Shown here: positions 1 through 64,000 of the stretch, one piece after another
Position numbering within the stretch: position 1 is the stretch's first letter
Layout: every line of letters starts with the position of its first letter
DNA from: Ornithinimicrobium sufpigmenti
Lineage (GTDB): Bacteria; Actinomycetota; Actinomycetes; Actinomycetales; Dermatophilaceae
DNA: 64,000 nt
Assembly: GCF_004322775.1 (NCBI RefSeq)
Contig: NZ_CP036403.1
Coordinates: 310,001-374,000, forward strand
Direction: 5' to 3'
Made by a program: the position numbers and the translations under genes
The notes under the pieces: generated by a model
Seen by the model: only the letters and a program-made list of their open reading frames with translations
What the model was told of the DNA's origin: nothing
The model's database searches: none

Positions 1-40
1 AGTCTTCGGGCGCAGACCCGGGAGCGGCCGTGGACACGAC

Positions 41-69
41 GAAGGGGCCCGACGATGTCGGGCCCCTTC
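41..69. terminator. Strong hairpin, probable terminator of the sunset-domain gene
   Basis: A perfect 12-bp stem (41-52 with 58-69, arm GAAGGGGCCCGA) with a 5-nt loop lies just after the stop codon of the leftward gene that ends at 85. There is no clear T-tract on either side, which is common in very GC-rich actinobacteria. Its placement fits an intrinsic terminator, possibly acting in both directions. Confidence 0.6.
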
Positions 70-84
70 GCTCTCGCCGGTGGG

Positions 85-1179
85 TCAGCGGCGGCGACGG
101 TCCCAGTGGGCGAAGCCCGCGTTGCGCGCCGTCTCCTCACTGTCGAACCAGACCTCGGCCCGGACCGCGTCATAGCTCGGCGAGTCCGCGGTGTGGAAGA
201 GCATCGAGCCGGTGTTGCCCTTGACCTCCCAGCCCTGGGGCCCGGAGCCGTCCTCGGCAGGCTCGACCGAACCCGCACCGTAGACGGACTCCGCGAAGAC
301 GTGACCGCCGACCGGAGCCTCCTGCTGTTGCTCCTCGGCCGCCGGCTCGTCCACCGCCGGCTCGTCCGCGAGCGGCTCGGCGACGACGGGCTCGACCGGC
401 TCGGCTGCGACCGGCTCCTCGTGGACGACCGGCTCGACCGGCTCGACCGGCTCGGCTGCGATCGGCTCGGCAGGGACGGGCGGTGCTGCGTAACCGTCCC
501 CCTGGTCACGGTCGCCCACGTCGCGGGCGTCGAGCACCTCGTCGGCCGTCAGCGGCTCGTCCTGGACCCCGGCCGCAGGACGGTCGGCCATCTCCTCGTG
601 GCGTGCCTCGTCAGCGATCAGGTGACCGTCGGTGCGAGGGTCCTGGAACTGCGGGTCGGGCTCGACCTCCTCCCGCGGCTCGCGGTCGACACCGAAGAAG
701 TCGTCGGCCGGACGGGCGGCCTCGGTCGTCCCGCCGGTCGCGGGCTGGGTGGAGGAAGCGGCATACCCCTCGTCATAGCTGTCCTCCATGACCGCGCGGT
801 CCTCGACGTCGGCCCGGTCCACCGGCGTCGCGCCCCCGGTCCCGGCCGGGGCGTCGTACGTGGTCTGGTCGAACGGCGCGTCGTCCCGCGCGGGGGTCTC
901 CACCGCGGCGACCCCCTGGGTCTCCTCCGGGGCGGTCCGCCCGCCCAGGTCGCCACGGCGGTCGGTGTCGGGGCGGTCGGTGTCGGGTCGGTCGGTGTCG
1001 GGTCGGTCGGTGTCCGGGCGGTCGGTGGCGGGCCGGTCGCTGTCACGGCCCACGGCCGGCGTGCCGGAGCCGTCCAGGGAGTCGTCGCCCCCCGGACGAC
1101 GCAGGAGCATGAAGATCGCGGCGCCGATGAGCAGCACCAGGAGAGCAACAATGATCCACGTTGTCGTCGAGTTGTCCAT
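85..1179 (-). CDS. Membrane-anchored acidic protein with C-terminal sunset domain
   Basis: A protein of 364 residues. A single N-terminal membrane segment (residues about 7-25) is followed by Arg residues, so the long remainder should be cytoplasmic. Residues about 44-75 are a tandem TDRPD repeat encoded by a 15-bp direct repeat (about 955-1035). The middle is acidic and rich in Ala, Glu and Pro. The last about 45 residues (GNTGSMLFH, then EVWFDSEETARNAGF) match the small sunset domain found at the end of actinobacterial proteins. Function is unknown; the architecture resembles ArfC-like membrane accessory proteins. The low-complexity middle argues for a linker rather than an enzyme. A terminator-like hairpin follows it. 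Confidence 0.8.
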   Translation of the reverse strand: MDNSTTTWIIVALLVLLIGAAIFMLLRRPGGDDSLDGSGTPAVGRDSDRPATDRPDTDRPDTDRPDTDRPDTDRRGDLGGRTAPEETQGVAAVETPARDDAPFDQTTYDAPAGTGGATPVDRADVEDRAVMEDSYDEGYAASSTQPATGGTTEAARPADDFFGVDREPREEVEPDPQFQDPRTDGHLIADEARHEEMADRPAAGVQDEPLTADEVLDARDVGDRDQGDGYAAPPVPAEPIAAEPVEPVEPVVHEEPVAAEPVEPVVAEPLADEPAVDEPAAEEQQQEAPVGGHVFAESVYGAGSVEPAEDGSGPQGWEVKGNTGSMLFHTADSPSYDAVRAEVWFDSEETARNAGFAHWDRRRR

Positions 1180-1324
1180 CGTCCTACCTCCGTCTGGCGA
1201 CCGTCACCGGCCGCGTTGGCGGGCGCACGCGGTGCCTGCGCCGTTGGCATTACCGTAGTGCGATTCGGTGGTGGCGGCCACGGGTACGGGCTGCCGACCT
1301 GCGCAGAAGTGGCAGACTCGGGGG

Positions 1325-1984
1325 GTGAGCGAAGCCCCCGAACTGACCGGAGTGGCCGGCTGGGCCGTGGGGGTGATGGAGGCGCTGGGGGGCCCGGGGG
1401 CGGGGCTGATCATCGCGCTGGAGAACCTCTTCCCGCCCATCCCCAGCGAGGTGATCCTGCCGCTCGCCGGGTTCGCCGCCAGCCAGGGCAGCTTCACCCT
1501 CCCGGGCGCGATCTTGTGGACCACCCTCGGCTCTGTCGTCGGTGCCCTGGTGATCTACACCCTGGGGGCCGCCCTGGGACGGGAGCGGTTCCGGTCCGTC
1601 TGGGGCCGGGTACCCCTGCTCGACCTGGAGGACCTCGACCGGGCCGAGGCGTGGTTCGACCGGCACGGGGGCAAGGCGGTCTTCCTCGGGCGCATGCTGC
1701 CGCTGATCCGCAGCCTGATCTCGATCCCGGCCGGCATCGAGCGGATGCCGCTGCGCCGGTTCCTGCCGCTGACGCTCGCCGGCAGCCTCCTCTGGAACTG
1801 CATCTTCATCCTCGCCGGGTACCAGCTCGGGGAGAGCTGGCACATCGTCGAGCGGTATGCCGGGGTGCTGCAGTGGCTGGTCATCGCCGGTGCCGCCGTC
1901 TTCGCCGTCTGGTTCGTCGTCCGCAAGGTGCGTCAGGCCCGGCAGTCCCGCGAGCGCCGCGACGCACCCGAGGCCGGCCGGTGA
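1325..1984 (+). CDS. DedA-family membrane protein
   Basis: This 219-residue integral membrane protein belongs to the DedA (SNARE-associated/VTT) family, which is linked to undecaprenyl-phosphate or phospholipid flipping and membrane homeostasis. The family signature is visible near the N-terminus (ENLFPPIPSEVILPLAG). The conserved centre (FLGRMLPLIRSLISIPAG) and several hydrophobic segments follow, with a basic cytoplasmic tail. I chose the GTG at 1325, which gives VSEAPEL; an upstream in-frame start at 1268 would add 19 unlikely residues. It overlaps the next gene by 4 nt (GTGA), so the two are probably co-translated. Confidence 0.9.
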   Translation: MSEAPELTGVAGWAVGVMEALGGPGAGLIIALENLFPPIPSEVILPLAGFAASQGSFTLPGAILWTTLGSVVGALVIYTLGAALGRERFRSVWGRVPLLDLEDLDRAEAWFDRHGGKAVFLGRMLPLIRSLISIPAGIERMPLRRFLPLTLAGSLLWNCIFILAGYQLGESWHIVERYAGVLQWLVIAGAAVFAVWFVVRKVRQARQSRERRDAPEAGR

Positions 1985-2625
1985 CAGCGGGTCCGCCGGT
2001 CGGGGTCGGCCCGTGGGAGGGGGACTGGCCGGTCGGCGCGCACGGGGAGCTCCCGGCACACCTGGACCCTGACCTGCTGCGGGAGGGAGACACCCGCAAC
2101 GTGGTCGACCGCTACCGGTACTGGCGGCACGAGGCGATCGTGGCCGACCTCGACCGGCACCGCCACGGCTTCCACGTAGCGGTGGAGAACTGGGAGCACG
2201 ACTTCAACATCGGCTCGGTCATCCGCACGGCCAACGCCTTCAACGCCGCCGCCTTCCACATCGTGGGCCGCCGCCGCTGGAACCGGCGCGGCGCGATGGT
2301 CACCGACCGCTACCAGCACGAGCACCACCACCCCGACGTCAGCCACCTGCGGGCGTGGGCGGGCGAGCGGGGGCTGCCGATCCTCGCCGTCGACAACGTC
2401 CCCGGCTCGGTCCCGCTGGAGGGGTATGCCGTGCCCCGCCGCTGCATACTCCTCTTCGGCCAGGAGGGGCCGGGGGTGAGCGAGGAGGCACTGGCCGCCA
2501 GCGAGGCGGTGCTGGCCATCACGCAGTACGGCTCCACGCGGTCGGTCAACGCCGGGGCCGCGGCCGCCGTCGTGATGTACCACTGGGCCCTGCAGCACGC
2601 TGGCGGGGAGCCTGGGCAGGGGTAG
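1981..2625 (+). CDS. SPOUT-class (TrmH-like) RNA 2'-O-methyltransferase
   Basis: The 214-residue product carries the three motifs of SpoU/TrmH methyltransferases: NIGSVIRTANAF (about residues 78-89), LLFGQEGPGVSEE in the trefoil-knot SAM site, and ITQYGSTRSVNAGAAAAVVMY at the end. Such enzymes methylate ribose 2'-OH groups of tRNA or rRNA; the target nucleotide cannot be read from the sequence. The N-terminal part is an extension before the catalytic domain. The GTG start at 1981 overlaps the stop of the DedA gene. Confidence 0.88.
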   Translation: MTAGPPVGVGPWEGDWPVGAHGELPAHLDPDLLREGDTRNVVDRYRYWRHEAIVADLDRHRHGFHVAVENWEHDFNIGSVIRTANAFNAAAFHIVGRRRWNRRGAMVTDRYQHEHHHPDVSHLRAWAGERGLPILAVDNVPGSVPLEGYAVPRRCILLFGQEGPGVSEEALAASEAVLAITQYGSTRSVNAGAAAAVVMYHWALQHAGGEPGQG

Positions 2626-2689
2626 GGCGCCCAGACCCGTTGTGGAAGAGTGGGAGGCGTATCGACCGCCGCCGCTCGAGGAGGATCCC

Positions 2690-3714
<1,025 letters not shown>

Positions 3715-3718
<4 letters not shown>

Positions 3719-4128
3719 CCGCCACGCCAGGCGCCGACCTGCTCGGCATCCCGCCGACCGAGCTGCCGGAGGACCCCGCGGCCAGGGCACTGGAGGAGGG
3801 GGACCCGCGGACGGTGGCTGCGGCATACCCGTCGTCCTGCCTGGCCTGGGCGATGCTGGCCGAGGACGCGCTGCACGAGGGCGACGACGTGGCGGCCTAC
3901 GCCTACGCCCGGACCGGCTACCACCGCGGCCTGGACCAGCTGCGTCGGGCGGGCTGGCGCGGTCAGGGGCCGGTGCCGTGGGAGCACGGGCCCAACCAGG
4001 GGTTCCTGCGGGCGCTGGGCGGGCTGGCCAAGGCGGCCGGCCGGATCGGGGAGACCGAGGAGGCGGTGCGGTGCACCGAGTTCCTCCGGGCCTCCTCGGC
4101 GACCGGCGCGCGCGAGCTGGGGCTGTAG
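3715..4128 (+). CDS. DUF3151 family protein
   Basis: This 137-residue protein resembles the actinobacterial DUF3151 family, which typically sits directly after fructose-bisphosphate aldolase, as here. It reads as a small all-helical, TPR-like protein (SSCLAWAMLAEDALHEGDDVAAYAYARTGYHRGLDQLRRAGWRGQG in fragments such as CLAWAMLAEDAL and AYARTGYHRGLD). No catalytic motif is evident and its function is unknown. The GTG start at 3715 overlaps the aldolase stop as GTGA, which implies translational coupling. No signal peptide or membrane segment is seen. Confidence 0.85.
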
Positions 4129-4243
4129 CCACCACAAGGAGGACTGCCGGCCGCCGGTGGGTCCCGACCCGGTCCTGACCCGGGCGGACGTCCCGGACCA
4201 GAGCTCCTCGACGCTGAGGGCTCCGGGATCCCCGTGCGCTGGC

Positions 4244-4271
4244 CGGCGGCCAGATGCGCATCTGGCCGCCG
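4244..4271. promoter_or_regulatory. Perfect 28-bp palindrome, candidate operator
   Basis: Positions 4244-4257 and 4258-4271 are exact reverse complements (half-site CGGCGGCCAGATGC) with no spacer. It lies about 90 bp before the -35 of the regulator at 4396 and about 115 bp after the DUF3151 stop. The absence of a loop argues for a dimeric regulator site rather than a terminator. It could still act as a terminator for the aldolase operon. Confidence 0.55.
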
Positions 4272-4358
4272 TCGGCGCCCCGTGCCGAGGTCGTTCGCGT
4301 CCCCTGACGTCTCGTCCTCGGTTCGGATGCCTATGTAACCATGACTTTCCTCGCGAGG

Positions 4359-4395
4359 TTGTCACCGTCGTGCCAGTGGCCCTAACCTGCCATAG
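4359..4395 (+). promoter_or_regulatory. Promoter of the LuxR-tailed regulator, probably leaderless
   Basis: TTGTCA (4359-4364) and TAACCT (4383-4388) are separated by 18 bp. The GTG start at 4396 is 7 nt after the -10, so transcription should begin at or next to the start codon. No Shine-Dalgarno is visible. The paralogous gene at 16411 also has TTGTCACC upstream. Confidence 0.55.
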
Positions 4396-5373
4396 GTGAA
4401 TGCTCAAGCACGCCGGTCCGGTCTGAGCGACCAGGCCGAGCAGCTCTACCGCCACGTCCTGCGCACGGAGCCCAGCGAGCTGGCGGTGCACGCCGACCAG
4501 CTGGGCTGGACCGTGCGCACCTGTGAACGCGCCGTGCGGAGCCTGGAGAAGATGGGTCTGGTGCGGCGTACGCCGGACGGACTGCTCCGCGCCGACGACC
4601 CTCGCGCGAGCGTGGGTCGGCTGCTGGCGACCGAGGAGGCGCTGCTGGACGAGCGGCGCCGCGAGCTGCTGGCGCTGCGCGAGTCGCTGGAGAGCTTCGA
4701 GTTCGACTACCGCCGCGGTCTCCAGCTCTCCGGTCCCCGACTTCCCCCGCTGGAGCAGGTCGGCGCCTCGGAGGCCCCGTCGGTGGTCGAGCAGTTGTAC
4801 CGGACCTCCGAAGGGCCGGTCGTGCAGGTTGTCGTCCAGGTCGACTCGGGGCCTGGGCAGGCGGATCGGATCCGGCGGCACTGGGAGGACGTCGCGGCGT
4901 CCGGGCGCACGCTGCGCACCATCTTCCCGATGTCGGTGCTGGTCGACCCCGAGTGGCACGCCTTCGCCGCCCGGCGGGCCGCGGTGGGCGAGCAGCAGCG
5001 CTACCTGGCCGACGACGCGCTGCGGGTCGAGTTCGGGGTCTTCGGGCGGGCCGGCGTCCTGGTCGCCGAGGGGCAGGCACCCGAGGCGGACTTCCTCGTC
5101 CTTCGTCCCCCCGTCGTGGTCTCCGCCTTCCTCGACCTCTTCGAGGGCCTGTGGCGCCGGGCCGAGCCCTTGCTCACCAAGGAGGCCTCGCAGGTGGACA
5201 TGAAGGTGCTGGAGCTGCTCTCGATGGGGTTCAAGGACGAGGCGATCGCCCGCCAGATGGGTCTGGGGCTGCGGACCGTCCGCCGCCGGGTCGCGCACCT
5301 CATGGACGAGCACGGCGTGGAGACCCGCTTCCAGCTGGGCCTGGCCGTCGCCAGGCGTGGCCTGGTGGGCTGA
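4396..5373 (+). CDS. Two-HTH transcriptional regulator (TrmB-like N-terminus, LuxR C-terminus)
   Basis: This 325-residue protein has an N-terminal winged-helix of TrmB/MarR character (residues about 8-62, with [21 protein letters not shown]). A middle region carries a helical linker and a domain with REHWED-like helices that resembles effector parts of actinobacterial TrmB/LuxR regulators. The last 60 residues are a LuxR-type HTH ([35 protein letters not shown]). No receiver domain is present. It is a paralogue of the gene at 16411-17430. It lies directly upstream of purA, 53 bp away, with a separate TAGAGT box between them. Target genes are unknown. Confidence 0.85.
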
Positions 5374-5383
5374 ACCCGCCGGA

Positions 5384-5389
5384 TAGAGT
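5384..5389 (+). promoter_or_regulatory. Candidate -10 box of purA
   Basis: TAGAGT followed by GAGG lies 10 nt after the upstream stop and 37 nt before the purA ATG. An almost identical TAGAGTGAGG sits in the equivalent place after the paralogous regulator (17446), before helD. No convincing -35 was found. Confidence 0.4.
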
Positions 5390-5426
5390 GAGGGGTCAGT
5401 CCGGACTCGAAGCGAAAGGCACGGAC

Positions 5427-6719
5427 ATGCCAGCGATCGTCCTGGTCGGCGCCCAGTGGGGTGACGAGGGCAAGGGCAAGGCGACCGATCTGCTCGGCTC
5501 CGCGCTCGACTACGTCGTCAAGTTCAACGGCGGCAACAACGCCGGCCATACGGTCGTCATCGGCGACCAGACCTACGCCCTGCACCTGCTGCCCTCCGGC
5601 ATCCTCTCGCCCAACGTGGTCCCGGTCATCGCCAACGGCGTGGTCGTGGACCTCGCGGTCCTGATCGAGGAGCTGGACGGGCTGGAGGCCCGCGGGGTCG
5701 ACATCTCCAAGCTGCGGATCAGCGCCAACGCGCACCTCATCCCGCCCTACAACCGGGTGCTGGACAAGGTGACCGAGCGCTTCCTCGGCAAGCGACGGCT
5801 CGGGACGACCGGACGCGGGATCGGCCCGACGTACGCCGACAAGATGAGCCGGGTCGGGATCCGCGTCCAGGACCTCTACGACGAGTCGATCCTGCGGCAG
5901 AAGGTGGAGGCCGCGCTCGGCACGAAGAACCAGCTGCTGCTGAAGATCTACAACCGCCGGGCCATCGAGGTCGACGAGGTCATGGCCGAGCTGCTCCAGC
6001 ACGCCGAGCGGATCGCCCCCATGGTCGGCGACACCGCGCTGGAGCTCAACCAGGCCCTCGACGACGGCGCGAACGTCCTCTTCGAGGGCGGCCAGGCCAC
6101 CCTCCTGGACGTCGACCACGGCACCTACCCCTTCGTCACCTCCTCCAACGCCACCTCCGGCGGCGCCTGCACCGGCTCCGGCGTGGCGCCGACCCGGATC
6201 GACCGGGTCATCGGCGTCGTCAAGGCCTACACCACCCGGGTCGGCGAGGGCCCCTTCCCCACCGAGCTGCACGACGAGTATGGCGAGCGCCTGCGCGAGG
6301 TGGGTGCGGAGTACGGCACCACCACCGGCCGTCCCCGCCGGTGCGGCTGGGCCGACGCGGTCATCGGCCGCTACGCGCAACGGGTCAACGGCGTCACCGA
6401 CTTCGTGCTGACCAAGCTGGACGTCCTCACCGGGCTGGAGAAGATCCCGGTCTGCGTCGGCTACGACGTCCAGGGGCGCCGGTTCGACGACATGCCGGTC
6501 AACCAGTCCGACTTCCACCACGCCACCCCGGTGTACGAGGAGCTCGAGGGCTGGACCGAGGACATCACCGGTGCCCGCACCTTCGAGGACCTGCCCGCCG
6601 CCGCCCAGCGCTACGTCGAGCGGCTCGAGGAGCTCATGGGTGCGCGGATCTCGGTCGTGGGTGTCGGCCCCGGTCGCGACGAGGTCATCGTCCGGCACGA
6701 CATGCTCGAGCGGGCCTGA
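5427..6719 (+). CDS. purA: Adenylosuccinate synthetase
   Basis: The enzyme joins IMP and aspartate using GTP, the first committed step to AMP. The 430-residue protein is full length. It shows the N-terminal GTP loop ([11 protein letters not shown]), the IMP-binding NGGNNAGHT, the [14 protein letters not shown] block, [24 protein letters not shown], and the C-terminal [10 protein letters not shown] and LTKLDVL motifs. The ATG at 5427 matches the family start ([18 protein letters not shown]). It is a single gene on the right strand; other purine genes form the leftward operon at 8.7-16.1 kb. Confidence 0.98.
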
Positions 6720-6774
6720 GGCCTGGGCTGATCGCCCGCGTCGCTCACGCGACCGGGTCGCGCCCGCCGGCCCG

Positions 6775-7290
6775 TCACCTCCTGCCCGGGAACACGAACC
6801 TGGTGCAGTCGCTGGGGAAGTCGAACCACGCGAGCACCCGGTGCGGGACGATGGCCCGCAGGCCGCCGCCGTCCGGACCCGACCAGGAGTCCGCGGCCGG
6901 CGAGTAGCCCGAGGCCGCATACTTGCCGAACGCCTCGGCCAGGCGGACACCGAGCCCGTCCGGCTCGGCGGAGGTGGCGTGCGACTCGCCCTCGACGATG
7001 ACCACCTCCGTGCCGCTCTCGAGGGTCAGCGTGACGGCCGGGTTGGCCTCGACGTTGCGGGTATGCCGGGTGGTCGGCGCGCCGTCGTACCAGAACCTGC
7101 CGTCGAGCCACACCCCCCAGCGAGGCACCGCGTGCGGCCGCCCGTCGGGTCGCACGCTGCCGAGCCAGTAGTGCTGCGCCTCGCGCAGCCGGGCCTCGAC
7201 CTGGTCCCAGCGCAGCAGGCCGTCGGTCGTGTCCGGAAGGCCGTAGCCGTCCGGGAAGATGGGTCGGTCAGCGGTCGGTGTGGTCTCCAT
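6775..7290 (-). CDS. Pyridoxamine 5'-phosphate oxidase-like flavin/F420-binding protein
   Basis: A 171-residue single-domain split-barrel protein. The segment HYWLGSVRPDGRPHAVPRWGVWLDGRFWYD followed by RHTRNVEANPAVTLTLESG (in parts HYWLGSVRPDGRPHAVP and NVEANPAVTLTLESG) is typical of the PNPOx-like family that binds FMN or F420. The substrate is unknown; many actinobacterial members are F420-dependent reductases. It is divergent from the AraC-type gene at 7431, and the shared intergenic region carries a large imperfect dyad, so common control is plausible. Confidence 0.85.
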   Translation of the reverse strand: METTPTADRPIFPDGYGLPDTTDGLLRWDQVEARLREAQHYWLGSVRPDGRPHAVPRWGVWLDGRFWYDGAPTTRHTRNVEANPAVTLTLESGTEVVIVEGESHATSAEPDGLGVRLAEAFGKYAASGYSPAADSWSGPDGGGLRAIVPHRVLAWFDFPSDCTRFVFPGRR

Positions 7291-7320
7291 GGGAGGACGC
7301 TAGACCTGTCCAGCACCCGT

Positions 7321-7382
7321 GTGCACCAACGGTGTGACGCATCCGTCGCCCGGACCACGGATGTGACACACCGTTCGCGCAC
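7321..7382. promoter_or_regulatory. Large imperfect dyad between divergent genes
   Basis: Arms 7321-7346 and 7357-7382 are 26 nt each and complementary at 22 positions, around a 10-nt spacer. The conserved cores are AACGGTGTG and CATCCGT. The site lies between the PNPOx-like gene and the AraC-type regulator, about 30 nt from the first and 48 nt from the second. It is a good candidate operator for the AraC-type protein. Confidence 0.5.
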
Positions 7383-7430
7383 CAGGGTGGACTTGCCCCG
7401 GACGTTCGCATCGGTGGCATCATCGGCAGG

Positions 7431-7874
7431 GTGAGCCCCCGCAGCGCGGCCGACCAGCGGTTGCGCGACCTGGTCCTGCTGCGCCAGGTCCGCGACCGGA
7501 TCGACCGCGACTACGCCCAGCCGCTGGACGTGCCGGGGCTGGCCCGCGGGGTGGGGATGTCGGCCGGGCACCTGTCGCGGCAGTTCAAGGAGGCGTACGG
7601 CGAGTCGCCGTACTCCTACCTGATGACCCGCCGGATCGAGCGGGCGATGACGCTGCTGCGCCGGGGGGAGCTCAGTGTCACCGAGGTCTGCTTCGAGGTC
7701 GGCTTCTCCTCGCTCGGGACCTTCAGCACCCGCTTCTCCGAGCTGGTCGGTATGCCGCCCAGCGTCTACCGGCGCGAGGCGGCGCGGCTCCCCATACCGC
7801 CCTGCGTGGTGCGGCGCGTCACCAGACCGGTCAGAAATGGAGAAGCGACGCTGCCCACCACGTCCCTAGGTTGA
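7431..7874 (+). CDS. AraC-family transcriptional regulator, DNA-binding domain only
   Basis: At 147 residues this is an AraC/XylS DNA-binding domain with little else. Both HTH motifs are visible: first around LDVPGLARGVGMSAGHLSRQFK, then the signature VTEVCFEVGFSSLGTFSTRFSELVGMPPSVYR (parts VCFEVGFSSLGTFS and GMPPSVYRR). There is no separate effector domain. It is followed, 5 nt after its stop, by a VOC protein and then a DUF1801 protein. This three-gene set is common in actinobacteria, and the VOC partner may be the substrate-binding component. The GTG start at 7431 has CATCAT 7 nt upstream, a possible leaderless promoter. Confidence 0.88.
   Translation: MSPRSAADQRLRDLVLLRQVRDRIDRDYAQPLDVPGLARGVGMSAGHLSRQFKEAYGESPYSYLMTRRIERAMTLLRRGELSVTEVCFEVGFSSLGTFSTRFSELVGMPPSVYRREAARLPIPPCVVRRVTRPVRNGEATLPTTSLG
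7867..7872 (+). promoter_or_regulatory. Candidate leaderless -10 inside the end of the AraC gene
   Basis: TAGGTT lies 7 nt before the ATG at 7880 and overlaps the last codons of the regulator. The VOC gene could therefore be made both from the araC transcript and from its own leaderless mRNA. The intervening GAGGGG could alternatively serve as a ribosome-binding site. Confidence 0.35.
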
Positions 7875-7879
7875 GGGGT

Positions 7880-8287
7880 ATGGACATCACCATCGCCTCC
7901 AGCTTCCTGCCCACCGACGACCCCGAGGCCTCGCTCGCCTTCTACCGCGACGCCCTCGGGTTCGAGGTGCGGGCCGACGTGGGGTCCGGCCAGATGCGCT
8001 GGATCACCGTCGGCCCGCCCACCCAACCGGGGACGGCCATCGTGCTGCACCCGCCCAACGCCGACCCTGGCATCACCGAGGAGGAGCAGGCTGTCATCGC
8101 CGGGATGATGGCCAAGGGCACCTACGGCGGCATCAACCTGACCACCAGCGACCTGGACGCGGCCTTCGAGCGTGTCCAGGCCAGCGGGGCCGACATCATG
8201 CAGGAGCCGATGGACCAGGACTGGGGCGCACGGGACTTCGCCGTGCGTGACCCCGCCGGCAACTCGGTCCGCGTCCAGCAGGCCTGA
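7880..8287 (+). CDS. VOC-family (glyoxalase/bleomycin-resistance-like) protein
   Basis: A 135-residue vicinal-oxygen-chelate protein built from two beta-alpha-beta-beta-beta repeats. The first repeat is marked by LPTDDPEASLAFYRDALGFEV and the second by ASGADIMQEPMDQDWGARDFAVRDPAGNSVRV (parts DWGARDFAVRDPAGN). The Glu and His metal ligands of true glyoxalases are not obvious, so it may bind rather than convert its ligand. It sits between an AraC-type regulator and a DUF1801 protein on the same strand, with gaps of 5 and 17 nt. Confidence 0.85.
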   Translation: MDITIASSFLPTDDPEASLAFYRDALGFEVRADVGSGQMRWITVGPPTQPGTAIVLHPPNADPGITEEEQAVIAGMMAKGTYGGINLTTSDLDAAFERVQASGADIMQEPMDQDWGARDFAVRDPAGNSVRVQQA

Positions 8288-8304
8288 CCAGAGCAAGGAG
8301 CACC

Positions 8305-8736
8305 ATGGCACAGCAGGAGAAGACCCTCTCCGCGGCCGAGAAGAAGGCGGTCCGCGACCGCGCCCGTGAGCTGAAGGCCAGCCAGCAGAAGGAGAAGCTC
8401 GAGCAGGCACTGCTGGCGGCCATCGAGGAGATGCCCGCGGCAGAGCAGAAGATCGCCAGGAAGGTGCACGAGATCGTCACCCGGGTGGCACCTCAGCTGA
8501 CCGCCAAGACCTGGTACGGCATGCCCGCCTACGCCAACGAGAACGGCAAGGTCGTCGTGTACTTCCAGGGCGCCTCGAAGTTCGACGCCCGGTACTCGAC
8601 CATCGGCTTCGACGAGGCGGCCGAGCTCGACGAGGGGTCGATGTGGCCCACGTCCTGGGCGTTGACCAAGCTCTCGGCCGCCGACGCCGAGAAGGTCGAG
8701 GAGCTGGTCCGCAGGGCCGTGGGCACCAGCTCCTGA
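8305..8736 (+). CDS. DUF1801-domain protein
   Basis: This 143-residue protein starts with a highly charged Lys/Glu-rich helix (residues 1-45) and continues with a DUF1801-like fold (KTWYGMPAYANENGKVVVYFQGASK, parts TWYGMPAYANENGKVV). DUF1801 proteins include bacterial YdhG and proteins proposed as iron chaperones; a role here is not shown. It is the last gene of the AraC-VOC-DUF1801 unit, with an AAGGAG ribosome-binding site. It converges with ppk2, only 2 bp separating the two stop codons. Confidence 0.82.
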   Translation: MAQQEKTLSAAEKKAVRDRARELKASQQKEKLEQALLAAIEEMPAAEQKIARKVHEIVTRVAPQLTAKTWYGMPAYANENGKVVVYFQGASKFDARYSTIGFDEAAELDEGSMWPTSWALTKLSAADAEKVEELVRRAVGTSS

Positions 8737-8738
8737 CC

Positions 8739-9635
8739 TCAGTCGCCCTGGGTGTGCTTGGCCCGGGAGACGATCTTCGGGTCCGGTGCGTGCACGACCC
8801 GCTCGTCGCGCCCCTCGTAGTCGAACTGGTGCAGGAAGGCCCGCATCGCGTTGATCCGCCCACGCTTCTTGTCGTTGGACTTCACCACGGTCCAGGGAGC
8901 GGACTTCTTGTCGGTGCGCTCGAAGGTCGCCTCCTTGGCCGCGGTGTAGTCCTCCCAGCGGTCCAGGCTCTCCAGGTCCATCGGCGACAGCTTCCACTGC
9001 CGGACGGGGTCGATCTGGCGCAGCGCGAACCGGGTCCGCTGCTCGTCCTGGGTCACCGAGAACCAGAACTTGGTCAGCGTCGTGCCGCTCTCGACCAGCA
9101 TCTGCTCGAACCGGGGAGCCTGCTTCATGAAGGTCTCGTACTCCTCGTCGGTGGCGAAGCCCATGACCCGCTCGACCCCGCTGCGGTTGTACCAGCTGCG
9201 GTCGAAGAGCACCATCTCCCCGTCGGTCGGCAGGTGGTTCACGTAGCGCTGGAAGTACCACTGCCCCTTCTCGGTGGAGGACGGCTTGCTCAGCGCCACC
9301 ACGCGGGCCGCCCGAGGGTTGAGGTGCTCGGTGAAGCGCTTGATCGTCCCGCCCTTGCCGGCGGCGTCGCGCCCCTCGAAGAGGATGACGTGCTTGGCGC
9401 CCACGTCCTGGCTCCAGTACTGGAACTTCAGCAGCTCCACCTGCAGGTCGTACTTCTGCTGCTGGTAGACCGCCTCGTCCATGAGCTCGTCGTAGGGGTA
9501 GCCCTGCCGCCAGGTCTCCACGGCGCTGCCGTCCGGCGCGATGAGGACGGGGTCCTCCTCGGTCGCGCCCTGGACGGTGTACCCCTCCAGGCGCAGCTGG
9601 TCGATGTACTCCCGCAGGTTGATCCGTCGGGCCAT
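8739..9635 (-). CDS. ppk2: Polyphosphate kinase 2
   Basis: PPK2 enzymes transfer phosphate from polyphosphate to nucleoside mono- or diphosphates. The 298-residue protein has the Walker A loop GRDAAGKGGTIKR, the Walker B/lid block DRSWYNRSGVERVMGF, and the conserved end (SNDKKRGRINAMRAFL). The length and a single domain fit class I PPK2. The start at 9635 is one nucleotide after the purL stop, so this is the last cistron of the purD-purC-purL operon. That placement links polyphosphate-driven nucleotide phosphorylation with purine synthesis, which is an inference from the operon. Confidence 0.95.
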   Translation of the reverse strand: MARRINLREYIDQLRLEGYTVQGATEEDPVLIAPDGSAVETWRQGYPYDELMDEAVYQQQKYDLQVELLKFQYWSQDVGAKHVILFEGRDAAGKGGTIKRFTEHLNPRAARVVALSKPSSTEKGQWYFQRYVNHLPTDGEMVLFDRSWYNRSGVERVMGFATDEEYETFMKQAPRFEQMLVESGTTLTKFWFSVTQDEQRTRFALRQIDPVRQWKLSPMDLESLDRWEDYTAAKEATFERTDKKSAPWTVVKSNDKKRGRINAMRAFLHQFDYEGRDERVVHAPDPKIVSRAKHTQGD

Positions 9636-9636
9636 G

Positions 9637-12600
9637 TCAGTCCACCCAGACCCGGGCGTTGCGGAACATCCGCAGCCAGGGGCCGTCCTGCTCGAGCGGC
9701 CCGGCGGTCCAGGACAGCTGGGCGTTGCGGGTGACCCGCTCCGCGTGCGGCATGACCGCGGTGAACCGGCCGTCCGGGGTGGTCACCGCGGTCAGCCCGT
9801 CCGGCGAGCCGTTCGGGTTGGCCGGGTACGCCGTGGCCGGGCGATTCTGGCCGTCCACGTAACGCATCGCGGCATGCACCGTCGAGGGGTCGCCCTGGGC
9901 GGAGAAGTCGGCCCGCCCCTCACCGTGCGCGACCGCGATCGGGAGGTGCGAGCCGGCCATGCCCGAGAAGAGGATCGAGGGCGAGTCGAGCACCTCCACC
10001 TGCGACAGTCGGGCCTCGTACTGCTCGCTGCGGTTGCGGACGAACCGGGGCCAGGCCTGCGCGCCCGGGATCAGCCCGGCCAGCGCGGCGAACATCTGGC
10101 ACCCGTTGCAGATGCCCAGCGCAAAAGTGTCCGGACGGGCGAAGAAGCCGGCGAAGGACTCGGTGAGCCGCGGGTTGAAGAGCACCGACCGGGCCCAGCC
10201 CTCTCCCGCGCCCAGCGTGTCGCCGTAGGAGAAGCCGCCGCAGGCCACCAGGCCCTTGAGGGACGGGTCCGCCAGGTCGAACCGGCCGGCCTGCAGGTCG
10301 GTCATGTGCACGTCATACGTCTCGAAGCCGGCGCGGTCGAAGGCGAAAGCCGTCTCCACGTGAGAGTTGACCCCCTGCTCGCGCAGGATCGCCACCCGGG
10401 GGCGCGCACCGAGGTTGAGGTAGGGCGCGGCGACGTCCTCGGCGGGGTCGAAGGTGGGCTTCACCCGGAGCCCCGGGTCGTCGTCGGCGCCAAAGGCTGT
10501 GTGCTCCTCGTCGGCGCACTCCGGGTTGTCCCGCAGGGCGGCGATCCGCCAGGACACCTCGTCCCAGGCCTGCGCCAGCTCCCGCAGCGGCTCGTCGAGG
10601 CGGACGGCCCCTGCTCGCACGCGGACCCGGCGGTCGGAGGTCGACCGGCCGAGGTGGTGCATGAAGGGAGTCAGCCCATGGGCCTCGAGGACCTCGCCCG
10701 CCTCCCGCAGCCGGTCGGCGGGCACCTCCAGCAGGACGCCCAGCTCCTCGGCGAACAGGGCCGCCAGGCCCTCGTCGTGCAGGTCCACGCTGGTCGGGTC
10801 CGGCGCACCGGAGGTGGGCACCACCACGTCGAGGCCGACGGCACCGGCGAAGGCCATCTCGCACAGCGTCGCCCACAGACCGCCGTCGGAGCGGTCGTGA
10901 TAGGCCGTGACCAGGGCCTTCTCACGCAGCTCGGTGAGCGCCTCGGCCAACCGGGTCAACCGCTGCGGGTCGTCCAGGTCGGGCACCGGACCGCCGAACT
11001 CGCCGAGCACCTGGGCCAGCATCGAGCCGCCGAGCCGGTTGCGGCCGCCGCCGAGGTCGACGAGCAGCAGCTCGGAGCCGGCGTGCAGCTGCGGGGTCCA
11101 CGTCCCGCGCACGTCGGGGAGCGCCGCGAAGGCCGAGACGACGAGCGAGACGGGGGAGACCACCTTGTGGAGGACGTCCTCCCCGTCCTCGCCCGCGTCG
11201 GTCCAGGTGGCCTGCATCGACAGCGAGTCCTTGCCGACCGGCACCGAGATGCCCAGCGCGGGGCACAGCTCCATCGCGACGGCGTGCACGGTGTCGTAGA
11301 GCGCGGCGTCCTCGCCGGGCTCGCCGCAGGCGGCCATCCAGTTGCAGGACAGCTTGACCCGTGACAGCGCGGGCACCGGTGCCGCGAGCAGGTTGGTCAG
11401 CGCCTCACCGACCGCCATCCGGCCCGAGGCCGGGGCATCCACCGCGGCCAGCGGCATGCGCTCGCCCGTGGCCATCGCCTCGCCGGCCAGCCCCACCAGG
11501 TCGGCCAGGGTGACCGCGACGTCGGCGACCGGCACCTGCCACGGGCCGACCATCTGGTCCCGGTGCGAGAGCCCGCCGACCGTCCGGTCACCGATGGTGA
11601 TGAGGAAGCGCTTGGACGCCACGCTGGGATGGCGCAGGACGGCGTAGGCCGTGTCGCGCACCGCGCTCCCGGTCACGCCCGACAGGTCCAGCTCGTCGGT
11701 GGAGCGCTCGACCCGGTGCACGTCCCGGGTCATCCGAGGTGCCTTGCCGAGCAGCACCTCCATCGGCATGTCCACGGCCAGCGGACCAGCCCCGCCGTCG
11801 TCGTCCGGACCGGTGAGCACCAGCTGGCCGTCGTCCTGCGCGACCCCCACCACGGCATACCCGCACCGCTCCCGGGCGCAGATCCGGGCGAAGCCGTCCA
11901 GCGACTCCGGGGCGATCGCCAGCACGTAGCGCTCCTGGCTCTCGTTGCTCCAGATCTCCTTGGGGGACAGGCCGGACTCCTCCAGCGGGACGCTGCCCAG
12001 CTCGAACCGCGCGCCCAGCCCGGCGTCGTCGACCAGCTCGGGGAAGGCGTTGGACAGCCCTCCGGCGCCCACGTCGTGGATCGCCAGCACGGGGTTGTCG
12101 GCCCCCAGCGCCCAGCAGTGGTTGATGACCTCCTGCGCGCGGCGCTGCATCTCGGGGTTGCCGCGCTGCACCGAGTCGAAGTCGAGCTCGGCGGTGTTGG
12201 CCCCGGCCGCCATCGAGCTGGCGGCGCCCCCGCCCATGCCGATCCGCATTCCGGGCCCGCCGATCTGGATCAGCAGGGTGCCGGCCGGGAACCGGACCTT
12301 CTCGGTCATCGAGGCGCTGATCGAGCCGAGGCCGCCGGCGCTCATGATCGGCTTGTGGTAGCCCCGGTGCACGCCGTCGACGGTCTGCTCGTAGACCCGG
12401 AAGAAGCCACCGAGCCCCGGCCGGCCGAACTCGTTGTTGAACGCGGCGGCGCCGAGCGGGCCGTCGGTCATGATCTCCAGCGGGCTGGCCAGGTGGCTGG
12501 GGCCGTCGGTGGTCCCCGACTCCATCGACTCCTTCGACTCCCACGGCTCGTCGGTGCCGGGCAGGTGCAGGTGGGAGACCGCGAAGCCGGTGAGCCCCGC

Positions 12601-13701
12601 CTTGGGGGCGCTGCCGCGCCCGGTCGCGCCCTCGTCCCGGATCTCGCCCCCCGCGCCGGTCGCCGCGCCGGGGAAGGGGGAGATCGCGGTCGGGTGGTTG
12701 TGGGTCTCCACCTTCATCAGCACGTGCACGTCGTCCTCGTGCGGCGCGTAGCGGGTGGGGCCGCTGCGCGGGAATGCCGTGCCCGCGCTGGTGCCGTCCG
12801 GGCTGGTGCCGTTCTCCGGCAGCCACCGGACGACCCGTCCACCCTCCATCACGGAGGCGTTGTCCTTGTAGGCCACCACCGTGCCCTGCGGCGAGACCTG
12901 CTCGGTGTGGCGGATCATCCCGAACAGGCTGCGGGGCTGGGGCTCGCCGTCGATGACGAAGTCGGCGTTGAAGATCTTGTGCCGGCAGTGCTCGGAGTTG
13001 GCCTGGGCGAACATCGTCAGCTCGACGTCGGTCGGGTTGCGGTCGAGCCGGGTGAAGGCGTCGACGAGGTAGTCGACCTCGTCGGGCGACAGGGCCAGCC
13101 CCCAGGCCGCGTCCGCCGCCAGGACCGCGTCCCGCCCGCGCCCGAGGACGTCCACGTGCTCCATCGCCGCCGCGGCCCGCTCGTCGAAGAGCTCGTGCGG
13201 GGCCTGGCCCGAGGCCAGCACCGACTCGGTCATCCGGTCGTGCAGGGGGCCCAGGAGCGCGGCGAGCTCGTCGTCGCCCAGCTGCTCGAGGCTGCCGTCA
13301 CCGTCGAGGGCGAGCGTGTACTCGACGACCCGCTCGACGCGGTGGATGTCGATCCCGCAGTTGTGCACGATGTCGGTGGCCTTGCTGGCCCACGGGGAGA
13401 TGGTGCCCAGCCGGGGGCCGACGACGACCAGGAGCTCCGAGACCGCGTCCCCGCCGGCGGCAGGGTCGGTCGACGCCTCGTCCGCGACGAACGGCTCGCC
13501 GTAGGTGAGCAGGGCGGTGACGTCCCGGGCCGTCTGCGGGACCGGCGGCTCGAGGGTCGCCACCCAGTGCACGTACTGCGCCCGGACCCCCCGGACCCTG
13601 GGGGAGGCGGCCTGCAGCCGGCGCAGCAGGGCGACGGCGCGGAAGTCGGACAGGGCGCTGCCGCCCCGGACGGCCGTGAGGTGGTAGGTGTGCGCAGCCA
13701 C
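9637..13701 (-). CDS. purL: Phosphoribosylformylglycinamidine synthase, large single-chain type
   Basis: The enzyme converts FGAR, glutamine and ATP to FGAM in purine synthesis. At 1354 residues it fuses the PurS-like N-terminus, the two-lobed synthetase and the glutaminase, as in E. coli, rather than the PurS/PurL/PurQ three-protein form usual in actinobacteria. Visible marks include [46 protein letters not shown] (in parts), and a class I amidotransferase at the end: [14 protein letters not shown] and GICNGCQ with catalytic Cys near residue 1198. It starts 10 nt after the purC stop and ends 1 nt before ppk2. Confidence 0.97.
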
Positions 13702-13711
13702 AGGGGACTCC

Positions 13712-14758
13712 TCAGCGGTCGGCGGGCGGCCGGTCGGGATGGTCGGGGTCGATGGAGGGAGCAGGGGCCCGGAAGGTGAGTCCGGTGAGCGTCTCGAAGG
13801 CCTCGACGTAGCGGGCCCGGGTCAGGGTGACCACGTCGTCGGGCAGGGCCGGAGGCGGGGTGTCGGAGGCACGGTCCCAACCGCTGGCGGGAGAGGTGAG
13901 CCAGTCGCGCAGCACCTGCTTGTCGTAGGAGGTCTGGGGCCGCCCAGGCTGCCACGCGTCCGCCCGCCAGAAGCGGGAGGAGTCCGGGGTGAGCACCTCG
14001 TCGGCGAGGACCACGGGAACCACCTCCGGATCGACTGCGGCCCAGTCGATGTCATCGGCCATGGCCCGCTCGGAAGTGATCCCCAGCGCGGTGCCCAGCT
14101 GAACGGGATCCACGCCGAACTCGACCTTCGTGTCAGCGATGAGGATCCCGCGCTCGGCGGCGATCTCGTTGCCGTGCACCAGGATCCGTACGGTCAGGTC
14201 CCGGACCCGGGCAGCCAGACGGGAACCCACCAGCGACTCGACCCGGGCGTAGCTGATCGGCTCGTCGTGCTCGCCGGCCGGTGCCTTGGTGCTGGGGGTG
14301 AACACCGGCTCCGGCAGGCGTGAGCCGTCCACCAGGCCCTCCGGCAGGGCCACGCCGGAGACGCTGCCCTCCGCGCGGTACTCGGCGAGCCCGCCGCCGG
14401 TGAGGAAGGCGCGGGCGACGCACTCGACGGGCAGCATGCGCAGGCGCCGGACGTAGAGCCCGCGGCCAGCGACCTCGACCGGGACGTCGGCCGAGAGGAC
14501 GTGGTGCGGGGCGTCGATGACGCCGGACAGCTGTTCGAACCACCACTGCGACAGCTGGGTCAGGACCGTGCCCTTGTCCGGGATCGGGGTGTTGAGGACG
14601 TGGTCGTAGGCGCTGATCCGGTCGGAGGCCACCAGGAGCAGGCGGGTCTGGTCGCGCTCCCCGGTCTCGGCGTCGAGCGGCGCGTAGAGCCCTCGAACCT
14701 TGCCGGAGTAGAGCAGCTCGTGCCCCGGGATCTGCGGGGCGTGCGCGGGGGCGTCCAT
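13712..14758 (-). CDS. purC: SAICAR synthetase
   Basis: The enzyme condenses CAIR with aspartate using ATP, the eighth step of IMP synthesis. The 348-residue length and the motifs [47 protein letters not shown] and [14 protein letters not shown] match the longer PurC form of actinobacteria and yeast. The ATG at 14758 overlaps the purD stop (ATGA), so translation is probably coupled. The C-terminal tail is Pro/Asp-rich and probably disordered. Confidence 0.96.
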
Positions 14759-16107
14759 CACGGCTCCTGGCTGGGGGATCGCGTCGGCTCCTCGGCGTCG
14801 GTGACCGCGGCCAGGACCTCGGCCAGGCTCGGCACCTCGATCTGCCCTGCGGCGGCGCGGTCGGCGATGTCGCGGCGGTGGTGGGAGCCGCGCAGCGAGA
14901 CCCGCGCGACGCCGGCGTAGGCGCGCTCCCGTGCCTCGGCGAGGTCCTCGCCCAGCGCCACGACGGACAGCACCCGCCCGCCGGCCGAGACGAGCTGCCC
15001 GCTCGCCTCGTCGATACGCGTGCCGGCCTGCAGCACGTGCACACCCTCCACGGACTCGGCCTCGTCGATGCCCTTGACCGGGTCGCCGGTGAGGGGGCCG
15101 GCCGGGTACCCCTCGGCGGCGACCACGACCGTGACGCTGCTCTCGGGCGACCACTCCAGCGGTGGCAGCTCGTGCAGGCGACCCCGCGCGGCCGCGAGCA
15201 GCACGCCGGCCAGGGGGGTGCGCAGCCGGGCGAGCACGGACTGGGTCTCCGGGTCGCCGAACCGGGCGTTGTACTCGATCACCCGGGGCCCGGCCGGCGT
15301 CATGGCCAGCCCGATGTAGAGCAGCCCGATGAACGGCATACCCCGGGCCGCCATCTCCCGCACCGTCGGCTCGGCGACCGTGCGGACCACCTGGTCGACC
15401 AGGCCCTCCGGCGCCCACGGCAGGGGCGTGTAGGCACCCATCCCGCCGGTGTTCGGCCCGGTGTCCCCGTCGCCGGCCCGCTTGAAGTCCTGCACCGGCT
15501 CCAGGGGGACCACCGTGCGCCCGTCGGCGAGGCAGAACAGGGAGACCTCAGGGCCGTCCAGGAAGTCCTCCACGACGACCCGGCCGTCCTCCCGCCCCAG
15601 GCAGGCGGCGGCGTGGGCCAGGGCCTCGTCCCGGCTGGCGCACACCACGACCCCCTTGCCCGCGGCCAGGCCGTCCTCCTTGACCACGAAGGGGGACCCC
15701 GTGGCGGCCAAGGCTTCCTCGACGGCATCGAGGGTGGTGCACACGTGCGCGGCCGCGGTCGGCACCCCGGCCGCGGTCATCACCTCCTTGGCGAAGGCCT
15801 TGCTCCCCTCCAGCCGTGCCGCCTCCGCAGACGGGCCGAAGCAGGGGATCCCCGCGGCCCGCACGGTGTCCGCGACCCCGGCCACCAGGGGCGCCTCGGG
15901 ACCGACCACGACCAGGTCCACCTGCTCGGAGGTCGCGACCTCCAGCACCAGCTCGGGGTCGGCGGGATCTCCCGGCACGCACCGGGCCAGGGACGCGATG
16001 CCCGGGTTGCCGGGCAGCGCCACCACCGCGCTCACCGCGGGATCGCTGGCGAGGGACCGGGCCAGGGCGTGCTCCCGCGCCCCCGAGCCGAGGAGGAGGA
16101 CCTTCAC
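14758..16107 (-). CDS. purD: Phosphoribosylamine-glycine ligase (GAR synthetase)
   Basis: This ATP-grasp enzyme joins phosphoribosylamine and glycine in the second step of purine synthesis. The 449-residue protein begins VKVLLLGSGAREHALA. It shows VVGPEAPLVAGVAD, FVVKEDGLAAGKGVVV in the ATP site, and VIEYNARFGDPETQ in the metal site. I chose the GTG at 16107; the longer in-frame opening to 16299 runs into the hairpin region and has no family similarity. It is the first gene of the leftward purD-purC-purL-ppk2 operon. Confidence 0.96.
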   Translation of the reverse strand: MKVLLLGSGAREHALARSLASDPAVSAVVALPGNPGIASLARCVPGDPADPELVLEVATSEQVDLVVVGPEAPLVAGVADTVRAAGIPCFGPSAEAARLEGSKAFAKEVMTAAGVPTAAAHVCTTLDAVEEALAATGSPFVVKEDGLAAGKGVVVCASRDEALAHAAACLGREDGRVVVEDFLDGPEVSLFCLADGRTVVPLEPVQDFKRAGDGDTGPNTGGMGAYTPLPWAPEGLVDQVVRTVAEPTVREMAARGMPFIGLLYIGLAMTPAGPRVIEYNARFGDPETQSVLARLRTPLAGVLLAAARGRLHELPPLEWSPESSVTVVVAAEGYPAGPLTGDPVKGIDEAESVEGVHVLQAGTRIDEASGQLVSAGGRVLSVVALGEDLAEARERAYAGVARVSLRGSHHRRDIADRAAAGQIEVPSLAEVLAAVTDAEEPTRSPSQEP

Positions 16108-16194
16108 GGCACCGAGCCTACCCAGCCGCGGCGGGCACGGCGGACCTCGGCCCGTTGAGAGGTGGTGCCGGACGCCGGCGCCGCTGACATGGTG

Positions 16195-16240
16195 AAGGTC
16201 CTCCTGGGAGGCAGGGGGGGTGATCTCCCAGGAGGACCTT
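16195..16240. promoter_or_regulatory. Perfect 16-bp inverted repeat upstream of the purine operon
   Basis: Arm AAGGTCCTCCTGGGAG (16195-16210) is exactly complementary to 16225-16240 around a 14-nt loop. It lies 88 nt upstream of purD and about 170 nt upstream of the regulator at 16411, between divergent genes. It could be an operator, an attenuator in the pur leader, or an insulating terminator. The rest of 16108-16410 (303 bp without a gene) holds only the TTGTCA box at 16352 and a small CCGTCGACGG palindrome. Confidence 0.6.
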
Positions 16241-16351
16241 GCACAGCAGGGCAGGGTCGTCACGGGACAAGATGGGGGCATATCCCGGATGACTCGCACG
16301 TTCCCTGCTCCGGCGAACCGGCTCGTTCACCATGGCACACCGTCGACGGGC

Positions 16352-16381
16352 TTGTCACCTCCAGGAGGGGCGGAATAGCGA
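16352..16381 (+). promoter_or_regulatory. Candidate promoter of the second LuxR-tailed regulator
   Basis: TTGTCA (16352-16357) and TAGCGA (16376-16381) are 18 bp apart. Transcription from here would leave a short leader that carries AGGA before the ATG at 16411. The TTGTCACC word is shared with the promoter of the paralogue at 4396. Confidence 0.4.
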
Positions 16382-16410
16382 CAATGACGGGGATCCGCCA
16401 GGATGGCGCC

Positions 16411-17430
16411 ATGACTGACGACCCGCGGGGGGAGACCGGCCTGCACGGCATCGCGTTCGACGACTTCGTCTACCGGATGTGCGTGACCTGCATCCGGCTC
16501 GGCACGGCGGACCGCCGCAGCCTGCGCGAGCGCGGCTACTCCGACGCCGAGATCGACCTGGGCACCGCCGAGCTGCTGGCGCGAGGGTTCCTGGAGCACA
16601 CCGAGGAGGAGGACACCTGGGGCGTGGTCCCGCCGCGGGAGTCCTTCCCGCAGTACCTGGAGGTCATGGAGCAGCGGACAGCGCTGGCCCGGGCCTCGGT
16701 CTACGAGCTCGACAACCAGTGGCGGCGCGCCGTCGGTCGGGAGGCGCTGGCCACGCTGCCCGACCTCGACGTGCTCAGCAGCGTCCCGGAGGTGATCGAG
16801 CGGATCGTGGAGATGCACCGCTCGGCCCGGAGGCGGCTGTGGTGGGCTCTCGACGCCTCGGTGGTGACCCGCGAGCTGCTGGAGAGGGCTGCCGACGACG
16901 AGAGGCTGCTGGCGCTCGCGGAAGGCGTGGACGTGCGCCTGGTGCTCGACACCTCCGTCCTGGCCGAGCCCTGGGCGCTGGACCGTCTGGAGCGGGCGGA
17001 CGCCCACGGGTATGCCGCACGCGTCGGCAACGGCGTCCCGTTCGGGGTCCTGGTCTGTGACGACGAGTCGGTGCTGGTGGACATCAGCGCCCACGACCCC
17101 GACGGGTACGGCTCGCTGGCCCTGCGCCGGGAACCCGCCCGGCAGGCGGTCACCCGGCTGTTCGAGGCGATCTGGGCCCTGTCCACCCCGTTCGGCCTCA
17201 CCAGCAGGGCCCTCGACGCCAGGGGTGAGGGGCCGGTGGCGCCGCTGGACGACCGGGACACGAAGGTGCTGGCCCTGCTGTCCATCGGCGCCTCGGACAA
17301 GGTCATCGCCCGCCAGATCGGCGCCTCCGTACGCACCGTCGAGCGGCGGATCCGCTACCTCATGGACCACCTGGGCGCGGCCACCCGCTTCCAGGCCGGT
17401 GTCCAGGCGGTGCGCCGAGGCTGGGTCTGA
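16411..17430 (+). CDS. LuxR-tailed transcriptional regulator, paralogue of the gene at 4396
   Basis: The 339-residue protein has the same plan as the 4396 regulator: an N-terminal winged-helix-like region (residues about 12-65, RLGTADRRSLRERGYSDAEIDLGTAELL), a middle domain, and a C-terminal LuxR HTH (DTKVLALLSIGASDKVIARQIGASVRTVERRIRYL). The tails of the two proteins are closely similar while the middles have diverged, which suggests different signals. I prefer the ATG at 16411, with AGGA upstream, over the ATG at 16384, which lies too close to the -10. It precedes the HelD-type gene. Confidence 0.82.
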   Translation: MTDDPRGETGLHGIAFDDFVYRMCVTCIRLGTADRRSLRERGYSDAEIDLGTAELLARGFLEHTEEEDTWGVVPPRESFPQYLEVMEQRTALARASVYELDNQWRRAVGREALATLPDLDVLSSVPEVIERIVEMHRSARRRLWWALDASVVTRELLERAADDERLLALAEGVDVRLVLDTSVLAEPWALDRLERADAHGYAARVGNGVPFGVLVCDDESVLVDISAHDPDGYGSLALRREPARQAVTRLFEAIWALSTPFGLTSRALDARGEGPVAPLDDRDTKVLALLSIGASDKVIARQIGASVRTVERRIRYLMDHLGAATRFQAGVQAVRRGWV

Positions 17431-17445
17431 GCCCGGCCCGCGCGG

Positions 17446-17451
17446 TAGAGT
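17446..17451 (+). promoter_or_regulatory. Candidate -10 of helD with a long leader
   Basis: TAGAGT followed by GAGG lies 15 nt after the upstream stop and 122 nt before the helD ATG. If used, the mRNA has a long 5' leader that contains three tandem 11-bp units (17502-17534). Confidence 0.35.
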
Positions 17452-17501
17452 GAGGTCTTTGCCGTGTCTCTGCCGGATCCCTTGACGATGTCTTGGGAGG
17501 C

Positions 17502-17534
17502 CTCTGGCAGAGCTCTGGCAAGGCTCTTTGCAGG
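17502..17534 (+). repeat. Three tandem 11-bp repeats in the helD leader
   Basis: Units CTCTGGCAGAG, CTCTGGCAAGG and CTCTTTGCAGG follow each other without gaps, one helical turn apart, 40 nt before the helD start. They may bind a regulator or fold in the leader RNA. The GGCAAGGC in the second unit recalls one half of rifamycin-associated elements, but the other half does not match. Confidence 0.5.
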
Positions 17535-17573
17535 GTGCCGGACCGTGCCGGGGCCCGTGACGGAAGGTGGTTG

Positions 17574-19811
17574 ATGACCGCGACCCAGGGCGACGTCGTC
17601 GCCGCCGAGATCGCGGCCGAGCAGGCGCACGTGGACAAGGTGTATGCCGAGCTGGCCAAGGCGGCGCAGCGCGTGGAGCTGATCCACGCGGAGGGGATGG
17701 CCAGGGGCCAGACCGACCGCCGGGGGACCGGGGACCCGCGTGAGGAGGAGCTCGCCGGGCTCTTCGAGCGGGATGCGCTGGTCTACTCCGCCGGCAAGCG
17801 CCGGGCCAGCCTGGAGCAGCAGCACGAAGGACTGGTCTTCGGCCGGCTCGACCTGGAGCACGACGTCCCGGACGAGCAGGGGCAGACCCGGGAGGTGCGC
17901 TACGTCGGGCGCCTCGGGGTGCGGGACGACGACTACGAGCCGCTCGTCGTGGACTGGCGGGCGCCTGCGGCCGCGCCCTTCTACCGCGCCACCCCCGTGG
18001 ACCCCCAGGGCGTGATCCGTCGGCGGGTGCTGCGCTGCCGCGGGGAGCAGGTGGTGGGGGTCGAGGACGACCTCATGGTCGCCGAGGCCCCGGACGACGT
18101 CGTGGTGGTCGGCGACGGTGCTCTCATGGCCGCCCTCACCCGGACCCGCGGGGCCCGGATGCGCGACATCGTGGCCACCATCCAGCAGCACCAGGACGAG
18201 GCGATCCGCGCCCCTGCCCGCGGCGTCACCGAGATCACCGGGGGACCGGGCACGGGCAAGACGGTCGTGGCCCTGCACCGGGCGGCATACCTGCTCTACT
18301 CGGACCGCCGGCGCTTCGAGGGCGGCGGGGTCCTCGTCGTCGGTCCCTCGTCGGCCTACACCGCCTACATCGAGCGGGTCCTGCCCTCCCTGGGTGAGGA
18401 CTCGGTCGTGCTGCGCTCGATCGGTGACGTGGTCGCGGGGGTCGACGCCACCCGCCTGGACCCGCCCGACGTCGCCGCAGTCAAGGGCAGCCTGCGCATC
18501 CGGCAGCTGCTCTCGCGGCTGGCCCGCGAGCCCATCCCCGACGCGCCGACCCTGCTGCGCACCTTCGTCGCCGGCCACGCGATCCGGCTGGAGCAGTCCC
18601 ACCTCGACCGTGCCCGGCGTCAGGTGCTGCGCCATCACCATCGCAACTCCTCCTACGACGCGGCCGTCGACACCCTTGCCCGCATCGCCTGGGAGCAGGT
18701 CCCGCAGGGGGAGCGCGAGGAGTTCATCGGCCGGTTCACCGACTCCGGCGACGTCGAGGCGTTCATGCGGCAGTGGTGGCGTCCGCTGGACCCGCGCGAG
18801 GTGCTCCTGTGGCTCGCGGACGAGCAGGCCGTCCGGCGGCTCGGGGTTGCCCCGCGGGAGGCCGGGCTGATCGCCGGCTCCTACCAGGAGACGCTGCGCA
18901 CCGGCGCGTGGAGCGTGGCGGACGTCGCGCTCGTCGACGACCTGCAGGCCCGGCTGGGACCGATGGTGGACCTGCCCAGCGAGGAGCGGGGTTTCTACGA
19001 GATCGAGGAGCTGGACGACGCCTCGCAGTACGGCGTCGCGGCCATCCAGCTGGGTGACCGCGACGGCGCGCGCGTGGCCGGTGACCACGCCGGGCTCACC
19101 CACGCCTCGGCGGCGCAACGGCTCTCGCAGGATCCGCGGGAGCGGCTGCTGGCCGGCCGGATCGGCGAGCCCGAGGAGTACGCCCACGTCCTGGTGGACG
19201 AGGCGCAGGACCTCTCGCCCATGCAGTGGCGGATGCTCGGCCGTCGCGGCCGGTGGGCCTCCTGGACCGTGGTCGGCGACCTGGCCCAGGCGTCGTGGGA
19301 CGACCTGGACGAGGCCGCGCGGGCCCGCGAGGAGGCGTTCGGCACGCTGCCCCGGCAGGCCTTCCACATGGACACCAACTACCGCAACGCGCGGGAGATC
19401 TTCGAGCTGGCGGCCCGGATGATCCGGGAGCACGTGCCGGACGCCGACATCCCCGCAGCCGTCCGCGACACGGGCGTCGAGCCCGCCGAGATCACGGTCC
19501 CGGCCGACGCGATGACGGACGCGGTCACCGAGCAGGTGCGCAGCCTGATGGACGAGGTGGACGGCCAGGTCGCCGTCATCGCGCCCTGGTCCTGGCACGA
19601 GCGGCTGGGTCCGGTCGTCGACGGCCATGGCCGGGGCGAGGACTCGCGTCTTCTGCTCATCGACCCGCTGTCGACCAAGGGCCTGGAGTACGACGCGACC
19701 GTCGTCGTGGACCCCGACGCGATCGTCGCCGAGTCCCCCGGCGGTGTCCGGGCGCTGTATGTCGTGCTGACCCGCGCGGCGCACCGCACCGCCATCCTGC
19801 GTCTGCCGTGA
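17574..19811 (+). CDS. HelD/HelR-type superfamily 1 helicase-like ATPase
   Basis: This 745-residue protein looks like an actinobacterial HelD. Such proteins bind RNA polymerase, pry it off DNA or rescue stalled complexes, and some (HelR) give rifamycin tolerance. The N-terminal helical arm (residues about 1-110, KRRASLEQQHEGLVFGRLDL) is the family's polymerase-channel probe. Motif I is GGPGTGKT (about 223-230). Motif II is HVLVDEAQDLSPMQW. Further motifs are GDLAQASWDD, MDTNYRN and the C-terminal DPLSTKGLEYDATVVVDP and YVVLTRAAHR. The ATG at 17574 fits the family start. Confidence 0.88.
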   Translation: MTATQGDVVAAEIAAEQAHVDKVYAELAKAAQRVELIHAEGMARGQTDRRGTGDPREEELAGLFERDALVYSAGKRRASLEQQHEGLVFGRLDLEHDVPDEQGQTREVRYVGRLGVRDDDYEPLVVDWRAPAAAPFYRATPVDPQGVIRRRVLRCRGEQVVGVEDDLMVAEAPDDVVVVGDGALMAALTRTRGARMRDIVATIQQHQDEAIRAPARGVTEITGGPGTGKTVVALHRAAYLLYSDRRRFEGGGVLVVGPSSAYTAYIERVLPSLGEDSVVLRSIGDVVAGVDATRLDPPDVAAVKGSLRIRQLLSRLAREPIPDAPTLLRTFVAGHAIRLEQSHLDRARRQVLRHHHRNSSYDAAVDTLARIAWEQVPQGEREEFIGRFTDSGDVEAFMRQWWRPLDPREVLLWLADEQAVRRLGVAPREAGLIAGSYQETLRTGAWSVADVALVDDLQARLGPMVDLPSEERGFYEIEELDDASQYGVAAIQLGDRDGARVAGDHAGLTHASAAQRLSQDPRERLLAGRIGEPEEYAHVLVDEAQDLSPMQWRMLGRRGRWASWTVVGDLAQASWDDLDEAARAREEAFGTLPRQAFHMDTNYRNAREIFELAARMIREHVPDADIPAAVRDTGVEPAEITVPADAMTDAVTEQVRSLMDEVDGQVAVIAPWSWHERLGPVVDGHGRGEDSRLLLIDPLSTKGLEYDATVVVDPDAIVAESPGGVRALYVVLTRAAHRTAILRLP

Positions 19812-19928
19812 CCGGTCGGCAGGGTCGGCGGCAGGGGTCCTGGCCAGAGCTGTCGACGGGCCGGCTGGGTCAGCGCCGTCGCCCGGACGGACTGTGGATC
19901 GGCATACCTGACTGTCAGGCCCGGCGGT

Positions 19929-19941
19929 TAGGGTCGGTGGG
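19929..19941 (+). promoter_or_regulatory. Leaderless -10 of dnaX
   Basis: TAGGGT (19929-19934) lies 7 nt before the GTG at 19942, and no ribosome-binding site is present. A copy of the dispersed word GGTATGCCG lies just upstream at 19900-19908. Confidence 0.45.
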
Positions 19942-22488
19942 GTGAGCACCGCCCTGTACCGCCGCTACCGGCCCGAGTCGTTCGCCGACGTCATCGGCCA
20001 GGAGCACGTCACCGAGCCGTTGATGCAGGCGCTGCGCACGGGACGGGTCAACCATGCCTATCTCTTCTCCGGCCCGCGCGGGTGCGGCAAGACCACCAGC
20101 GCTCGCATCCTGGCGCGGTGCCTCAACTGCGAGAAGGGGCCGACGCCGGAGCCGTGCGGCACCTGCGAGTCGTGCGTCGCCCTCGCCCGGGACGGGGCCG
20201 GGGCCGTCGACGTCATCGAGATCGACGCGGCCAGCCACGGGCGGGTCGACGACACCCGCGAGCTAAGGGAGCGGGCGGCCTTCGGGCCGGCCCAGTCCCG
20301 GTTCAAGATCTACATCATCGACGAGGCGCACATGGTCAGCCGCGAGGGTTTCAACTCGCTGCTGAAGATCGTCGAGGAGCCGCCGCCCCATGTGATGTTC
20401 ATCTTCGCCACGACCGAGCCGGAGAAGGTGCTGGCGACCATCCGGTCGCGGACCCACCACTACCCCTTCCACCTGGTGCCGCCGCAGCGGCTCACCGGCT
20501 ACCTGGAGCAGCTGTGCACCCAGGAGGGGGTCCGGCTGGAGCCGGGGGTCCTCTCCTTCGTCACCCGGGCCGGAGGCGGGTCCGTGCGCGACTCGCTGTC
20601 GGTGCTGGACCAGCTCATCTCCGGGGCGGGTCAGGAAGGGCTGACCTACGAGCGCACGGCTGCCCTGCTGGGCTTCACCGACGTGGAGCTGCTCGACGCG
20701 GTCGTCGACGCGGTGGCGGCGGGGGACGCCGCCACCGTCTTCCAGCAGGTGGACCGGGTGATGGAGTCCGGTCAGGACCCGCGACGGTTCGTCGAGGACC
20801 TGCTGGAGCGCTATCGCGACCTCATCGTGCTGGCCGCCGTCGGCGAGCACGCCGGCGGCCTGCTTCCCGGCCTGCCCGAGGACCAGGTCGAGAGGATGCG
20901 CCGCCAGGCCCAGGGCTACGGCCCGGCCGGGCTGTCCCGGGCCGCCGACCTCGTCGCCCGCGGCTTGTCCGAGATGGCCGGGGCCGTCTCCTACCGGCTC
21001 ATGCTCGAGCTGCTCGCGGCCCGGCTGCTCCTCCCCGCCGCTGCGGGTGAGGACGGGTATGGCGCCCGCCTGGACCGGATCGAGCGCCGCCTCGCCGCCG
21101 GGCCGGCCGCCGACGGGCAGCCGACCGCCGCCCCGGTCCGTGGCGCGACGCCGCCAGGGCAGGGGGCCGGGCTCGGCTCTGCCCTCGACGCGCGCGTGCA
21201 GCCCGCCCCGGTCAGGCCTGGGTCCGCGCCCACCGAGTGGCCGGCCGCCTCCGCGTCGTCGCCGGCCACACACGCCGCTCCGCCCCGGACTGCGTACTCC
21301 GAGCCCGCCCCCGACTCGGCCGCCGCCGCGGCACCTGGCCCGGCACCCGCCCCCGCCGGCCCGCCCCGACCGGGTGACCTGGACACGGCCGCCCTGCGCC
21401 GCCACTGGCCGGACATCATCACCGCGGTGCGGGAGATCAGCCGACGCACCGCCGGGGCGCTGGAGTCGATCCAGGTCGTCGACTACGACGGCCGCCGTCT
21501 GCTGGTCGGGATGCCCGACGAGCGGTGGATCAGGCACTTCATGGGCACCTCCAACGAGGAGGCGCTGCGCCAGGGGGTGCTGGACGCCCTGGCGCTGGAC
21601 GTGCGGGTCGAGGCGACCGTCGCCGGCGTTGACGCGCCGCGGCCGGCAGAGAGTGCCGGGCAGGCTCCCCACACCCGCCCCCCGGCGCAGGGCGCGGGCG
21701 ATGCGGGACGCCCACCGTCGGTCCCCGAGCCACCCGATGAGTTCGGCGAGCCACCCCTCGATCCCGACGAGCCGCCGCCGCCCGTACCTGAGGAGCCGCC
21801 GGGTCGGTCCAGGATTCCTTCGGCACCGCCTGCTGCACCAGCAGGTGTGCAGGTTCCAGGCGGCGACACCCCTCCTCGCGGCAGACTGCGCACGCGGGGC
21901 GGTCAGCCCACGCCCCCGTCCGCGCAACCTCCTGCCAGCAGCCCGCCGGTGCGCGTGCGTGGTCGCGGCGGGGCCGCGAGCGAGGCTCAGGGCGGGTCGG
22001 GCCGCGCGGGGGAGCCGACGATGGCCGAGCAGCTCGGCGCGACGGGTTCCCGCGCACCGGCCGACGCCGGCCCGGACTGGGCGCAGACCGCCCGCAGCTC
22101 CTCCGCACCGGCCTGGGCGACCCAGGACGCTGAGTCGCCGTCGTCGGCGCCAGAGATCGACACCGGCCCGGACGCCGGCGCACGTCGGTCCCCCCAGGGG
22201 TCGCCTACCGCCCGGGAGCAGGAGGAGGTGGCCCGGCAGGCGGAGCGCCCCACCGACGGCCAGCTGCACCCGGAGGTGCGCACTGGCCCCCCGAGCGCAG
22301 GCGGTCCGGACCCTCAGGAGCGGGAGGCGGTCAGGGCCAGGCGCGGACCGGCGGCCGTGGACGAGTACTCGGACGCGCCCAGCGACGACGACGAGGACCT
22401 CAGCACGTCCGGGGCAGTGGGACAGCCGGTCATCGAGACCGTCCTGGGCGGTACCGTCATCGAGATCAACGACGAGCCGGTCGCCTGA
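19942..22488 (+). CDS. dnaX: DNA polymerase III gamma/tau subunit
   Basis: The clamp-loader ATPase of the replisome, 848 residues. Residues about 1-370 form the AAA+ core: SGPRGCGKTTSARILA, a zinc module with four Cys (CLNC to CESC), IIDEAHMVS, and the sensor region GGGSVRDSLSVLDQL. A long Pro/Ala-rich region follows, interrupted by a folded segment at about 485-540 (RHWPDIITAVREISRRTAGALESIQ, parts RHWPDIITAVREI), as in tau-type proteins. No slippery A/T run for a gamma frameshift is visible. The usual partner ybaB does not follow it. Confidence 0.96.
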   Translation: MSTALYRRYRPESFADVIGQEHVTEPLMQALRTGRVNHAYLFSGPRGCGKTTSARILARCLNCEKGPTPEPCGTCESCVALARDGAGAVDVIEIDAASHGRVDDTRELRERAAFGPAQSRFKIYIIDEAHMVSREGFNSLLKIVEEPPPHVMFIFATTEPEKVLATIRSRTHHYPFHLVPPQRLTGYLEQLCTQEGVRLEPGVLSFVTRAGGGSVRDSLSVLDQLISGAGQEGLTYERTAALLGFTDVELLDAVVDAVAAGDAATVFQQVDRVMESGQDPRRFVEDLLERYRDLIVLAAVGEHAGGLLPGLPEDQVERMRRQAQGYGPAGLSRAADLVARGLSEMAGAVSYRLMLELLAARLLLPAAAGEDGYGARLDRIERRLAAGPAADGQPTAAPVRGATPPGQGAGLGSALDARVQPAPVRPGSAPTEWPAASASSPATHAAPPRTAYSEPAPDSAAAAAPGPAPAPAGPPRPGDLDTAALRRHWPDIITAVREISRRTAGALESIQVVDYDGRRLLVGMPDERWIRHFMGTSNEEALRQGVLDALALDVRVEATVAGVDAPRPAESAGQAPHTRPPAQGAGDAGRPPSVPEPPDEFGEPPLDPDEPPPPVPEEPPGRSRIPSAPPAAPAGVQVPGGDTPPRGRLRTRGGQPTPPSAQPPASSPPVRVRGRGGAASEAQGGSGRAGEPTMAEQLGATGSRAPADAGPDWAQTARSSSAPAWATQDAESPSSAPEIDTGPDAGARRSPQGSPTAREQEEVARQAERPTDGQLHPEVRTGPPSAGGPDPQEREAVRARRGPAAVDEYSDAPSDDDEDLSTSGAVGQPVIETVLGGTVIEINDEPVA

Positions 22489-22498
22489 GAGGGCCAGC

Positions 22499-23173
22499 AT
22501 GATCTACGAGCTGCTCCACCCCATCGTCACCCCGCTGGCCACGGTCATCTGGCGACCCGAGGTCGTGGGCACCGAGCACGTCCCTGCGCAGGGTCCGGTG
22601 ATCCTGGCCAGCAACCACCTGTCGTTCGTCGACAGCGTGGTCATCCCGCTCACGGCGCCGCGGCAGGTCGCCTTCCTCGCCAAGGCCGAGTACTTCACCG
22701 GCACCGGCATCAGGGGCTGGATCAGCCGCGAGTGGTTCCAGGGGGTCGGCTCCATCCCGGTGGACCGGGACGACACCCGCGCCGCCCAGAAGTCGCTGGA
22801 CCTGGCCCTGGCCCACCTGCTCGAGGGCGGCGCCTTCGGCATCTACCCCGAGGGCACCCGGTCCCGCGACGGCCGGCTCTACCGCGGGCGGACGGGCATG
22901 GCCTGGCTGGCGCTCCAGGCGCAGTGCCCGATCGTCCCGGTGGCCCTGTCGGGCACCCGGGACATCATGCCGGTGGGCTCCAAGCTGCCCCGGCGGGCCA
23001 AGGTCCGGGTCGAGTTCGGCGCCCCGATCGAGGTCGCGGGACGCTTCGGGGGTATGCCGCAAGGCCGGGCCCGCCGCGAGCTCACCGACGAGGTGATGGC
23101 CGCCATTCTCGCGATGAGCGGCCAGGAGTGGGCCGGCGAGTACAACCAGCGCGCCCCCGAGACCCCGGCATGA
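22499..23173 (+). CDS. 1-acyl-sn-glycerol-3-phosphate acyltransferase (PlsC-like)
   Basis: This 224-residue enzyme should acylate lysophosphatidic acid in phospholipid synthesis at the inner membrane face. The four acyltransferase blocks are visible: NHLSFVD (H-x4-D catalytic pair, near residue 40), FQGVGSIPVDRD, FGIYPEGTRSRDG, and PIVPVALSGT. It starts 10 nt after dnaX and overlaps the HAD phosphatase gene by 4 nt (ATGA), so the three are probably one transcript. Length is normal for the family. Confidence 0.92.
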   Translation: MIYELLHPIVTPLATVIWRPEVVGTEHVPAQGPVILASNHLSFVDSVVIPLTAPRQVAFLAKAEYFTGTGIRGWISREWFQGVGSIPVDRDDTRAAQKSLDLALAHLLEGGAFGIYPEGTRSRDGRLYRGRTGMAWLALQAQCPIVPVALSGTRDIMPVGSKLPRRAKVRVEFGAPIEVAGRFGGMPQGRARRELTDEVMAAILAMSGQEWAGEYNQRAPETPA

Positions 23174-23844
23174 GCAGGAGCGCGGTCCTCTTCGACTTCG
23201 ACGGGACGCTGGCGGACACCATCCCGCTCATCGTCGCCTCCTACCGGCACACCCTCACCGCGCCGGACCAGCCGGCACCGACGGAGGCGGTGATCCGCAG
23301 CTGGATCGGGCGTCCGCTGCTGGAGACTCTCGAGGCGCACCGGCCCGGGGAGGGTGCCCTCCTCGTCGACCGCTACCGCGAGCACAGCACCGCCCACCAC
23401 GACACCCTGATCGCCGTCGTTCCCGGCGCCGCCGACCTGGTCACCGCACTGCAGGAGCGGCAGGTCCCGGTCGGCGTCGTCTCCTCCAAGCGCGCCGACA
23501 TGGTCCGCCACGGCATGCGGGTCACCGAGCTGCCGCACGTCGACGTCGTCGTGGGGCTGCTGGAGACGACCGCGCACAAGCCCGACCCGGCACCCCTGCT
23601 GGAGGGTGCCCGTCGGCTCGGCATCGACCCCGCAGACTGCGTCTACGTCGGTGACGCCGTCGTCGACGTGCAGGCGGCGCACGCCGCCGGGATGGCCGCG
23701 GTCGCCGTCACCTGGGGCGCCGGCGAGGAGGACGCCCTGCGGGCGCTGGCCCCCGACGCCGTGGCGCGTGACGTGGACGAGCTCCGCACCGCGCTGACGG
23801 GCCTGCTGGAGCTCGACGGAGGATCCTCCGCCCCGACATCATGA
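23170..23844 (+). CDS. HAD-superfamily phosphatase (phosphoglycolate phosphatase/PpaX-like)
   Basis: The 224-residue protein has all four HAD motifs: DFDGTLADT (nucleophile Asp near the N-terminus), VVSSK, HKPDP and VYVGDAVVDVQAAHAAG. The inserted helical cap after motif I places it in the subgroup of phosphoglycolate phosphatases and pyrophosphatase PpaX. The true substrate cannot be told. It overlaps the acyltransferase stop and is followed after 63 nt by recR with its own promoter. Confidence 0.9.
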   Translation: MSRSAVLFDFDGTLADTIPLIVASYRHTLTAPDQPAPTEAVIRSWIGRPLLETLEAHRPGEGALLVDRYREHSTAHHDTLIAVVPGAADLVTALQERQVPVGVVSSKRADMVRHGMRVTELPHVDVVVGLLETTAHKPDPAPLLEGARRLGIDPADCVYVGDAVVDVQAAHAAGMAAVAVTWGAGEEDALRALAPDAVARDVDELRTALTGLLELDGGSSAPTS

Positions 23845-23893
23845 GCGGTGACCCGCCGGTCGGAGTCTGTCGCTGGCTGTCAGCCTCAGCACC

Positions 23894-23907
23894 TAGAGTG
23901 GTCTGCT
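23894..23907 (+). promoter_or_regulatory. Leaderless -10 of recR
   Basis: TAGAGT (23894-23899) lies 8 nt before the GTG at 23908. There is no Shine-Dalgarno, so recR is probably read from a leaderless mRNA separate from the upstream genes. Confidence 0.45.
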
Positions 23908-24534
23908 GTGTATGAAGGCGTGGTCCAGGACCTGATCGACGAGCTCGGACGGCTCCCCGGTGTCGGTCCCAAGGGTGCCCAGCGCATCGCCTTCCACCTG
24001 CTCACCGCGGACCCGGAGGACATCACCCGGCTGGCGGAGGCCCTGCTGCAGATCCGCGAGAAGATCAGCTTCTGCGAGGTGTGCGGCAACGTCGCGGAGG
24101 CGCAGCGCTGCCGGATCTGCCTGGACGAACGGCGCGACCCCGGGGTGATCTGCGTGGTCGAGCAGAGCCAGGACGTGGCCGCGATCGAGCGCACCCGCGA
24201 GTTCCGCGGTCGCTACCACGTGCTCGGCGGCGCCATCAACCCGATCGGCGGCGTCGGCCCCGAGGACCTGCGCCTGCGTGAGCTGGTCGCCCGCCTCGCG
24301 GACGGCGCGGTCAGCGAGGTCATCATCGCCACCGACCCGGACCTGGAGGGCGAGGCCACCGCGACCTACCTGACCCGGTTGCTCGCGCCCTACGAGGAGG
24401 TCACGGTGAGCCGGCTCGCCTCGGGCCTGCCCGTGGGTGGGGACCTGGAGTATGCCGACGAGGTCACCCTCGGCCGGGCGTTCGAGGGCCGCCGGCGGGT
24501 CTCCGGCCAGACCCCCTCGGCCGCCACTCGCTGA
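23908..24534 (+). CDS. recR: Recombination mediator RecR
   Basis: RecR works with RecO and RecF to load RecA at single-stranded gaps. The 208-residue protein has the N-terminal helix-hairpin-helix ([24 protein letters not shown], parts [13 protein letters not shown]), the four-Cys zinc finger (CEVCGN to CRIC), the Toprim domain ([14 protein letters not shown] and [17 protein letters not shown]), and the end motif [19 protein letters not shown]. The GTG at 23908 gives the family start [20 protein letters not shown]. It lies in the usual dnaX neighbourhood but ybaB is missing between them. Confidence 0.96.
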
Positions 24535-24572
24535 CCCGGCTCGGAACCACCCCCCGGCCCCTCGTCGAGGTC

Positions 24573-24584
24573 TAGGGTGGGGCC
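24573..24584 (+). promoter_or_regulatory. Leaderless -10 of the DUF5063 gene
   Basis: TAGGGT (24573-24578) lies 6 nt before the ATG at 24585, the same arrangement as dnaX and recR. Confidence 0.45.
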
Positions 24585-25160
24585 ATGAGCGAGCCCGTCG
24601 AGGAGGAGGGCTGGGAGCAGCCGGCCGCCCAGATGCACGCCGAGGTGGAGGCCTACCTCGCCGCGCTGGAGCAGGTGGCCTCCGGTGCGGCCGCCGAGAC
24701 GGCGCTGCCGCTGCTCCTGCTCTCCGTCGGGCAGCTGTGCGCCGCCGGGGCCCGGGTGGGTGCCCTGGTCGACGTCGTCCCGGTCGAGCGGTTCGAGCCC
24801 GACGCCGGCCCCGACGCGGACCTGGAGACGGTCCGGGAAGGCCTGCACGAGCTGCTGGGCGGGCTCGACGACTACTGCGACATCGAGGATCCGGTCATCT
24901 CCACCCAGGTCGTGCCCGGCTCGCTGTCGGCCGACCTCGTCGCGGTGGCCGCCGACCTCGAGCACGGCCGCACCCACTACCTCGCCGGTCGGGTCACCGA
25001 GGCGATGTGGTGGTGGCAGTTCAGCTATCTGTCCTCGTGGGGGGAACGTGCCGCCTCGGCCCTGCGGGTGCTGCTCACCCTGCTCGCGCACGTCCGGCTG
25101 GACGCCGACGACGAGCAGGTCATGGAGGCCGAGCTGGCCGCCCTCCACGGCTCTGCCTAG
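24585..25160 (+). CDS. DUF5063 family protein
   Basis: This 191-residue, largely helical and acidic protein (QMHAEVEAYLAALEQVASG, then WWWQFSYLSSWGERAASAL) resembles the actinobacterial DUF5063 family that commonly follows recR, as it does here. No catalytic motif, signal peptide or membrane segment is visible, and its function is unknown. It has its own leaderless promoter, 50 nt after recR. Confidence 0.82.
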   Translation: MSEPVEEEGWEQPAAQMHAEVEAYLAALEQVASGAAAETALPLLLLSVGQLCAAGARVGALVDVVPVERFEPDAGPDADLETVREGLHELLGGLDDYCDIEDPVISTQVVPGSLSADLVAVAADLEHGRTHYLAGRVTEAMWWWQFSYLSSWGERAASALRVLLTLLAHVRLDADDEQVMEAELAALHGSA

Positions 25161-25177
25161 CAGGACCTCGCACCAGC

Positions 25178-26326
25178 ATGGCCAGGCATGTCCTCGTACC
25201 GGGACTGGTGTCCGCGGCGCTGCTCCTGTGCGGCTGCACCGACGGCGGCGGACAGGGAGCGGAGACCGCCACCGCCACCCGGGGAAGGACGGATGCCGCG
25301 ACCGGAGCCGGGACCGGCACCGACGCGGGCACCGCTACCCGGCCGAGGACGAAGACGCAGGAGGTGGCGCACTCCGGCTGCCTCGTCGGCCAGGCCGTCA
25401 TCGGGATCCACCAGGTCGACCTGCCGGACGGGTCCGCCGAGGAGCTGCTCGACCAGGCCGACTTCCAGGCCGGCCACACCGCCACGCTCCAGCGCGGTCA
25501 GGCGGGAGAGCCGCTGCTGCATACCGCGTGGCTGCCCCTGGGGCCCGAGCCCCTCACCGTCCGCGGCTACCGCCTCGACGGGTCCGGGGACGGCTTGCCG
25601 GTCGACGAGTACTCCTGGCCAGGCACCGAGCTGGCCAACCGGGTGCGTGCCCTCGCGGCGAGCCCGGACGGGACCCACTTCGCGGCGCTCATCGCGGATG
25701 GGCCGTCCGTCTACCTCGAGGTGGTGGACCGCCGGACCGACGAGGTCGTCTTCAGCGGCCGTGACCGCACCGACCGGACGCTGGGTCTGGTGGGTGATGA
25801 CCTGCTGTGGTCGCAGGAGCACGGCCTGGTCTACGTCGCCGATCTCGGCGCGGCTCCGGCAGATGCGGCCGGTGGCGTGGTCGGGGTCGCGCTCGAAGGG
25901 CTGCAGGAGGACACCGGGCAGGTCACCATGTCCCTGCTCCTCGGCTTCGACGAGGAGACGTGGAGGGGCGGCCGGCCACAGCACCTGGCTCTGAGCGCCG
26001 ACGAGACCCAGCTGGCCTACGCCTACGTCCCGGAAGGCACCAACTCGCACCCGGACATCACCGCCCAGGTCTGGGCGGGCGACCTGGACGGCACCAGCGA
26101 GCCCAGGCAGGTCACCTCCGGCACGCTCAGCCTCGTCGGCCCGGCCTTCTCCCCGGACGGGCAGCACGTGGCCGTGGTCGAGTACGCCTCCCGCGGCAGC
26201 CGCAACGTCTACGTCGTCGACGCGCAGAACTCGACCCCGACCGAGTTCCGGGGACGGCTGGACACAGAGGCCGTGGTCGTGGCGACCGACACGAGGGTGG
26301 ACACGCTGCTGGGCTGGCTGCCCTAG
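25178..26326 (+). CDS. Lipoprotein with WD40/TolB-like propeller
   Basis: The 382-residue product has a lipoprotein signal peptide with lipobox LLLCGC and a Thr/Ala/Gly-rich tether (about residues 25-65). The rest reads as a beta-propeller: repeated strands with LAASPDGTHFAALI, LALSADETQLAYAYVPEG, and PAFSPDGQHVAVVEYAS resemble TolB/WD40 blades. It should sit on the outer face of the membrane. Function is unknown; nothing ties it to recR beyond position. Its stop codon overlaps that of mrpG within a shared CTAG (26323-26326). Confidence 0.8.
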   Translation: MARHVLVPGLVSAALLLCGCTDGGGQGAETATATRGRTDAATGAGTGTDAGTATRPRTKTQEVAHSGCLVGQAVIGIHQVDLPDGSAEELLDQADFQAGHTATLQRGQAGEPLLHTAWLPLGPEPLTVRGYRLDGSGDGLPVDEYSWPGTELANRVRALAASPDGTHFAALIADGPSVYLEVVDRRTDEVVFSGRDRTDRTLGLVGDDLLWSQEHGLVYVADLGAAPADAAGGVVGVALEGLQEDTGQVTMSLLLGFDEETWRGGRPQHLALSADETQLAYAYVPEGTNSHPDITAQVWAGDLDGTSEPRQVTSGTLSLVGPAFSPDGQHVAVVEYASRGSRNVYVVDAQNSTPTEFRGRLDTEAVVVATDTRVDTLLGWLP

Positions 26327-26673
26327 GGCCGCCGGTCCGGCGACTCGTCGGCCAGGGCGTTGGGTGAGGTATGGGGGTCGATCGGGGCGCCGGAGCGGTA
26401 GGCGGCACGGGTGAGGGCGTTGGAGGCCACCGAGCTCATGATGATAAAGCCCAGGATGGCGATGACGAGCTTGACCAGGTCGAGCCAGAGGAAGCCGTCG
26501 GTCTGAAGGACGCGCAGGTAGACGCCGATCGCGAGGAAGGGCATGCCGACGCCAGTGGCGGCGGACAGGACGTTGACCCTGCTGAGGCCGTCGCGGGCCT
26601 TGAACATCGCGATGCCGCTCACCAGCACGAAGAACGCCCCGGTGAGACACAGGAGACCGATCAGCACGAGCAT
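26323..26673 (-). CDS. mrpG: Mrp antiporter subunit G
   Basis: A small subunit (116 residues, three membrane segments) of the Mrp/Mnh multi-subunit Na+(or K+)/H+ antiporter. The family pattern is clear: GAFFVLVSGIAMFKARDGLSRVNVLSAATGVG, in parts IAMFKARDGLSRVNVLSAAT. It is the last gene of the operon, and its ATG overlaps the mrpF stop. Its own stop overlaps that of the convergent lipoprotein in a CTAG. Confidence 0.93.
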   Translation of the reverse strand: MLVLIGLLCLTGAFFVLVSGIAMFKARDGLSRVNVLSAATGVGMPFLAIGVYLRVLQTDGFLWLDLVKLVIAILGFIIMSSVASNALTRAAYRSGAPIDPHTSPNALADESPDRRP

Positions 26674-26933
26674 CAGCGCCGCCCCCTCGTCAGGATGCGG
26701 GACAGGGCCACGGTGGCCAGGATGCCCAGCAGCGAGCCGATGGCCAGCACGTCCATGGTGATCGAGGAGCCGACGAGCACCGCGCCGAGGCAGACCATCC
26801 CGATCCCGCAGAAGTAGATCAGGTCGCTGACGGCCGCGACGCTGGCGTCGTCGCGGGCGGTGTAGAGGCGGACCACACCGAGGACCGCGGCCACGGCGAG
26901 GATCCCGATGGCGAGGGTGGCGATCCAGGTCAC
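26673..26933 (-). CDS. mrpF: Mrp antiporter subunit F
   Basis: An 86-residue, three-helix subunit with the MrpF pattern VVRLYTARDDASVAAVSDLIYFCGIGMV (parts LYTARDDASVAAVSDL). It is needed for assembly of the Mrp complex and, in studied species, MrpF homologues can influence solute transport. Start and stop overlap its neighbours mrpE and mrpG. Confidence 0.92.
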   Translation of the reverse strand: MTWIATLAIGILAVAAVLGVVRLYTARDDASVAAVSDLIYFCGIGMVCLGAVLVGSSITMDVLAIGSLLGILATVALSRILTRGRR

Positions 26934-27292
26934 CGTGGGCTCCTCTCCGCCATCCGGCCGCGGGTCATCGCCAGCAGCCGGTCCTCCATGTCGCGCAGCC
27001 CCTGCAGCACCTCGTCCGGGTCGGAGCCGTAGATCGCGTGCACGAAGAGAGTGGGCGGGTGGCGTGCGTCCCCGGGCGCCACGCCCAACGTGACGGTGCC
27101 CGGGGTGATGGTGATCGAGGAGGCCATCAGGCTCACCTCGAGGTCGGTGCGACAGCGCAGCGGCAGCTCGACGATCGCGGGGTCCATGGCCACGCCCGGG
27201 GTCAGGGCGTCCTTGGCGATGTCCACGGCGCCGACCATGATCTCCTTGGCGATCCAGGCCGCATACCCAACCATGCGTAGTGGGTTGATCAT
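26930..27292 (-). CDS. mrpE: Mrp antiporter subunit E
   Basis: At 120 residues this is a short MrpE. It has an N-terminal membrane segment (MVGYAAWIAKEIMVGAVDIAKDAL, parts WIAKEIMVGAVDI) and the conserved soluble end: SSITITPGTVTLGV and LFVHAIYGSDPDEV. Typical MrpE proteins are about 150-160 residues with two more helices at the front; those are missing here, as in several actinobacterial versions. It overlaps mrpD by 4 nt. Confidence 0.92.
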   Translation of the reverse strand: MINPLRMVGYAAWIAKEIMVGAVDIAKDALTPGVAMDPAIVELPLRCRTDLEVSLMASSITITPGTVTLGVAPGDARHPPTLFVHAIYGSDPDEVLQGLRDMEDRLLAMTRGRMAERSPR

Positions 27293-28803
27293 CCGAGCAC
27301 CGCCTGGATGTATGCGGCCGGGTCGAGCAGGCCTTCAGCGGCCCGGCGGGTCATGGACATGAGCGGCCCGGCGAAGACGAACATGGCCAGCTGCAGGACC
27401 ACCAGGGCGGCGCCCGGTGCGAGCAGCTGCCGGGTCACGCGCACGTCCGAGGTGAGCGGGACGCTGCGTGCCCGGCCCGGGCCGTCCCGGTCGGGCCGGT
27501 AGGTCTCCATGGGCGGGCCCCAGAAGACCCCGGCCCACAGCCGCTGCATGGCGATGATGCTGGCGATGGCTCCGACGAGCACGAGGGTGAGCATCAGCCA
27601 GCCCTCCCAGGTCTGAGCCCCGGCCGAGGCCTGGATCAGTCCGACCTTGCCGAAGAAGCCGGCTGAGGGAGGCAGCCCGACCAGCGAGAACAGGGCGAAG
27701 ACGACGAAGATGGCGGTGGCTCTGTCGCGCTGCATCAGCCCGGACAGCCGGGCGTAGCGTCCGCTGCCGTAGACCTGCTCGATCGCTCCGGCGAGGAGCA
27801 GCAGGGCTCCCATCGTGACGATGTGGTGCAGCATGTAGAACAGCCCGGCCGACAGCGCCAGCTGGGTGAACAGCACGACGCCGATGAGGATGTGACCGAC
27901 GCCGGCGATCATCTGCCAGGCCAGGGCCCGGCGCATGATGTGCTCGCCGAAGGTGGCGTAGGAGCCGACCACGATGGTCAGCGCCACCAGGAGGGCAAGG
28001 ACCAGTGCCCACGGCGCCTGACCCTCGAAGAGCGTGGAGTAGACGCGGTAGATGGCGTAGACGGCGACCTTGGTGTGCAGCGCGGAGAACAGCGCCATGA
28101 TCCCGGCGGAGGTGCCGGGGTAGGTGGCCGGCAGCCAGCCGTGCACCGGGACCATCGCCCCCTTGACCGCCAGGGCCAGGATCACCATCGCACCGGCGAT
28201 CGCCGCGGAGGGGTTGTCATGGACGGCGCCCACCAGGACTGCCAGGTTGACCGAGCCGGTCGTGGCGTAGACGAGGCCGACGCCCGTCACCAGCACGCTG
28301 CTGGTGAGGAGGTTGACCACGACGAAGGTCCGGCCGACCCCGAGCCGCCGCCACGTCCCCGTCACTGCGATGAGCGCGTAGGAGGGCAGGACCATGACCT
28401 CGACCATGACGAAGAAGTTGAAGAGGTCGCCGGTGAGCAGGGCGCCGTTGACGCCCCCGAGCATCACCAGGATCAGGGGCGGGACAAAGCGGATCCGGTC
28501 CTCGCCGGTGACCATGAGGAACCAGACGCAGGCGAGCGAGGCCGCGGCCGTCACCACGATCATCAGCGCCGACAGGGTGTCGGAGACGAACGGGATGGCG
28601 ATGCCGGGGATGTAGCCGCCGACCTGGTGGGCGATGACCGGCTCGCTGCGGTGCTGGAGCAGCAGGGTGACCCCGGCCACCAACGAGGCCGCCGGGACCA
28701 GGACGAGCAGCACCCGCTCGAGGAGCCTGCGCGGCCACATGACCAGCAGCCCCGCCAGCAGCAGGGGGCCGCCCATGAGCAGCGGCAGCAGGTCGGCCCT
28801 CAC
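27289..28803 (-). CDS. mrpD: Mrp antiporter subunit D
   Basis: This 504-residue, about 14-helix protein is one of two proton-pumping subunits related to complex I NuoM/N. The functional Glu in the segment FNFFVMVEVMVLPSYALIA and the Lys in ILALAVKGAMVPVHGWLPATYPGTSAGI (parts LAVKGAMVPVHGWLP) are present. The GTG at 28803 overlaps the mrpC stop (GTGA) and gives VRADLLPLLMGG, the family start; longer in-frame starts run through mrpC. Confidence 0.95.
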   Translation of the reverse strand: MRADLLPLLMGGPLLLAGLLVMWPRRLLERVLLVLVPAASLVAGVTLLLQHRSEPVIAHQVGGYIPGIAIPFVSDTLSALMIVVTAAASLACVWFLMVTGEDRIRFVPPLILVMLGGVNGALLTGDLFNFFVMVEVMVLPSYALIAVTGTWRRLGVGRTFVVVNLLTSSVLVTGVGLVYATTGSVNLAVLVGAVHDNPSAAIAGAMVILALAVKGAMVPVHGWLPATYPGTSAGIMALFSALHTKVAVYAIYRVYSTLFEGQAPWALVLALLVALTIVVGSYATFGEHIMRRALAWQMIAGVGHILIGVVLFTQLALSAGLFYMLHHIVTMGALLLLAGAIEQVYGSGRYARLSGLMQRDRATAIFVVFALFSLVGLPPSAGFFGKVGLIQASAGAQTWEGWLMLTLVLVGAIASIIAMQRLWAGVFWGPPMETYRPDRDGPGRARSVPLTSDVRVTRQLLAPGAALVVLQLAMFVFAGPLMSMTRRAAEGLLDPAAYIQAVLG

Positions 28804-29132
28804 CGGTCGTGCACCTCCCCGATCTGCGGCATCTTCTTGGTGTCGTCGTCGTGGCCCACCGCGGCCAGGGCGAGCATGAGCACGGTCACCGAGAAGGCGA
28901 TGACGATCGCGGTCAGCACGAAGGCGTGCGGTAGCGGGTCGGTGGCCAGCGCGGTGTCGACCCGGTCGGGCAGCGGCTCGCCGCGCCAGGCGGTGACGCC
29001 GGTGGAGAGCAGGATGAGGTTGGCCGCGTGCCCGAGCATGGTGAGCCCGAAGATGATCCGGATCATCCCGCGCTGCAGGAGCAGGTAGACGCCGCCGGTG
29101 ACCAGGACCGCGATGGTGATGGGCAGGATCAT
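28800..29132 (-). CDS. mrpC: Mrp antiporter subunit C
   Basis: A 110-residue, three-helix subunit related to NuoK. The pattern IRIIFGLTMLGHAANLILL and LPHAFVLTAIVIAFSVTVLMLAL (parts HAFVLTAIVIAFSVT) is diagnostic. It overlaps mrpA by 4 nt and mrpD by 4 nt. It is required for antiporter assembly. Confidence 0.94.
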   Translation of the reverse strand: MILPITIAVLVTGGVYLLLQRGMIRIIFGLTMLGHAANLILLSTGVTAWRGEPLPDRVDTALATDPLPHAFVLTAIVIAFSVTVLMLALAAVGHDDDTKKMPQIGEVHDR

Positions 29133-32100
29133 CGGTCGACTCCTTCCGCGAGCGGCTCGGCGCCTGGGGGCGGCACACCGTCGGCCAGGTAGGTACTTTT
29201 GGGACCCACCCTGGGCCGGGTCTTACCGTCATCGGGCGAACCGTCCTCCGCGATCTGCCTGGCACGGTCGCCGGCCCCGTCAACATCTCCGTCGACAGCC
29301 CCGCCCGCGGCCTCGTCGACGCTGACCGGTCCCGGCTCGTTGGGCGCCCCGAGCAGGTTGAAGGCGGCCATGACCAGGCCGAGCACGGCGGCGTAGACGC
29401 CGATGTCGAAGACGAGGGAGGTGGTCAGCTTGATGCCGAGCACCTCGCCGGCGATGGGCTGCAGGAAGGAGCCGGCACCGAGCAGGCCCCACAGGCCGGT
29501 GAGCACGGCGATCGCGACTCCGCCGCCGATGAGCAGGCGCGGCGCGGCCGCCGGGCCGATCGTCCGGTCGCGGGCAGCGGACAGGTACATCAGGGCCACC
29601 ACGGCCGCCCCGATGAGGGCGGCGATGAAGCCGCCGCCGGGGGAGTTGTGCCCGCGCCAGAAGACGATGGCCGAGATGATCACCAGCAGGGGGGTGGTCG
29701 CGTGCACCAGCAGCTGCATCGGGACCGCGTTGCCCCAGGACCCCTCGATCGCCCGGTAGGCGGGGGTGCCGACCCCGCGCAGCGGGATCCGGGGCGGCGG
29801 CACGTAGTTGTGGTCCTCCTCGCGGGGCGGGTCCAGGTAGCGCCGGCCGAGGGTGGACAGGATGGCCACCACCGAGACGCCGGCCATGCCCAGGACGGTC
29901 AGCTCACCGAGGGTGTCGAAGGCGCGGAACTCCACCAGGATGGTGTTGACCACGTTGTAGCCACCGGTGATCTCCGGGCCCTCGGTGAGGAAGTAGTCGG
30001 CGACATCGCTGCGCTCCCGGCGGCCGGTCAGCGCCCACACCCCCAGCCCGACCGAGATGCCGACGGTGACGGCGAGGCCCAGCGCCCACCGCTGGCCGAA
30101 GCGGGGCTCGCGCCGGAAGGTCAGCGGTAGCTTCTGCAGCACCAGCATGATCATCAGGATCGAGAGGGCCTCGACGAGCAGCTGGGTCAGGCCGACGTCA
30201 GGCCCGCCCAGGCCGAAGATCTGCACGGTCATCGCCACCCCCACCGCGGACAGGCTCACCGCTGCTGCGAGCCGGGAGCGGGAGCGGCATACCCCGTAGA
30301 CGCCGAGAGCCATGACCACCAGCACGACGGCGTCGACCGCGTGGGTCAGGCCGGGGTGCTGTGGGGCGAGGTGACCGCCGGAGAGCAGGATCAGCGAGCC
30401 GACGCCGAGGACGAGGCCGACCGAGCCGACGATCGGTGCGACGTGCCGGGTGGGGTTGTCGGCCCGCACCAGCAGGGCCAGCGACCGCCCGGCGCGGGCG
30501 ACCCGGACGGTCAAATACTCCAGCACATCGGCGCCGTCCCACGCGGGGGTGGTCGCCTCGACGGCGGGGAAGAGCGTGCGGCGGCGGGCGATGATGACGG
30601 CGCCCACGGCGAGGATCAGCAGCGTGGCGCCCAGGGCGGCGTTGACACCGTGCCAGAGAGCCAGGTGCGGCGCGGCAGAGGTATGGGGCAGCCCGGCCCG
30701 GACCGCCTGCCCGACCGGCGTGTCCAGGACGCCGACGAACAGGGCGAGAGGAAGGCCGGCGAGGATCGGCAGGGCGGCCGGGATGCCGAGCGTCGGCGGG
30801 GTCGCGTGCAGAGGGCGGTCCTCGGGCCAGCGCGCGTGCCCGCGGCCGTCCACGAAGCCGTTGAACACCAGCTTGGCGCTGTAGGCGAAGGTGAGGACCG
30901 AGGCGAGAGCGCCCGCGACGAACGCGACCCAGCCCACCCAGGTGGCACCAGGGGCCTCGCCGAGGGCCTCCAGCACCGCCTCCTTGGAGACGAAACCGAG
31001 CATGGGCGGGATGCCCGCCATGGAGGCGGCGCCGAGCACGGTGGTCCAGAAGACCAGCGGCATCGCGGTCCGCAGCTGGGGCAGCCGCCGGACGTCGCGG
31101 GTGCCCGTCGAGTGGTCGATGACGCCGACCATCATGAACAGCCCGGACTTGAAGAGGGCGTGGGCGATGATGTGCAGCGTCGCGGCCGTCAGCGCCAGCT
31201 CGGTGCCGACCCCGATGGTGGCCACGATCAGCCCCAGCTGGCTGACCGTGGAGTAGGCCATCAGCTTCTTCAGGTCGGTGCGCTGCCAGGCGAACCAGCC
31301 GCCGAGGGCGCAGGTCAGCAGGCCCACCGTGATGAGCGCGATGTTCCAGACCGGGACGTCGTGGAAGGCGGGGGAGAAGCGCAGCAGCAGGAAGATGCCG
31401 GCCTTGACCACCGCGGCGGCGTGCAGGTAGGCACTGACCGGGGTGGCTGCCGCCATCGCGTCGGGCAGCCACGAGTGGAAGGGGAACTGTGCCGACTTGG
31501 TGAACGCCGAGATGAGCACCAGGAGGGCCACCGTGGACGCCAGCCCGGGTGAGGTGGTCCACGCGGTGCTGGCCAGCGCCTCGGAGATCCGGGTGGTGCC
31601 CGTGGCGGCGATGATGACGGCGACTGCGGCGAGCAGCGTGAGCCCGCCGACGAAGGTGATCAGCAGGGTGCGCATCGAGGCACCCTCGGCGCTGTAGCCG
31701 GACCGGGCGATGAGCAGGAAGCTGGCCAGCGAGGTCAGCTCCCAGAAGAGGAACAGGCTGATCAGGTCGTCGGTGAGGACCAGCCCCACCATGGAGACGG
31801 TGAAGACCGCCATGAACAGGTAGAACGACAGGTTGCGGCCGGCCTTGAGGTAGGCGGTGGAGTAGACCAGCACGACCGCGCCGATGACCAGCGCGATCAA
31901 CGTGAACAGCACCCCGATGCCGTCGGCCCGCAGGGCGAGGTCCACACCGAGGTCAGGCACCCAGGCGACCGACCATTCCGGGGTCCTCCCGTCCATCACC
32001 TCGACCATCGCGGGCCAGAAGGCGGCGGCGGCGGCCAGGTAGATGACCGCCAGTGGCCAGCCAGCCTGCCGGCCCAGCCAACGGGTGAGGGGGAAGCTGG

Positions 32101-32146
32101 CCAGGACCGCCACAGCGGCGAGGCCGAGCGTCCACACCAGGCTCAC
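29129..32146 (-). CDS. mrpA: Mrp antiporter subunit A fused to subunit B
   Basis: At 1005 residues this is MrpA with an MrpB-like C-terminus. The front is NuoL-like (FFLFWELTSLASFLLIARSGYS, in parts WELTSLASFLLIA; HSWLPDAMAAATPVSAYLHAA). The end contains an MnhB domain (LLVIISAIVFWRGHNSPGGGFIAALI, parts FWRGHNSPGGGFIAAL) and a charged Pro/Gly/Asp tail of about 60 residues. No separate mrpB exists in the operon. The GTG at 32146 gives VSLVWTLGLAA. The complex should exchange cytoplasmic Na+ or K+ for protons. Confidence 0.95.
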   Translation of the reverse strand: MSLVWTLGLAAVAVLASFPLTRWLGRQAGWPLAVIYLAAAAAFWPAMVEVMDGRTPEWSVAWVPDLGVDLALRADGIGVLFTLIALVIGAVVLVYSTAYLKAGRNLSFYLFMAVFTVSMVGLVLTDDLISLFLFWELTSLASFLLIARSGYSAEGASMRTLLITFVGGLTLLAAVAVIIAATGTTRISEALASTAWTTSPGLASTVALLVLISAFTKSAQFPFHSWLPDAMAAATPVSAYLHAAAVVKAGIFLLLRFSPAFHDVPVWNIALITVGLLTCALGGWFAWQRTDLKKLMAYSTVSQLGLIVATIGVGTELALTAATLHIIAHALFKSGLFMMVGVIDHSTGTRDVRRLPQLRTAMPLVFWTTVLGAASMAGIPPMLGFVSKEAVLEALGEAPGATWVGWVAFVAGALASVLTFAYSAKLVFNGFVDGRGHARWPEDRPLHATPPTLGIPAALPILAGLPLALFVGVLDTPVGQAVRAGLPHTSAAPHLALWHGVNAALGATLLILAVGAVIIARRRTLFPAVEATTPAWDGADVLEYLTVRVARAGRSLALLVRADNPTRHVAPIVGSVGLVLGVGSLILLSGGHLAPQHPGLTHAVDAVVLVVMALGVYGVCRSRSRLAAAVSLSAVGVAMTVQIFGLGGPDVGLTQLLVEALSILMIMLVLQKLPLTFRREPRFGQRWALGLAVTVGISVGLGVWALTGRRERSDVADYFLTEGPEITGGYNVVNTILVEFRAFDTLGELTVLGMAGVSVVAILSTLGRRYLDPPREEDHNYVPPPRIPLRGVGTPAYRAIEGSWGNAVPMQLLVHATTPLLVIISAIVFWRGHNSPGGGFIAALIGAAVVALMYLSAARDRTIGPAAAPRLLIGGGVAIAVLTGLWGLLGAGSFLQPIAGEVLGIKLTTSLVFDIGVYAAVLGLVMAAFNLLGAPNEPGPVSVDEAAGGAVDGDVDGAGDRARQIAEDGSPDDGKTRPRVGPKSTYLADGVPPPGAEPLAEGVDR

Positions 32147-32245
32147 GCGTCTGCCCCCGGCGCACCCTGGCCGCGCCAGCAGCACCCACCGTGGTCGAGC
32201 ATGCGCGTCAGGTTAGCAACTGGCGCCCCCGCCACAGCGCAGGCC

Positions 32246-33609
32246 TCAGCACTCGATGACGTTGACGGCCAGGCCCGCCGAGCGAAGTCTCCTTGTACTT
32301 CTCGTGCATGTCCCGGCCGGTGTCCGCCATGGTGCGGAGCACCTGGTCGAGGCTGACGAAGTGCTCGCCGTCACCGTGCAGGGCCAGCCGGACTGCGTTG
32401 ATGGACTTGATCGAGCCCATCGCGTTGCGCTCGATGCAGGGCACCTGGACCAGGCCGCCGATCGGGTCGCAGGTCAGCCCCAGGTTGTGCTCGATACCGA
32501 TCTCCGCGGCGTTCTCGACCTGGTGCGGGGTGCCGCCCATCACCTCGCACAGACCGGCGGCGGCCATCGCGCTGGCCGAGCCCACCTCGCCCTGGCAGCC
32601 GACCTCGGCGCCGGAGATCGAGGCGTTCATCTTGCACAGCATCCCGATGGCGGCCGCGGTGAGCAGGAAACGCACGACCGCGTCGTCGTCGCTGCCGTGG
32701 CTGTCGTCGTGCCACCAGCGGCTGTAGTAGTGCAGGACCGAGGGGATGATCCCGGCCGTGCCGTTGGTCGGCGCGGTCACGACCCGGCCGCCGCCGGCGT
32801 TCTCCTCGTTGACCGCGAGGGCGTACAGGTTGGCCCAGTCGGAGGGGCCGATCGACGGGTCGTCGGCCATCTCCCTCAGCCGGCGCGCCATCCCGGGAGC
32901 CCGCCGTCGCACCTGCAGCCCGCCGGGAAGGACACCCTCGGTGCGGCAGCCGGCGTCGACGCACTTCTGCATGACCGCCCAGACCCTTAGCAGGTAGTCG
33001 CGCACCTCCTGCTCCGAGCGCCAGGTCAGCTCGTTGGCCAGCACCACGTCGCTGATCCGCAGGTCGTGCCGCAGGCAGATGTCCAACAGCTCGTCGCCGG
33101 TGGAGAACGGGTAGGGCACCTGCGTGGTGTCCTCGACGAGCCGGTCGGACTCCAGGGCGGCCTCGTCGACCACGAAGCCGCCACCGACGGAGTAGTAGGT
33201 GCCCTCGGCCAGCACGTCGCCCTCCCCGCAGGCACCGTAGGCGGTGAACCGCATGCCGTTGCTGTGGCCGGGCAGGGAGACACGCCGGTGCAGCACCACG
33301 TCCTGGTCCACGTCCACCGGCACGGTATGCCGTCCGCCTAGCTGCAGGCTGCCGCTCTCCCGGGTGCGGTCCACCACGTCCAGGGCCAGGGCCAGGGCGA
33401 CGTCGACGGTCTCCGGGTCCTCACCCATCAGCCCAGCAGGACGCACGGTCGGTGCCGTGGCCCCGCCCCGTCGCACCCAGCGAGCCGAACAGCTCGGTCC
33501 GCACCCGGCATACCCGGTCCAGCTCGCCCGCCCCCTCCAGCGCGGCGACGAAGAGGGCGGCGGCCCGCATGGGCCCGCCTGCCGCACAGGTAGAGCCGTC
33601 CGCCTCCCT
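32246..33609 (-). pseudogene. sdaA: L-serine dehydratase, broken by small indels and lacking its N-terminus
   Basis: The body is a clear iron-sulfur L-serine ammonia-lyase: [17 protein letters not shown] alpha/beta parts, [47 protein letters not shown] (cluster Cys present), then KYKETS. Three defects are seen. The end should read [10 protein letters not shown] then stop, but one extra base near 32274-32279 shifts it. Two missing bases near 33431-33444 break the join between GTDRAVLLG and [10 protein letters not shown]. The usual first residues (GIGPSSSHTVGPM) are replaced by unrelated sequence before [15 protein letters not shown]. Either a recent pseudogene or base errors in G-runs; the missing N-terminus favours decay. 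Confidence 0.82.
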
Positions 33610-33867
33610 GGCCAGGTCCCGCGCGCCTTCACCATGTGCCCCTCTTGGTGCCTGTGCCGTGCCCTTGTCGTGCTCTTGTCAGGGTGCGCTGTCAGGGGGC
33701 GTTGGCCGGGGACGGCCGTTACCGTGAAGGCACGACAGAGGTCGGGTCACCGAACTTCCGGATGTGCGAGGACGCAGGTGGAGGAGTTCTTCCAGGCGCT
33801 GGGCGCGTGGGGTGTGACCATCTTCGTCGTCACCCGATGCTCAACGTGACGAGTCAGGAGCAGTGAC

Positions 33868-35601
33868 ATGGCCGACGAAGACACGGTGCGCGATGACCGG
33901 CCCAACATCCTGGTGCTGTGCATGGACCAGTGGGACGTGCACATGGACCTGCCGCCGGGCGTGGACCTGCCGGCCATCCAGCGGCTGGTCGGCGCAGGCG
34001 TCAGCCTGGGCAACCAGTACTGCACGGTTCCCCAGTGCACGCCCTCGCGGGCCACGATGTGGACGGGCCAGCACGCCAAGAACATCGGGCTGTGGGACAA
34101 CACCAACTTCGCGTGGACCGACGTCCTCGACGAGGACGTCCCCACCATCGGGACCATGCTGCGCGACCAGGGCTACTACACCGCGTTCAAGGGCAAGTGG
34201 CACCTGTCCCACCCCGCCCGCCACCCCGACGCGCTGGAGGACTACGGCTTCTCCGACTACCAGTCCTGGGGCGACAACTGGGGCGCACCCCTGCACGGTG
34301 AGCAGCTGGACGGGGCGGTCGCCTTCGAGACCGTCGACTGGCTGCGGCATACCCGGCCCAAGGACCAGCCCTGGCTGCTCATCTCCTCGATGGTCAACCC
34401 GCACGACATCATGTTTCTGCGCGCCGGCGAGGAGGAGCAGGCGCACGAGAACGGCGCCATGGGAGCGCTGACCCACGCGCCGCAGCGCCTCGGCTTCATG
34501 CGCCAGTACGACGTGCAGCTGCCGGACAACTTCTACGACGACCTCGACGCCCAGCCCTACGGGGTGCGGTCCTACAAGCGCAACGCCGAGTGGAACTACG
34601 GCCGGATCCCGGAGGGGCGCGAGCACCTGTGGCTGGCCCGCCGCAACTACCTGATCAACTGCCTGCGGATGGTCGACCAGGAATTTCAGAAGATCCTCGA
34701 CGAGCTGGATCGCCAGGACCTATGGCGCAACACCGTCGTGGTGCTGACCTCCGACCACGGTGAGATGAACGGGGCGCACGGTATGGCGCAGAAGGGCGCC
34801 ATCCCCTTCCAGGAGGCCTCGATCGTCAACATGACGGTCGTCTCCCCCTGGTGCCCCAGCGGCGTGCAGTCGGACGCGGTCGGCTCGCACCTGGACCTGG
34901 CGACCACCTTCCTGTCGTACGCCGGGCTCGAGGATGGCGAGATCCAGGATCGCTACCCGGCCCTCAAGGGCCGCAACCTGCGGCCCGTCTTCGACGACCC
35001 CCGGCGGGCCGACCCGCCGCGTGGCTCCGCCTCGGAGCCCGGCGACGGCGCCCTGCTGATGTGGGACGGCCTGAACATGCTCGACCCCGAGTGGGCGATC
35101 CAGGGCGCGCTCAGCGACCTCGCGCAGCTGGGCGACGGCCCGGAGAGGACCTTGGAGGACTGCCTGCGGGCGGGGGAGAAGTACGGCGCGCCCGACATGG
35201 ACAAACGCACCTTCTACCGGGCCGTCTCCGACGGCCGGCACAAGCTGGTGCGCTGGTTCTCGCCGACCCAGTACGGCATACCGGAGACTGTGGAGGGGCT
35301 GCACGCCACCTCCGACGTCGCCCTCTACGACCTGGAGGCCGACCCCGGAGAGATGCGCAACATCGGTGACCCTGGGCACCCGGACTACGACGAGGAGCTG
35401 GTCGCCGCGATGCTGGAGAAGCTGACGCGGCTCGTCGACACCGAGGTGGGCGAGGACGAGGCACCGTTCGACCTGAACCTCTTCGGCACCCGCGAGGTGC
35501 GCTACCGAAGAGATGACCTCGAGCCGGGGGCGCCGACCGCCGGCGGGTCCGGTGAGCTCCACCACCCGGGCACCGACGTCCAGCCCGAGGAGGAGACCTG
35601 A
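33868..35601 (+). CDS. Type I (formylglycine) sulfatase
   Basis: The 577-residue enzyme should hydrolyse sulfate esters. The signature CTPSR, with Cys57 to be oxidised to formylglycine, is followed by ATMWTG. Metal ligands are visible: DQWD near the N-terminus and TSDHGEMNGAHGM later. KGKWHLS and MVNPHD fit the family. There is no signal peptide, so a cytoplasmic substrate is implied. AGGAG precedes the ATG. The next gene is the maturase that makes formylglycine, and a NagA-like deacetylase follows, which points to a sulfated amino sugar or related compound. Confidence 0.93.
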   Translation: MADEDTVRDDRPNILVLCMDQWDVHMDLPPGVDLPAIQRLVGAGVSLGNQYCTVPQCTPSRATMWTGQHAKNIGLWDNTNFAWTDVLDEDVPTIGTMLRDQGYYTAFKGKWHLSHPARHPDALEDYGFSDYQSWGDNWGAPLHGEQLDGAVAFETVDWLRHTRPKDQPWLLISSMVNPHDIMFLRAGEEEQAHENGAMGALTHAPQRLGFMRQYDVQLPDNFYDDLDAQPYGVRSYKRNAEWNYGRIPEGREHLWLARRNYLINCLRMVDQEFQKILDELDRQDLWRNTVVVLTSDHGEMNGAHGMAQKGAIPFQEASIVNMTVVSPWCPSGVQSDAVGSHLDLATTFLSYAGLEDGEIQDRYPALKGRNLRPVFDDPRRADPPRGSASEPGDGALLMWDGLNMLDPEWAIQGALSDLAQLGDGPERTLEDCLRAGEKYGAPDMDKRTFYRAVSDGRHKLVRWFSPTQYGIPETVEGLHATSDVALYDLEADPGEMRNIGDPGHPDYDEELVAAMLEKLTRLVDTEVGEDEAPFDLNLFGTREVRYRRDDLEPGAPTAGGSGELHHPGTDVQPEEET

Positions 35602-36536
35602 GCACCACAGGCAGCGAGCACGAGGTTCCGCCCGGGTTCGTGCTCGTCCCGGGGGGCCAGTTCGTGATGGGGTCGGACGACTTCTACCCCGAGGAGCGGC
35701 CCGCGCACCCGGTCCGCGTGTCGGACTACCTGCTCCAGCAGGCGCCGGTGACCGTGACGGAGTTTGCCCGGTTCGTGGCAGGGACCGGCTACGTCACGGT
35801 GGCGGAGCGCGTCCCGGACCCGCGCGACTACCCGGAGGTCGACGACCCCAGCGTGCTCGTGCCTGGGGCGCTGGTCTTCACCGGGACCTCCGGGCCGGTG
35901 CCGTTGAACGACCCCGGGCGGTGGTGGTCGTGGGTGCCGGGCGCGTCCTGGCGACACCCGGAGGGTCCCGGCTCGGACGCCCGGACCGACCGGGGTGACC
36001 ATCCGGTCACGCAGGTCTGCCTGGAGGACGCGCAGGCGTACGCCAGGTGGGCCGGCCTCCGGCTGCCCACCGAGGCCGAGCACGAGCGCGCTTCCCGGGG
36101 GGACAGTGGGGAGGCGGCCTACGCCTGGGGCGAGGACCGGTACTCCGAAGACCGTCACCTGGCCAACACCTGGCAGGGATCCTTCCCCTACCGGAACACC
36201 GCCGAGGACGGGTGGGCCACGACCTCACCGGTCGGCTCCTACCCGGCGAACTGCTACGGCGCGGTCGACCTCATCGGCAACGTGTGGGAGTGGACCGCCG
36301 ACCGCTGGACCCGCCACCCCGACGCCGCGGCGTCGCCGTGCTGCGTCCCTGCCGACCCGCGGCGTCCGCACACCGGGCCGGCGCGCCCCCGCGACGCGTT
36401 CGTGGTCAAGGGCGGGTCCCACCTGTGCGCCCCGGAGTACTGCCTGCGCTACCGCCCCCCTGCCCGCCAGCCCCAGGAGCGGGACTCGGCCACCACCCAC
36501 CTGGGGTTTCGGTGCGCCGCGTCCCTCAACGGCTGA
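35598..36536 (+). CDS. Formylglycine-generating enzyme
   Basis: This copper-dependent oxidase converts the sulfatase signature Cys to formylglycine. VLVPGGQFVMGSDDFYPEERP and the end (GGSHLCAPEYCLRYRPPARQ, then THLGFRC) match true FGE proteins, including the active-site Cys pair about 276 and 281, five apart as in human SUMF1. The start is unclear: a CTG at 35598 overlaps the sulfatase stop (CTGA) and follows AGGAGG by 4 nt; the first conventional start is GTG at 35640. I favour the CTG because of the strong ribosome-binding site. It gives 312 residues. Confidence 0.9.
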   Translation: MSTTGSEHEVPPGFVLVPGGQFVMGSDDFYPEERPAHPVRVSDYLLQQAPVTVTEFARFVAGTGYVTVAERVPDPRDYPEVDDPSVLVPGALVFTGTSGPVPLNDPGRWWSWVPGASWRHPEGPGSDARTDRGDHPVTQVCLEDAQAYARWAGLRLPTEAEHERASRGDSGEAAYAWGEDRYSEDRHLANTWQGSFPYRNTAEDGWATTSPVGSYPANCYGAVDLIGNVWEWTADRWTRHPDAAASPCCVPADPRRPHTGPARPRDAFVVKGGSHLCAPEYCLRYRPPARQPQERDSATTHLGFRCAASLNG

Positions 36537-36548
36537 GTCGTCCTGATC

Positions 36549-37490
36549 ATGGTGCTGGCTCCTGTGCACATCGACGGCCTGGTCGACATCCACTGCCACG
36601 GCGCGGTGGGCCACGAGTTCGGCCGGAGCGGGGCCGGCTCCCGGGCGGCCGTCCGCCACCACCAGACGTCAGGGACCGCGACGGTCGTCGCCAGTCTGGT
36701 CTCGGCCAGGCCAGACGAGCTCGAGCAGCAGGTGGACCGCCTCCTCCCCCTCGTCCGGGACAGCACGATCGCCGGCCTGCACCTGGAGGGGCCGTTCCTG
36801 TCCTCGGCCCAGCGGGGGGCGCACGACCCGGCCGTCCTCGCCGACCCGGACCCTGACCTGCTCGAGCGCCTCGTGGAGAGGGCGGCGCAGGGAGGCGCGC
36901 CGCACGCCATACGCCACCTGACCCTCGCCCCCGAGCTGCCTGGAGCCGAGCGGCTCATCCGCCGGTGCGTGCAGCTGGGTGTGCGCCCCGCTCTCGGCCA
37001 CACGGACGCCGCCGCGGACCTGATGACCCGGCACCTGCAGCTGATCGCCGACCTGCAGGGGGCACCGGCCCTGGTCACGCACCTGTTCAACGGGATGCGC
37101 CCCTTTCACCACCGTGCCGGCGGGCCAGCCGCGGCCGGGCTCCGGGCCGCGGCGGCCGGCGAGGCGGTCGTGGAGCTGATCGCGGACGGCGTGCACCTGG
37201 CCGCCGAGGTGGTGCGCATGGTCTTCGAGACCGTCGGGCCCGACGCCGTCGCCCTCGTCTCCGATGCCACGGCCGCCACCGGCCTGGGCGACGGCCGGCA
37301 CCGTCTCGGCACCCTTGAGGTCGTGGTCGAGGACGGTGTGGCCCGGCTTCGGGCGACCGGCGCCCTCGCGGGCAGCACCCGGACCCTCGCCCACGGCGTG
37401 CGCTGGGCGGTGTCCGTCGCGGGCGTCGCGGTGGCCGACGCGCTGCGTGCGGCACAGGTCACGGGGGCTCGTGCGCTGGGCCTGGACTAG
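36549..37490 (+). CDS. NagA-like N-acetylglucosamine-6-phosphate deacetylase, short form
   Basis: The 313-residue amidohydrolase shows the NagA landmarks: LVDIHCHG, LHLEGPFLSSAQRGAHDP (metal Glu), ALGHTDA, THLFNGMRPFHHR, ELIADGVHL and SDATAATG (catalytic Asp). It would remove acetate from GlcNAc-6-P or a similar sugar. It lacks about 50 N-terminal and 20 C-terminal residues that form the beta-sandwich of normal NagA (about 380 residues). It lies 12 nt after the FGE gene, so sulfatase, maturase and deacetylase form one operon. Its stop shares a CTAG with the convergent lipoprotein gene. Confidence 0.83.
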   Translation: MVLAPVHIDGLVDIHCHGAVGHEFGRSGAGSRAAVRHHQTSGTATVVASLVSARPDELEQQVDRLLPLVRDSTIAGLHLEGPFLSSAQRGAHDPAVLADPDPDLLERLVERAAQGGAPHAIRHLTLAPELPGAERLIRRCVQLGVRPALGHTDAAADLMTRHLQLIADLQGAPALVTHLFNGMRPFHHRAGGPAAAGLRAAAAGEAVVELIADGVHLAAEVVRMVFETVGPDAVALVSDATAATGLGDGRHRLGTLEVVVEDGVARLRATGALAGSTRTLAHGVRWAVSVAGVAVADALRAAQVTGARALGLD

Positions 37491-38749
37491 GGTGCCGACG
37501 GTTCCTCCGGTGCGGTCGCCAGCAGGTGCCGATCGCCGTCGATGAGGCTGGCCGTGCCCAGGGACCCGAACCCCCAGGGCACCACGATCCGACCCTGACC
37601 GGCCGGGTCGTAGGCCTCGACGACGTCGCCGCCGACGACGTTCAGCGCACGCACCGTGTCTCCCTCCCGCACGTAGGCGAACACCCCTCCCACCCCGAGG
37701 AGGAGGACGTCCGGCGAGACCGACTGTGACCACAGCTCCATGCCGGCAGGGTCCACGCCGCGCAGCGTCGCACCCTCGTGCACGACGCGGACGCCTGTCG
37801 CCTCGTCGACGCCGGCCGACGTGGCGGCGGTGCCGAGGACGGTGCCGTCCGCCAGGTCCACGACAACCTTGCCGCCGCCGCCGCCGCCGTCGGCGTCGAG
37901 CAGGGCGAGGCCTGGCTCCTGCTCACCGGTGCCCGGTCGCAGGGCAGCGGGATCCAGACCATGGTCGGCCAGTTGCGTCTGCCAGCTCTGCCTGCCCGAG
38001 CGGGCGTCGGACGCGTGCAGGGCGCCCTCCTGCACGGTCAGCAGAACGCCGTCGTGCTGGCCGACCAGGCGGGCGCCGGGTGGGGCCGGGATCACGGCGC
38101 CCGTGTCAGGGTCCAGGGCGGCCGGGTTCGCGTCCTGGCCCCCTTCCTGGCCCCCTTCCTGGCCCTCGCTCTGGAGAACCAGCCCACCTCCCGGCAACGG
38201 CCCCGAGGACTGCACCGGTCCCCACACCGCCTCGCCCGTCTCCAGGTCGTAGGCGTGCACGGCGACGACACCCGGTCCGTCGTCGTGGGCCAGCACCGCG
38301 AGCGGACGACCGGTGCTGGTGCGGCTCAGCCAAGCGCGCGACCCGTCGGCCGGCCGCTCGGCGCGCCACAGCACGGTGCCGTGGATGTCCACGGCGATGT
38401 ACGCCGTGCTGGCCCCCTCCTCGCTCCAGCCGAGGAAGACCCCCTCGGCGTGCAGCGGCGCGGCGTCCCAACCGGGTGCCACGAGCCGTCGCTCCTCCAC
38501 GCTGCGCGGCAGCCACAGCTCCTCGGTGGCCACGTCGGGAAGCTGCTCGGAGACCACCTGCGGACCGGACACGACGGACGTCCTGGGCGCGGTGGCGCGG
38601 TCCGGCTCCTGGGTGTGCCCGGTGTGCCCGGTGTGCCCGGTGTTCCCAGTGCTCCCGGTGTGCCCGCTGTTCCCCGCGTCGCCGGTGCATGCCGAGAGCG
38701 CCAGGACGGCCGCCACCGCCGCGGCCGCAGGCCGGCGCAGCGCCCTCAT
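37487..38749 (-). CDS. Lipoprotein with PQQ-like beta-propeller
   Basis: A 420-residue lipoprotein (lipobox ALSACTG). A low-complexity NTGHTGHTG tether follows, encoded by repeated GTGTGCCCG units near 38610-38660. The remainder has repeated VLWRAERP, ETGEAVWGPV, ARSGRQSWQTQ and AGMELWSQSV strands, typical of PQQ-type propellers used as extracytoplasmic scaffolds. Two short repeats (EGQEGGQEGGQD) and a poly-Gly run interrupt it. It overlaps the ccdA-like gene by 4 nt, so it belongs to the dsbA-ccdA operon; a role in envelope thiol or protein folding is an inference. Confidence 0.8.
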   Translation of the reverse strand: MRALRRPAAAAVAAVLALSACTGDAGNSGHTGSTGNTGHTGHTGHTQEPDRATAPRTSVVSGPQVVSEQLPDVATEELWLPRSVEERRLVAPGWDAAPLHAEGVFLGWSEEGASTAYIAVDIHGTVLWRAERPADGSRAWLSRTSTGRPLAVLAHDDGPGVVAVHAYDLETGEAVWGPVQSSGPLPGGGLVLQSEGQEGGQEGGQDANPAALDPDTGAVIPAPPGARLVGQHDGVLLTVQEGALHASDARSGRQSWQTQLADHGLDPAALRPGTGEQEPGLALLDADGGGGGGKVVVDLADGTVLGTAATSAGVDEATGVRVVHEGATLRGVDPAGMELWSQSVSPDVLLLGVGGVFAYVREGDTVRALNVVGGDVVEAYDPAGQGRIVVPWGFGSLGTASLIDGDRHLLATAPEEPSAP

Positions 38750-39609
38750 GACGCCTCCGCCTTCGAGCGGCCAGGGGCGACACCATGCCGCGACCGTCGT
38801 CGCCGGTCCCAGATGAGCAGGACGAGACCGGCGACGGCGATGATGACCCCGATGTCCAGGACAGGGCCGGCCAGTCGGGCGGAGCGTGCCTGCAGCCAGG
38901 CCTGGGCGTCGTACGGCAGCAGTCCGGGTGCCTCGACCAACCCGTTGGTGGCCCAGAAGAGCACCCCCACCGCGATGATCAGCAGGCCTGTCACCACGGA
39001 GGTGGTATGCAGCTCGCGCCCCAGCACCGTGATGGTCCGGCCCCGCAGCATCGACTGGCCCCGCCGGCCCAACCGGCGCCAGGTGGCCGCGATGAGCAGC
39101 AGCGGCGCCACCATGCCCGCGCCGTAGACGGCCAGCAGGCCACCGGCGCCGAGCAGGTCGCCCCGCGCGGCGGCCAGGGTGAGGACGGCACCCAGGACCG
39201 GTCCGGCACAGAAGCCGGCGATGCCGCTGGCGGCCCCCAGCAGCAGGGTCTTGAGCAGCCCGGTGGAGCTGGCCGCCTGGGCCTGCAGCTGGGTGGCGCC
39301 CGGCAGCATGCGGGCCGGGTCGAAACCCAGTCCGGCCACCTGGGCCAGCCCCAGCAGGATGAGCAGCAGTGCCGAGCCGAGAACGATCTCCTGCCGGTGG
39401 GTGGCGAAGAGCGAGCCGAGGGCCCCGGCTCCGACCCCGAGGGGGATGAGCACGACGAGCAGCCCCGCGTAGAACACCGCGCCGTGCAGGAGCAGCCGGG
39501 GGCCGGAGCCGACCGTGGAGGCGAAGAAGGCGGGGAGCAGCAGGGCAGCGCAGGGGCTCAGCAGGGCCAGGGCACCGCCCACGAACGCGCTGAGCAGTCC
39601 GACGTCCAC
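38746..39609 (-). CDS. CcdA/DsbD-like membrane thiol-reductant transporter
   Basis: The 287-residue protein has about seven hydrophobic segments and the two membrane Cys that define CcdA: Cys20 in LLSPCAALLLP and Cys134 in GIAGFCAGPVLGAVL. CcdA passes electrons from cytoplasmic thioredoxin to outer-face proteins. It sits 3 nt downstream of the DsbA-like gene and overlaps the propeller lipoprotein. The extra hydrophobic C-terminal part (about 225-270) is longer than in minimal CcdA. Confidence 0.9.
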   Translation of the reverse strand: MDVGLLSAFVGGALALLSPCAALLLPAFFASTVGSGPRLLLHGAVFYAGLLVVLIPLGVGAGALGSLFATHRQEIVLGSALLLILLGLAQVAGLGFDPARMLPGATQLQAQAASSTGLLKTLLLGAASGIAGFCAGPVLGAVLTLAAARGDLLGAGGLLAVYGAGMVAPLLLIAATWRRLGRRGQSMLRGRTITVLGRELHTTSVVTGLLIIAVGVLFWATNGLVEAPGLLPYDAQAWLQARSARLAGPVLDIGVIIAVAGLVLLIWDRRRRSRHGVAPGRSKAEAS

Positions 39610-39612
39610 GAG

Positions 39613-40383
39613 CTACCGCGCCCCGGCGAGGGCCTCGTCGACCGCCTCGACGAAGACCTGGCTCGGCTGCGCCCCGACCAGCGGCTGGCCGCCCAGGACG
39701 AAGGTGGGGGTCGAGTAGGCGCCGAGGTCCAGCCCCAGCTGCGCGTTCTGTCGCACCTGCTCCTGGGTCTGTGCGGAGGACATGTCCTCGGCGAACTGCT
39801 CGGTGTCCAGGCCCAGCTCTCCCGCGAGCGCGACCAGCGCCTCGCCGGTGAGCCCGTCGGGCCGGCGGATCTCGCCGCCCGGGTAGAGCTCGTCGTGGTA
39901 GTCCCAGAAGGCCCCCTGCAGTGCGGCGGCGTAGGAAGCGCGAGACGCGCGTTCCGAGGCCTCGCCGAAGATGTTGAGGTCGCGCCACTCGATCCGTAGC
40001 TCTCCGGCCTGCGCCCGTTCCATCATCAGCGGCAGGGTCTCCTCGTGCCAGCGGGCGCAGTACGGACACTGGTAGTCGGAGAAGACGACGAGGGTGACGG
40101 GGGCGTCCACCGGTCCCGCCGTCAGCACGTCCTCCTCGTCCCGACGCTCGACATCGGTCAGGTCCGGCTGGACGGGTCCCTGGACCTCGGTCGGCGGATC
40201 CTGTCCGGCCGGGCCCGCATCCTGCTCCGCGGCTGTCGGGTCGGTCCCGGCCTGGCTGACACCGTCGGACGCCGCCCCGCCACGGTCGAGGGTGAGCACC
40301 AGGGTGACCAGGAGGGCGACCACCACCGCGACGACGGCAGGGAACGCCCACGTACGCGTGGTGGGGGAGGGCTTGGTGGGCAT
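39613..40383 (-). CDS. Membrane-anchored DsbA/thioredoxin-like oxidoreductase
   Basis: At 256 residues it has an N-terminal membrane anchor (about 13-33), an acidic Pro-rich linker, and a DsbA-type domain with CPYC (about residues 105-108) in VVFSDYQCPYCARWHEE. The cis-Pro loop is visible as AYSTPTFVLGGQPL. It should act outside the membrane as a disulfide oxidant, isomerase or reductant with CcdA. The ATG at 40383 borders the shared dyad operator at 40416-40453, from which the CPVC-BlaI-M56 operon runs the other way. Confidence 0.9.
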   Translation of the reverse strand: MPTKPSPTTRTWAFPAVVAVVVALLVTLVLTLDRGGAASDGVSQAGTDPTAAEQDAGPAGQDPPTEVQGPVQPDLTDVERRDEEDVLTAGPVDAPVTLVVFSDYQCPYCARWHEETLPLMMERAQAGELRIEWRDLNIFGEASERASRASYAAALQGAFWDYHDELYPGGEIRRPDGLTGEALVALAGELGLDTEQFAEDMSSAQTQEQVRQNAQLGLDLGAYSTPTFVLGGQPLVGAQPSQVFVEAVDEALAGAR

Positions 40384-40415
40384 GGTGGCAGTTCCTTCGG
40401 ATCGGTGGGGGACCC

Positions 40416-40453
40416 GTCGACTATGACACATAGTCGACTAGGTTCCATAGTCG
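40416..40453. promoter_or_regulatory. Dyad operator, probably bound by the BlaI-type repressor
   Basis: GTCGACTATG (40416-40425) and CATAGTCGAC (40429-40438) form a perfect 10-bp inverted repeat around ACA. A third half-site CATAGTCG follows at 40446-40453. It lies in the 79-bp region between the divergent DsbA-like and CPVC genes and overlaps candidate -10 boxes (TAGGTT at 40439, CATAGT at 40446). Short dyads of this shape are typical BlaI/MecI/CopY sites, and such a gene lies two genes downstream. Confidence 0.6.
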
Positions 40454-40462
40454 TCGTCGTGC

Positions 40463-40996
40463 ATGATGGGGCCCATGCGTCCGGACCCTGCACACCGATA
40501 TCTGCGACCCGCACTCGCGGGTCTGCGCTCCTGGGGCCCTCGTCAGGTGCTCGTCGCGGTCCTGGCCGGCGCCGGCCTGGCGGTCCTGCTCGGCCTCGCC
40601 ACCGTCCTGATCCCCAACCCCGTCTTCGGCCGGGACATCCCGCCGGTCTGGTGGAACTACCCCGTGTGGCTGCTGACCGCGGGCCTGTCGGGGATGCTGG
40701 TGGCGACCTACGTCCGGGCGACCGCAGGTCGGTCCGGTCAGCCGCCGGAGGACCAGCGCCAGAGCCGGTACGGCCTCGCCGGAGGAGTGCTGGCGTGGTT
40801 CGCCGTCGGCTGCCCCGTGTGCAACAAGATCGCCCTGCTCGCGCTCGGCTACAGCGGCGCGATCACCTGGTTCGCGCCGCTGCAGCCCTTTCTCGGCGTG
40901 CTGGGTCTGGCGCTGATCACCGTGGCCCTGGTCTGGCGCCTGCGCGGTCAGGTCGTCTGCCCGCAGCCCTCACGCGTTGCGGCGGTGGCCGGGTGA
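40463..40996 (+). CDS. Small membrane protein with intramembrane CPVC motif
   Basis: A 177-residue membrane protein with about four helices. Residues 117-120 are CPVC in WFAVGCPVCNKIALLALGYSG (parts VGCPVCNKIALLALG), which puts two Cys at or in a helix, as in thiol-disulfide membrane carriers. Similar proteins are seen in other actinobacteria but I know no assigned function. Three in-frame ATGs (40463, 40466, 40475) are possible starts. It overlaps the BlaI gene by 4 nt, so its production is tied to that regulator, and it faces the DsbA/CcdA operon. Confidence 0.75.
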   Translation: MMGPMRPDPAHRYLRPALAGLRSWGPRQVLVAVLAGAGLAVLLGLATVLIPNPVFGRDIPPVWWNYPVWLLTAGLSGMLVATYVRATAGRSGQPPEDQRQSRYGLAGGVLAWFAVGCPVCNKIALLALGYSGAITWFAPLQPFLGVLGLALITVALVWRLRGQVVCPQPSRVAAVAG

Positions 40997-41379
40997 GCGC
41001 GGAGGCAGGGGTTCCTGGGGCTCCACGCCTGGGCGCGCTCGAGACCAGGGTGATGGATGTGCTGTGGGACCACGGCCCGGCCACGGTCAGGGAGGTCATC
41101 ACGCAGCTGCCGACCACGCCGGCATACACCACCATCGCGACCGTCCTGCAGAACCTGGGCCGTAAGGGCATGGTCCGTCCTGACCGGCAGGGACGGTCGA
41201 CCCGCTACGTCCCGTGCCTCAGCCGCCAGGAGCACACCGTCAGCCAGATCGACCGGCTGCTGGACACGAGCCAGGACCGTGCTGCCTCGATCCTGCACTT
41301 CGTCGACTCGATGCCGGAGAGCGACCTGGCCCTGCTGCGCGACTACCTCGCGGCGCGTGGGCCTGGGCAGGAGCGGTGA
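40993..41379 (+). CDS. BlaI/MecI/CopY-family repressor
   Basis: The 128-residue protein has the winged helix of the family: LGALETRVMDVLWDHGPATVREVI, then TPAYTTIATVLQNLGRKGMVRPDRQGRSTRYVP (parts AYTTIATVLQNLGRKGMV). A C-terminal helical dimerisation region follows. Such repressors are cut by an M56 membrane protease, which is the next gene (4-nt overlap). Its likely site is the dyad at 40416-40453. Relatives control beta-lactam or copper responses; here the neighbours are thiol proteins. Confidence 0.93.
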   Translation: MSAEAGVPGAPRLGALETRVMDVLWDHGPATVREVITQLPTTPAYTTIATVLQNLGRKGMVRPDRQGRSTRYVPCLSRQEHTVSQIDRLLDTSQDRAASILHFVDSMPESDLALLRDYLAARGPGQER

Positions 41380-42392
41380 CCGGCCCCGGCCTGGAGCAGG
41401 GCGTGTCCGCCGGGGCGGTCGCCCCACTGGCGCTGGTCGCCGTGCTCGTCCTCGTCCTGCTGGCGTCCGCCGTCCTGGGCCCGCGGGTGGTCCGCGCCGC
41501 GACCCCGGCACTGGTACGCGCACCCCGGGCTGCGTTGGGGTTGCTGATGGGTGGCGTCATCCTCTGGACCACGTCCCTGCTTGCCCTGGGCCCGCTCCTG
41601 GCGTGGGTCATCACCGGGCCCGGCATCCTGCCCGAGCCGGCCACCCGGGTCTGTCAGGCCTGCGTGCAGGCGGCCAACCCGTTCCTGGCGGGACAGATCG
41701 ACGCCGGCGTGCCTGCAGTCCTGCTCATCGCGCCCTCGGTGCTGGCAGGGGGGTTGCTCGTGGCTGCGGTGGCGCGAGACTGGCGGCGCCGCGACCGGGC
41801 CTCCCGCGCCGCGGCCCGCACGGTGCTCGCGGGCGGCTCCCGGCAGCGCGTGCTCGGGTATGACGTCGTGGTCGTCCCTGACGAACGGCCGCTCGCCCTG
41901 ACCTTCCCGGCCCGGCACGGTGGCATCGCGCTGTCCACGGGCACCCTGCGCCTGCTCGGGCCCGAGGAGCTGCACGCCGTCCTGGCGCACGAGGCGGCGC
42001 ACCGCAGGCAGCATCATCACGCGCTGGAGGCCGTGGCCTCCAGCCTCGGGCGGCATCTGCGCTGGGTGCCGCTGGTCGCCGCCGTCGCGAGCGCGCTCCC
42101 GGGCTACCTGGAGATCGCCGCCGACGACGCTGCCCGCCGCCGGACCGGGACCGTGGCGCTGGTCAGCGCCCTGGCCCAGCTCGGCGAGCGTGCCGCGCCC
42201 GGCCTCCTGACCGAACCCGGTGCAGTGCTGCACGCGGCCGGGCCGGAACGGATCAAGCACCTGGTGCAACCGGCCCGGGGCTGGGCGGGCATGGTCCCGG
42301 TCGCCGGCTTCCTGCTCGTCCTGACGGCCCTGTCGACCGTCGGCGCCTCGATCGGCGTGCCGTACGCGGTGGCCGTGCTGCACGGTTGCTGA
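41376..42392 (+). CDS. M56-family membrane metalloprotease (BlaR1-like) with extra CxxC
   Basis: A 338-residue membrane protease. The zinc site is HEAAH (205-209), with a downstream Glu in YLEIAADDAARRR. Membrane segments flank it on both sides. There is no penicillin-binding sensor domain. A CQAC motif (93-96) lies between the second and third helices, probably outside, and could sense thiol state or metal. It should cleave the BlaI-type repressor encoded just upstream. It is the last gene of the operon. Confidence 0.88.
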   Translation: MTGPGLEQGVSAGAVAPLALVAVLVLVLLASAVLGPRVVRAATPALVRAPRAALGLLMGGVILWTTSLLALGPLLAWVITGPGILPEPATRVCQACVQAANPFLAGQIDAGVPAVLLIAPSVLAGGLLVAAVARDWRRRDRASRAAARTVLAGGSRQRVLGYDVVVVPDERPLALTFPARHGGIALSTGTLRLLGPEELHAVLAHEAAHRRQHHHALEAVASSLGRHLRWVPLVAAVASALPGYLEIAADDAARRRTGTVALVSALAQLGERAAPGLLTEPGAVLHAAGPERIKHLVQPARGWAGMVPVAGFLLVLTALSTVGASIGVPYAVAVLHGC

Positions 42393-42498
42393 CCTCGCAC
42401 GTCGTCGGTGCTGACGGTGCGGTGGGACAATCCGGTCAGCACAGCGACATCGCGGACGGGTCGCCCAGCAGCCGCCGCACCCTGCCCGAAGGAGACCC

Positions 42499-44064
42499 AT
42501 GACCGAGCCCCGCACCACCGAGGTGCGCCAGCAGCCGCATACCCGTGTCGTGCCGGAGGCGGGCGAACGTGAGACCTCCACGCGCGCCGCACTGCGCAAC
42601 CCCCGCCGGCTCAAGACGGAGGTGCTGGCCGGCCTCGTCGTGGCGCTCGCGCTGATCCCCGAGGCGATCTCGTTCTCGATCATCGCCGGTGTCGACCCCC
42701 GGGTCGGGCTGTTCTCCAGCTTCGTCATGGCGGTCACCATCGCCTTCGTCGGTGGCCGGCCGGCGATGATCTCCGCGGCCACCGGGGCGGTCGCGCTCGT
42801 CATCGCGCCGGTGGCGCGCGAGTACGGGATGGACTACTTCATCGCCACCGTCATCCTGGCCGGGATCCTGCAGATCGTGCTGGCGGTCCTGGGCGTGGCC
42901 AAGCTGATGCGCTTCATCCCCCGCATGGTCATGGTCGGCTTCGTCAACGCGCTGGCCATCCTGATCTTCCTGGCCCAGCTGCCGTACCTCATCGGGGTGC
43001 CGTGGCTGGTCTACCCGCTGGTCGTGCTGGGGCTGCTCATCATGGTGGGCCTGCCGAAGGTCACCACCGTCGTCCCGGCCCCGCTGGTGGCCATCGTGGT
43101 GATCACCCTGCTGATGTGGGGAGCCGGGTGGGAGCTGCCGGACGTCGCGGACCAGGGTGAGCTGCCCGAGTCCCTCCCCGAGCTGTTCATCCCGAACGTG
43201 CCGCTGACCCTGGAGACCCTGCAGATCATCGGGCCGTTCGCGCTGGGGATGGCCCTGGTCGGCCTGCTGGAGTCGCTGATGACCGCCAAGCTGGTGGACG
43301 GCATCACCGACACGCACTCGGACAAGACCCGGGAGAGCTGGGGCCAGGGCGTGGCCAACGTGGCCTCCGGCCTCTTCGGCGGCATGGGTGGCTGCGCGAT
43401 GATCGGCCAGACGATGATCAACGTCAAGGTCTCCGGCGCGCGGACCCGGATCTCGACCTTCCTGGCCGGCGTCTTCCTGCTCGCCCTCGTGCTCGGCGCC
43501 GGGCCGTTGGTCGGGATGATCCCGATGGCCGCGCTCGTGGCGGTGATGGTCATGGTCTCGGTGGCCACCTTCGACTGGCACAGCATCCACCCCGCGACCC
43601 TGCGGCGCATGCCGCACAGCGAGAACGTCGTCATGCTTCTGACCGTGGCCGTCACGGTCATCACCGAGAACCTGGCCTACGGCGTGATCGTCGGTGTCAA
43701 CGCAGCGATCATCCTCTTCGCCCGCCGGGTGGCCCACTTCGCCTCCGTCGACAAGGTGGTCGAGACAGACGTGGACGGCGACGGCGACGGCGAGCCCGAC
43801 GTACGCACCTACAAGGTCTCCGGCGAGCTCTTCTTCGCCACCAGCAACGACCTAGTCTACCAGTTCGACTACAGCGGCGACCCCGACCGTGTGGTGATCG
43901 ACCTGTCGGACAGCCACATCTGGGACGCCTCCACCGTCGCGGCCCTGGACGCCGTCCAGACGAAGTACGAGCGGCTCGGGAAGAGCGTGGAGATCGTCGG
44001 GCTCAACTGGTCCTCCGCCGCCCGCCACGGGCTGCTGACCGGCCAGCTCGGCGAGGGGCACTGA
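42499..44064 (+). CDS. SulP-family anion transporter with STAS domain
   Basis: The 521-residue protein has the SulP membrane domain (about ten segments; SFSIIAGVDPRVGLFSSF, GGRPAMISAATGAVALV, GGMGGCAMIGQTMINVKVSG) and a C-terminal STAS domain (about 430-521; VVIDLSDSHIWDASTVAALDAV). SulP proteins carry sulfate, bicarbonate or other anions; the substrate cannot be told here. A hydrophilic Asp/Gly loop (VDGDGDGEPD) links the domains. It is monocistronic, with AAGGAG before the ATG. Confidence 0.93.
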   Translation: MTEPRTTEVRQQPHTRVVPEAGERETSTRAALRNPRRLKTEVLAGLVVALALIPEAISFSIIAGVDPRVGLFSSFVMAVTIAFVGGRPAMISAATGAVALVIAPVAREYGMDYFIATVILAGILQIVLAVLGVAKLMRFIPRMVMVGFVNALAILIFLAQLPYLIGVPWLVYPLVVLGLLIMVGLPKVTTVVPAPLVAIVVITLLMWGAGWELPDVADQGELPESLPELFIPNVPLTLETLQIIGPFALGMALVGLLESLMTAKLVDGITDTHSDKTRESWGQGVANVASGLFGGMGGCAMIGQTMINVKVSGARTRISTFLAGVFLLALVLGAGPLVGMIPMAALVAVMVMVSVATFDWHSIHPATLRRMPHSENVVMLLTVAVTVITENLAYGVIVGVNAAIILFARRVAHFASVDKVVETDVDGDGDGEPDVRTYKVSGELFFATSNDLVYQFDYSGDPDRVVIDLSDSHIWDASTVAALDAVQTKYERLGKSVEIVGLNWSSAARHGLLTGQLGEGH

Positions 44065-44141
44065 GCCACGGGTGCCGGTCGGCACCGACGCTCACTGCAG
44101 TGAACGCACACTGTCGCAAACGCTCGGCGCCAGTGACGACA

Positions 44142-44171
44142 AGGACCGCTGGCCTGCAGGTCAGCGGTCCT
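44142..44171. terminator. Hairpin terminator beside the tRNA 3' end
   Basis: Arms AGGACCGCTG (44142-44151) and CAGCGGTCCT (44162-44171) pair perfectly around a 10-nt loop. On the minus strand it follows the tRNA 3' end by 6 nt and is followed by TGTCGTC, as expected for a tRNA terminator. On the plus strand it lies 77 nt after the SulP stop and may end that transcript too. Confidence 0.65.
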
Positions 44172-44177
44172 CGTGTG

Positions 44178-44200
44178 TGGTCGGGGTGACAGGATTTGAA
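44178..44200 (-). other. Attachment site: 3' end of a tRNA gene (probably tRNA-Pro)
   Basis: Read on the minus strand, 44200-44178 is TTCAAATCC, then TGT, CACCCCGA and CCA: T-loop, 3' T-stem, acceptor strand, discriminator and CCA. The CACCCCGA acceptor end fits actinobacterial tRNA-Pro. The sequence to its right does not continue as a tRNA (no pairing T-stem or anticodon arm), so only the 3' fragment is here. A tyrosine integrase gene begins 160 nt to the right. This is the left junction of an integrated element; an intact tRNA is expected at the other end. Confidence 0.72.
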
Positions 44201-44316
44201 AAGATCACTCCCGCACGTTCACCGACTGGCTGACCTGCGTCGCAAGCATGTGACCTGCGATGACAGGTACAGTAGCGCGTGAAAGGTTCGGGCACAAGCG
44301 GACACGAGGTGACACT

Positions 44317-44337
44317 AGTTATGCCCCAGTTATGCCC
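44317..44337 (+). repeat. Two direct 10-bp repeats before the integrase gene
   Basis: AGTTATGCCC occurs at 44317-44326 and 44328-44337, an 11-bp period, between the att core and the integrase start. Such spaced repeats next to attP are typical arm sites for tyrosine integrases or excisionase sites. Otherwise 44201-44361 shows no gene. Confidence 0.45.
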
Positions 44338-44361
44338 ATCTGTCGGCGAGCAGGAGGGGCT

Positions 44362-45489
44362 GTGACACGGGCCAAGCGTGACTTCGGAACGATCCGCCGC
44401 CGGTCGGGCGGGCGGTACCAGGCGTTCTACATGGGCCCGGACCAGGACTTCCACCGGGCTCCTTCCACGTTCCAGACCCGCGCCGACGCCGAGGCGTGGC
44501 TGGCCCACGAACGGCGGCTGATCCAGGACGACACCTGGTCCCCGACCCGTTCGCGGCGGGCCAAGGTCGCCCGTACCGCTGAGGCGTTCGGCCCCTACGC
44601 GACCGCCTGGTTGTCCCAGCGCGACCTCAAGCCGCGCACCCGCGCCCTCTACCAGCGGCTGCTGGAACGCTTCCTCCTCCCCGAGTTCGAGCACGTAGCG
44701 CTGAGGGACATCACCCCGGCCGTGGTGCGGGTATGGCACGCCGGCCTCGACCCCCACCGGCCCACCCAACGCGCCCACGCCTACGCCCTGCTGCGCTCGA
44801 TCCTGGCGACCGCCGTAGCCGACGAGATCCTGGCCGCCAACCCCTGCCGGGTCCGCGGCGCCGGGACCACCACCCGGGCCCGCCGGGTCGAACCGGCCAC
44901 CTTGGACCAGCTCACCGTCCTGGTGAAACACATGCCCGACCGGTACCAGGCCCTAGTCCTGCTGGGTGCCTGGTGCGGTCTGCGGTTCGGGGAGATGGCC
45001 GAGCTGCGCCGCGCCGACCTGGACCTGGCCACAGGGGTGGTGCACGTGCGCCGCGGCGTAGTCCGCATCACCGGACAGGTCTCCGTCGGCACCCCCAAGT
45101 CCGCCGCGGGCCTACGGGACGTGGCTATCCCACCCCACCTGATCCCCACCCTGACTGAGCACTTGGCCACCCACGTCGGACCTGCACCCGAGGCGCTGGT
45201 CTTTCCGTCGGTCACCGACCCCGAGGTTCAGGTCCACCCCAACACCCTCTACCGGCACTGGCACAAGGCGCGAGAGGTGGCCGGCCGGCCAGACTTGCGC
45301 ATCCACGACCTGCGCCACACCGGCGCCGTCCTGGCCGCCCGCACCGGCGCCACCCTCGCCGAACTCATGGCCCGCATCGGCCACTCCACCCCCCAAGCCG
45401 CCCTCCGCTACCAACACGCCGCCCTGGGCCGCGACGCCCACATCGCCGAGCAGCTCTCCCAACTCGCCCAAGCCCAGCAATCCAGCTGA
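44362..45489 (+). CDS. Tyrosine-recombinase integrase
   Basis: The 375-residue protein has an AP2-like N-terminal arm-binding part (GTIRRRSGGRYQAFYMGPDQ), a core-binding SAM-like domain (about 70-155), and the catalytic domain with Arg in GAWCGLRFGEMAEL, HDLRHTGA (His-x-x-Arg), GHSTPQAALRYQHA with the final His/Trp position and nucleophile Tyr in ALRYQH. I start at the GTG at 44362, preceded by AGGAGGGG; the longer frame from 44260 would cover the repeats. It should catalyse integration at the adjacent tRNA. Confidence 0.93.
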   Translation: MTRAKRDFGTIRRRSGGRYQAFYMGPDQDFHRAPSTFQTRADAEAWLAHERRLIQDDTWSPTRSRRAKVARTAEAFGPYATAWLSQRDLKPRTRALYQRLLERFLLPEFEHVALRDITPAVVRVWHAGLDPHRPTQRAHAYALLRSILATAVADEILAANPCRVRGAGTTTRARRVEPATLDQLTVLVKHMPDRYQALVLLGAWCGLRFGEMAELRRADLDLATGVVHVRRGVVRITGQVSVGTPKSAAGLRDVAIPPHLIPTLTEHLATHVGPAPEALVFPSVTDPEVQVHPNTLYRHWHKAREVAGRPDLRIHDLRHTGAVLAARTGATLAELMARIGHSTPQAALRYQHAALGRDAHIAEQLSQLAQAQQSS

Positions 45490-45553
45490 CTCGAGGTGTG
45501 AAGGCGTCCGTTGTCGAGGTGCGTGACAGCGCGGATCCGCCGATGCCCGGATG

Positions 45554-45571
45554 CCTAGGGGCGGCCCTAGG
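45554..45571. other. Short hairpin containing the IS5-type target CTAG
   Basis: CCTAGGG (45554-45560) pairs with CCCTAGG (45565-45571) around GCGG, 65 nt after the integrase stop, a plausible terminator. The CTAG in the right arm is the 4-bp target of the element that begins at 45571, so the insertion went into this hairpin. Confidence 0.5.
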
Positions 45572-45587
45572 AGGTGTTGCGAAACTC
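45571..45587 (+). repeat. Left terminal inverted repeat of the IS5-type element
   Basis: GAGGTGTTGCGAAACTC, directly preceded by CTAG. It matches the reverse complement of 47787-47803 at 15 of 17 positions. Confidence 0.8.
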
Positions 45588-45616
45588 TCCAGAGCTGTAG
45601 CGCGCGTGTGCCACAC

Positions 45617-45651
45617 TTGCAACTTTACCAACCGGTTGGTATAGTAGCTGC
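45617..45651 (+). promoter_or_regulatory. Promoter and TetR operator of the SMR cassette
   Basis: TTGCAA (45617-45622) and TATAGT (45640-45645) are 17 bp apart. The spacer and -10 contain a 16-bp perfect palindrome TACCAACCGGTTGGTA (45626-45641), placed to block polymerase. The ATG of tetR is 6 nt after the -10, so the mRNA is leaderless. The layout indicates autoregulation by the TetR protein. Confidence 0.75.
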
Positions 45652-46188
45652 ATGACCAACTCACGCGACGTGGTGATCGAGCGTTCGCTCGACCTCATCC
45701 GGGCCGGAGGCACCGTCTCGCTCGAATCAGCGGCACGGGCCAGCGGCTTGACCAAACCGGGAGTGATCTACCACTTCCCAACGAAGCACGCCCTAATGTG
45801 CGGACTCGTCGATGCCGTAGCTGACGACTGGCTCCACGGCATGGCGGCGCGGCTGCCCGCAGCACCCGAGTCCGTATCAGTCAGCGAACGGGTCGCCGCG
45901 TACTTGGATGAGTGCCTCGACCGGGAAGCCGACCCCTCGGACATCGTGATGCTCAGCGATCCGCGACTTCGCGACGAGCTCACGGCTCGATGGGCGGAAC
46001 GTCTTCACGCATGGTTCAGCGGACTCGAGGCCTTGCCGGCAGCACAGCGCGGGCACCTGAGCGCAGTCCGGCTCATGGCCGACGGCATCTGGTTCGCCAC
46101 GGCCACCGGCATCAACCCGCCCACACTCGAAGAGCGCCCGGCCATTCGCGCCGCGGCGCAAGAGCTCCTCGCGAAAGTCGAAGCATGA
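45652..46188 (+). CDS. TetR-family repressor of the SMR genes
   Basis: The 178-residue protein has the TetR HTH at the N-terminus (VSLESAARASGLTKPGVIYHFPTKHALM, parts ESAARASGLTKPGVIYHFP) and a helical ligand-binding domain with little similarity to well-known members. It overlaps the first SMR gene by 4 nt (ATGA) and has a perfect operator palindrome in its own promoter. It should sense a toxic cation and release the operon. Base composition is more AT-rich than in the core genes by eye, in keeping with transfer. Confidence 0.92.
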   Translation: MTNSRDVVIERSLDLIRAGGTVSLESAARASGLTKPGVIYHFPTKHALMCGLVDAVADDWLHGMAARLPAAPESVSVSERVAAYLDECLDREADPSDIVMLSDPRLRDELTARWAERLHAWFSGLEALPAAQRGHLSAVRLMADGIWFATATGINPPTLEERPAIRAAAQELLAKVEA

Positions 46189-46529
46189 AGAAGTGGTTGT
46201 TCCTCGTCGGCGCCATCCTCAGCGAATCGGCCGGCTCATTGTCGCTGAAGGCCGCACTCGGCCACCCCGCCTGGTACCTGCTCGTCATCGCCGGATTCCT
46301 TGCAGCATTCGTGTTCCTCGCCCTCGTGCTTCGCGAAGGGATGGCGCTGGGCGTCGCATACGGGATCTGGGGAGCATCAGGCGTCGCCTTGACCGCCGTG
46401 CTGTCAGCACTCATCTTCGGAGAAGCGCTCACACCCCTCATGCTCGTCGGGATCGTGCTCATCATCCTGGGCGTACTCACCATCGAACTCGGCGCTCAAC
46501 GAGCCGCCACGAAACGAGAGGCGAATTGA
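46185..46529 (+). CDS. Small multidrug resistance protein, first of a pair
   Basis: A 114-residue, four-helix SMR protein. The essential membrane Glu14 is present in GAILSESAGSLSLKAA, and GVAYGIWGASGVALTAVLSA matches the helix 3 signature. SMR proteins export quaternary ammonium and other lipophilic cations, or guanidinium, for protons. Two adjacent unequal SMR genes usually mean a heterodimer (as in EbrAB and YkkCD). It ends with a charged tail RAATKREAN and its stop overlaps the ATG of the second subunit by 1 nt. Confidence 0.93.
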   Translation: MKKWLFLVGAILSESAGSLSLKAALGHPAWYLLVIAGFLAAFVFLALVLREGMALGVAYGIWGASGVALTAVLSALIFGEALTPLMLVGIVLIILGVLTIELGAQRAATKREAN

Positions 46530-46849
46530 TGGCCTGGCTCTTCCTCATCGGCGCGATCGCATTCGAGGTCGCCGCAACGCTCGCTCTACGCATGGCCACC
46601 CACGGTAAGAAGGTGTGGTTCATCGCCGTCGCCGTCGGCTACCTCGCCGCCTTCGGGTTCTTGTCCCTGACCCTGGATGCCGGCATCGGCCTCGGTGTCG
46701 CCTACGGCATCTGGGCGGCCTCGGGCGTTGCACTGACCGCACTACTGAGCAAACTGCTCTTCAAAGAACCGTTCACCTGGATCATGGGCGCCGGCGTGGC
46801 ACTCGTCGTCGGTGGCGTGCTTCTCGTCGAGCTGGGAGTCACGCACTGA
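46529..46849 (+). CDS. Small multidrug resistance protein, second of a pair
   Basis: A 106-residue SMR protein with Glu13 in GAIAFEVAATLALRMA and GLGVAYGIWAASGVALTALLSK in helix 3 (parts VAYGIWAASGVALTALLS). It lacks the charged tail of its partner, a common difference in paired SMRs. Its last 11 nt overlap the end of the convergent transposase gene, so the cassette and the transposase are tightly packed. Confidence 0.93.
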   Translation: MAWLFLIGAIAFEVAATLALRMATHGKKVWFIAVAVGYLAAFGFLSLTLDAGIGLGVAYGIWAASGVALTALLSKLLFKEPFTWIMGAGVALVVGGVLLVELGVTH

Positions 46850-47756
46850 CTACTGAAAGCAACCGTTCGCTCGGAGGAGGCGGCAGAGTCCGGACCCAGT
46901 GGAGAGCGGCAGCGAGGCAGAGCGCGGAGTGGTAGTTGCGGGCGGTCTTGTCGGAGCGCATCGCGATCCCTCGCCACTGCTTGAGCTTGTTGAAGGAGCG
47001 CTCTACGACGTTGCGGCCGCGGTAGCGTTGCCGCTGCTCAGGGCCGAACTCGATCGGCCGACCGGGTCGCTTGCGACGGTGAGCGATCTGGTCGGCCCGC
47101 TCGGGGATCGTCGCGGCGATACCGCGTTCACGTAGCCACGCCCGGTTCGCCCTGGACGGGTAGCCCTTGTCGGCGATGACCCGGTCCGGGCGGGTCCGTG
47201 GCCTGCCGAAGGCGCCGGGGACGCGGATCTGATCGAGCGTCTCGGCCAGCATCGACGTGTCGGCAACTTGACCGCCGGTGATGACGAACGCGAGCGGTCA
47301 TCCCTTGCCGTCGCAGACCAGATGCGTCTTGCTCGTGAGCCCGCCGCGGGAACGGCCGATCGCATGGTCAGGAGGCTCGGGCCGAATTTCTTGTAGTTCG
47401 CTCTCGCCCCCTGTGGTGCGCGGAAGGGTCGCGCCATGCTGATGGACGCGCACGATCGTGGAGTCGATCGAGGCCACCCAGTCCAAGTCCTCGTTCGCCA
47501 GCGCGAGTGACTGGACGCGCTCGAGCACGCCCGCCCAGACGCCGGCCTTGGACCAACGGTCGAAGTTCTTGTAGACGGTGTTCCAGTTCCCGAACCGCTC
47601 CGGCGTATCCCGCCACGGCGCACCGGTCCGATAGTGCCAAGCGGTCGCTTCCACGACCAGGCGGCGATCCACCGGAGGACGCCCGGTCTCCGCCGCGGCC
47701 GGGAACACTGGACCGATCACGGCCCACACCTCATCCGAGATCACATCGCGAGACAC
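46839..47756 (-). pseudogene. IS5-family DDE transposase interrupted by an in-frame TGA
   Basis: One reading frame encodes an IS5-type transposase of about 305 codons. The N-terminal part (ISDEVWAVIGPVFPA, GAPWRDTPERFGNWNTVYKNFDRW in parts) is the DUF4096-like domain; the first Asp is in DWVASIDSTIVRVHQHGA. The frame is cut by a single TGA at 47298-47300, after HLVCDGKG and before PLAFVITGGQ; a CGA to TGA change would explain it. The second Asp (RVIADKGYPS) and the Glu (NVVERSFNKLKQWRG) lie beyond it. I start at the GTG at 47756 (VSRDVISDEVW). Unless the stop is read through, the element is no longer self-mobile. Confidence 0.82.
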
Positions 47757-47786
47757 GTCATCAAGGATCGCCGACAAGCACCCTAC

Positions 47787-47803
47787 GAGTTTGGCAACAC
47801 GTC
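47787..47803 (-). repeat. Right terminal inverted repeat of the IS5-type element
   Basis: On the minus strand this reads GACGTGTTGCCAAACTC, 31 nt upstream of the transposase start, and is followed on the plus strand by the CTAG duplication at 47804-47807. Confidence 0.8.
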
Positions 47804-47951
47804 CTAGTCGCGGTCGAACACGCTGATACAGGATGGCGAAGGAGGCGATCGGGACCGGCTGCCGACCCAATGAATGTTCGCGGTGGGCTCGGCCCCTTAG
47901 GATGGGCGCGTGCTCGTGCTCGTGCTCGAAACATTCTTGGGTCGTGCGTTA

Positions 47952-47965
47952 GTTAGTCGACTAAC
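47952..47965. promoter_or_regulatory. 14-bp palindrome upstream of an unknown gene
   Basis: GTTAGTCGACTAAC is a perfect palindrome 34 nt before the GTG at 48000. A possible -10 (TCTAAT, 47977-47982) follows it. It may be an operator of the unknown gene. The rest of 47804-47951 shows only three CGTGCT repeats near 47908-47926. Confidence 0.4.
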
Positions 47966-47999
47966 GCGGCCCCAGATCTAATGGGAGGGAAACCGTCTG

Positions 48000-48761
48000 G
48001 TGTGGAGCGAGGTATTGTCTGGCGCCGCCGGGGCGGTCCTCGGCGGGGCTGGCATCGAATTGTGGCATCGAAAAGGACGTCGCGCGGTGGGTCACGTAAC
48101 ACGCGACACTGGACTTGACGCGTACATCAGCACGGACTTCGGGACAGTCTGGGCCGGAGCGCCTGCGGGATGGATCACACAGTACGCCTTCTTTCCCGAA
48201 GGGTTACCAGACGAAACACCACCGAGGGCACGCCGGCAATGGAATGACTGGGTATCCCAAAACGGTGGACTCCTGATGGGCAGCCAAACAGTCACTGTTC
48301 ACCTGATCGGACGATCCCCCTCTACCGTCATAGTCAAAGCTCCGGAGGTTGAAGTGCTAGATTCCTGGGACCTCGCTTCAGGAGACGCAGCTATCTGGAT
48401 GGCTGCTGGTGGAGCATCAATCATCCCTAACGGTTACACAGTCGATCTGGACGAACTCGGCCCACAAGATCCGGTGGTCAAAATCATCCACCCGAGCGGT
48501 GACATGTACGAGCCAACGCCCCGGTCCTATTCGCTGGCTCCTAACGAAGCCGAACGGTTCGACATCGACGTCGTCAGTAAAGTGCCGCGCGGGTACCGGT
48601 GGCGTGTGCGCCTGCCTGTCCTGGTAGATGGGAGGAGCGAGTTCCTCGATCCGCATCCTACCCGCGAGCCCTACCTAGAGTTTGCAGGCGGGGCGCCCGA
48701 GAGTTTCTACTCCTGGGACGAAAGCGTATCCGAGTGGCAAGAGATGAAACGGTGGTGGTGA
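48000..48761 (+). CDS. Unknown protein with N-terminal membrane segment
   Basis: A 253-residue protein I do not recognise. Residues about 6-22 (LSGAAGAVLGGAGIELW) are hydrophobic and followed by HRKGRR, suggesting an anchor with the rest in the cytoplasm. The remainder is rich in Trp, Pro and short beta strands, with no Cys pair or catalytic motif that I can see. GGGAGGG precedes the GTG. It is AT-richer than the core and lies in the integrated element between the IS and the ATPase gene. Confidence 0.65.
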   Translation: MWSEVLSGAAGAVLGGAGIELWHRKGRRAVGHVTRDTGLDAYISTDFGTVWAGAPAGWITQYAFFPEGLPDETPPRARRQWNDWVSQNGGLLMGSQTVTVHLIGRSPSTVIVKAPEVEVLDSWDLASGDAAIWMAAGGASIIPNGYTVDLDELGPQDPVVKIIHPSGDMYEPTPRSYSLAPNEAERFDIDVVSKVPRGYRWRVRLPVLVDGRSEFLDPHPTREPYLEFAGGAPESFYSWDESVSEWQEMKRWW

Positions 48762-48799
48762 AGTTGAGCCAGCGACAACCAGAGCCCATCGGCCCCAAC

Positions 48800-48812
48800 T
48801 AGAATGCGGGAC
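48800..48812 (+). promoter_or_regulatory. Leaderless -10 of a small gene
   Basis: TAGAAT (48800-48805) lies 7 nt before the ATG at 48813. No ribosome-binding site is present. Confidence 0.4.
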
Positions 48813-49004
48813 ATGTCAAAGCGCGAGATCAAGATCGTGTTGACCGACGTCGATGACGACGGGTACGCCGAGGTGGCCAACGCCGCCTGGATGCTTCTCC
48901 AAGTGACCAGCCGCGAGGGCCACATAGAGCACGACGGCAAGACCGCGGCGGCAGACCTAGACGCTTGGTGGCAATCCGCCGTTGACGAACGCCATTGGGA
49001 CTAA
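48813..49004 (+). CDS. Small acidic unknown protein
   Basis: A 63-residue acidic protein (KREIKIVLTDVDDDGYAEVANAAWMLLQ in parts, ending WWQSAVDERHWD) that I cannot assign. It is expressed from its own leaderless promoter. It may be a regulatory or toxin-neutralising protein, but nothing shows this. The following 49005-49248 (244 bp) has open frames with no family resemblance and I call no gene there. Confidence 0.55.
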   Translation: MSKREIKIVLTDVDDDGYAEVANAAWMLLQVTSREGHIEHDGKTAAADLDAWWQSAVDERHWD

Positions 49005-49248
49005 CCTCGGAGCCACTTCCCCTTGCGGAGCATGGCCGCGCTCGTCCAATCCCGGCCCGAGGCGGGCAAGCCAGACGCCGTCGTACCGAGGGCTTGCGCG
49101 CGACCTTCCAGCAGGGTCTCGGTACGTGGCCAGTGTTCCGAGCTCGCGGCTTAGCCTCAATCCGAGGGATAGCCGAGCCACGCTAACGGGAGGGTGGGGA
49201 CGCGTGGGATGGGACGTCGCAGTAGAAGTGGAGCGAGGTTCTGGTGCC

Positions 49249-51813
49249 CTATTTTCTGTACCCCTTTACCCGCTTGTACCACGCCTCCGCACGGTCGAGT
49301 TCCGCTGAAATTTCGTCTAGCGTGGGAGGCACGTAGTTCAGGGAGACATCTTGGTCATGGCGGGTCCAACCCGAGCACCGACCGTAGGACTCCTGAAGTT
49401 CACGGTTGTCGGCCTCCGTGATCTGCTCAGCAATTTTCACCATGGTGACGCTGACGTGCAGAGTGGATCTGTCGAATAGGAGGTCTGCTACCTCCTGACT
49501 GATGATGCGCTCCCAAGTCTGTGAGAGGCGCCCCGCCCACTTGCTCACCGCGTCCTCATACTCGTCCTGGGTCCACTCGCCTGCATTGACTTTCTTGGTC
49601 ATGCGAGCAAGCTCAGCACGCAGGTCGTGGATGCGCGCAGGTGTGTCTTTGATGGTCCACGGGTGCTTCTGCTGAACAATCCCCGGCTGTCCGTCCGCCA
49701 GCCGGCGTTCGATGGTCCGTTCGGTGACCTCGACCCCATTGGCGCGAGCGCGCCTTTTCAGGCTCGCCGCGAATGCCACGTCATGGGTGAACACGATGAC
49801 CTGGCGGTCCTTCGCAAACCGCGCCAGCCTCTGGGCCACCACATCGCGGCGCAGATGGTCCAGGCTCGTGACGGGATCGTCCAGCACGATGGCCGACTTG
49901 GATGCGTCAAGGTGCGCTTCCACGAAGTAGCCGGAGAGCCCGAGCGCTGTCTGCTCCCCTTCCGAAAGCACACGCGGGAGCTCCGCCTGGATGGCCGCTC
50001 CCACGAATGCGGGCTTGTGCAGGATCGATCCCCGCCTGACGCCCTGACCAAGCAGGGTCACCGTGTCGACGTGAAGGTCCTGAGACTCACGAGAGAAGCG
50101 GTCCTGGACGACGACCGTAACGTGCGAGGCTGTCAGGTCGCCCAACGCGCGGGAGATGCCCCGTGTGTCTGTCTGACGGCGTGCTTCGTGAAGCAGGCTT
50201 TCTTCTCGGCGCCGGTCACGCTCGGCACGGGCATTCTCCGCTGCCTCAGCGAGTCGCACCTTGGCGCGAAGTTCCTTCTGCACTGTTGCGAGTTCAGAAA
50301 CCCTGTCGTTGAATGCGGTCGGGTCGATCAACCTGGCATCGACCGCGTAAGCCTTTCCCGCGGTGTCTAGCCGAGAAGACAGATCACGGCTGGGAACCGC
50401 TGGTACTTCAGTTGACGCGAGGAGCGCCTCTCGCCTCGCCTTCCAGCCCTCCATCGCCGCGAGTGCCTCGGAGTGTGACTGGTCGGCCTCATGCTGGATG
50501 TCGCGCAGGGCGATGGTGACGTTCGTCTGGTCGATCTGGACCGCCTCCACGCTGCTGATCCGTGCGGCGAGTCTGGCGGCAGCGGCGCGGGCGTGGTCCT
50601 CAGTAGTGTCGACCATCATCTGGTGAAAACGCTCGAGCCTCGCCCTGGCGTCGGCGCTCAGGGGCTGGTGGCAGAGCACGCAGTGGCCTCCGTCCCCCGT
50701 ATGAGGAAAGCCCTTCTGCGGATAGGCGACCTCCTCGGAGTATTGGCGCGCAGCCGCCCAGAGCGCCCGCCAGGCGGTGCTGCCCACACCTTCCAAGGGT
50801 TCATCCGTAAACCGCGACGAGGCAGCCTCGTCGGCCAGTGCCCGAGTCTGCTGGGCTGTTTCCCGATCGGCGGCGAGCTCTTGCTCGAACTGGGCCCCAA
50901 GGGTGTTCTCTAGACGGGTGAGATGAGCCGAAATGATGGTGAACGCCCCTGCGATCTGATCGAGCCGGGCTGCTTCCTTCTCGGGGCTGGTCGCTCGCAG
51001 CCGACTCTCCTCCTCCCGCGCGACCTCGATCCGTTCCTCAGCGTCGTCTGGCGCCTTGCACATCTGATCCAGCGTCGTGTCGTCCGTCTCTCCGCTAAGG
51101 GTGGACAGCAACCTCCCCGCCGCCGTGTCGGGTTCGAGGGCGGGAAGCCCGACCGTCCGCTGCGCGTTCGCTGCGAGGCGGCCGTCGAGCACCTGCCGGA
51201 CGCCGTCACATACGTCGATCAGTCCGTCCAGTAGACGCAAGGCCGATGGCCGGTAGACCGCCTCCCCCTCCTTGGTCACGTACAAGTCGCCGCATCGCTC
51301 GTCATAGAAACTGACCTGCTGGAGCTCAGATGGTGCGGCGTCGGAGAGAAGGACGGTGCGAGCCTGCCCATCCCACTCATATTCCAAGCAGGCAGCCTGG
51401 ACGCCGCCCCCAGTAGAGAAAATGTCCGGAAGCACTCGCTCCTGATGCCGGGTGTGCACGAGGCTCTTCACGAGGCGCGCGTAGCCAGACTTGCCCGAGC
51501 CGTTGTTGCCGTAGACGACGGTGATTCCGGTGGGGCTGAACGTAAGTGTCTCTCCTGTAGCGAGGCGGTTGACGTTGCTGACGTCACGGATAGCTGTCAG
51601 AGTCACTGCCGGGGAAGCGACTTCGGCAGGCTGTTGAACACCAGCGAGCCAACCGCCATCGGGCTCGGACGGTTCTGGAAGCAGAAGAGCACCAGCAATC
51701 GCCTCGTAGTCCGCATCGTTCGGTGGGGTACCTGAAGCAAGTTGGACGATGGCCCTTTGTTGCCACCAGGGGCGGGTCGCCGCCCAGGCGATGATGTCCG
51801 CGTAAGCCGTCAT
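49249..51813 (-). CDS. ABC/SMC-type ATPase with zinc hook (RloC-like, candidate defence protein)
   Basis: The 854-residue protein is an SMC/Rad50-style ATPase. Walker A is YGNNGSGKSGYARL (about 102-109). A long, charged helical middle carries a CVLC hook (about 376-379). The ABC signature is VLSEGEQTALGLSGYF (about 617), Walker B is SAIVLDDPVTSLDH (about 644), and the H-loop is VIVFTHDVAF (about 671). About 180 residues follow, with WERIISQEV and CSGWTRHDQD blocks that could be an effector. The hook and size resemble RloC anticodon nucleases and other defence-island ATPases. The start at 51813 has GGGAGA upstream. The adjoining 51814-52078 holds no gene I can support. Confidence 0.85.
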   Translation of the reverse strand: MTAYADIIAWAATRPWWQQRAIVQLASGTPPNDADYEAIAGALLLPEPSEPDGGWLAGVQQPAEVASPAVTLTAIRDVSNVNRLATGETLTFSPTGITVVYGNNGSGKSGYARLVKSLVHTRHQERVLPDIFSTGGGVQAACLEYEWDGQARTVLLSDAAPSELQQVSFYDERCGDLYVTKEGEAVYRPSALRLLDGLIDVCDGVRQVLDGRLAANAQRTVGLPALEPDTAAGRLLSTLSGETDDTTLDQMCKAPDDAEERIEVAREEESRLRATSPEKEAARLDQIAGAFTIISAHLTRLENTLGAQFEQELAADRETAQQTRALADEAASSRFTDEPLEGVGSTAWRALWAAARQYSEEVAYPQKGFPHTGDGGHCVLCHQPLSADARARLERFHQMMVDTTEDHARAAAARLAARISSVEAVQIDQTNVTIALRDIQHEADQSHSEALAAMEGWKARREALLASTEVPAVPSRDLSSRLDTAGKAYAVDARLIDPTAFNDRVSELATVQKELRAKVRLAEAAENARAERDRRREESLLHEARRQTDTRGISRALGDLTASHVTVVVQDRFSRESQDLHVDTVTLLGQGVRRGSILHKPAFVGAAIQAELPRVLSEGEQTALGLSGYFVEAHLDASKSAIVLDDPVTSLDHLRRDVVAQRLARFAKDRQVIVFTHDVAFAASLKRRARANGVEVTERTIERRLADGQPGIVQQKHPWTIKDTPARIHDLRAELARMTKKVNAGEWTQDEYEDAVSKWAGRLSQTWERIISQEVADLLFDRSTLHVSVTMVKIAEQITEADNRELQESYGRCSGWTRHDQDVSLNYVPPTLDEISAELDRAEAWYKRVKGYRK

Positions 51814-52078
51814 GCCTTGTCTCCCCTTGCGTGAACGCCCGACCATCCAACGCCAGGCCGGCGCGAGGCTGGTCCCTCTTAAGCGAAGCATGCCAGGAGG
51901 CGCTGACGCGCCCGGGCCCCCTTGTCATGCGGCGGGTCTGCGTACTGAACTGCGGCGTTTGGTTACGTACCGAGGCGCTGCGGAGGCACAGCGCCGTGTT
52001 GCGCCGTGCCGGCAGGCGGGTCGACGGGTGAGGGACGTTCTCGGTGCTCCAGCCCGGCCGTCCCGCGGCTTGGGATCT

Positions 52079-52291
52079 TCACACCGTCGGCACACGAACC
52101 ATCAAGCGATCCACGTCCTCCGGGTTCACCCGAAGGACTCGCTGCCCAACTCTGTAGGCAGGCAAGCGTCCTTCGGCGATTCTGCGGCGAAGCGTGCGGG
52201 TGCTTAGGCCGGTCCGTCTGGCCGCTTGGGTCAGCGACTCGAATTGGAGGCGTCGGCGAGGGGTCGATTCAGTTCTACCTGGAGTGCTCAT
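52079..52291 (-). CDS. Excisionase-type HTH protein (AlpA/HTH_17)
   Basis: A 70-residue protein with a MerR-like HTH (FESLTQAARRTGLSTRTLRRRIAEGRLPAYRVGQRVLRVNPEDVDRLM; key parts SLTQAARRTGLSTRTLRRRI and LPAYRVGQ). Such small proteins direct excision by tyrosine integrases or activate mobile-element genes. The N-terminal Arg-rich stretch should touch DNA. It diverges from the tandem-HTH regulator at 52409, and the pair resembles a mobile-element switch. Confidence 0.85.
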   Translation of the reverse strand: MSTPGRTESTPRRRLQFESLTQAARRTGLSTRTLRRRIAEGRLPAYRVGQRVLRVNPEDVDRLMVRVPTV

Positions 52292-52309
52292 GCCCCCAAA
52301 AGCGGCGGG

Positions 52310-52370
52310 GTGCTGCCCAGGGTCTCAGCAGATCTGCAGGATGCCGGGCCGATCGCCCCCTGGCAGCAGC
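52310..52370. promoter_or_regulatory. Inverted repeats between excisionase and tandem-HTH regulator
   Basis: GTGCTGCCCAGGG (52310-52322) is opposed by CCCTGGCAGCAGC (52358-52370), the same word inverted with one base indel. A 10-bp palindrome GCAGATCTGC (52328-52337) lies between. The 117-bp divergent region is the natural place for operators of a two-way switch. Confidence 0.45.
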
Positions 52371-52395
52371 CGAATCTCGCCTGACGACCGGAGCC

Positions 52396-52408
52396 TATAG
52401 TGCAGCGA
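52396..52408 (+). promoter_or_regulatory. Leaderless -10 of the tandem-HTH regulator
   Basis: TATAGT (52396-52401) lies 7 nt before the GTG at 52409. An earlier in-frame GTG at 52400 overlaps the box itself and would be upstream of the transcript start. Confidence 0.45.
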
Positions 52409-52888
52409 GTGGGCGCCTTGGCCGCAGAGAGTTCTGCTGCATACGCGAGAGTGCCGGTGAGCGCCGCGCGTCTGCGCGATCTGCGACTAAGCAACGGTTG
52501 GACGCAGCACGCGCTCTCCGAGATGGTCGGTGTCAAGGGGTCTGCTGCGGTTTCGGCATGGGAGAGGGGTCTCGCGGTGCCGAGGCCGGCCACACTACTG
52601 CGTATAGCGCGGGCCTTAGGGGTGGAACCCGTCGACCTGCTGCAGCGAGACGGTGTCGAGGCCCTAGCGCTCCGAGAGTTGCGAGTCATCCAAGGGATGA
52701 GCCTGAGAGAGCTCGCCGCTGCCGCCAGCACGTCGACGTCCACCCTGAGGAGGTGGGAGAGCGGCAGCTACGTGAGGGCACCGGGCGCGGATGTTGTTCG
52801 CGCCCTAGCTCAGGCCCTGGATGTCCAGCCTGAACGGGTGAAAGAGGCGTTGGCGAAGGCTCGCGACCTCGCCAGCGGGCGGCCCTGA
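52409..52888 (+). CDS. Regulator with two tandem XRE-type HTH domains
   Basis: The 159-residue protein contains two Cro/CI-like HTH units: LRDLRLSNGWTQHALSEMVGVKGSAAVSAWERG (about 23-60) and LRELRVIQGMSLRELAAAASTSTSTLRRWESG (about 90-122), each followed by an ALGVEPVDLL or ALDVQPERVKEAL helix. Two DNA-binding units in one chain could bridge repeated sites. It lies opposite the excisionase and is probably the repressor side of the element's switch. The 249 bp after it (52889-53137) show a GTTGG-CCAAC dyad at 53040-53055 and no gene. Confidence 0.85.
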   Translation: MGALAAESSAAYARVPVSAARLRDLRLSNGWTQHALSEMVGVKGSAAVSAWERGLAVPRPATLLRIARALGVEPVDLLQRDGVEALALRELRVIQGMSLRELAAAASTSTSTLRRWESGSYVRAPGADVVRALAQALDVQPERVKEALAKARDLASGRP

Positions 52889-53137
52889 TCTCGCGGGTGG
52901 GCGTGGGCAGCCGCGGGTAAAGGTTTGGTAAGAACCCTCGGAGGCGCCAGATCTGGGCCCTAGGCTCGACTGGGACAAGGTCAAGAGGGGGTCGCCCGTG
53001 CGCTGGTTCATGTTGTCCACAGGCTCCTGGCTTGCGCCGGTTGGACGTCACCAACTAGCGGTAATGTGCCAAGTTATCCGCGCGTGAGACCCAGACCGCA
53101 CGTCGGCCGCTTTGGTAGGCATGGAAGGAACCGAGAC

Positions 53138-53749
53138 ATGTCGAGCACTCGAGTGAGACTGGCGAGCCTGGTCGCAGCGGGGGTGCTGAGCCTTTTTGGG
53201 TGTGCCGGTGGCCTCGATGACGAGCGCACGACGCCAGCGCCGACCACGGTGGCTCCCTCGCGCCCGGAGCCCGGCCCGACGTCTGAAGAGCCGGCCGACG
53301 ACGTGCAGACCACCACTGCGCCGCCGGAACTCTCGGCCGAGGAACAGGACCAGGCGGACATCGTGGAGACGTTGCTGGCCTACGGCCACGCCCTGGATCG
53401 AGCCCGCATCGGTGAGGACTCGATCGAGGGGATCTACCCATTTTCCAGGGACACGGCCCGAGAGCAGTGGGTGACGCAGCTGATGGCCTACGAAGCGCAG
53501 GGCATCACCTTGACTGGTATGTCTGAGTTGCAGGTGCTGGAGATCTCGGTCGATGGAGGCACTGCCGAAGCGAAGGCTTGCGTGGACGTCTCTCAGGTTG
53601 ATGCGGTGGACGCCAACGGTGACTCGGTCATCTCGGAGGAGCGGTTGGACCGGACGCTCAAGGACTTCGTTCTAGAGCGAGACGACTCCGCCGAAGTCGG
53701 CTGGTATGTCGTCGAAGACACAAACAGGAACGAGCCGTGCGACGGTTAA
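53138..53749 (+). CDS. Lipoprotein of unknown function
   Basis: A 203-residue lipoprotein with lipobox LSLFGCAGG. A Thr/Pro/Glu-rich tether (about 27-65) is followed by a compact acidic domain (QADIVETLLAYGHALDRARIGEDS, then KACVDVSQVDAVDANGDSVI in parts) that recalls nuclear-transport-factor-2-like domains seen in secreted actinobacterial conjugation proteins. The assignment is not certain. It overlaps the next gene by 13 nt, so both belong to one operon leading into the Tad cluster. Confidence 0.75.
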   Translation: MSSTRVRLASLVAAGVLSLFGCAGGLDDERTTPAPTTVAPSRPEPGPTSEEPADDVQTTTAPPELSAEEQDQADIVETLLAYGHALDRARIGEDSIEGIYPFSRDTAREQWVTQLMAYEAQGITLTGMSELQVLEISVDGGTAEAKACVDVSQVDAVDANGDSVISEERLDRTLKDFVLERDDSAEVGWYVVEDTNRNEPCDG

Positions 53750-54669
53750 GCCTCCTGTGGCTCGTCCTAGCGATGATCATGAGCTCAGGACTGGTGGCCT
53801 TGATCGGCACGCCAGCACAGGCTCAGCCAGCGGAGTGCAAGGTGCGCGACGAAACTACCGGCTGGTGCATGATCTACGTCCCCCCGCCCCCGCCGGACTA
53901 TCCGGCACCGCCAGGTGGCGGCGGTGGTGGCGCCGGCGGGGGAGAGCCTGGAGATCCCGTCTGCATAGACCACCTGACCGGGAGCGAGTACCCGTGCATC
54001 GTGGGCACGTGGTACTGGTCCTACAACTGGGCCTGCTACACCAAGTACGCCGAGCCGCAGCCGCCCAGGTCTGATCCGGTCTGGAGCGGTCGCACCGATG
54101 GCGCGATCTTCTGGTGTTCCCGCGGTGTGACCCTGTCCGACCCGTTCCCTGCGGACACGGTCCCTCGGTGGGCGCCGAGCCCGCCGTGGGGTGCCCCTCC
54201 GGACCCGGAGGAGCTGGCGCGGGCTGCGGTGGAGTCCATGAACCTGAGGGCGATCGAGATCGGAATCGTTCCCGAGCAGGGACCTGGTCGCGTCGGCCTG
54301 GTGGGGATGCCGACGTGGATGTGGGTGCAGGACCGGAGCGGGTCCACGTGGGGACCCATTAGCCGGACGGCGACCAGCGGGCCGTGGTCAGTGACGGCGA
54401 CAGCCGAGGTGGACCGGATCGAGTGGGACATGGGGGACGGGACCACAGTGGTCTGCACCACCCCGGGCACTCCGTACGAGGACCGGTTCGGTGACTTGGA
54501 TAGCCCGGACTGTGGCCACCGGTACGAGGTGCAGGGGCATTACCCGGTCTCGGCCACCTCGTACTGGGTCATCAACTGGGCCGGCATCGGCCAGTCAGGA
54601 ACCATCGAGATGGACCTGGTCCGGGACGGGCAGATCGTGATGGGGGAGGCCCAAGTGCTGAGCCAGTAG
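53737..54669 (+). CDS. Secreted protein with Pro/Gly-rich linker and PKD-like end
   Basis: A 310-residue exported protein: signal peptide (residues 1-29, cleaved after AQAQ), a YVPPPPPDYPAPPGGGGGGAGGG-type linker (parts VPPPPPDYPAP and GGGGGGAGGG), a Trp/Cys-rich central part (WYWSYNWACYTKY), and a C-terminal PKD-like beta domain (VDRIEWDMGDGTTVVCTTPG, then GHRYEVQGHYPVSATSYW). Similar proteins accompany SAF-domain and Tad genes in actinobacterial elements. Function is unknown; an envelope or surface role is likely. Confidence 0.75.
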   Translation: MRRLSLLWLVLAMIMSSGLVALIGTPAQAQPAECKVRDETTGWCMIYVPPPPPDYPAPPGGGGGGAGGGEPGDPVCIDHLTGSEYPCIVGTWYWSYNWACYTKYAEPQPPRSDPVWSGRTDGAIFWCSRGVTLSDPFPADTVPRWAPSPPWGAPPDPEELARAAVESMNLRAIEIGIVPEQGPGRVGLVGMPTWMWVQDRSGSTWGPISRTATSGPWSVTATAEVDRIEWDMGDGTTVVCTTPGTPYEDRFGDLDSPDCGHRYEVQGHYPVSATSYWVINWAGIGQSGTIEMDLVRDGQIVMGEAQVLSQ

Positions 54670-54745
54670 GGGTAGAGCGCCAGCCAAGTTCGGGGAGGGG
54701 AGACCTCGAGCAAGTCAGCAAAGGTAGAGACGGGGAGTGACGCAC

Positions 54746-55456
54746 ATGGCGAAGAAGTTCGACACGACGGAGGGCCAGGGCGGCACCGGCGGGTCCTTGC
54801 CGCCTAACACCACACCACCCACAGCCGAGCCGACCGCGGTGGCGGCGCCACCGAAGTTGCGCCGCCGTCCGTTGCTGGCTCTGGCGGGTCTGGGCCTGGT
54901 GGTGATGGGCGCACTGCTGGCGGTGTGGGTGTACCTGTCCAACACCGATGCCACGAGTGCGGTGGCGGTGCGGGACACGGTGCTGCGGGGGGAGACGATC
55001 ACCGCAGCGGACCTGATGACGGTCCAGGTGTCCCCGGACCCGGCCCTGCAGCTGGTGCCGGCCGGCGATCTGGACTCCTTCGTCGGTAAGCGTGCCGCCC
55101 GCGATCTGTCCGCTGGTGCGCTGCTGACCCCCGATGCGGCCGCCGAGCAGGTCGTGCCCGGGGCTGGTGAGTCCGTGGTGGGTCTGGCGCTGACGTCCGG
55201 GCTGATGCCTGGGGAGCCGTTGATGGTGGGGGACCGGGTGCGGGTGGTGGCCACCCCCGGCCAGGCCGGGGACCCTGCGGTGTTCGAGTCCGCCGACGCC
55301 GTGTTCGGGGCTGAGGTGGTCGGAGTGACTGCCTCGGTGGAGTCGCCGCAGACGGTGGTGTCGGTCCTGGTCCCGGAGCAGGACGCGGCACGGATCGCGC
55401 AGTGGGCCTCCGCGGGGCGGGCCGCGGTGGTGCTGGACAGCCGGGAGGGCGACTGA
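54746..55456 (+). CDS. SAF-domain protein (CpaB-like)
   Basis: The 236-residue protein has a Thr/Pro-rich cytoplasmic start, one membrane helix (LLALAGLGLVVMGALLAVWVYL in parts), and an SAF domain (about 75-140; VAVRDTVLRGETITAADL, GKRAARDLSAGALLTPD). In Tad systems CpaB is a periplasmic or outer-face assembly component. I prefer the ATG at 54746, spaced 8-9 nt from GGGGAG, to the GTG at 54737. It begins the ordered Tad-type operon and ends 1 nt before the ParA-like gene. Confidence 0.88.
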   Translation: MAKKFDTTEGQGGTGGSLPPNTTPPTAEPTAVAAPPKLRRRPLLALAGLGLVVMGALLAVWVYLSNTDATSAVAVRDTVLRGETITAADLMTVQVSPDPALQLVPAGDLDSFVGKRAARDLSAGALLTPDAAAEQVVPGAGESVVGLALTSGLMPGEPLMVGDRVRVVATPGQAGDPAVFESADAVFGAEVVGVTASVESPQTVVSVLVPEQDAARIAQWASAGRAAVVLDSREGD

Positions 55457-55457
55457 G

Positions 55458-56252
55458 ATGGCGGTCATCGCGTTGACGTCGGCCTCCGGTTCTCCGGGGG
55501 TGACGACGACCGCACTGGGGTGGGCGCTGTCCCGTGGGCGGCCCACTGTGCTGGTGGATGCCGACCCCACGGGGGGTGCGTCCGTGTTGGCCGGGTACCT
55601 GCGCGGGCAGATGGTTCCCCCGGATGCGCTGCTGGAGCTGTGGGCGGCCCACCAGCAGGGTCGGCTGCGGTCGGCCCTGCCGTCTCTGACCATGTCCCTG
55701 CCCGACTCTCGAGTGGGGCTGCTGCCGGGTACCCGTTCGCACGGTCAGGCCCGAGGGCTGGTCGGCCTGTGGGAGCCGTTGCTGGCGGCGCTGAAGGCGT
55801 TGGAGGGCACGGGGCAGGACGTCATCGTCGACGTGGGGCGCCTGGGCCTGGCCGGGTCGCCCACGCCGTTGCTGTACGGAGCGGACCTGGCCCTGGTGGT
55901 GTGCCGGGCCGACCTGGTGTCGTTGTCCTCCCTGCGGTCGTGGCTGGCGACCCTGCACACCGAGCTCGAGGAGGTCGGTGGGGCGACGTCGCTGGGCGTG
56001 GTGCTCATCGGCCCCGGCCGGCCCTACAGCGAGGTCGAGGTCGGCAAGGTCCTGGCCCCGGTGTGCGGCGGGCGGTCCCCGATCCTGGCGTCCGTGGCCT
56101 GGGATCCCAAGGCCGCGTCCGCGTTCTCCGCCGGCGCCCAGGTGCGCCGCCTGGAGTCGAGCAAGCTCGTCCGCAGCCTGCAGAACCTCGACGAAGCCGC
56201 GCGGAAACGGATCGCGAGCAATACCAACGACCTGAGCGAGGTGCGGGCATGA
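55458..56252 (+). CDS. ParA/MinD-like (CpaE-type) ATPase relative with altered P-loop
   Basis: The 264-residue protein has the MinD/ParA layout: a beta strand and P-loop position SASGSPGVTTTALGWAL, then VLVDADPTGGASVL, and VIVDVGRLGLAG in the third motif. Both Lys expected in a deviant Walker A (KGGxGKT) are missing, so ATP hydrolysis is doubtful. CpaE proteins place Tad machines at the cell pole. It overlaps TadA by 4 nt. Confidence 0.82.
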   Translation: MAVIALTSASGSPGVTTTALGWALSRGRPTVLVDADPTGGASVLAGYLRGQMVPPDALLELWAAHQQGRLRSALPSLTMSLPDSRVGLLPGTRSHGQARGLVGLWEPLLAALKALEGTGQDVIVDVGRLGLAGSPTPLLYGADLALVVCRADLVSLSSLRSWLATLHTELEEVGGATSLGVVLIGPGRPYSEVEVGKVLAPVCGGRSPILASVAWDPKAASAFSAGAQVRRLESSKLVRSLQNLDEAARKRIASNTNDLSEVRA

Positions 56253-57868
56253 GCATCGAGAACTACGCCGAGCAGCCCGAAGTGACAGCCAGCTCCGACC
56301 CGACCGGGCTGCCCCTGTTCACCACCCCGCTCACCACGGAGGCCGCCCCCGGATCGTCCCGTGGCCGCCGACGCGGGGGATTCGCCCTGAACCAGGACAC
56401 GGGCGAGCAGTCCGGCCACCCCTCGGCACGTGCTGCTGCCTCCCAGCCCGAGCCGGGTCGGGGCGACAACGTCGTGCCGCTGCAGACCAGGGACGCGGGC
56501 CGGTCGGGCCTGCATGGCTGGTCCCAGGACGGACTGGACTGGGAGCTGGTGGCCACCCTGCGGCAGCAGACCGCGGACCGTCTGTCCCAGGAAGGGACCC
56601 CCACCGGTGAGGACGACCGGGAGACCCAGCAGGAGCGGGGACGGGCGATCATCACCGAGCTGCTGGGTCAGGAGGCCACCGAGCGGCTCCGGGCCGGGGA
56701 AGCCGCCTGGGACGCCGAGGTCCAGGACGGGTTGGCCCGGGCCGTGTTCGACGCGGTGTTCGGGCTGGGCAGATTGCAGCCGCTGGTCGATGACCCGCAG
56801 GTGGAGAACATCATGATCTTCGGCCACGACCAGGTCACCGTCGAGCTCACCGGCGGCCGGCAGGTCATGGCGGCGCCGGTGGCCGACTCCGACCAGGAGC
56901 TGGTGGACTTTCTGTCTTTCGTGGCCTCCCGCTCGGAGGTGAACGCCCGCCCGTTCTCCCCGTCCCACCCCGAGCTGCACCTGCGGCTGGACGGCGGTGC
57001 CCGTCTGGCGGCGCAGGCGTGGGTGACGCCGCGACCGCAGGTGGTGATCCGTCGGCACCGGTTGACCCAGGTGTCCCTGGAGGACCTGGTCGACCTTGGC
57101 GCCATGACCCCGGTCGCGGCCTCCTTCCTGGCCGCGGTGGTCCGCTCGGGCCGTTCGGTCGTGGTCTCCGGCGCCCAGGGTGCGGGCAAGACCACGATGG
57201 TGCGGGCCCTGTGCAACGAGATCCCCCGGTACGAGGTCATCGGCACCTTCGAGACCGAGCACGAGCTGCACCTGCACCACATGCCCGAACGGCACCCCTA
57301 CGTCTTCGCCTGGGAGGCCCGGCCCGGATCGGGCGAGGTTGGTCCGGACGGGTCGCGTGCGGGGGAGTACACGCTGGACCAGGCGCTGCACGGCAGCTTC
57401 CGGATGAACCTGAACCGGCAGATCGTCGGTGAGGTCCGCGGGCCGGAGGCCGCGGCGATGCTCAAGGCCATGCAGTCGGGGTCGGGGTCGATCTCCACCA
57501 CGCACGCCGCTCACGCCGTCGGTGCGGTGGAGAAGCTGGTGACCTGCGTCATGGAGGCCGGGCAGCACGCGACCCACGACTTCGCACTGCGCTCGGTCGC
57601 CTCCGGTGTCGACGTCGTCGTCCACGTCAGCAAGGAGACCCACCCGGCACCGGATGGCACGGCCCAGGTGACCCGGTACGTCTCGGAGATCATCGCCGTC
57701 GCACTGGGGGAGCAGCAGACCGGCTACGCGATCACCCACGTGTTCAAGGCCGACGCGGGCTCGACCACGGCCCGTCCTCACGTCCTGCCCGACGACTACC
57801 GAGACCTGGTCCGGTTCGGCTTCGACCTGGCCGGGTTCACCGACGGACAGGAAGGGACCGGGGCATGA
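56249..57868 (+). CDS. tadA: TadA/CpaF-type secretion ATPase
   Basis: The 539-residue hexameric ATPase powers assembly of Flp/Tad pili. A disordered first 85 residues precede the N-terminal domain (LLGQEATERLRAGEAAWDAEVQDGLARAVFDAVFGLGRLQPLVDDP in parts). Walker A is SGAQGAGKTTMVRAL, the Asp box is IGTFETEHELHL, Walker B lies in RQIVGEVRGPEAAAML, and the His box is SISTTHAAHA. It overlaps the ParA-like and TadB genes by 4 nt each. Confidence 0.94.
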   Translation: MSIENYAEQPEVTASSDPTGLPLFTTPLTTEAAPGSSRGRRRGGFALNQDTGEQSGHPSARAAASQPEPGRGDNVVPLQTRDAGRSGLHGWSQDGLDWELVATLRQQTADRLSQEGTPTGEDDRETQQERGRAIITELLGQEATERLRAGEAAWDAEVQDGLARAVFDAVFGLGRLQPLVDDPQVENIMIFGHDQVTVELTGGRQVMAAPVADSDQELVDFLSFVASRSEVNARPFSPSHPELHLRLDGGARLAAQAWVTPRPQVVIRRHRLTQVSLEDLVDLGAMTPVAASFLAAVVRSGRSVVVSGAQGAGKTTMVRALCNEIPRYEVIGTFETEHELHLHHMPERHPYVFAWEARPGSGEVGPDGSRAGEYTLDQALHGSFRMNLNRQIVGEVRGPEAAAMLKAMQSGSGSISTTHAAHAVGAVEKLVTCVMEAGQHATHDFALRSVASGVDVVVHVSKETHPAPDGTAQVTRYVSEIIAVALGEQQTGYAITHVFKADAGSTTARPHVLPDDYRDLVRFGFDLAGFTDGQEGTGA

Positions 57869-58725
57869 GCACCTTGCTCGTCGCTGTTGCCGGCGCTCTG
57901 GTCGCTGGTGGCCTGCTCGCACTAGTGGCCGGGCTGGCGGCCCGGCCCGTCCCACCGGCCCGGCCGCAGCGGAGCAGCACCCGGCGTCTGCGCCGGATGA
58001 GCCCGCGGACCCGGATGCTGGCAGGCGCCGGTCTGGGTATCGGTGCTCTGCTGGCGGTGCTGACCGGGTGGGTGATCGCCGTGGTCATCGCCCCGCTGGC
58101 CCTGGCCGGTATCCCGGTGCTGCTGGCCGCGCCCCCCGCGCAGCGGGAGGTCCAGCGGCTGGAGGCGATGGAGGAGTGGGTGCGGACAGTGGCCGGCACC
58201 CTGGGCGCAGGGGTCGGTCTGGAGCAGGCTCTGCTGCGGTCCTTGCGTTCTACCCCTGAGCCGATCAAGCCGGAGGTGACCCGCCTGGCAGGACGGTTGC
58301 GGGCCCGGTGGGGGACCGAGGACGCGCTGCGGGCCTTCGCCGATGACCTGGACGACCCGACCGGGGACCTGATCGCCGCCAACCTCGCCCTTGGTGCCCG
58401 CCGCCGCGGTGGTGGCCTGGCCACCGTGCTGGGTGCGCTGGCGCAGTCCGTGGGTGAGGACGTGCGCGCCCGGCGCGAGATCGAGTCCGACCGGGCCAAG
58501 CCGCGGGCCAACGCTCGCCTGATCACCGGCATCACCCTGTCGGTGCTGGTCTTCCTGTCCTTGTCCGGGGACTACATCGCCCCCTACGGGACCCCGATCG
58601 GGCAGGTGCTGCTGGGCACCTTCCTGGCGATGTACGTCGGGATGCTGATCTGGCTGCGCAAGATGGCCCAGGGCAAGCCGATGCCGCGCTTCATCGGCAC
58701 CTCTGTGCGGGAGCGTGCGGCGTGA
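57865..58725 (+). CDS. tadB: TadB-like type II secretion F family protein
   Basis: A 286-residue inner-membrane platform protein: N-terminal helices (about 3-24 and 50-88), a cytoplasmic GspF domain (EEWVRTVAGTLGAGVGLEQALLRSL, then LIAANLALGARRRGGGLATVLGAL in parts), and C-terminal helices (LITGITLSVLVFLSLSG). With TadC it forms the platform worked by TadA. Overlaps on both sides show one translated block. Confidence 0.92.
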   Translation: MSTLLVAVAGALVAGGLLALVAGLAARPVPPARPQRSSTRRLRRMSPRTRMLAGAGLGIGALLAVLTGWVIAVVIAPLALAGIPVLLAAPPAQREVQRLEAMEEWVRTVAGTLGAGVGLEQALLRSLRSTPEPIKPEVTRLAGRLRARWGTEDALRAFADDLDDPTGDLIAANLALGARRRGGGLATVLGALAQSVGEDVRARREIESDRAKPRANARLITGITLSVLVFLSLSGDYIAPYGTPIGQVLLGTFLAMYVGMLIWLRKMAQGKPMPRFIGTSVRERAA

Positions 58726-59642
58726 CCGCGCTGCAGCTGCTGCTGGCCGCCGGCGGGCTCGTCGGGGCGGGTCTGGCGCTGGTGCTGTTCCAGCTGGTCC
58801 CGTCCCACCCCGACCTAGGGCAGACGCTGGCCCGGCTCTCACCGGCCGGTGCCCGCGAGGCCCAGAACGCGGCCAAGGCCGTGGCCCAGCCGAAGGTGAA
58901 GGGCGACGACGACATCCGCGACGTGCTCGGCGCCTGGGGCGCCCGGCACCTCCCGGCCCGTCTGTGGGGCAAGGTGGCACCGGCCGACCTGGCCGTCTTG
59001 GGCATGACGCCGGCACGGTTCTGCGGCGAGAAGATCATGTACGCCTTCATCGGCCTGATCGCCGGACCGGTCCTGTCGGCCGCGGTGCTGTTCTCGTTTT
59101 CCTTCCCGCTGTACGTCCCGGTGGCCGCCACCGTGGCCCTGGTGGTGGCGCTGTGGTTCATCCCGACCTACAACGTGGTCACCGACGCCCACGAGGCACG
59201 GGTCGATTTCGCCCGCTCCCTGGGCGCGTTCGTCGACCTGGTCGCCCTCGAGATGGCCTCCGGTTCAGGCCCTCGACAGGCGATGGAGGCCGCTGCCGCC
59301 GTCGGGGACTCCTGGGTCTTCCGCCGGATGCGCGAAGAGCTGGCCCGCACCCGCTGGTCGGGGATCACCCCCTGGGATGCGCTGCGGCAGCTGGGCGACG
59401 AGATCAACATGCCCGACCTGCACGAGCTGGCCGACATCATGCGCCTGTCCGGGGAGGACGGAGGACGGGTCTACCCCCAGCTCAAGGCCCGCGCCGCCAG
59501 CATGCGCTCGGCGATCCTGTCCGCGCAGAAGACCCGCGCAAACGAGGTCAGCGAACGCATGACCCTGCCGATGACCCTGCTCGGGATGATCTTCCTGGTC
59601 ATCCTCATCACCCCACAGATCCTGCGCATGGTGGGGAGCTGA
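58722..59642 (+). CDS. tadC: TadC-like type II secretion F family protein
   Basis: The second platform protein, 306 residues. It has an N-terminal helix, a middle pair (about 100-150), the F domain (FVDLVALEMASGSGPRQAMEAAAAVGDSW, then LHELADIMRLSGEDGGRVYPQLKARA in parts), and a final helix (MTLPMTLLGMIFLVILITPQILRM in parts). The GTG start overlaps the tadB stop as GTGA. An 88-nt gap before the next gene hints at separate regulation or processing for the pilin-like gene. Confidence 0.92.
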   Translation: MTALQLLLAAGGLVGAGLALVLFQLVPSHPDLGQTLARLSPAGAREAQNAAKAVAQPKVKGDDDIRDVLGAWGARHLPARLWGKVAPADLAVLGMTPARFCGEKIMYAFIGLIAGPVLSAAVLFSFSFPLYVPVAATVALVVALWFIPTYNVVTDAHEARVDFARSLGAFVDLVALEMASGSGPRQAMEAAAAVGDSWVFRRMREELARTRWSGITPWDALRQLGDEINMPDLHELADIMRLSGEDGGRVYPQLKARAASMRSAILSAQKTRANEVSERMTLPMTLLGMIFLVILITPQILRMVGS

Positions 59643-59730
59643 TCGACACGACCCCCCAACTACGCGCCCGGCGCACATCTGGACACGAAGCCAGCTTGCA
59701 CACCCATCACGAGCACGAAGGGGAAACCCC

Positions 59731-59931
59731 ATGAAGAAGTCCACTCTGAGGTACAGCCTCTCGGCGCTGACCGTTCCGCAGCGGCTGCGCCAGGAGCTCA
59801 CGGCACGCGGTGAGCGCGGATCCATCTCGGTGGAGACCGTCGTCATCGCCCTGGGCCTGTTCGCCCTGGCCACCTTGATCGTCGGCCTGCTGACCGCCTG
59901 GGCCACCGGCAAGCTGAGCGGCCTGACCTGA
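59731..59931 (+). CDS. Flp-like prepilin candidate
   Basis: A 66-residue protein with a basic leader, then RGSISVETVVIALGLFALATLIVGLLTAWATG (parts GSISVETVVIALGLF): a Gly, a Ser start, a Glu at position 5 of the mature helix, and a single long hydrophobic helix. This is the class of Flp and TadE pilins cut by a prepilin peptidase. With almost nothing after the helix it best fits the major pilin. GAAGGGGAAA precedes the ATG. No peptidase gene (tadV) is visible in the window. Confidence 0.82.
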   Translation: MKKSTLRYSLSALTVPQRLRQELTARGERGSISVETVVIALGLFALATLIVGLLTAWATGKLSGLT

Positions 59932-60353
59932 TGACCCGCCGACTCGGATCCCGGACCCGGGCGGTGGCGCGTGTCCTGCGCGCAGCCGGCCGGGACCGTG
60001 GTTCGAGCTCGGTCGAGGTCGTCGTCCTGCTGCCGCTGGTCTTCCTGATGATCTTCGCGATGGTGCAGGGCGGCCTGTGGTTCCACGCCCGCGCGGTCGT
60101 CCTGGGTGCGGCCCAGGAAGGTGCCCGCGTCGCCGCCGCGGAGAGCTCCTCGGCCGGTGCCGGGATCTCCGCGGCCACCTCGTTCATCGCCGACGCCGGC
60201 AGCGGCGTGGTGATCAACCCTGCCGTCACCGGGTCGCGGTCGGCCACGACCGCGACAGTGACCGTCACAGGGCAGGCGCAGAGCCTGGTCCCCTTCCTGA
60301 ACCCCTCGGTGGCCCAGTCGGCCAGTTTCCCGACCGAGAGGATCACCGGATGA
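59931..60353 (+). CDS. TadE-like pseudopilin
   Basis: A 140-residue protein with the leader RDRGSSSVEVVVLLPLVFLMIFAMVQGG (parts GSSSVEVVVLLPLVFLM) and an extracytoplasmic domain rich in Ala, Ser and Thr (ARAVVLGAAQEGARVAAAESS). TadE/F proteins are minor pilins of the Tad system. Its ATG shares one base with the stop of the pilin gene, and it overlaps the next TadE-like gene. Confidence 0.86.
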   Translation: MTRRLGSRTRAVARVLRAAGRDRGSSSVEVVVLLPLVFLMIFAMVQGGLWFHARAVVLGAAQEGARVAAAESSSAGAGISAATSFIADAGSGVVINPAVTGSRSATTATVTVTGQAQSLVPFLNPSVAQSASFPTERITG

Positions 60354-60790
60354 TCCGCGCGCGCAGGGCCGGGTGCGACCGGGGATCGGTGTCGGTGGAG
60401 ATGGTGATCCTGGGCCCGGTCCTGCTGTTCTTCGTCCTGGCCGTGTTCTTCGCCGGCCGGTACGCCCTGGCCCAGCAGTCCGTCCAGGCCGCGGCTGCCG
60501 AGGCGGCCCGGGCCGCCTCGATCGCCCGGTCAGCCGGGGAGGCGTCCGGGTCGGCGACCGGGGCAGCGTCGGCGTCCCTGGCCAACCAGGACGTGCGCTG
60601 CGCGACCCAGTCGGTGTCGGTGGACACCAGCGCCTTCGCGCAGGGCCCCGGCACACCCGGGCTGGTCACAGCGACCGTGTCGTGCCAGGTCGACATGTCC
60701 GATCTGGCGTTCCCAGGAATCCCCGGCAACCGCACTTTGGTGGCGACCATGTCTTCGCCCCTTGATACGTACCGCTCGAGGCAGGGGTGA
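60350..60790 (+). CDS. Second TadE-like pseudopilin
   Basis: A 146-residue protein with RGSVSVEMVILGPVLLFFVLAVFFAGR (parts GSVSVEMVILGPVLLFF) at the N-terminus and an Ala/Ser-rich outer domain with two Cys (RCATQSV and VSCQVDM) that may form a disulfide. Probably a minor pilin partner of the preceding protein. It overlaps that gene by 4 nt. Confidence 0.86.
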   Translation: MIRARRAGCDRGSVSVEMVILGPVLLFFVLAVFFAGRYALAQQSVQAAAAEAARAASIARSAGEASGSATGAASASLANQDVRCATQSVSVDTSAFAQGPGTPGLVTATVSCQVDMSDLAFPGIPGNRTLVATMSSPLDTYRSRQG

Positions 60791-60797
60791 GACGGTG

Positions 60798-61244
60798 ATG
60801 AGCACCGGCACGGTGAGAAGGCCGCTGCGGGACGGTGCCGAGCGCGGCTCGGTGGGGGTGTTCGTCATCGTCATCGCGGCCTCGTTCCTGATCATCGCGG
60901 GGCTGGCTGTGGACGTCTCCGGGCACCTGCACGCGATGCAGGAGGCCCGAGCCACCGCCCGCGAGGCGGCCAGGGTCGGTGGGCAGCAGCTCCAGGCGCC
61001 CGCCGGGGTCCGCGGCCTGGGGGCGGTGGCCGACCCCGGCCAGGCCGCGGAGGCCGCGCAGGCGTACCTGTCCAGTGCCGGAGTCACCGGTTCGGCGTCC
61101 GTCACCGGCCCGGCCAGCATCAGCGTCGACGTCACGTCGGTCTACCCGACCCGATTCCTGTCGATCGTCGGCGTGCCCAGCCTGAGTGCCACCGGCACGG
61201 CGCAGGCACGGATCACCCGGTCCGTGGAAGGAGTGGAGCAATGA
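60798..61244 (+). CDS. TadG-like protein
   Basis: A 148-residue protein whose leader RGSVGVFVIVIAASFLIIAGLAVDVSG (parts GSVGVFVIVIAASFLII) fits Flp pilus assembly TadG-type proteins, followed by a helix with EARATAREAARVGGQQL and an outer beta part. I prefer the ATG at 60798, 10 nt after GCAGGGG, over starts inside the previous gene. It overlaps the LysM gene by 4 nt. Confidence 0.84.
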   Translation: MSTGTVRRPLRDGAERGSVGVFVIVIAASFLIIAGLAVDVSGHLHAMQEARATAREAARVGGQQLQAPAGVRGLGAVADPGQAAEAAQAYLSSAGVTGSASVTGPASISVDVTSVYPTRFLSIVGVPSLSATGTAQARITRSVEGVEQ

Positions 61245-64000
61245 GATCCCGTCAACGCCTCATCGGCCTGGGCGCACTGGTCGTCCTGGCCGGCATCCTG
61301 GTGGGGCTGCCCGCCCTGTTGCTGGCCCTGGGCGGCAATTCGCTGCCGGAGACCCTTCCCAGCGTGGAGCAGGTCCGCGACGCTTTGTTGACCCCCGACG
61401 ACGGCACCCTGGCCCTGACCGGGGCCAAGCTGCTCGGCTGGGTGGTCTGGGCCGCACTGAGCCTTAGCATCGTCGTCGAGGCCGTCTCGGCGCTGCGCGG
61501 CGTCCGACCCCCGAGGCTGCCTGCCCTGTCCCTGCCCCAGTCCGGCATGCGGCCCCTGGTCGTCGCCGCGCTGGCCCTGTTCATCGCGTCCCCCGGCGGG
61601 GTCGTTCCGGCGGCCTCAGCGGCACCCGCCCCGGTCACCGTGCCGGCGGTTGCTTCTGCCCCAGTGACAGCCGGGGCCGACACGGCTCCCGCCCCGGTCA
61701 CGGCGACCCCTGCAGCCACCACAGAGCAGGAGCCCACGAACCCCTACGTGGTGCGCCCTGGGGACACGCTCTGGTCCATCGCTGCCCAGCACCTGGGGTC
61801 CGGGCACGACTACCCCCGCATCGTCGACCTCAATCCCGAGCGCCTGGCCGGTGGTGCCGACTGGGTCACCCCCGGCATGGTGCTGCAGCTCCCCGCGACC
61901 GAGACCGGGACAGGCGCCGCCGAGCAGGCCGGCCAGGAGCAGGAGGTGGTTGTCGAGACCGGCGACACCCTCAGCGGCCTGGCTGCTGAGCACCTGGGCG
62001 AGGCCGACCGGTGGCCGGAGATCTACGAGGCCTCCACCGGCACCGTCCAGACGGACGGGCGACGCCTGACCGACCCCGACCTGATCCATCCCGGCTGGCG
62101 CCTGGGCCTGCCCGCGGCGGCCGGAGGCGAGGACCAGGAACGGCCGGCGCCGGCCACCGCTGGTGCGCGGACTGCCGCCGACGTCGGCACTGCCCTGGGC
62201 GCCCAGCCAGACACCTCCGACGCAGCCGAGCCGGAGCAGCCGGTCGGGGCGAGCCCGACAGGTGGTGCGGCCGCCCGGTCGGGCATCACCCTAGGTGCCG
62301 CCGCGGGCGCCACCTCAACCGTCGACAGCGCCCCGCAGGCCGGGTCCGACACCGGTGGAGTCGTCGGTCGTGGCGTCGGTGGGGACGCTGCTGGAGACGG
62401 CAGAGACGCTGCCGGGGACGTCGAGGAGGACACCCCTCCGGCGTGGCTGCTGGAGGGCATCGTCGGGTCCGGGGCCCTGCTGGGAGGGGCGCTGTTCCTC
62501 GCGCTGACTTTGCGCCGCCGTTCCCGGTTCCGGACCCGCCGCCCCGGGCGTGCCCTCGCCTTGCCCGACCCGGTCCTGGGGCCCGTGGAGAAGACGATCC
62601 AGACCCGGGGCCGGTCGGCGGCTCACACCCTAAGGCAGCTGGACCAAGCCCTGCGCCGCCTCGGTGGGGCGTGCGCCGCGACCGGGGCCCCCGTCCCGGC
62701 CGTGGCGGCCGTGCAGCTGGCCGGTGACGGCATGTGGCTGCACCTGTGGCAACCGGCTGACCTGAGCGCCCCGTGGGAGGACACCGGGGACGGCCAGCGC
62801 TGGTTCCTGCCCGCGAGCACCGCGGTGGAACGGATCGGCCCGCTCGAGCAGGACGCTCCTGCACCGTTCCCGCTGCTGGTCTCCATCGGCGGCGGAGACG
62901 ACGGGTCGGCGTGGCTGCTGAACCTGGAGGACCTGGAGGTGGCCCTGACCGGGGAGGCCGAGTACGTGGACGACCTGGCCCGCTACCTGGCTGCGGAGGT
63001 CGCGGTGAACCCGTGGTCGGCCGGGGTGAGGCTCGACTGCGTCGGTATCGCCTTCGAGGTCGCTCCGATGAACCCGGCCCGGGTGCGCGTCGCGGACGCC
63101 GGCGCCGTCGAGGACCTGGTCGCCGAGGTTGTCGGCGTCATCGACCGGGTAGGGGAGGGAGACGTGCCCACCGCCCGGGTGCGCCAGGACGGTGAGGACA
63201 CCTGGCCGGCCCGGCTGGTCCTGCTCAGCACTGACGGTGCGGCGCCTGCGGCCACCGACCAGCTGCGCCAGCTGCTGGCCCAGCACGCCGGGAGCACGGG
63301 CGCCTCGGTGGTCGTCCGCAGCGGCACCCCTACCGACACCGCGATGCACATCGAAGCCACCGCCGACGGGCGGGTCCGCATCCCCGCCACCGGGCTGGAC
63401 CTGGTCGGCGTGGGCCTGACCGCCGACGAGGCGGCGGGATGTGCGGCGCTGCTGGCCCAGTCGCACGCCGAGCCCGACGTGCCGATGCCGGCAGCCACAC
63501 CCGACAGTGATGAGTCCGAGGACGACTGGAGGGGCTGGACCGACCAGGCCGGTGCTATCCGCCCTGAGCACAGCGCCGGGCGGGACGCGGCTGTCGACCA
63601 CCAGGACCTGGCGACGCTCCTGCCCGAGGGTGACGAGGTCTACGAGCAGGAGGCGGCCACCACGGCGCAGGACCTCTCGGTGCTGGCCCCGCGGGTAGAA
63701 CCGGACGTCGCCCGCCAGGTGCTGCAGGCCGATCCGGCCCTGGATGCCGACCTGGCCGCGTGGTGGGACCCGGCTGTCCGCGTGCCCCGGCTCACCCTCC
63801 TAGGCCCGGTCCAGGCCAAGGCGTGGGGCAAACCGTTGGCCGAGCGCAAGGGGTACATGACCGAGCTGCTGGCCTACCTGGCGGTGCACCCCCGCGGGGT
63901 CACCACCGCGCAGACGGCGGAGGCGTTCGGGATCACCGAGGCCAGGACCCGCGACTACATCGGCCGCTGCCGTGACTGGCTCGGCACTGACCCGGTCACC
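61241..64000 (+). CDS. Large LysM membrane protein with winged-helix-like C-terminus, cut by the window edge
   Basis: At least 920 residues, open to the window end. Two or three N-terminal membrane segments (about 6-30, 57-85, 103-125) lead to two LysM domains (about 166-215, NPYVVRPGDTLWSIAAQHLG; about 235-285, VVVETGDTLSGLAAEHLGE) that should bind peptidoglycan. A low-complexity linker, one more helix (about 404-425) and a cytoplasmic region of over 480 residues follow. Its visible end (LTLLGPVQAKAWGKPLAERKGYMTELLAYL, then HPRGVTTAQTAEAFGITEARTRDYI in parts) is like the winged helix of SARP/BTAD regulators. It closes the pilus operon and may link wall state to control. Confidence 0.85.
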   Translation, partial: MRSRQRLIGLGALVVLAGILVGLPALLLALGGNSLPETLPSVEQVRDALLTPDDGTLALTGAKLLGWVVWAALSLSIVVEAVSALRGVRPPRLPALSLPQSGMRPLVVAALALFIASPGGVVPAASAAPAPVTVPAVASAPVTAGADTAPAPVTATPAATTEQEPTNPYVVRPGDTLWSIAAQHLGSGHDYPRIVDLNPERLAGGADWVTPGMVLQLPATETGTGAAEQAGQEQEVVVETGDTLSGLAAEHLGEADRWPEIYEASTGTVQTDGRRLTDPDLIHPGWRLGLPAAAGGEDQERPAPATAGARTAADVGTALGAQPDTSDAAEPEQPVGASPTGGAAARSGITLGAAAGATSTVDSAPQAGSDTGGVVGRGVGGDAAGDGRDAAGDVEEDTPPAWLLEGIVGSGALLGGALFLALTLRRRSRFRTRRPGRALALPDPVLGPVEKTIQTRGRSAAHTLRQLDQALRRLGGACAATGAPVPAVAAVQLAGDGMWLHLWQPADLSAPWEDTGDGQRWFLPASTAVERIGPLEQDAPAPFPLLVSIGGGDDGSAWLLNLEDLEVALTGEAEYVDDLARYLAAEVAVNPWSAGVRLDCVGIAFEVAPMNPARVRVADAGAVEDLVAEVVGVIDRVGEGDVPTARVRQDGEDTWPARLVLLSTDGAAPAATDQLRQLLAQHAGSTGASVVVRSGTPTDTAMHIEATADGRVRIPATGLDLVGVGLTADEAAGCAALLAQSHAEPDVPMPAATPDSDESEDDWRGWTDQAGAIRPEHSAGRDAAVDHQDLATLLPEGDEVYEQEAATTAQDLSVLAPRVEPDVARQVLQADPALDADLAAWWDPAVRVPRLTLLGPVQAKAWGKPLAERKGYMTELLAYLAVHPRGVTTAQTAEAFGITEARTRDYIGRCRDWLGTDPVT

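What the first reader, a model, noticed from the sequence alone, without database searches (positions are those of the whole stretch)
45567..47807. IS5-family element carrying a TetR-regulated paired SMR efflux cassette
The 17-bp inverted repeats (15/17) at 45571-45587 and 47787-47803 are each directly flanked by CTAG, the target duplication expected for the IS5 group. They enclose tetR with a perfect operator, two SMR genes, and a convergent transposase whose end overlaps the second SMR gene by 11 nt. This looks like a transporter IS in which a complete, self-regulated efflux operon moves as one small unit. IS5 elements normally carry only the transposase.
Basis: partly seen in the sequence, partly recalled or inferred. 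Interest (0 to 1): 0.85.

Follow-up and report, generated by a model that had tools for sequence, protein, structure and literature searches.

The report
Insertion sequence carrying an efflux operon
A small jumping element in an actinobacterium carries, besides its own (here interrupted) jumping gene, a complete drug-pump-type operon with its own regulator, and relatives of the element carry many other genes in the same slot, which suggests that this kind of element repeatedly picks up and spreads passenger genes.

Summary
Window 45570-47804 is one IS5-family (IS427-like) element: 16/18-bp inverted ends in CTAG contexts, an interrupted transposase, and tetR-smr1-smr2 behind its own promoter and operator-like palindrome. 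I found no second copy with this cargo and no empty site for it; relatives give the evidence that such units move. Bare relatives are 873-947 bp. I count 15 distinct elements (this one included) with a passenger between their ends, in 14 of them between the transposase 3' end and the distal repeat, with unrelated cargo (MerR-family regulator plus MerA, EXLDI, Imm8, SUKH, GNAT, AHSA1, DUF1254 and others). One is 99.85% identical in two families at unrelated sites; one is present twice on a plasmid; the MerA element interrupts a site that aligns across the junction in 35 of 37 other genomes of its genus. Transporter IS are a known kind; recurrent capture in this clade, with resistance-type operons, is the new part. 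New variant of a known kind.

The parts
45570..47804 (.). whole element if the target duplication is TA (45571-47803 if it is CTAG)
45570..45587 (+). distal (passenger-side) terminal inverted repeat, 18 bp
   Evidence: 16/18 match to the other end
47787..47804 (-). transposase-side terminal inverted repeat, 18 bp
   Evidence: fits the relatives' end motif without mismatch
45568..45569 (.). TA of the left CTAG (45567-45570), probable target duplication
   Evidence: asymmetric TTAG/CTAG ends in relatives
47805..47806 (.). TA of the right CTAG (47804-47807), probable target duplication
45617..45645 (+). promoter-like TTGCAA-17-TATAGT of the passenger operon
   Evidence: 1 found, 0.3 expected in shuffles
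45626..45641 (+). perfect palindrome TACCAACCGGTTGGTA, probable TetR operator
   Evidence: similar palindromes before 8 of 10 tetR homologues outside the IS (3 of the 8 identical upstream)
45652..46188 (+). tetR (178 aa)
   Evidence: PF17937 1.5e-11; TetR_N 0.0064, below its cut-off
46185..46529 (+). smr1 (114 aa), Glu14 present
   Evidence: PF00893 8.9e-16; sequence
46529..46849 (+). smr2 (106 aa), Glu13 present
   Evidence: PF00893 7.5e-17; best solved relatives EmrE, 6e-07
45588..46893 (.). passenger segment; homology to the bare IS ends at about 46894
   Evidence: 88% match to the 925-bp L019 element up to its position 912
47298..47756 (-). transposase, N-terminal piece (start chosen by homology), ends at in-frame TGA 47298-47300
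   Evidence: PF13340 6.2e-26; NCBIfam transpos_IS5_3 140 bits, cut-off 110
46839..47297 (-). transposase, C-terminal piece in the same frame, ends 11 nt inside smr2
   Evidence: PF13586 4.3e-13, PF01609 5.9e-12 for 46842-47252

Best explanation
The feature is a transporter insertion sequence of the IS5 family, IS427-like: one transposase gene between short inverted ends, which in this sub-clade has repeatedly taken up a passenger between the transposase 3' end and its distal end. The cargo here is a self-contained operon: TetR binds a palindrome inside its own promoter and so represses tetR-smr1-smr2; a cationic inducer releases it and the two SMR proteins form a (probably heterodimeric) exporter of a small cation. 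Transposase cuts at both outer ends, so transposase and operon moved into a CTAG site together. Capture most likely happened when a second IS end lay beyond the operon and the native distal end decayed, so that the outer end became the only one left. Shown: structure, homologies, passenger-bearing relatives that sit whole at different sites. Inferred: operator and exporter function, capture route. This copy is probably no longer self-mobile.
For: Ends and CTAG. Transposase families. Group: the published IS427-group ISPssp5 has ends GGGTGTGTC/GGGCGTGTC, duplication TA and two overlapping ORFs (PMC6514802, passages); many relatives here have GGGCGTGTTGC or GGCCGTGTTGC ends and a second ORF in the +1 frame. 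Of 49 distinct transposase cores, 25 are 873-947 bp end to end and 14 are 1300-2910 bp with a passenger beyond the transposase, this one included (window, L087, L002's second copy); 2 (L008, L010) have the passenger on the other side; 8 lack a called pair of ends. Unit movement: L089 vs L088 99.85% over 1309 nt, no flank similarity; L003 vs L113 100% over 1555 nt on one plasmid; L008 vs L010 90.4% from end to end in two genera; the MerA element sits in a site that aligns across the junction in 35 of 37 other genomes of its genus (two of them looked at). Capture: the native distal end is absent in 9 of 12 passenger elements (best 7-8 mismatches of 15) and present in worn form in L029, L016 and L020 (3, 4, 4 mismatches); L029's outer end is 92% identical to 106 nt of its own other end and L020's ends in 22 nt of a native distal end. 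The operon occurs without this IS in plasmids and genomes, with similar palindromes.
Against: This copy: transposase interrupted, single copy in a 4.17-Mb one-contig genome, no empty site, no second example with this cargo. Its distal repeat has 3 mismatches, its other repeat 2, to the end GGCGTGTTGCTAAA of many relatives. The capture route rests on 4 of 15 elements (L008/L010, L016, L020, L029); in the window nothing of it is preserved (native end 7 of 15 mismatches). TetR_N is below its Pfam cut-off. No SMR model reached its NCBIfam cut-off, so the substrate is open. Many of the 49 cores are near-copies of one another, so the shares are not independent counts.
Confidence: 0.85

Rival explanations
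1. A chance pairing: a bare IS inserted next to a tetR-smr-smr operon, and the left repeat is a coincidence.
For: Operon and IS occur separately in many genomes; this copy has no twin.
Against: 0 of 100 shuffles give two such ends; directly behind the transposase, where bare relatives have their distal repeat, the window has none (best 7 of 15 mismatches); the same layout recurs with other cargo in relatives.
Confidence: 0.04
2. A residual composite transposon: the left repeat is the last remnant of a second IS copy, and the pair is not a lasting unit.
For: L008/L010 (117-122 nt of inverted IS end at both sides), L029 (106 nt) and L020 (22 nt of native distal end) show second-copy remnants at the outer end.
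Against: In the window no IS sequence was found beyond the repeat, and L008/L010 are shared end to end between genera, so even these behave as units. This rival concerns origin more than present structure.
Confidence: 0.1
3. A defective, fixed relic with no mobility in its present form (host-serving efflux operon with unused IS ends). It is the likely present-day state under the main explanation, so the two odds are not exclusive.
For: In-frame stop in the transposase, loss of the two-frame layout seen in most relatives, no other copy in the genome.
Against: Both ends are still there; a related transposase from elsewhere could act on them.
Confidence: 0.6

Closest known systems
IS427 group of the IS5 family (e.g. 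ISPssp5, PMC6514802, passages only)
   Same: Similar terminal repeats, TA duplication (probable here), 837 bp against 873-947 bp for bare relatives, two overlapping frames in most relatives.
   Different: 2.2 kb with a passenger operon; frame layout lost in this copy. The paper says that its elements carry no passenger genes.
Transporter IS (tIS) as defined in PMC9330008 and PMC3129680 (passages)
   Same: IS with passenger genes between its ends.
   Different: The passages I saw name no IS5-family example; here the cargo slot is nearly fixed and the cargo changes from element to element.
Paired SMR exporters (EbrAB, MdtIJ; names from NCBIfam hits, their pairing recalled)
   Same: Two adjacent, overlapping SMR genes with the conserved Glu.
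   Different: Below all NCBIfam cut-offs; own TetR; substrate unknown.
Composite transposons
   Same: L008/L010, L029 and L020 look as if two IS ends enclosed a gene.
   Different: One transposase, one short outer end, no second full IS.

Membership tests
IS5 family, IS427 group | IS5-family DDE transposase | tested here: met
   transpos_IS5_3 140 bits (cut-off 110) for the N-terminal piece; C-terminal piece 86 bits, below the cut-off alone; PF13340, PF13586, PF01609
IS5 family, IS427 group | GGGYGTGT-type inverted ends (as in ISPssp5) | tested here: met
   loosely: GGAGGTGT and GGACGTGT, 2 and 1 mismatches to GGGCGTGT; many relatives exact; published ends
IS5 family, IS427 group | TA duplication | tested here: inconclusive
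   CTAG on both sides fits TA or CTAG; 4 of 37 called pairs, plus L113, read TTAG on one side and CTAG on the other, which a 4-bp copy does not explain; 4 of 37 are other, and L117 reads TCAG at both ends, which fits neither
IS5 family, IS427 group | two overlapping frames (programmed frameshift) | tested here: not met
   most of the 49 cores have it; this copy has one frame with an internal stop, which I read as decay, not as another family
Transporter IS | passenger gene between the IS ends | tested here: met
Transporter IS | passenger moves with the IS | tested here: inconclusive
   not shown for this copy; sequence evidence for relatives
Small multidrug resistance family | PF00893 domain and membrane-embedded Glu | tested here: met
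   Glu14 and Glu13 in the sequences (role of this Glu recalled)
Small multidrug resistance family | exports toxic cations | not testable with these tools
   needs transport assays
Composite transposon | two IS copies as flanks | tested here: not met
   one transposase; no IS sequence found beyond the left repeat

The most novel reading that the evidence does not exclude
A clade of IS427-like elements of Actinomycetes is a small gene-capture platform: when the native distal end decays, the element uses a new end further out, so that a neighbouring gene becomes a fixed passenger in the same slot. The 15 distinct passenger elements seen hold unrelated cargo, including two regulated resistance-type operons (tetR-smr-smr, MerR-family regulator plus merA) and single immunity or detoxification-type genes.
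Probability: 0.55. Interest if true: 0.7.

Novelty: new variant of a known kind. Interest (0 to 1): 0.55.

Why it matters
Small IS are usually thought to move host genes as pairs (composite transposons) or by one-ended events (recalled). A clade of 0.9-kb IS whose members hold different genes or operons behind the transposase would show how the smallest elements become unit transposons, and gives intermediates (worn inner end, outer end from a second copy) in which the step can be studied. In the plasmid gene table used here some of these copies are listed only as 'IS5 family transposase' or have no listed gene under the match (that table is incomplete), so the cargo is easily overlooked. In eight searches of the open-access library the listings and the passages that I read show no IS5-family passenger clade; subscription papers and ISfinder were not searched.

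Tried and rejected
Composite transposon in the window: rejected, no IS sequence found beyond the left repeat. Chance repeats: rejected. A 4-bp CTAG duplication: not excluded, but less likely than TA. Empty site for this copy: the left flank's integrase has relatives in many genomes (128 of 186 match somewhere in the flank), the right flank gives nothing of use; L104 and L105 share only 59 and 38 nt with the left flank. Viral contigs: no relative of the transposase piece or of smr2 by the peptide-pattern scan; phage records: no match. The MerA-element site could not tell TA from CTAG. L011 (4517 bp between ends) was not counted as a passenger element because other ORFs, transposase-like among them, lie inside. 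L015, L002's first copy, L017, L023, L033, L077 and L086 had no complete pair of ends. Copies whose first-piece match began after residue 5, was shorter than 60 residues or was under 55% identical (L034, L035, L048, L062, L065, L066 and others) were dropped before the count of 49. 394 class genomes, partly the same as before, gave one new relative, G569, with no distal end in reach. The host species was not identified; its order holds a genome (G250) whose copy L076 equals that of Microbacterium suaedae (L030) in the compared core.

Full report
Observation. The two CTAG sites, the inverted repeats, the three passenger genes and the overlapping convergent transposase are at the stated coordinates. 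The end motif occurs only at these two places in 64 kb, and none of 100 shuffles gave two. The genome (4.17 Mb, one contig) holds one copy of the element, and a search with the IS part alone also found only this copy.

Passenger. tetR, smr1 and smr2 overlap by 4 and 1 nt and read as one operon. A promoter-like TTGCAA-17-TATAGT, whose second hexamer ends six bases before the tetR start, contains the perfect palindrome TACCAACCGGTTGGTA, which overlaps that hexamer by 2 nt; TetR bound there would block its own operon. Of the ten tetR homologues outside the IS that I looked at, L055 has nearly the same palindrome (CCAACCGGTTGG), L005 the same half-sites four bases apart, L044-L046 (identical upstream sequences) CCTACCGGTAGG, L047, L050 and L051 related palindromes, L052 a degenerate one and L054 none that I recognise. 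tetR-smr-smr occurs without this IS: TetR and two SMR genes are annotated together on plasmids of Curtobacterium, Nocardioides, Streptomyces and others, and the same order was found in several family members. In the Miniimonas plasmid tetR is divergent. Both SMR proteins have PF00893 and the expected Glu but reach no NCBIfam cut-off; the substrate is unknown.

Transposase. The N-terminal piece (47756-47298) and the C-terminal piece (47297-46839) lie in one frame, separated by a TGA. In most of the 49 cores compared, the second part lies in the +1 frame and the first frame ends at about nt 375-390, which fits the two overlapping ORFs reported for the IS427 group (ISPssp5). This copy has lost that layout and carries the stop, so I take its transposase as broken. 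I searched the pieces apart.

Relatives. Transposase relatives came from the collection of 84,980 species genomes (30 loci), 186 family genomes, 396 order genomes (11 with a match, the window's included), 394 class genomes (3, the window's included) and plasmids (55 records; I fetched the surroundings of eight transposase hits). Among 49 distinct cores with at least 55% identity, some of them near-copies of each other, 25 are 873-947 bp between the ends and 11 are 1300-2425 bp. The window (2233), the G371 element (2910) and the second copy in L002 (1647), whose far ends were not reached or not recognised, raise the latter to 14. L008 and L010 carry the passenger on the other side (1826 and 1829 bp). 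Eight have no complete pair of ends. Among the 29 cores with at least 70% identity, 11 are bare, 12 extended on the 3' side of the transposase, 2 are L008 and L010, and 4 lack a pair of ends. Adding L117 (1307 bp) and merging duplicates, 15 distinct passenger elements were seen. L114, L115 and L116 are bare.

Cargo. In L087 a MerR-family regulator (no specific NCBIfam model reaches its cut-off) and MerA (531 bits, cut-off 454); EXLDI protein (L003); Imm8 (L012), SUKH/SMI1 (L016), AHSA1 (L038), GNAT (L040), an AAA-like protein below cut-off (L029) and a DUF1330-like protein below cut-off (L039); DUF1254/DUF1214 (L009); DUF6226 (L002, annotation); a membrane-type protein (L008/L010, judged by eye); and small proteins without a Pfam match or not searched (L004, L020, L117). 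Passenger DNA of 12 elements shows no similarity between elements at E 1e-3. On a tree of the cores passenger elements stand among bare ones; no support values were printed, so I use it only as a picture.

Movement as a unit. The 1301-bp element of G059 and G309, two families, is 99.85% identical over 1309 nt and the similarity stops at the ends. The EXLDI element is present twice on one Leifsonia plasmid, 100% over 1555 nt. L008 and L010, from Diaminobutyricibacter and Humibacter, share 90.4% from end to end and nothing beyond in 600-nt flanks. The joined flanks of the MerA element match as one alignment across the junction (65-78% identity) in 35 of the 37 other genomes of its genus searched; G309 matches one side only and G412 neither. 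I looked at two of the 35. The same search gave no empty site for the G309 element.

Duplication. Of 37 called pairs, 29 read CTAG/CTAG, 4 TTAG on one side and CTAG on the other, and 4 otherwise (L008 and L010 counted by their inner pair). L113 is a fifth TTAG/CTAG; L117 reads TCAG at both ends. A 4-bp direct repeat would give TTAG with CTAA in this reading, which was not seen. So the duplication is probably TA, and the outer bases are target preference. The published TA of an IS427-group element agrees.

How the cargo got in. In 11 of 12 elements compared, homology to bare elements runs to the end of the transposase gene (L020 only to position 874 of 925), and it stops at or before the inner edge of the native distal repeat except in L029. 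At that place the native repeat is absent in 9 of 12 (best 7-8 mismatches of 15) and worn in L029 (3), L016 (4) and L020 (4). L029's outer end is 92% identical to 106 nt of its own other end, in inverted orientation; L020 ends in 22 nt identical to a bare element's native distal end; L008/L010 have IS-end sequence of 117-122 nt at both sides. I infer capture through a second IS end with decay of the inner end. For the window the route itself is not preserved.

Limits. No second example of this cargo with these ends, no empty site for this copy, no experiment. Host species not named. Literature: only the open-access library was searched; four papers were seen by passages, the others only as listings.

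Noticed in passing
window 49249-51891, - strand: 880-aa AAA ATPase that matches the candidate defence family PDC-S06 of PADLOC-DB (5e-153) and AAA_13, about 1.4 kb to the right of the element.
   Followed up: partly
window 44260-45489, + strand: Tyrosine recombinase gene ending 80 nt left of the element, with homologues in the genus (up to 91% over 879 nt). The region may be an integrated element.
   Followed up: partly
window 45511-45567: 38-59 nt that recur at 81-89% in two congeners (L104, L105) where the neighbouring sequence differs, as the end of another mobile element might; the left CTAG lies in a hairpin-like CCTAGGG-GCGG-CCCTAGG.
   Followed up: partly
L087 1956-4865: 2910-bp IS5-type element with a MerR-family regulator and mercuric reductase between its ends: a very small mercury-resistance unit.
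   Followed up: yes
L016 4948-6443: The SUKH-gene element seems to have inserted at the TAG stop codon of a gene (my reading of the joined flanks).
   Followed up: no
L002 3413-5064: Two IS5-type copies lie back to back on a Microbacterium plasmid; the second (1647 bp) carries a DUF6226 gene between its ends, the first has no recognised far end.
   Followed up: partly
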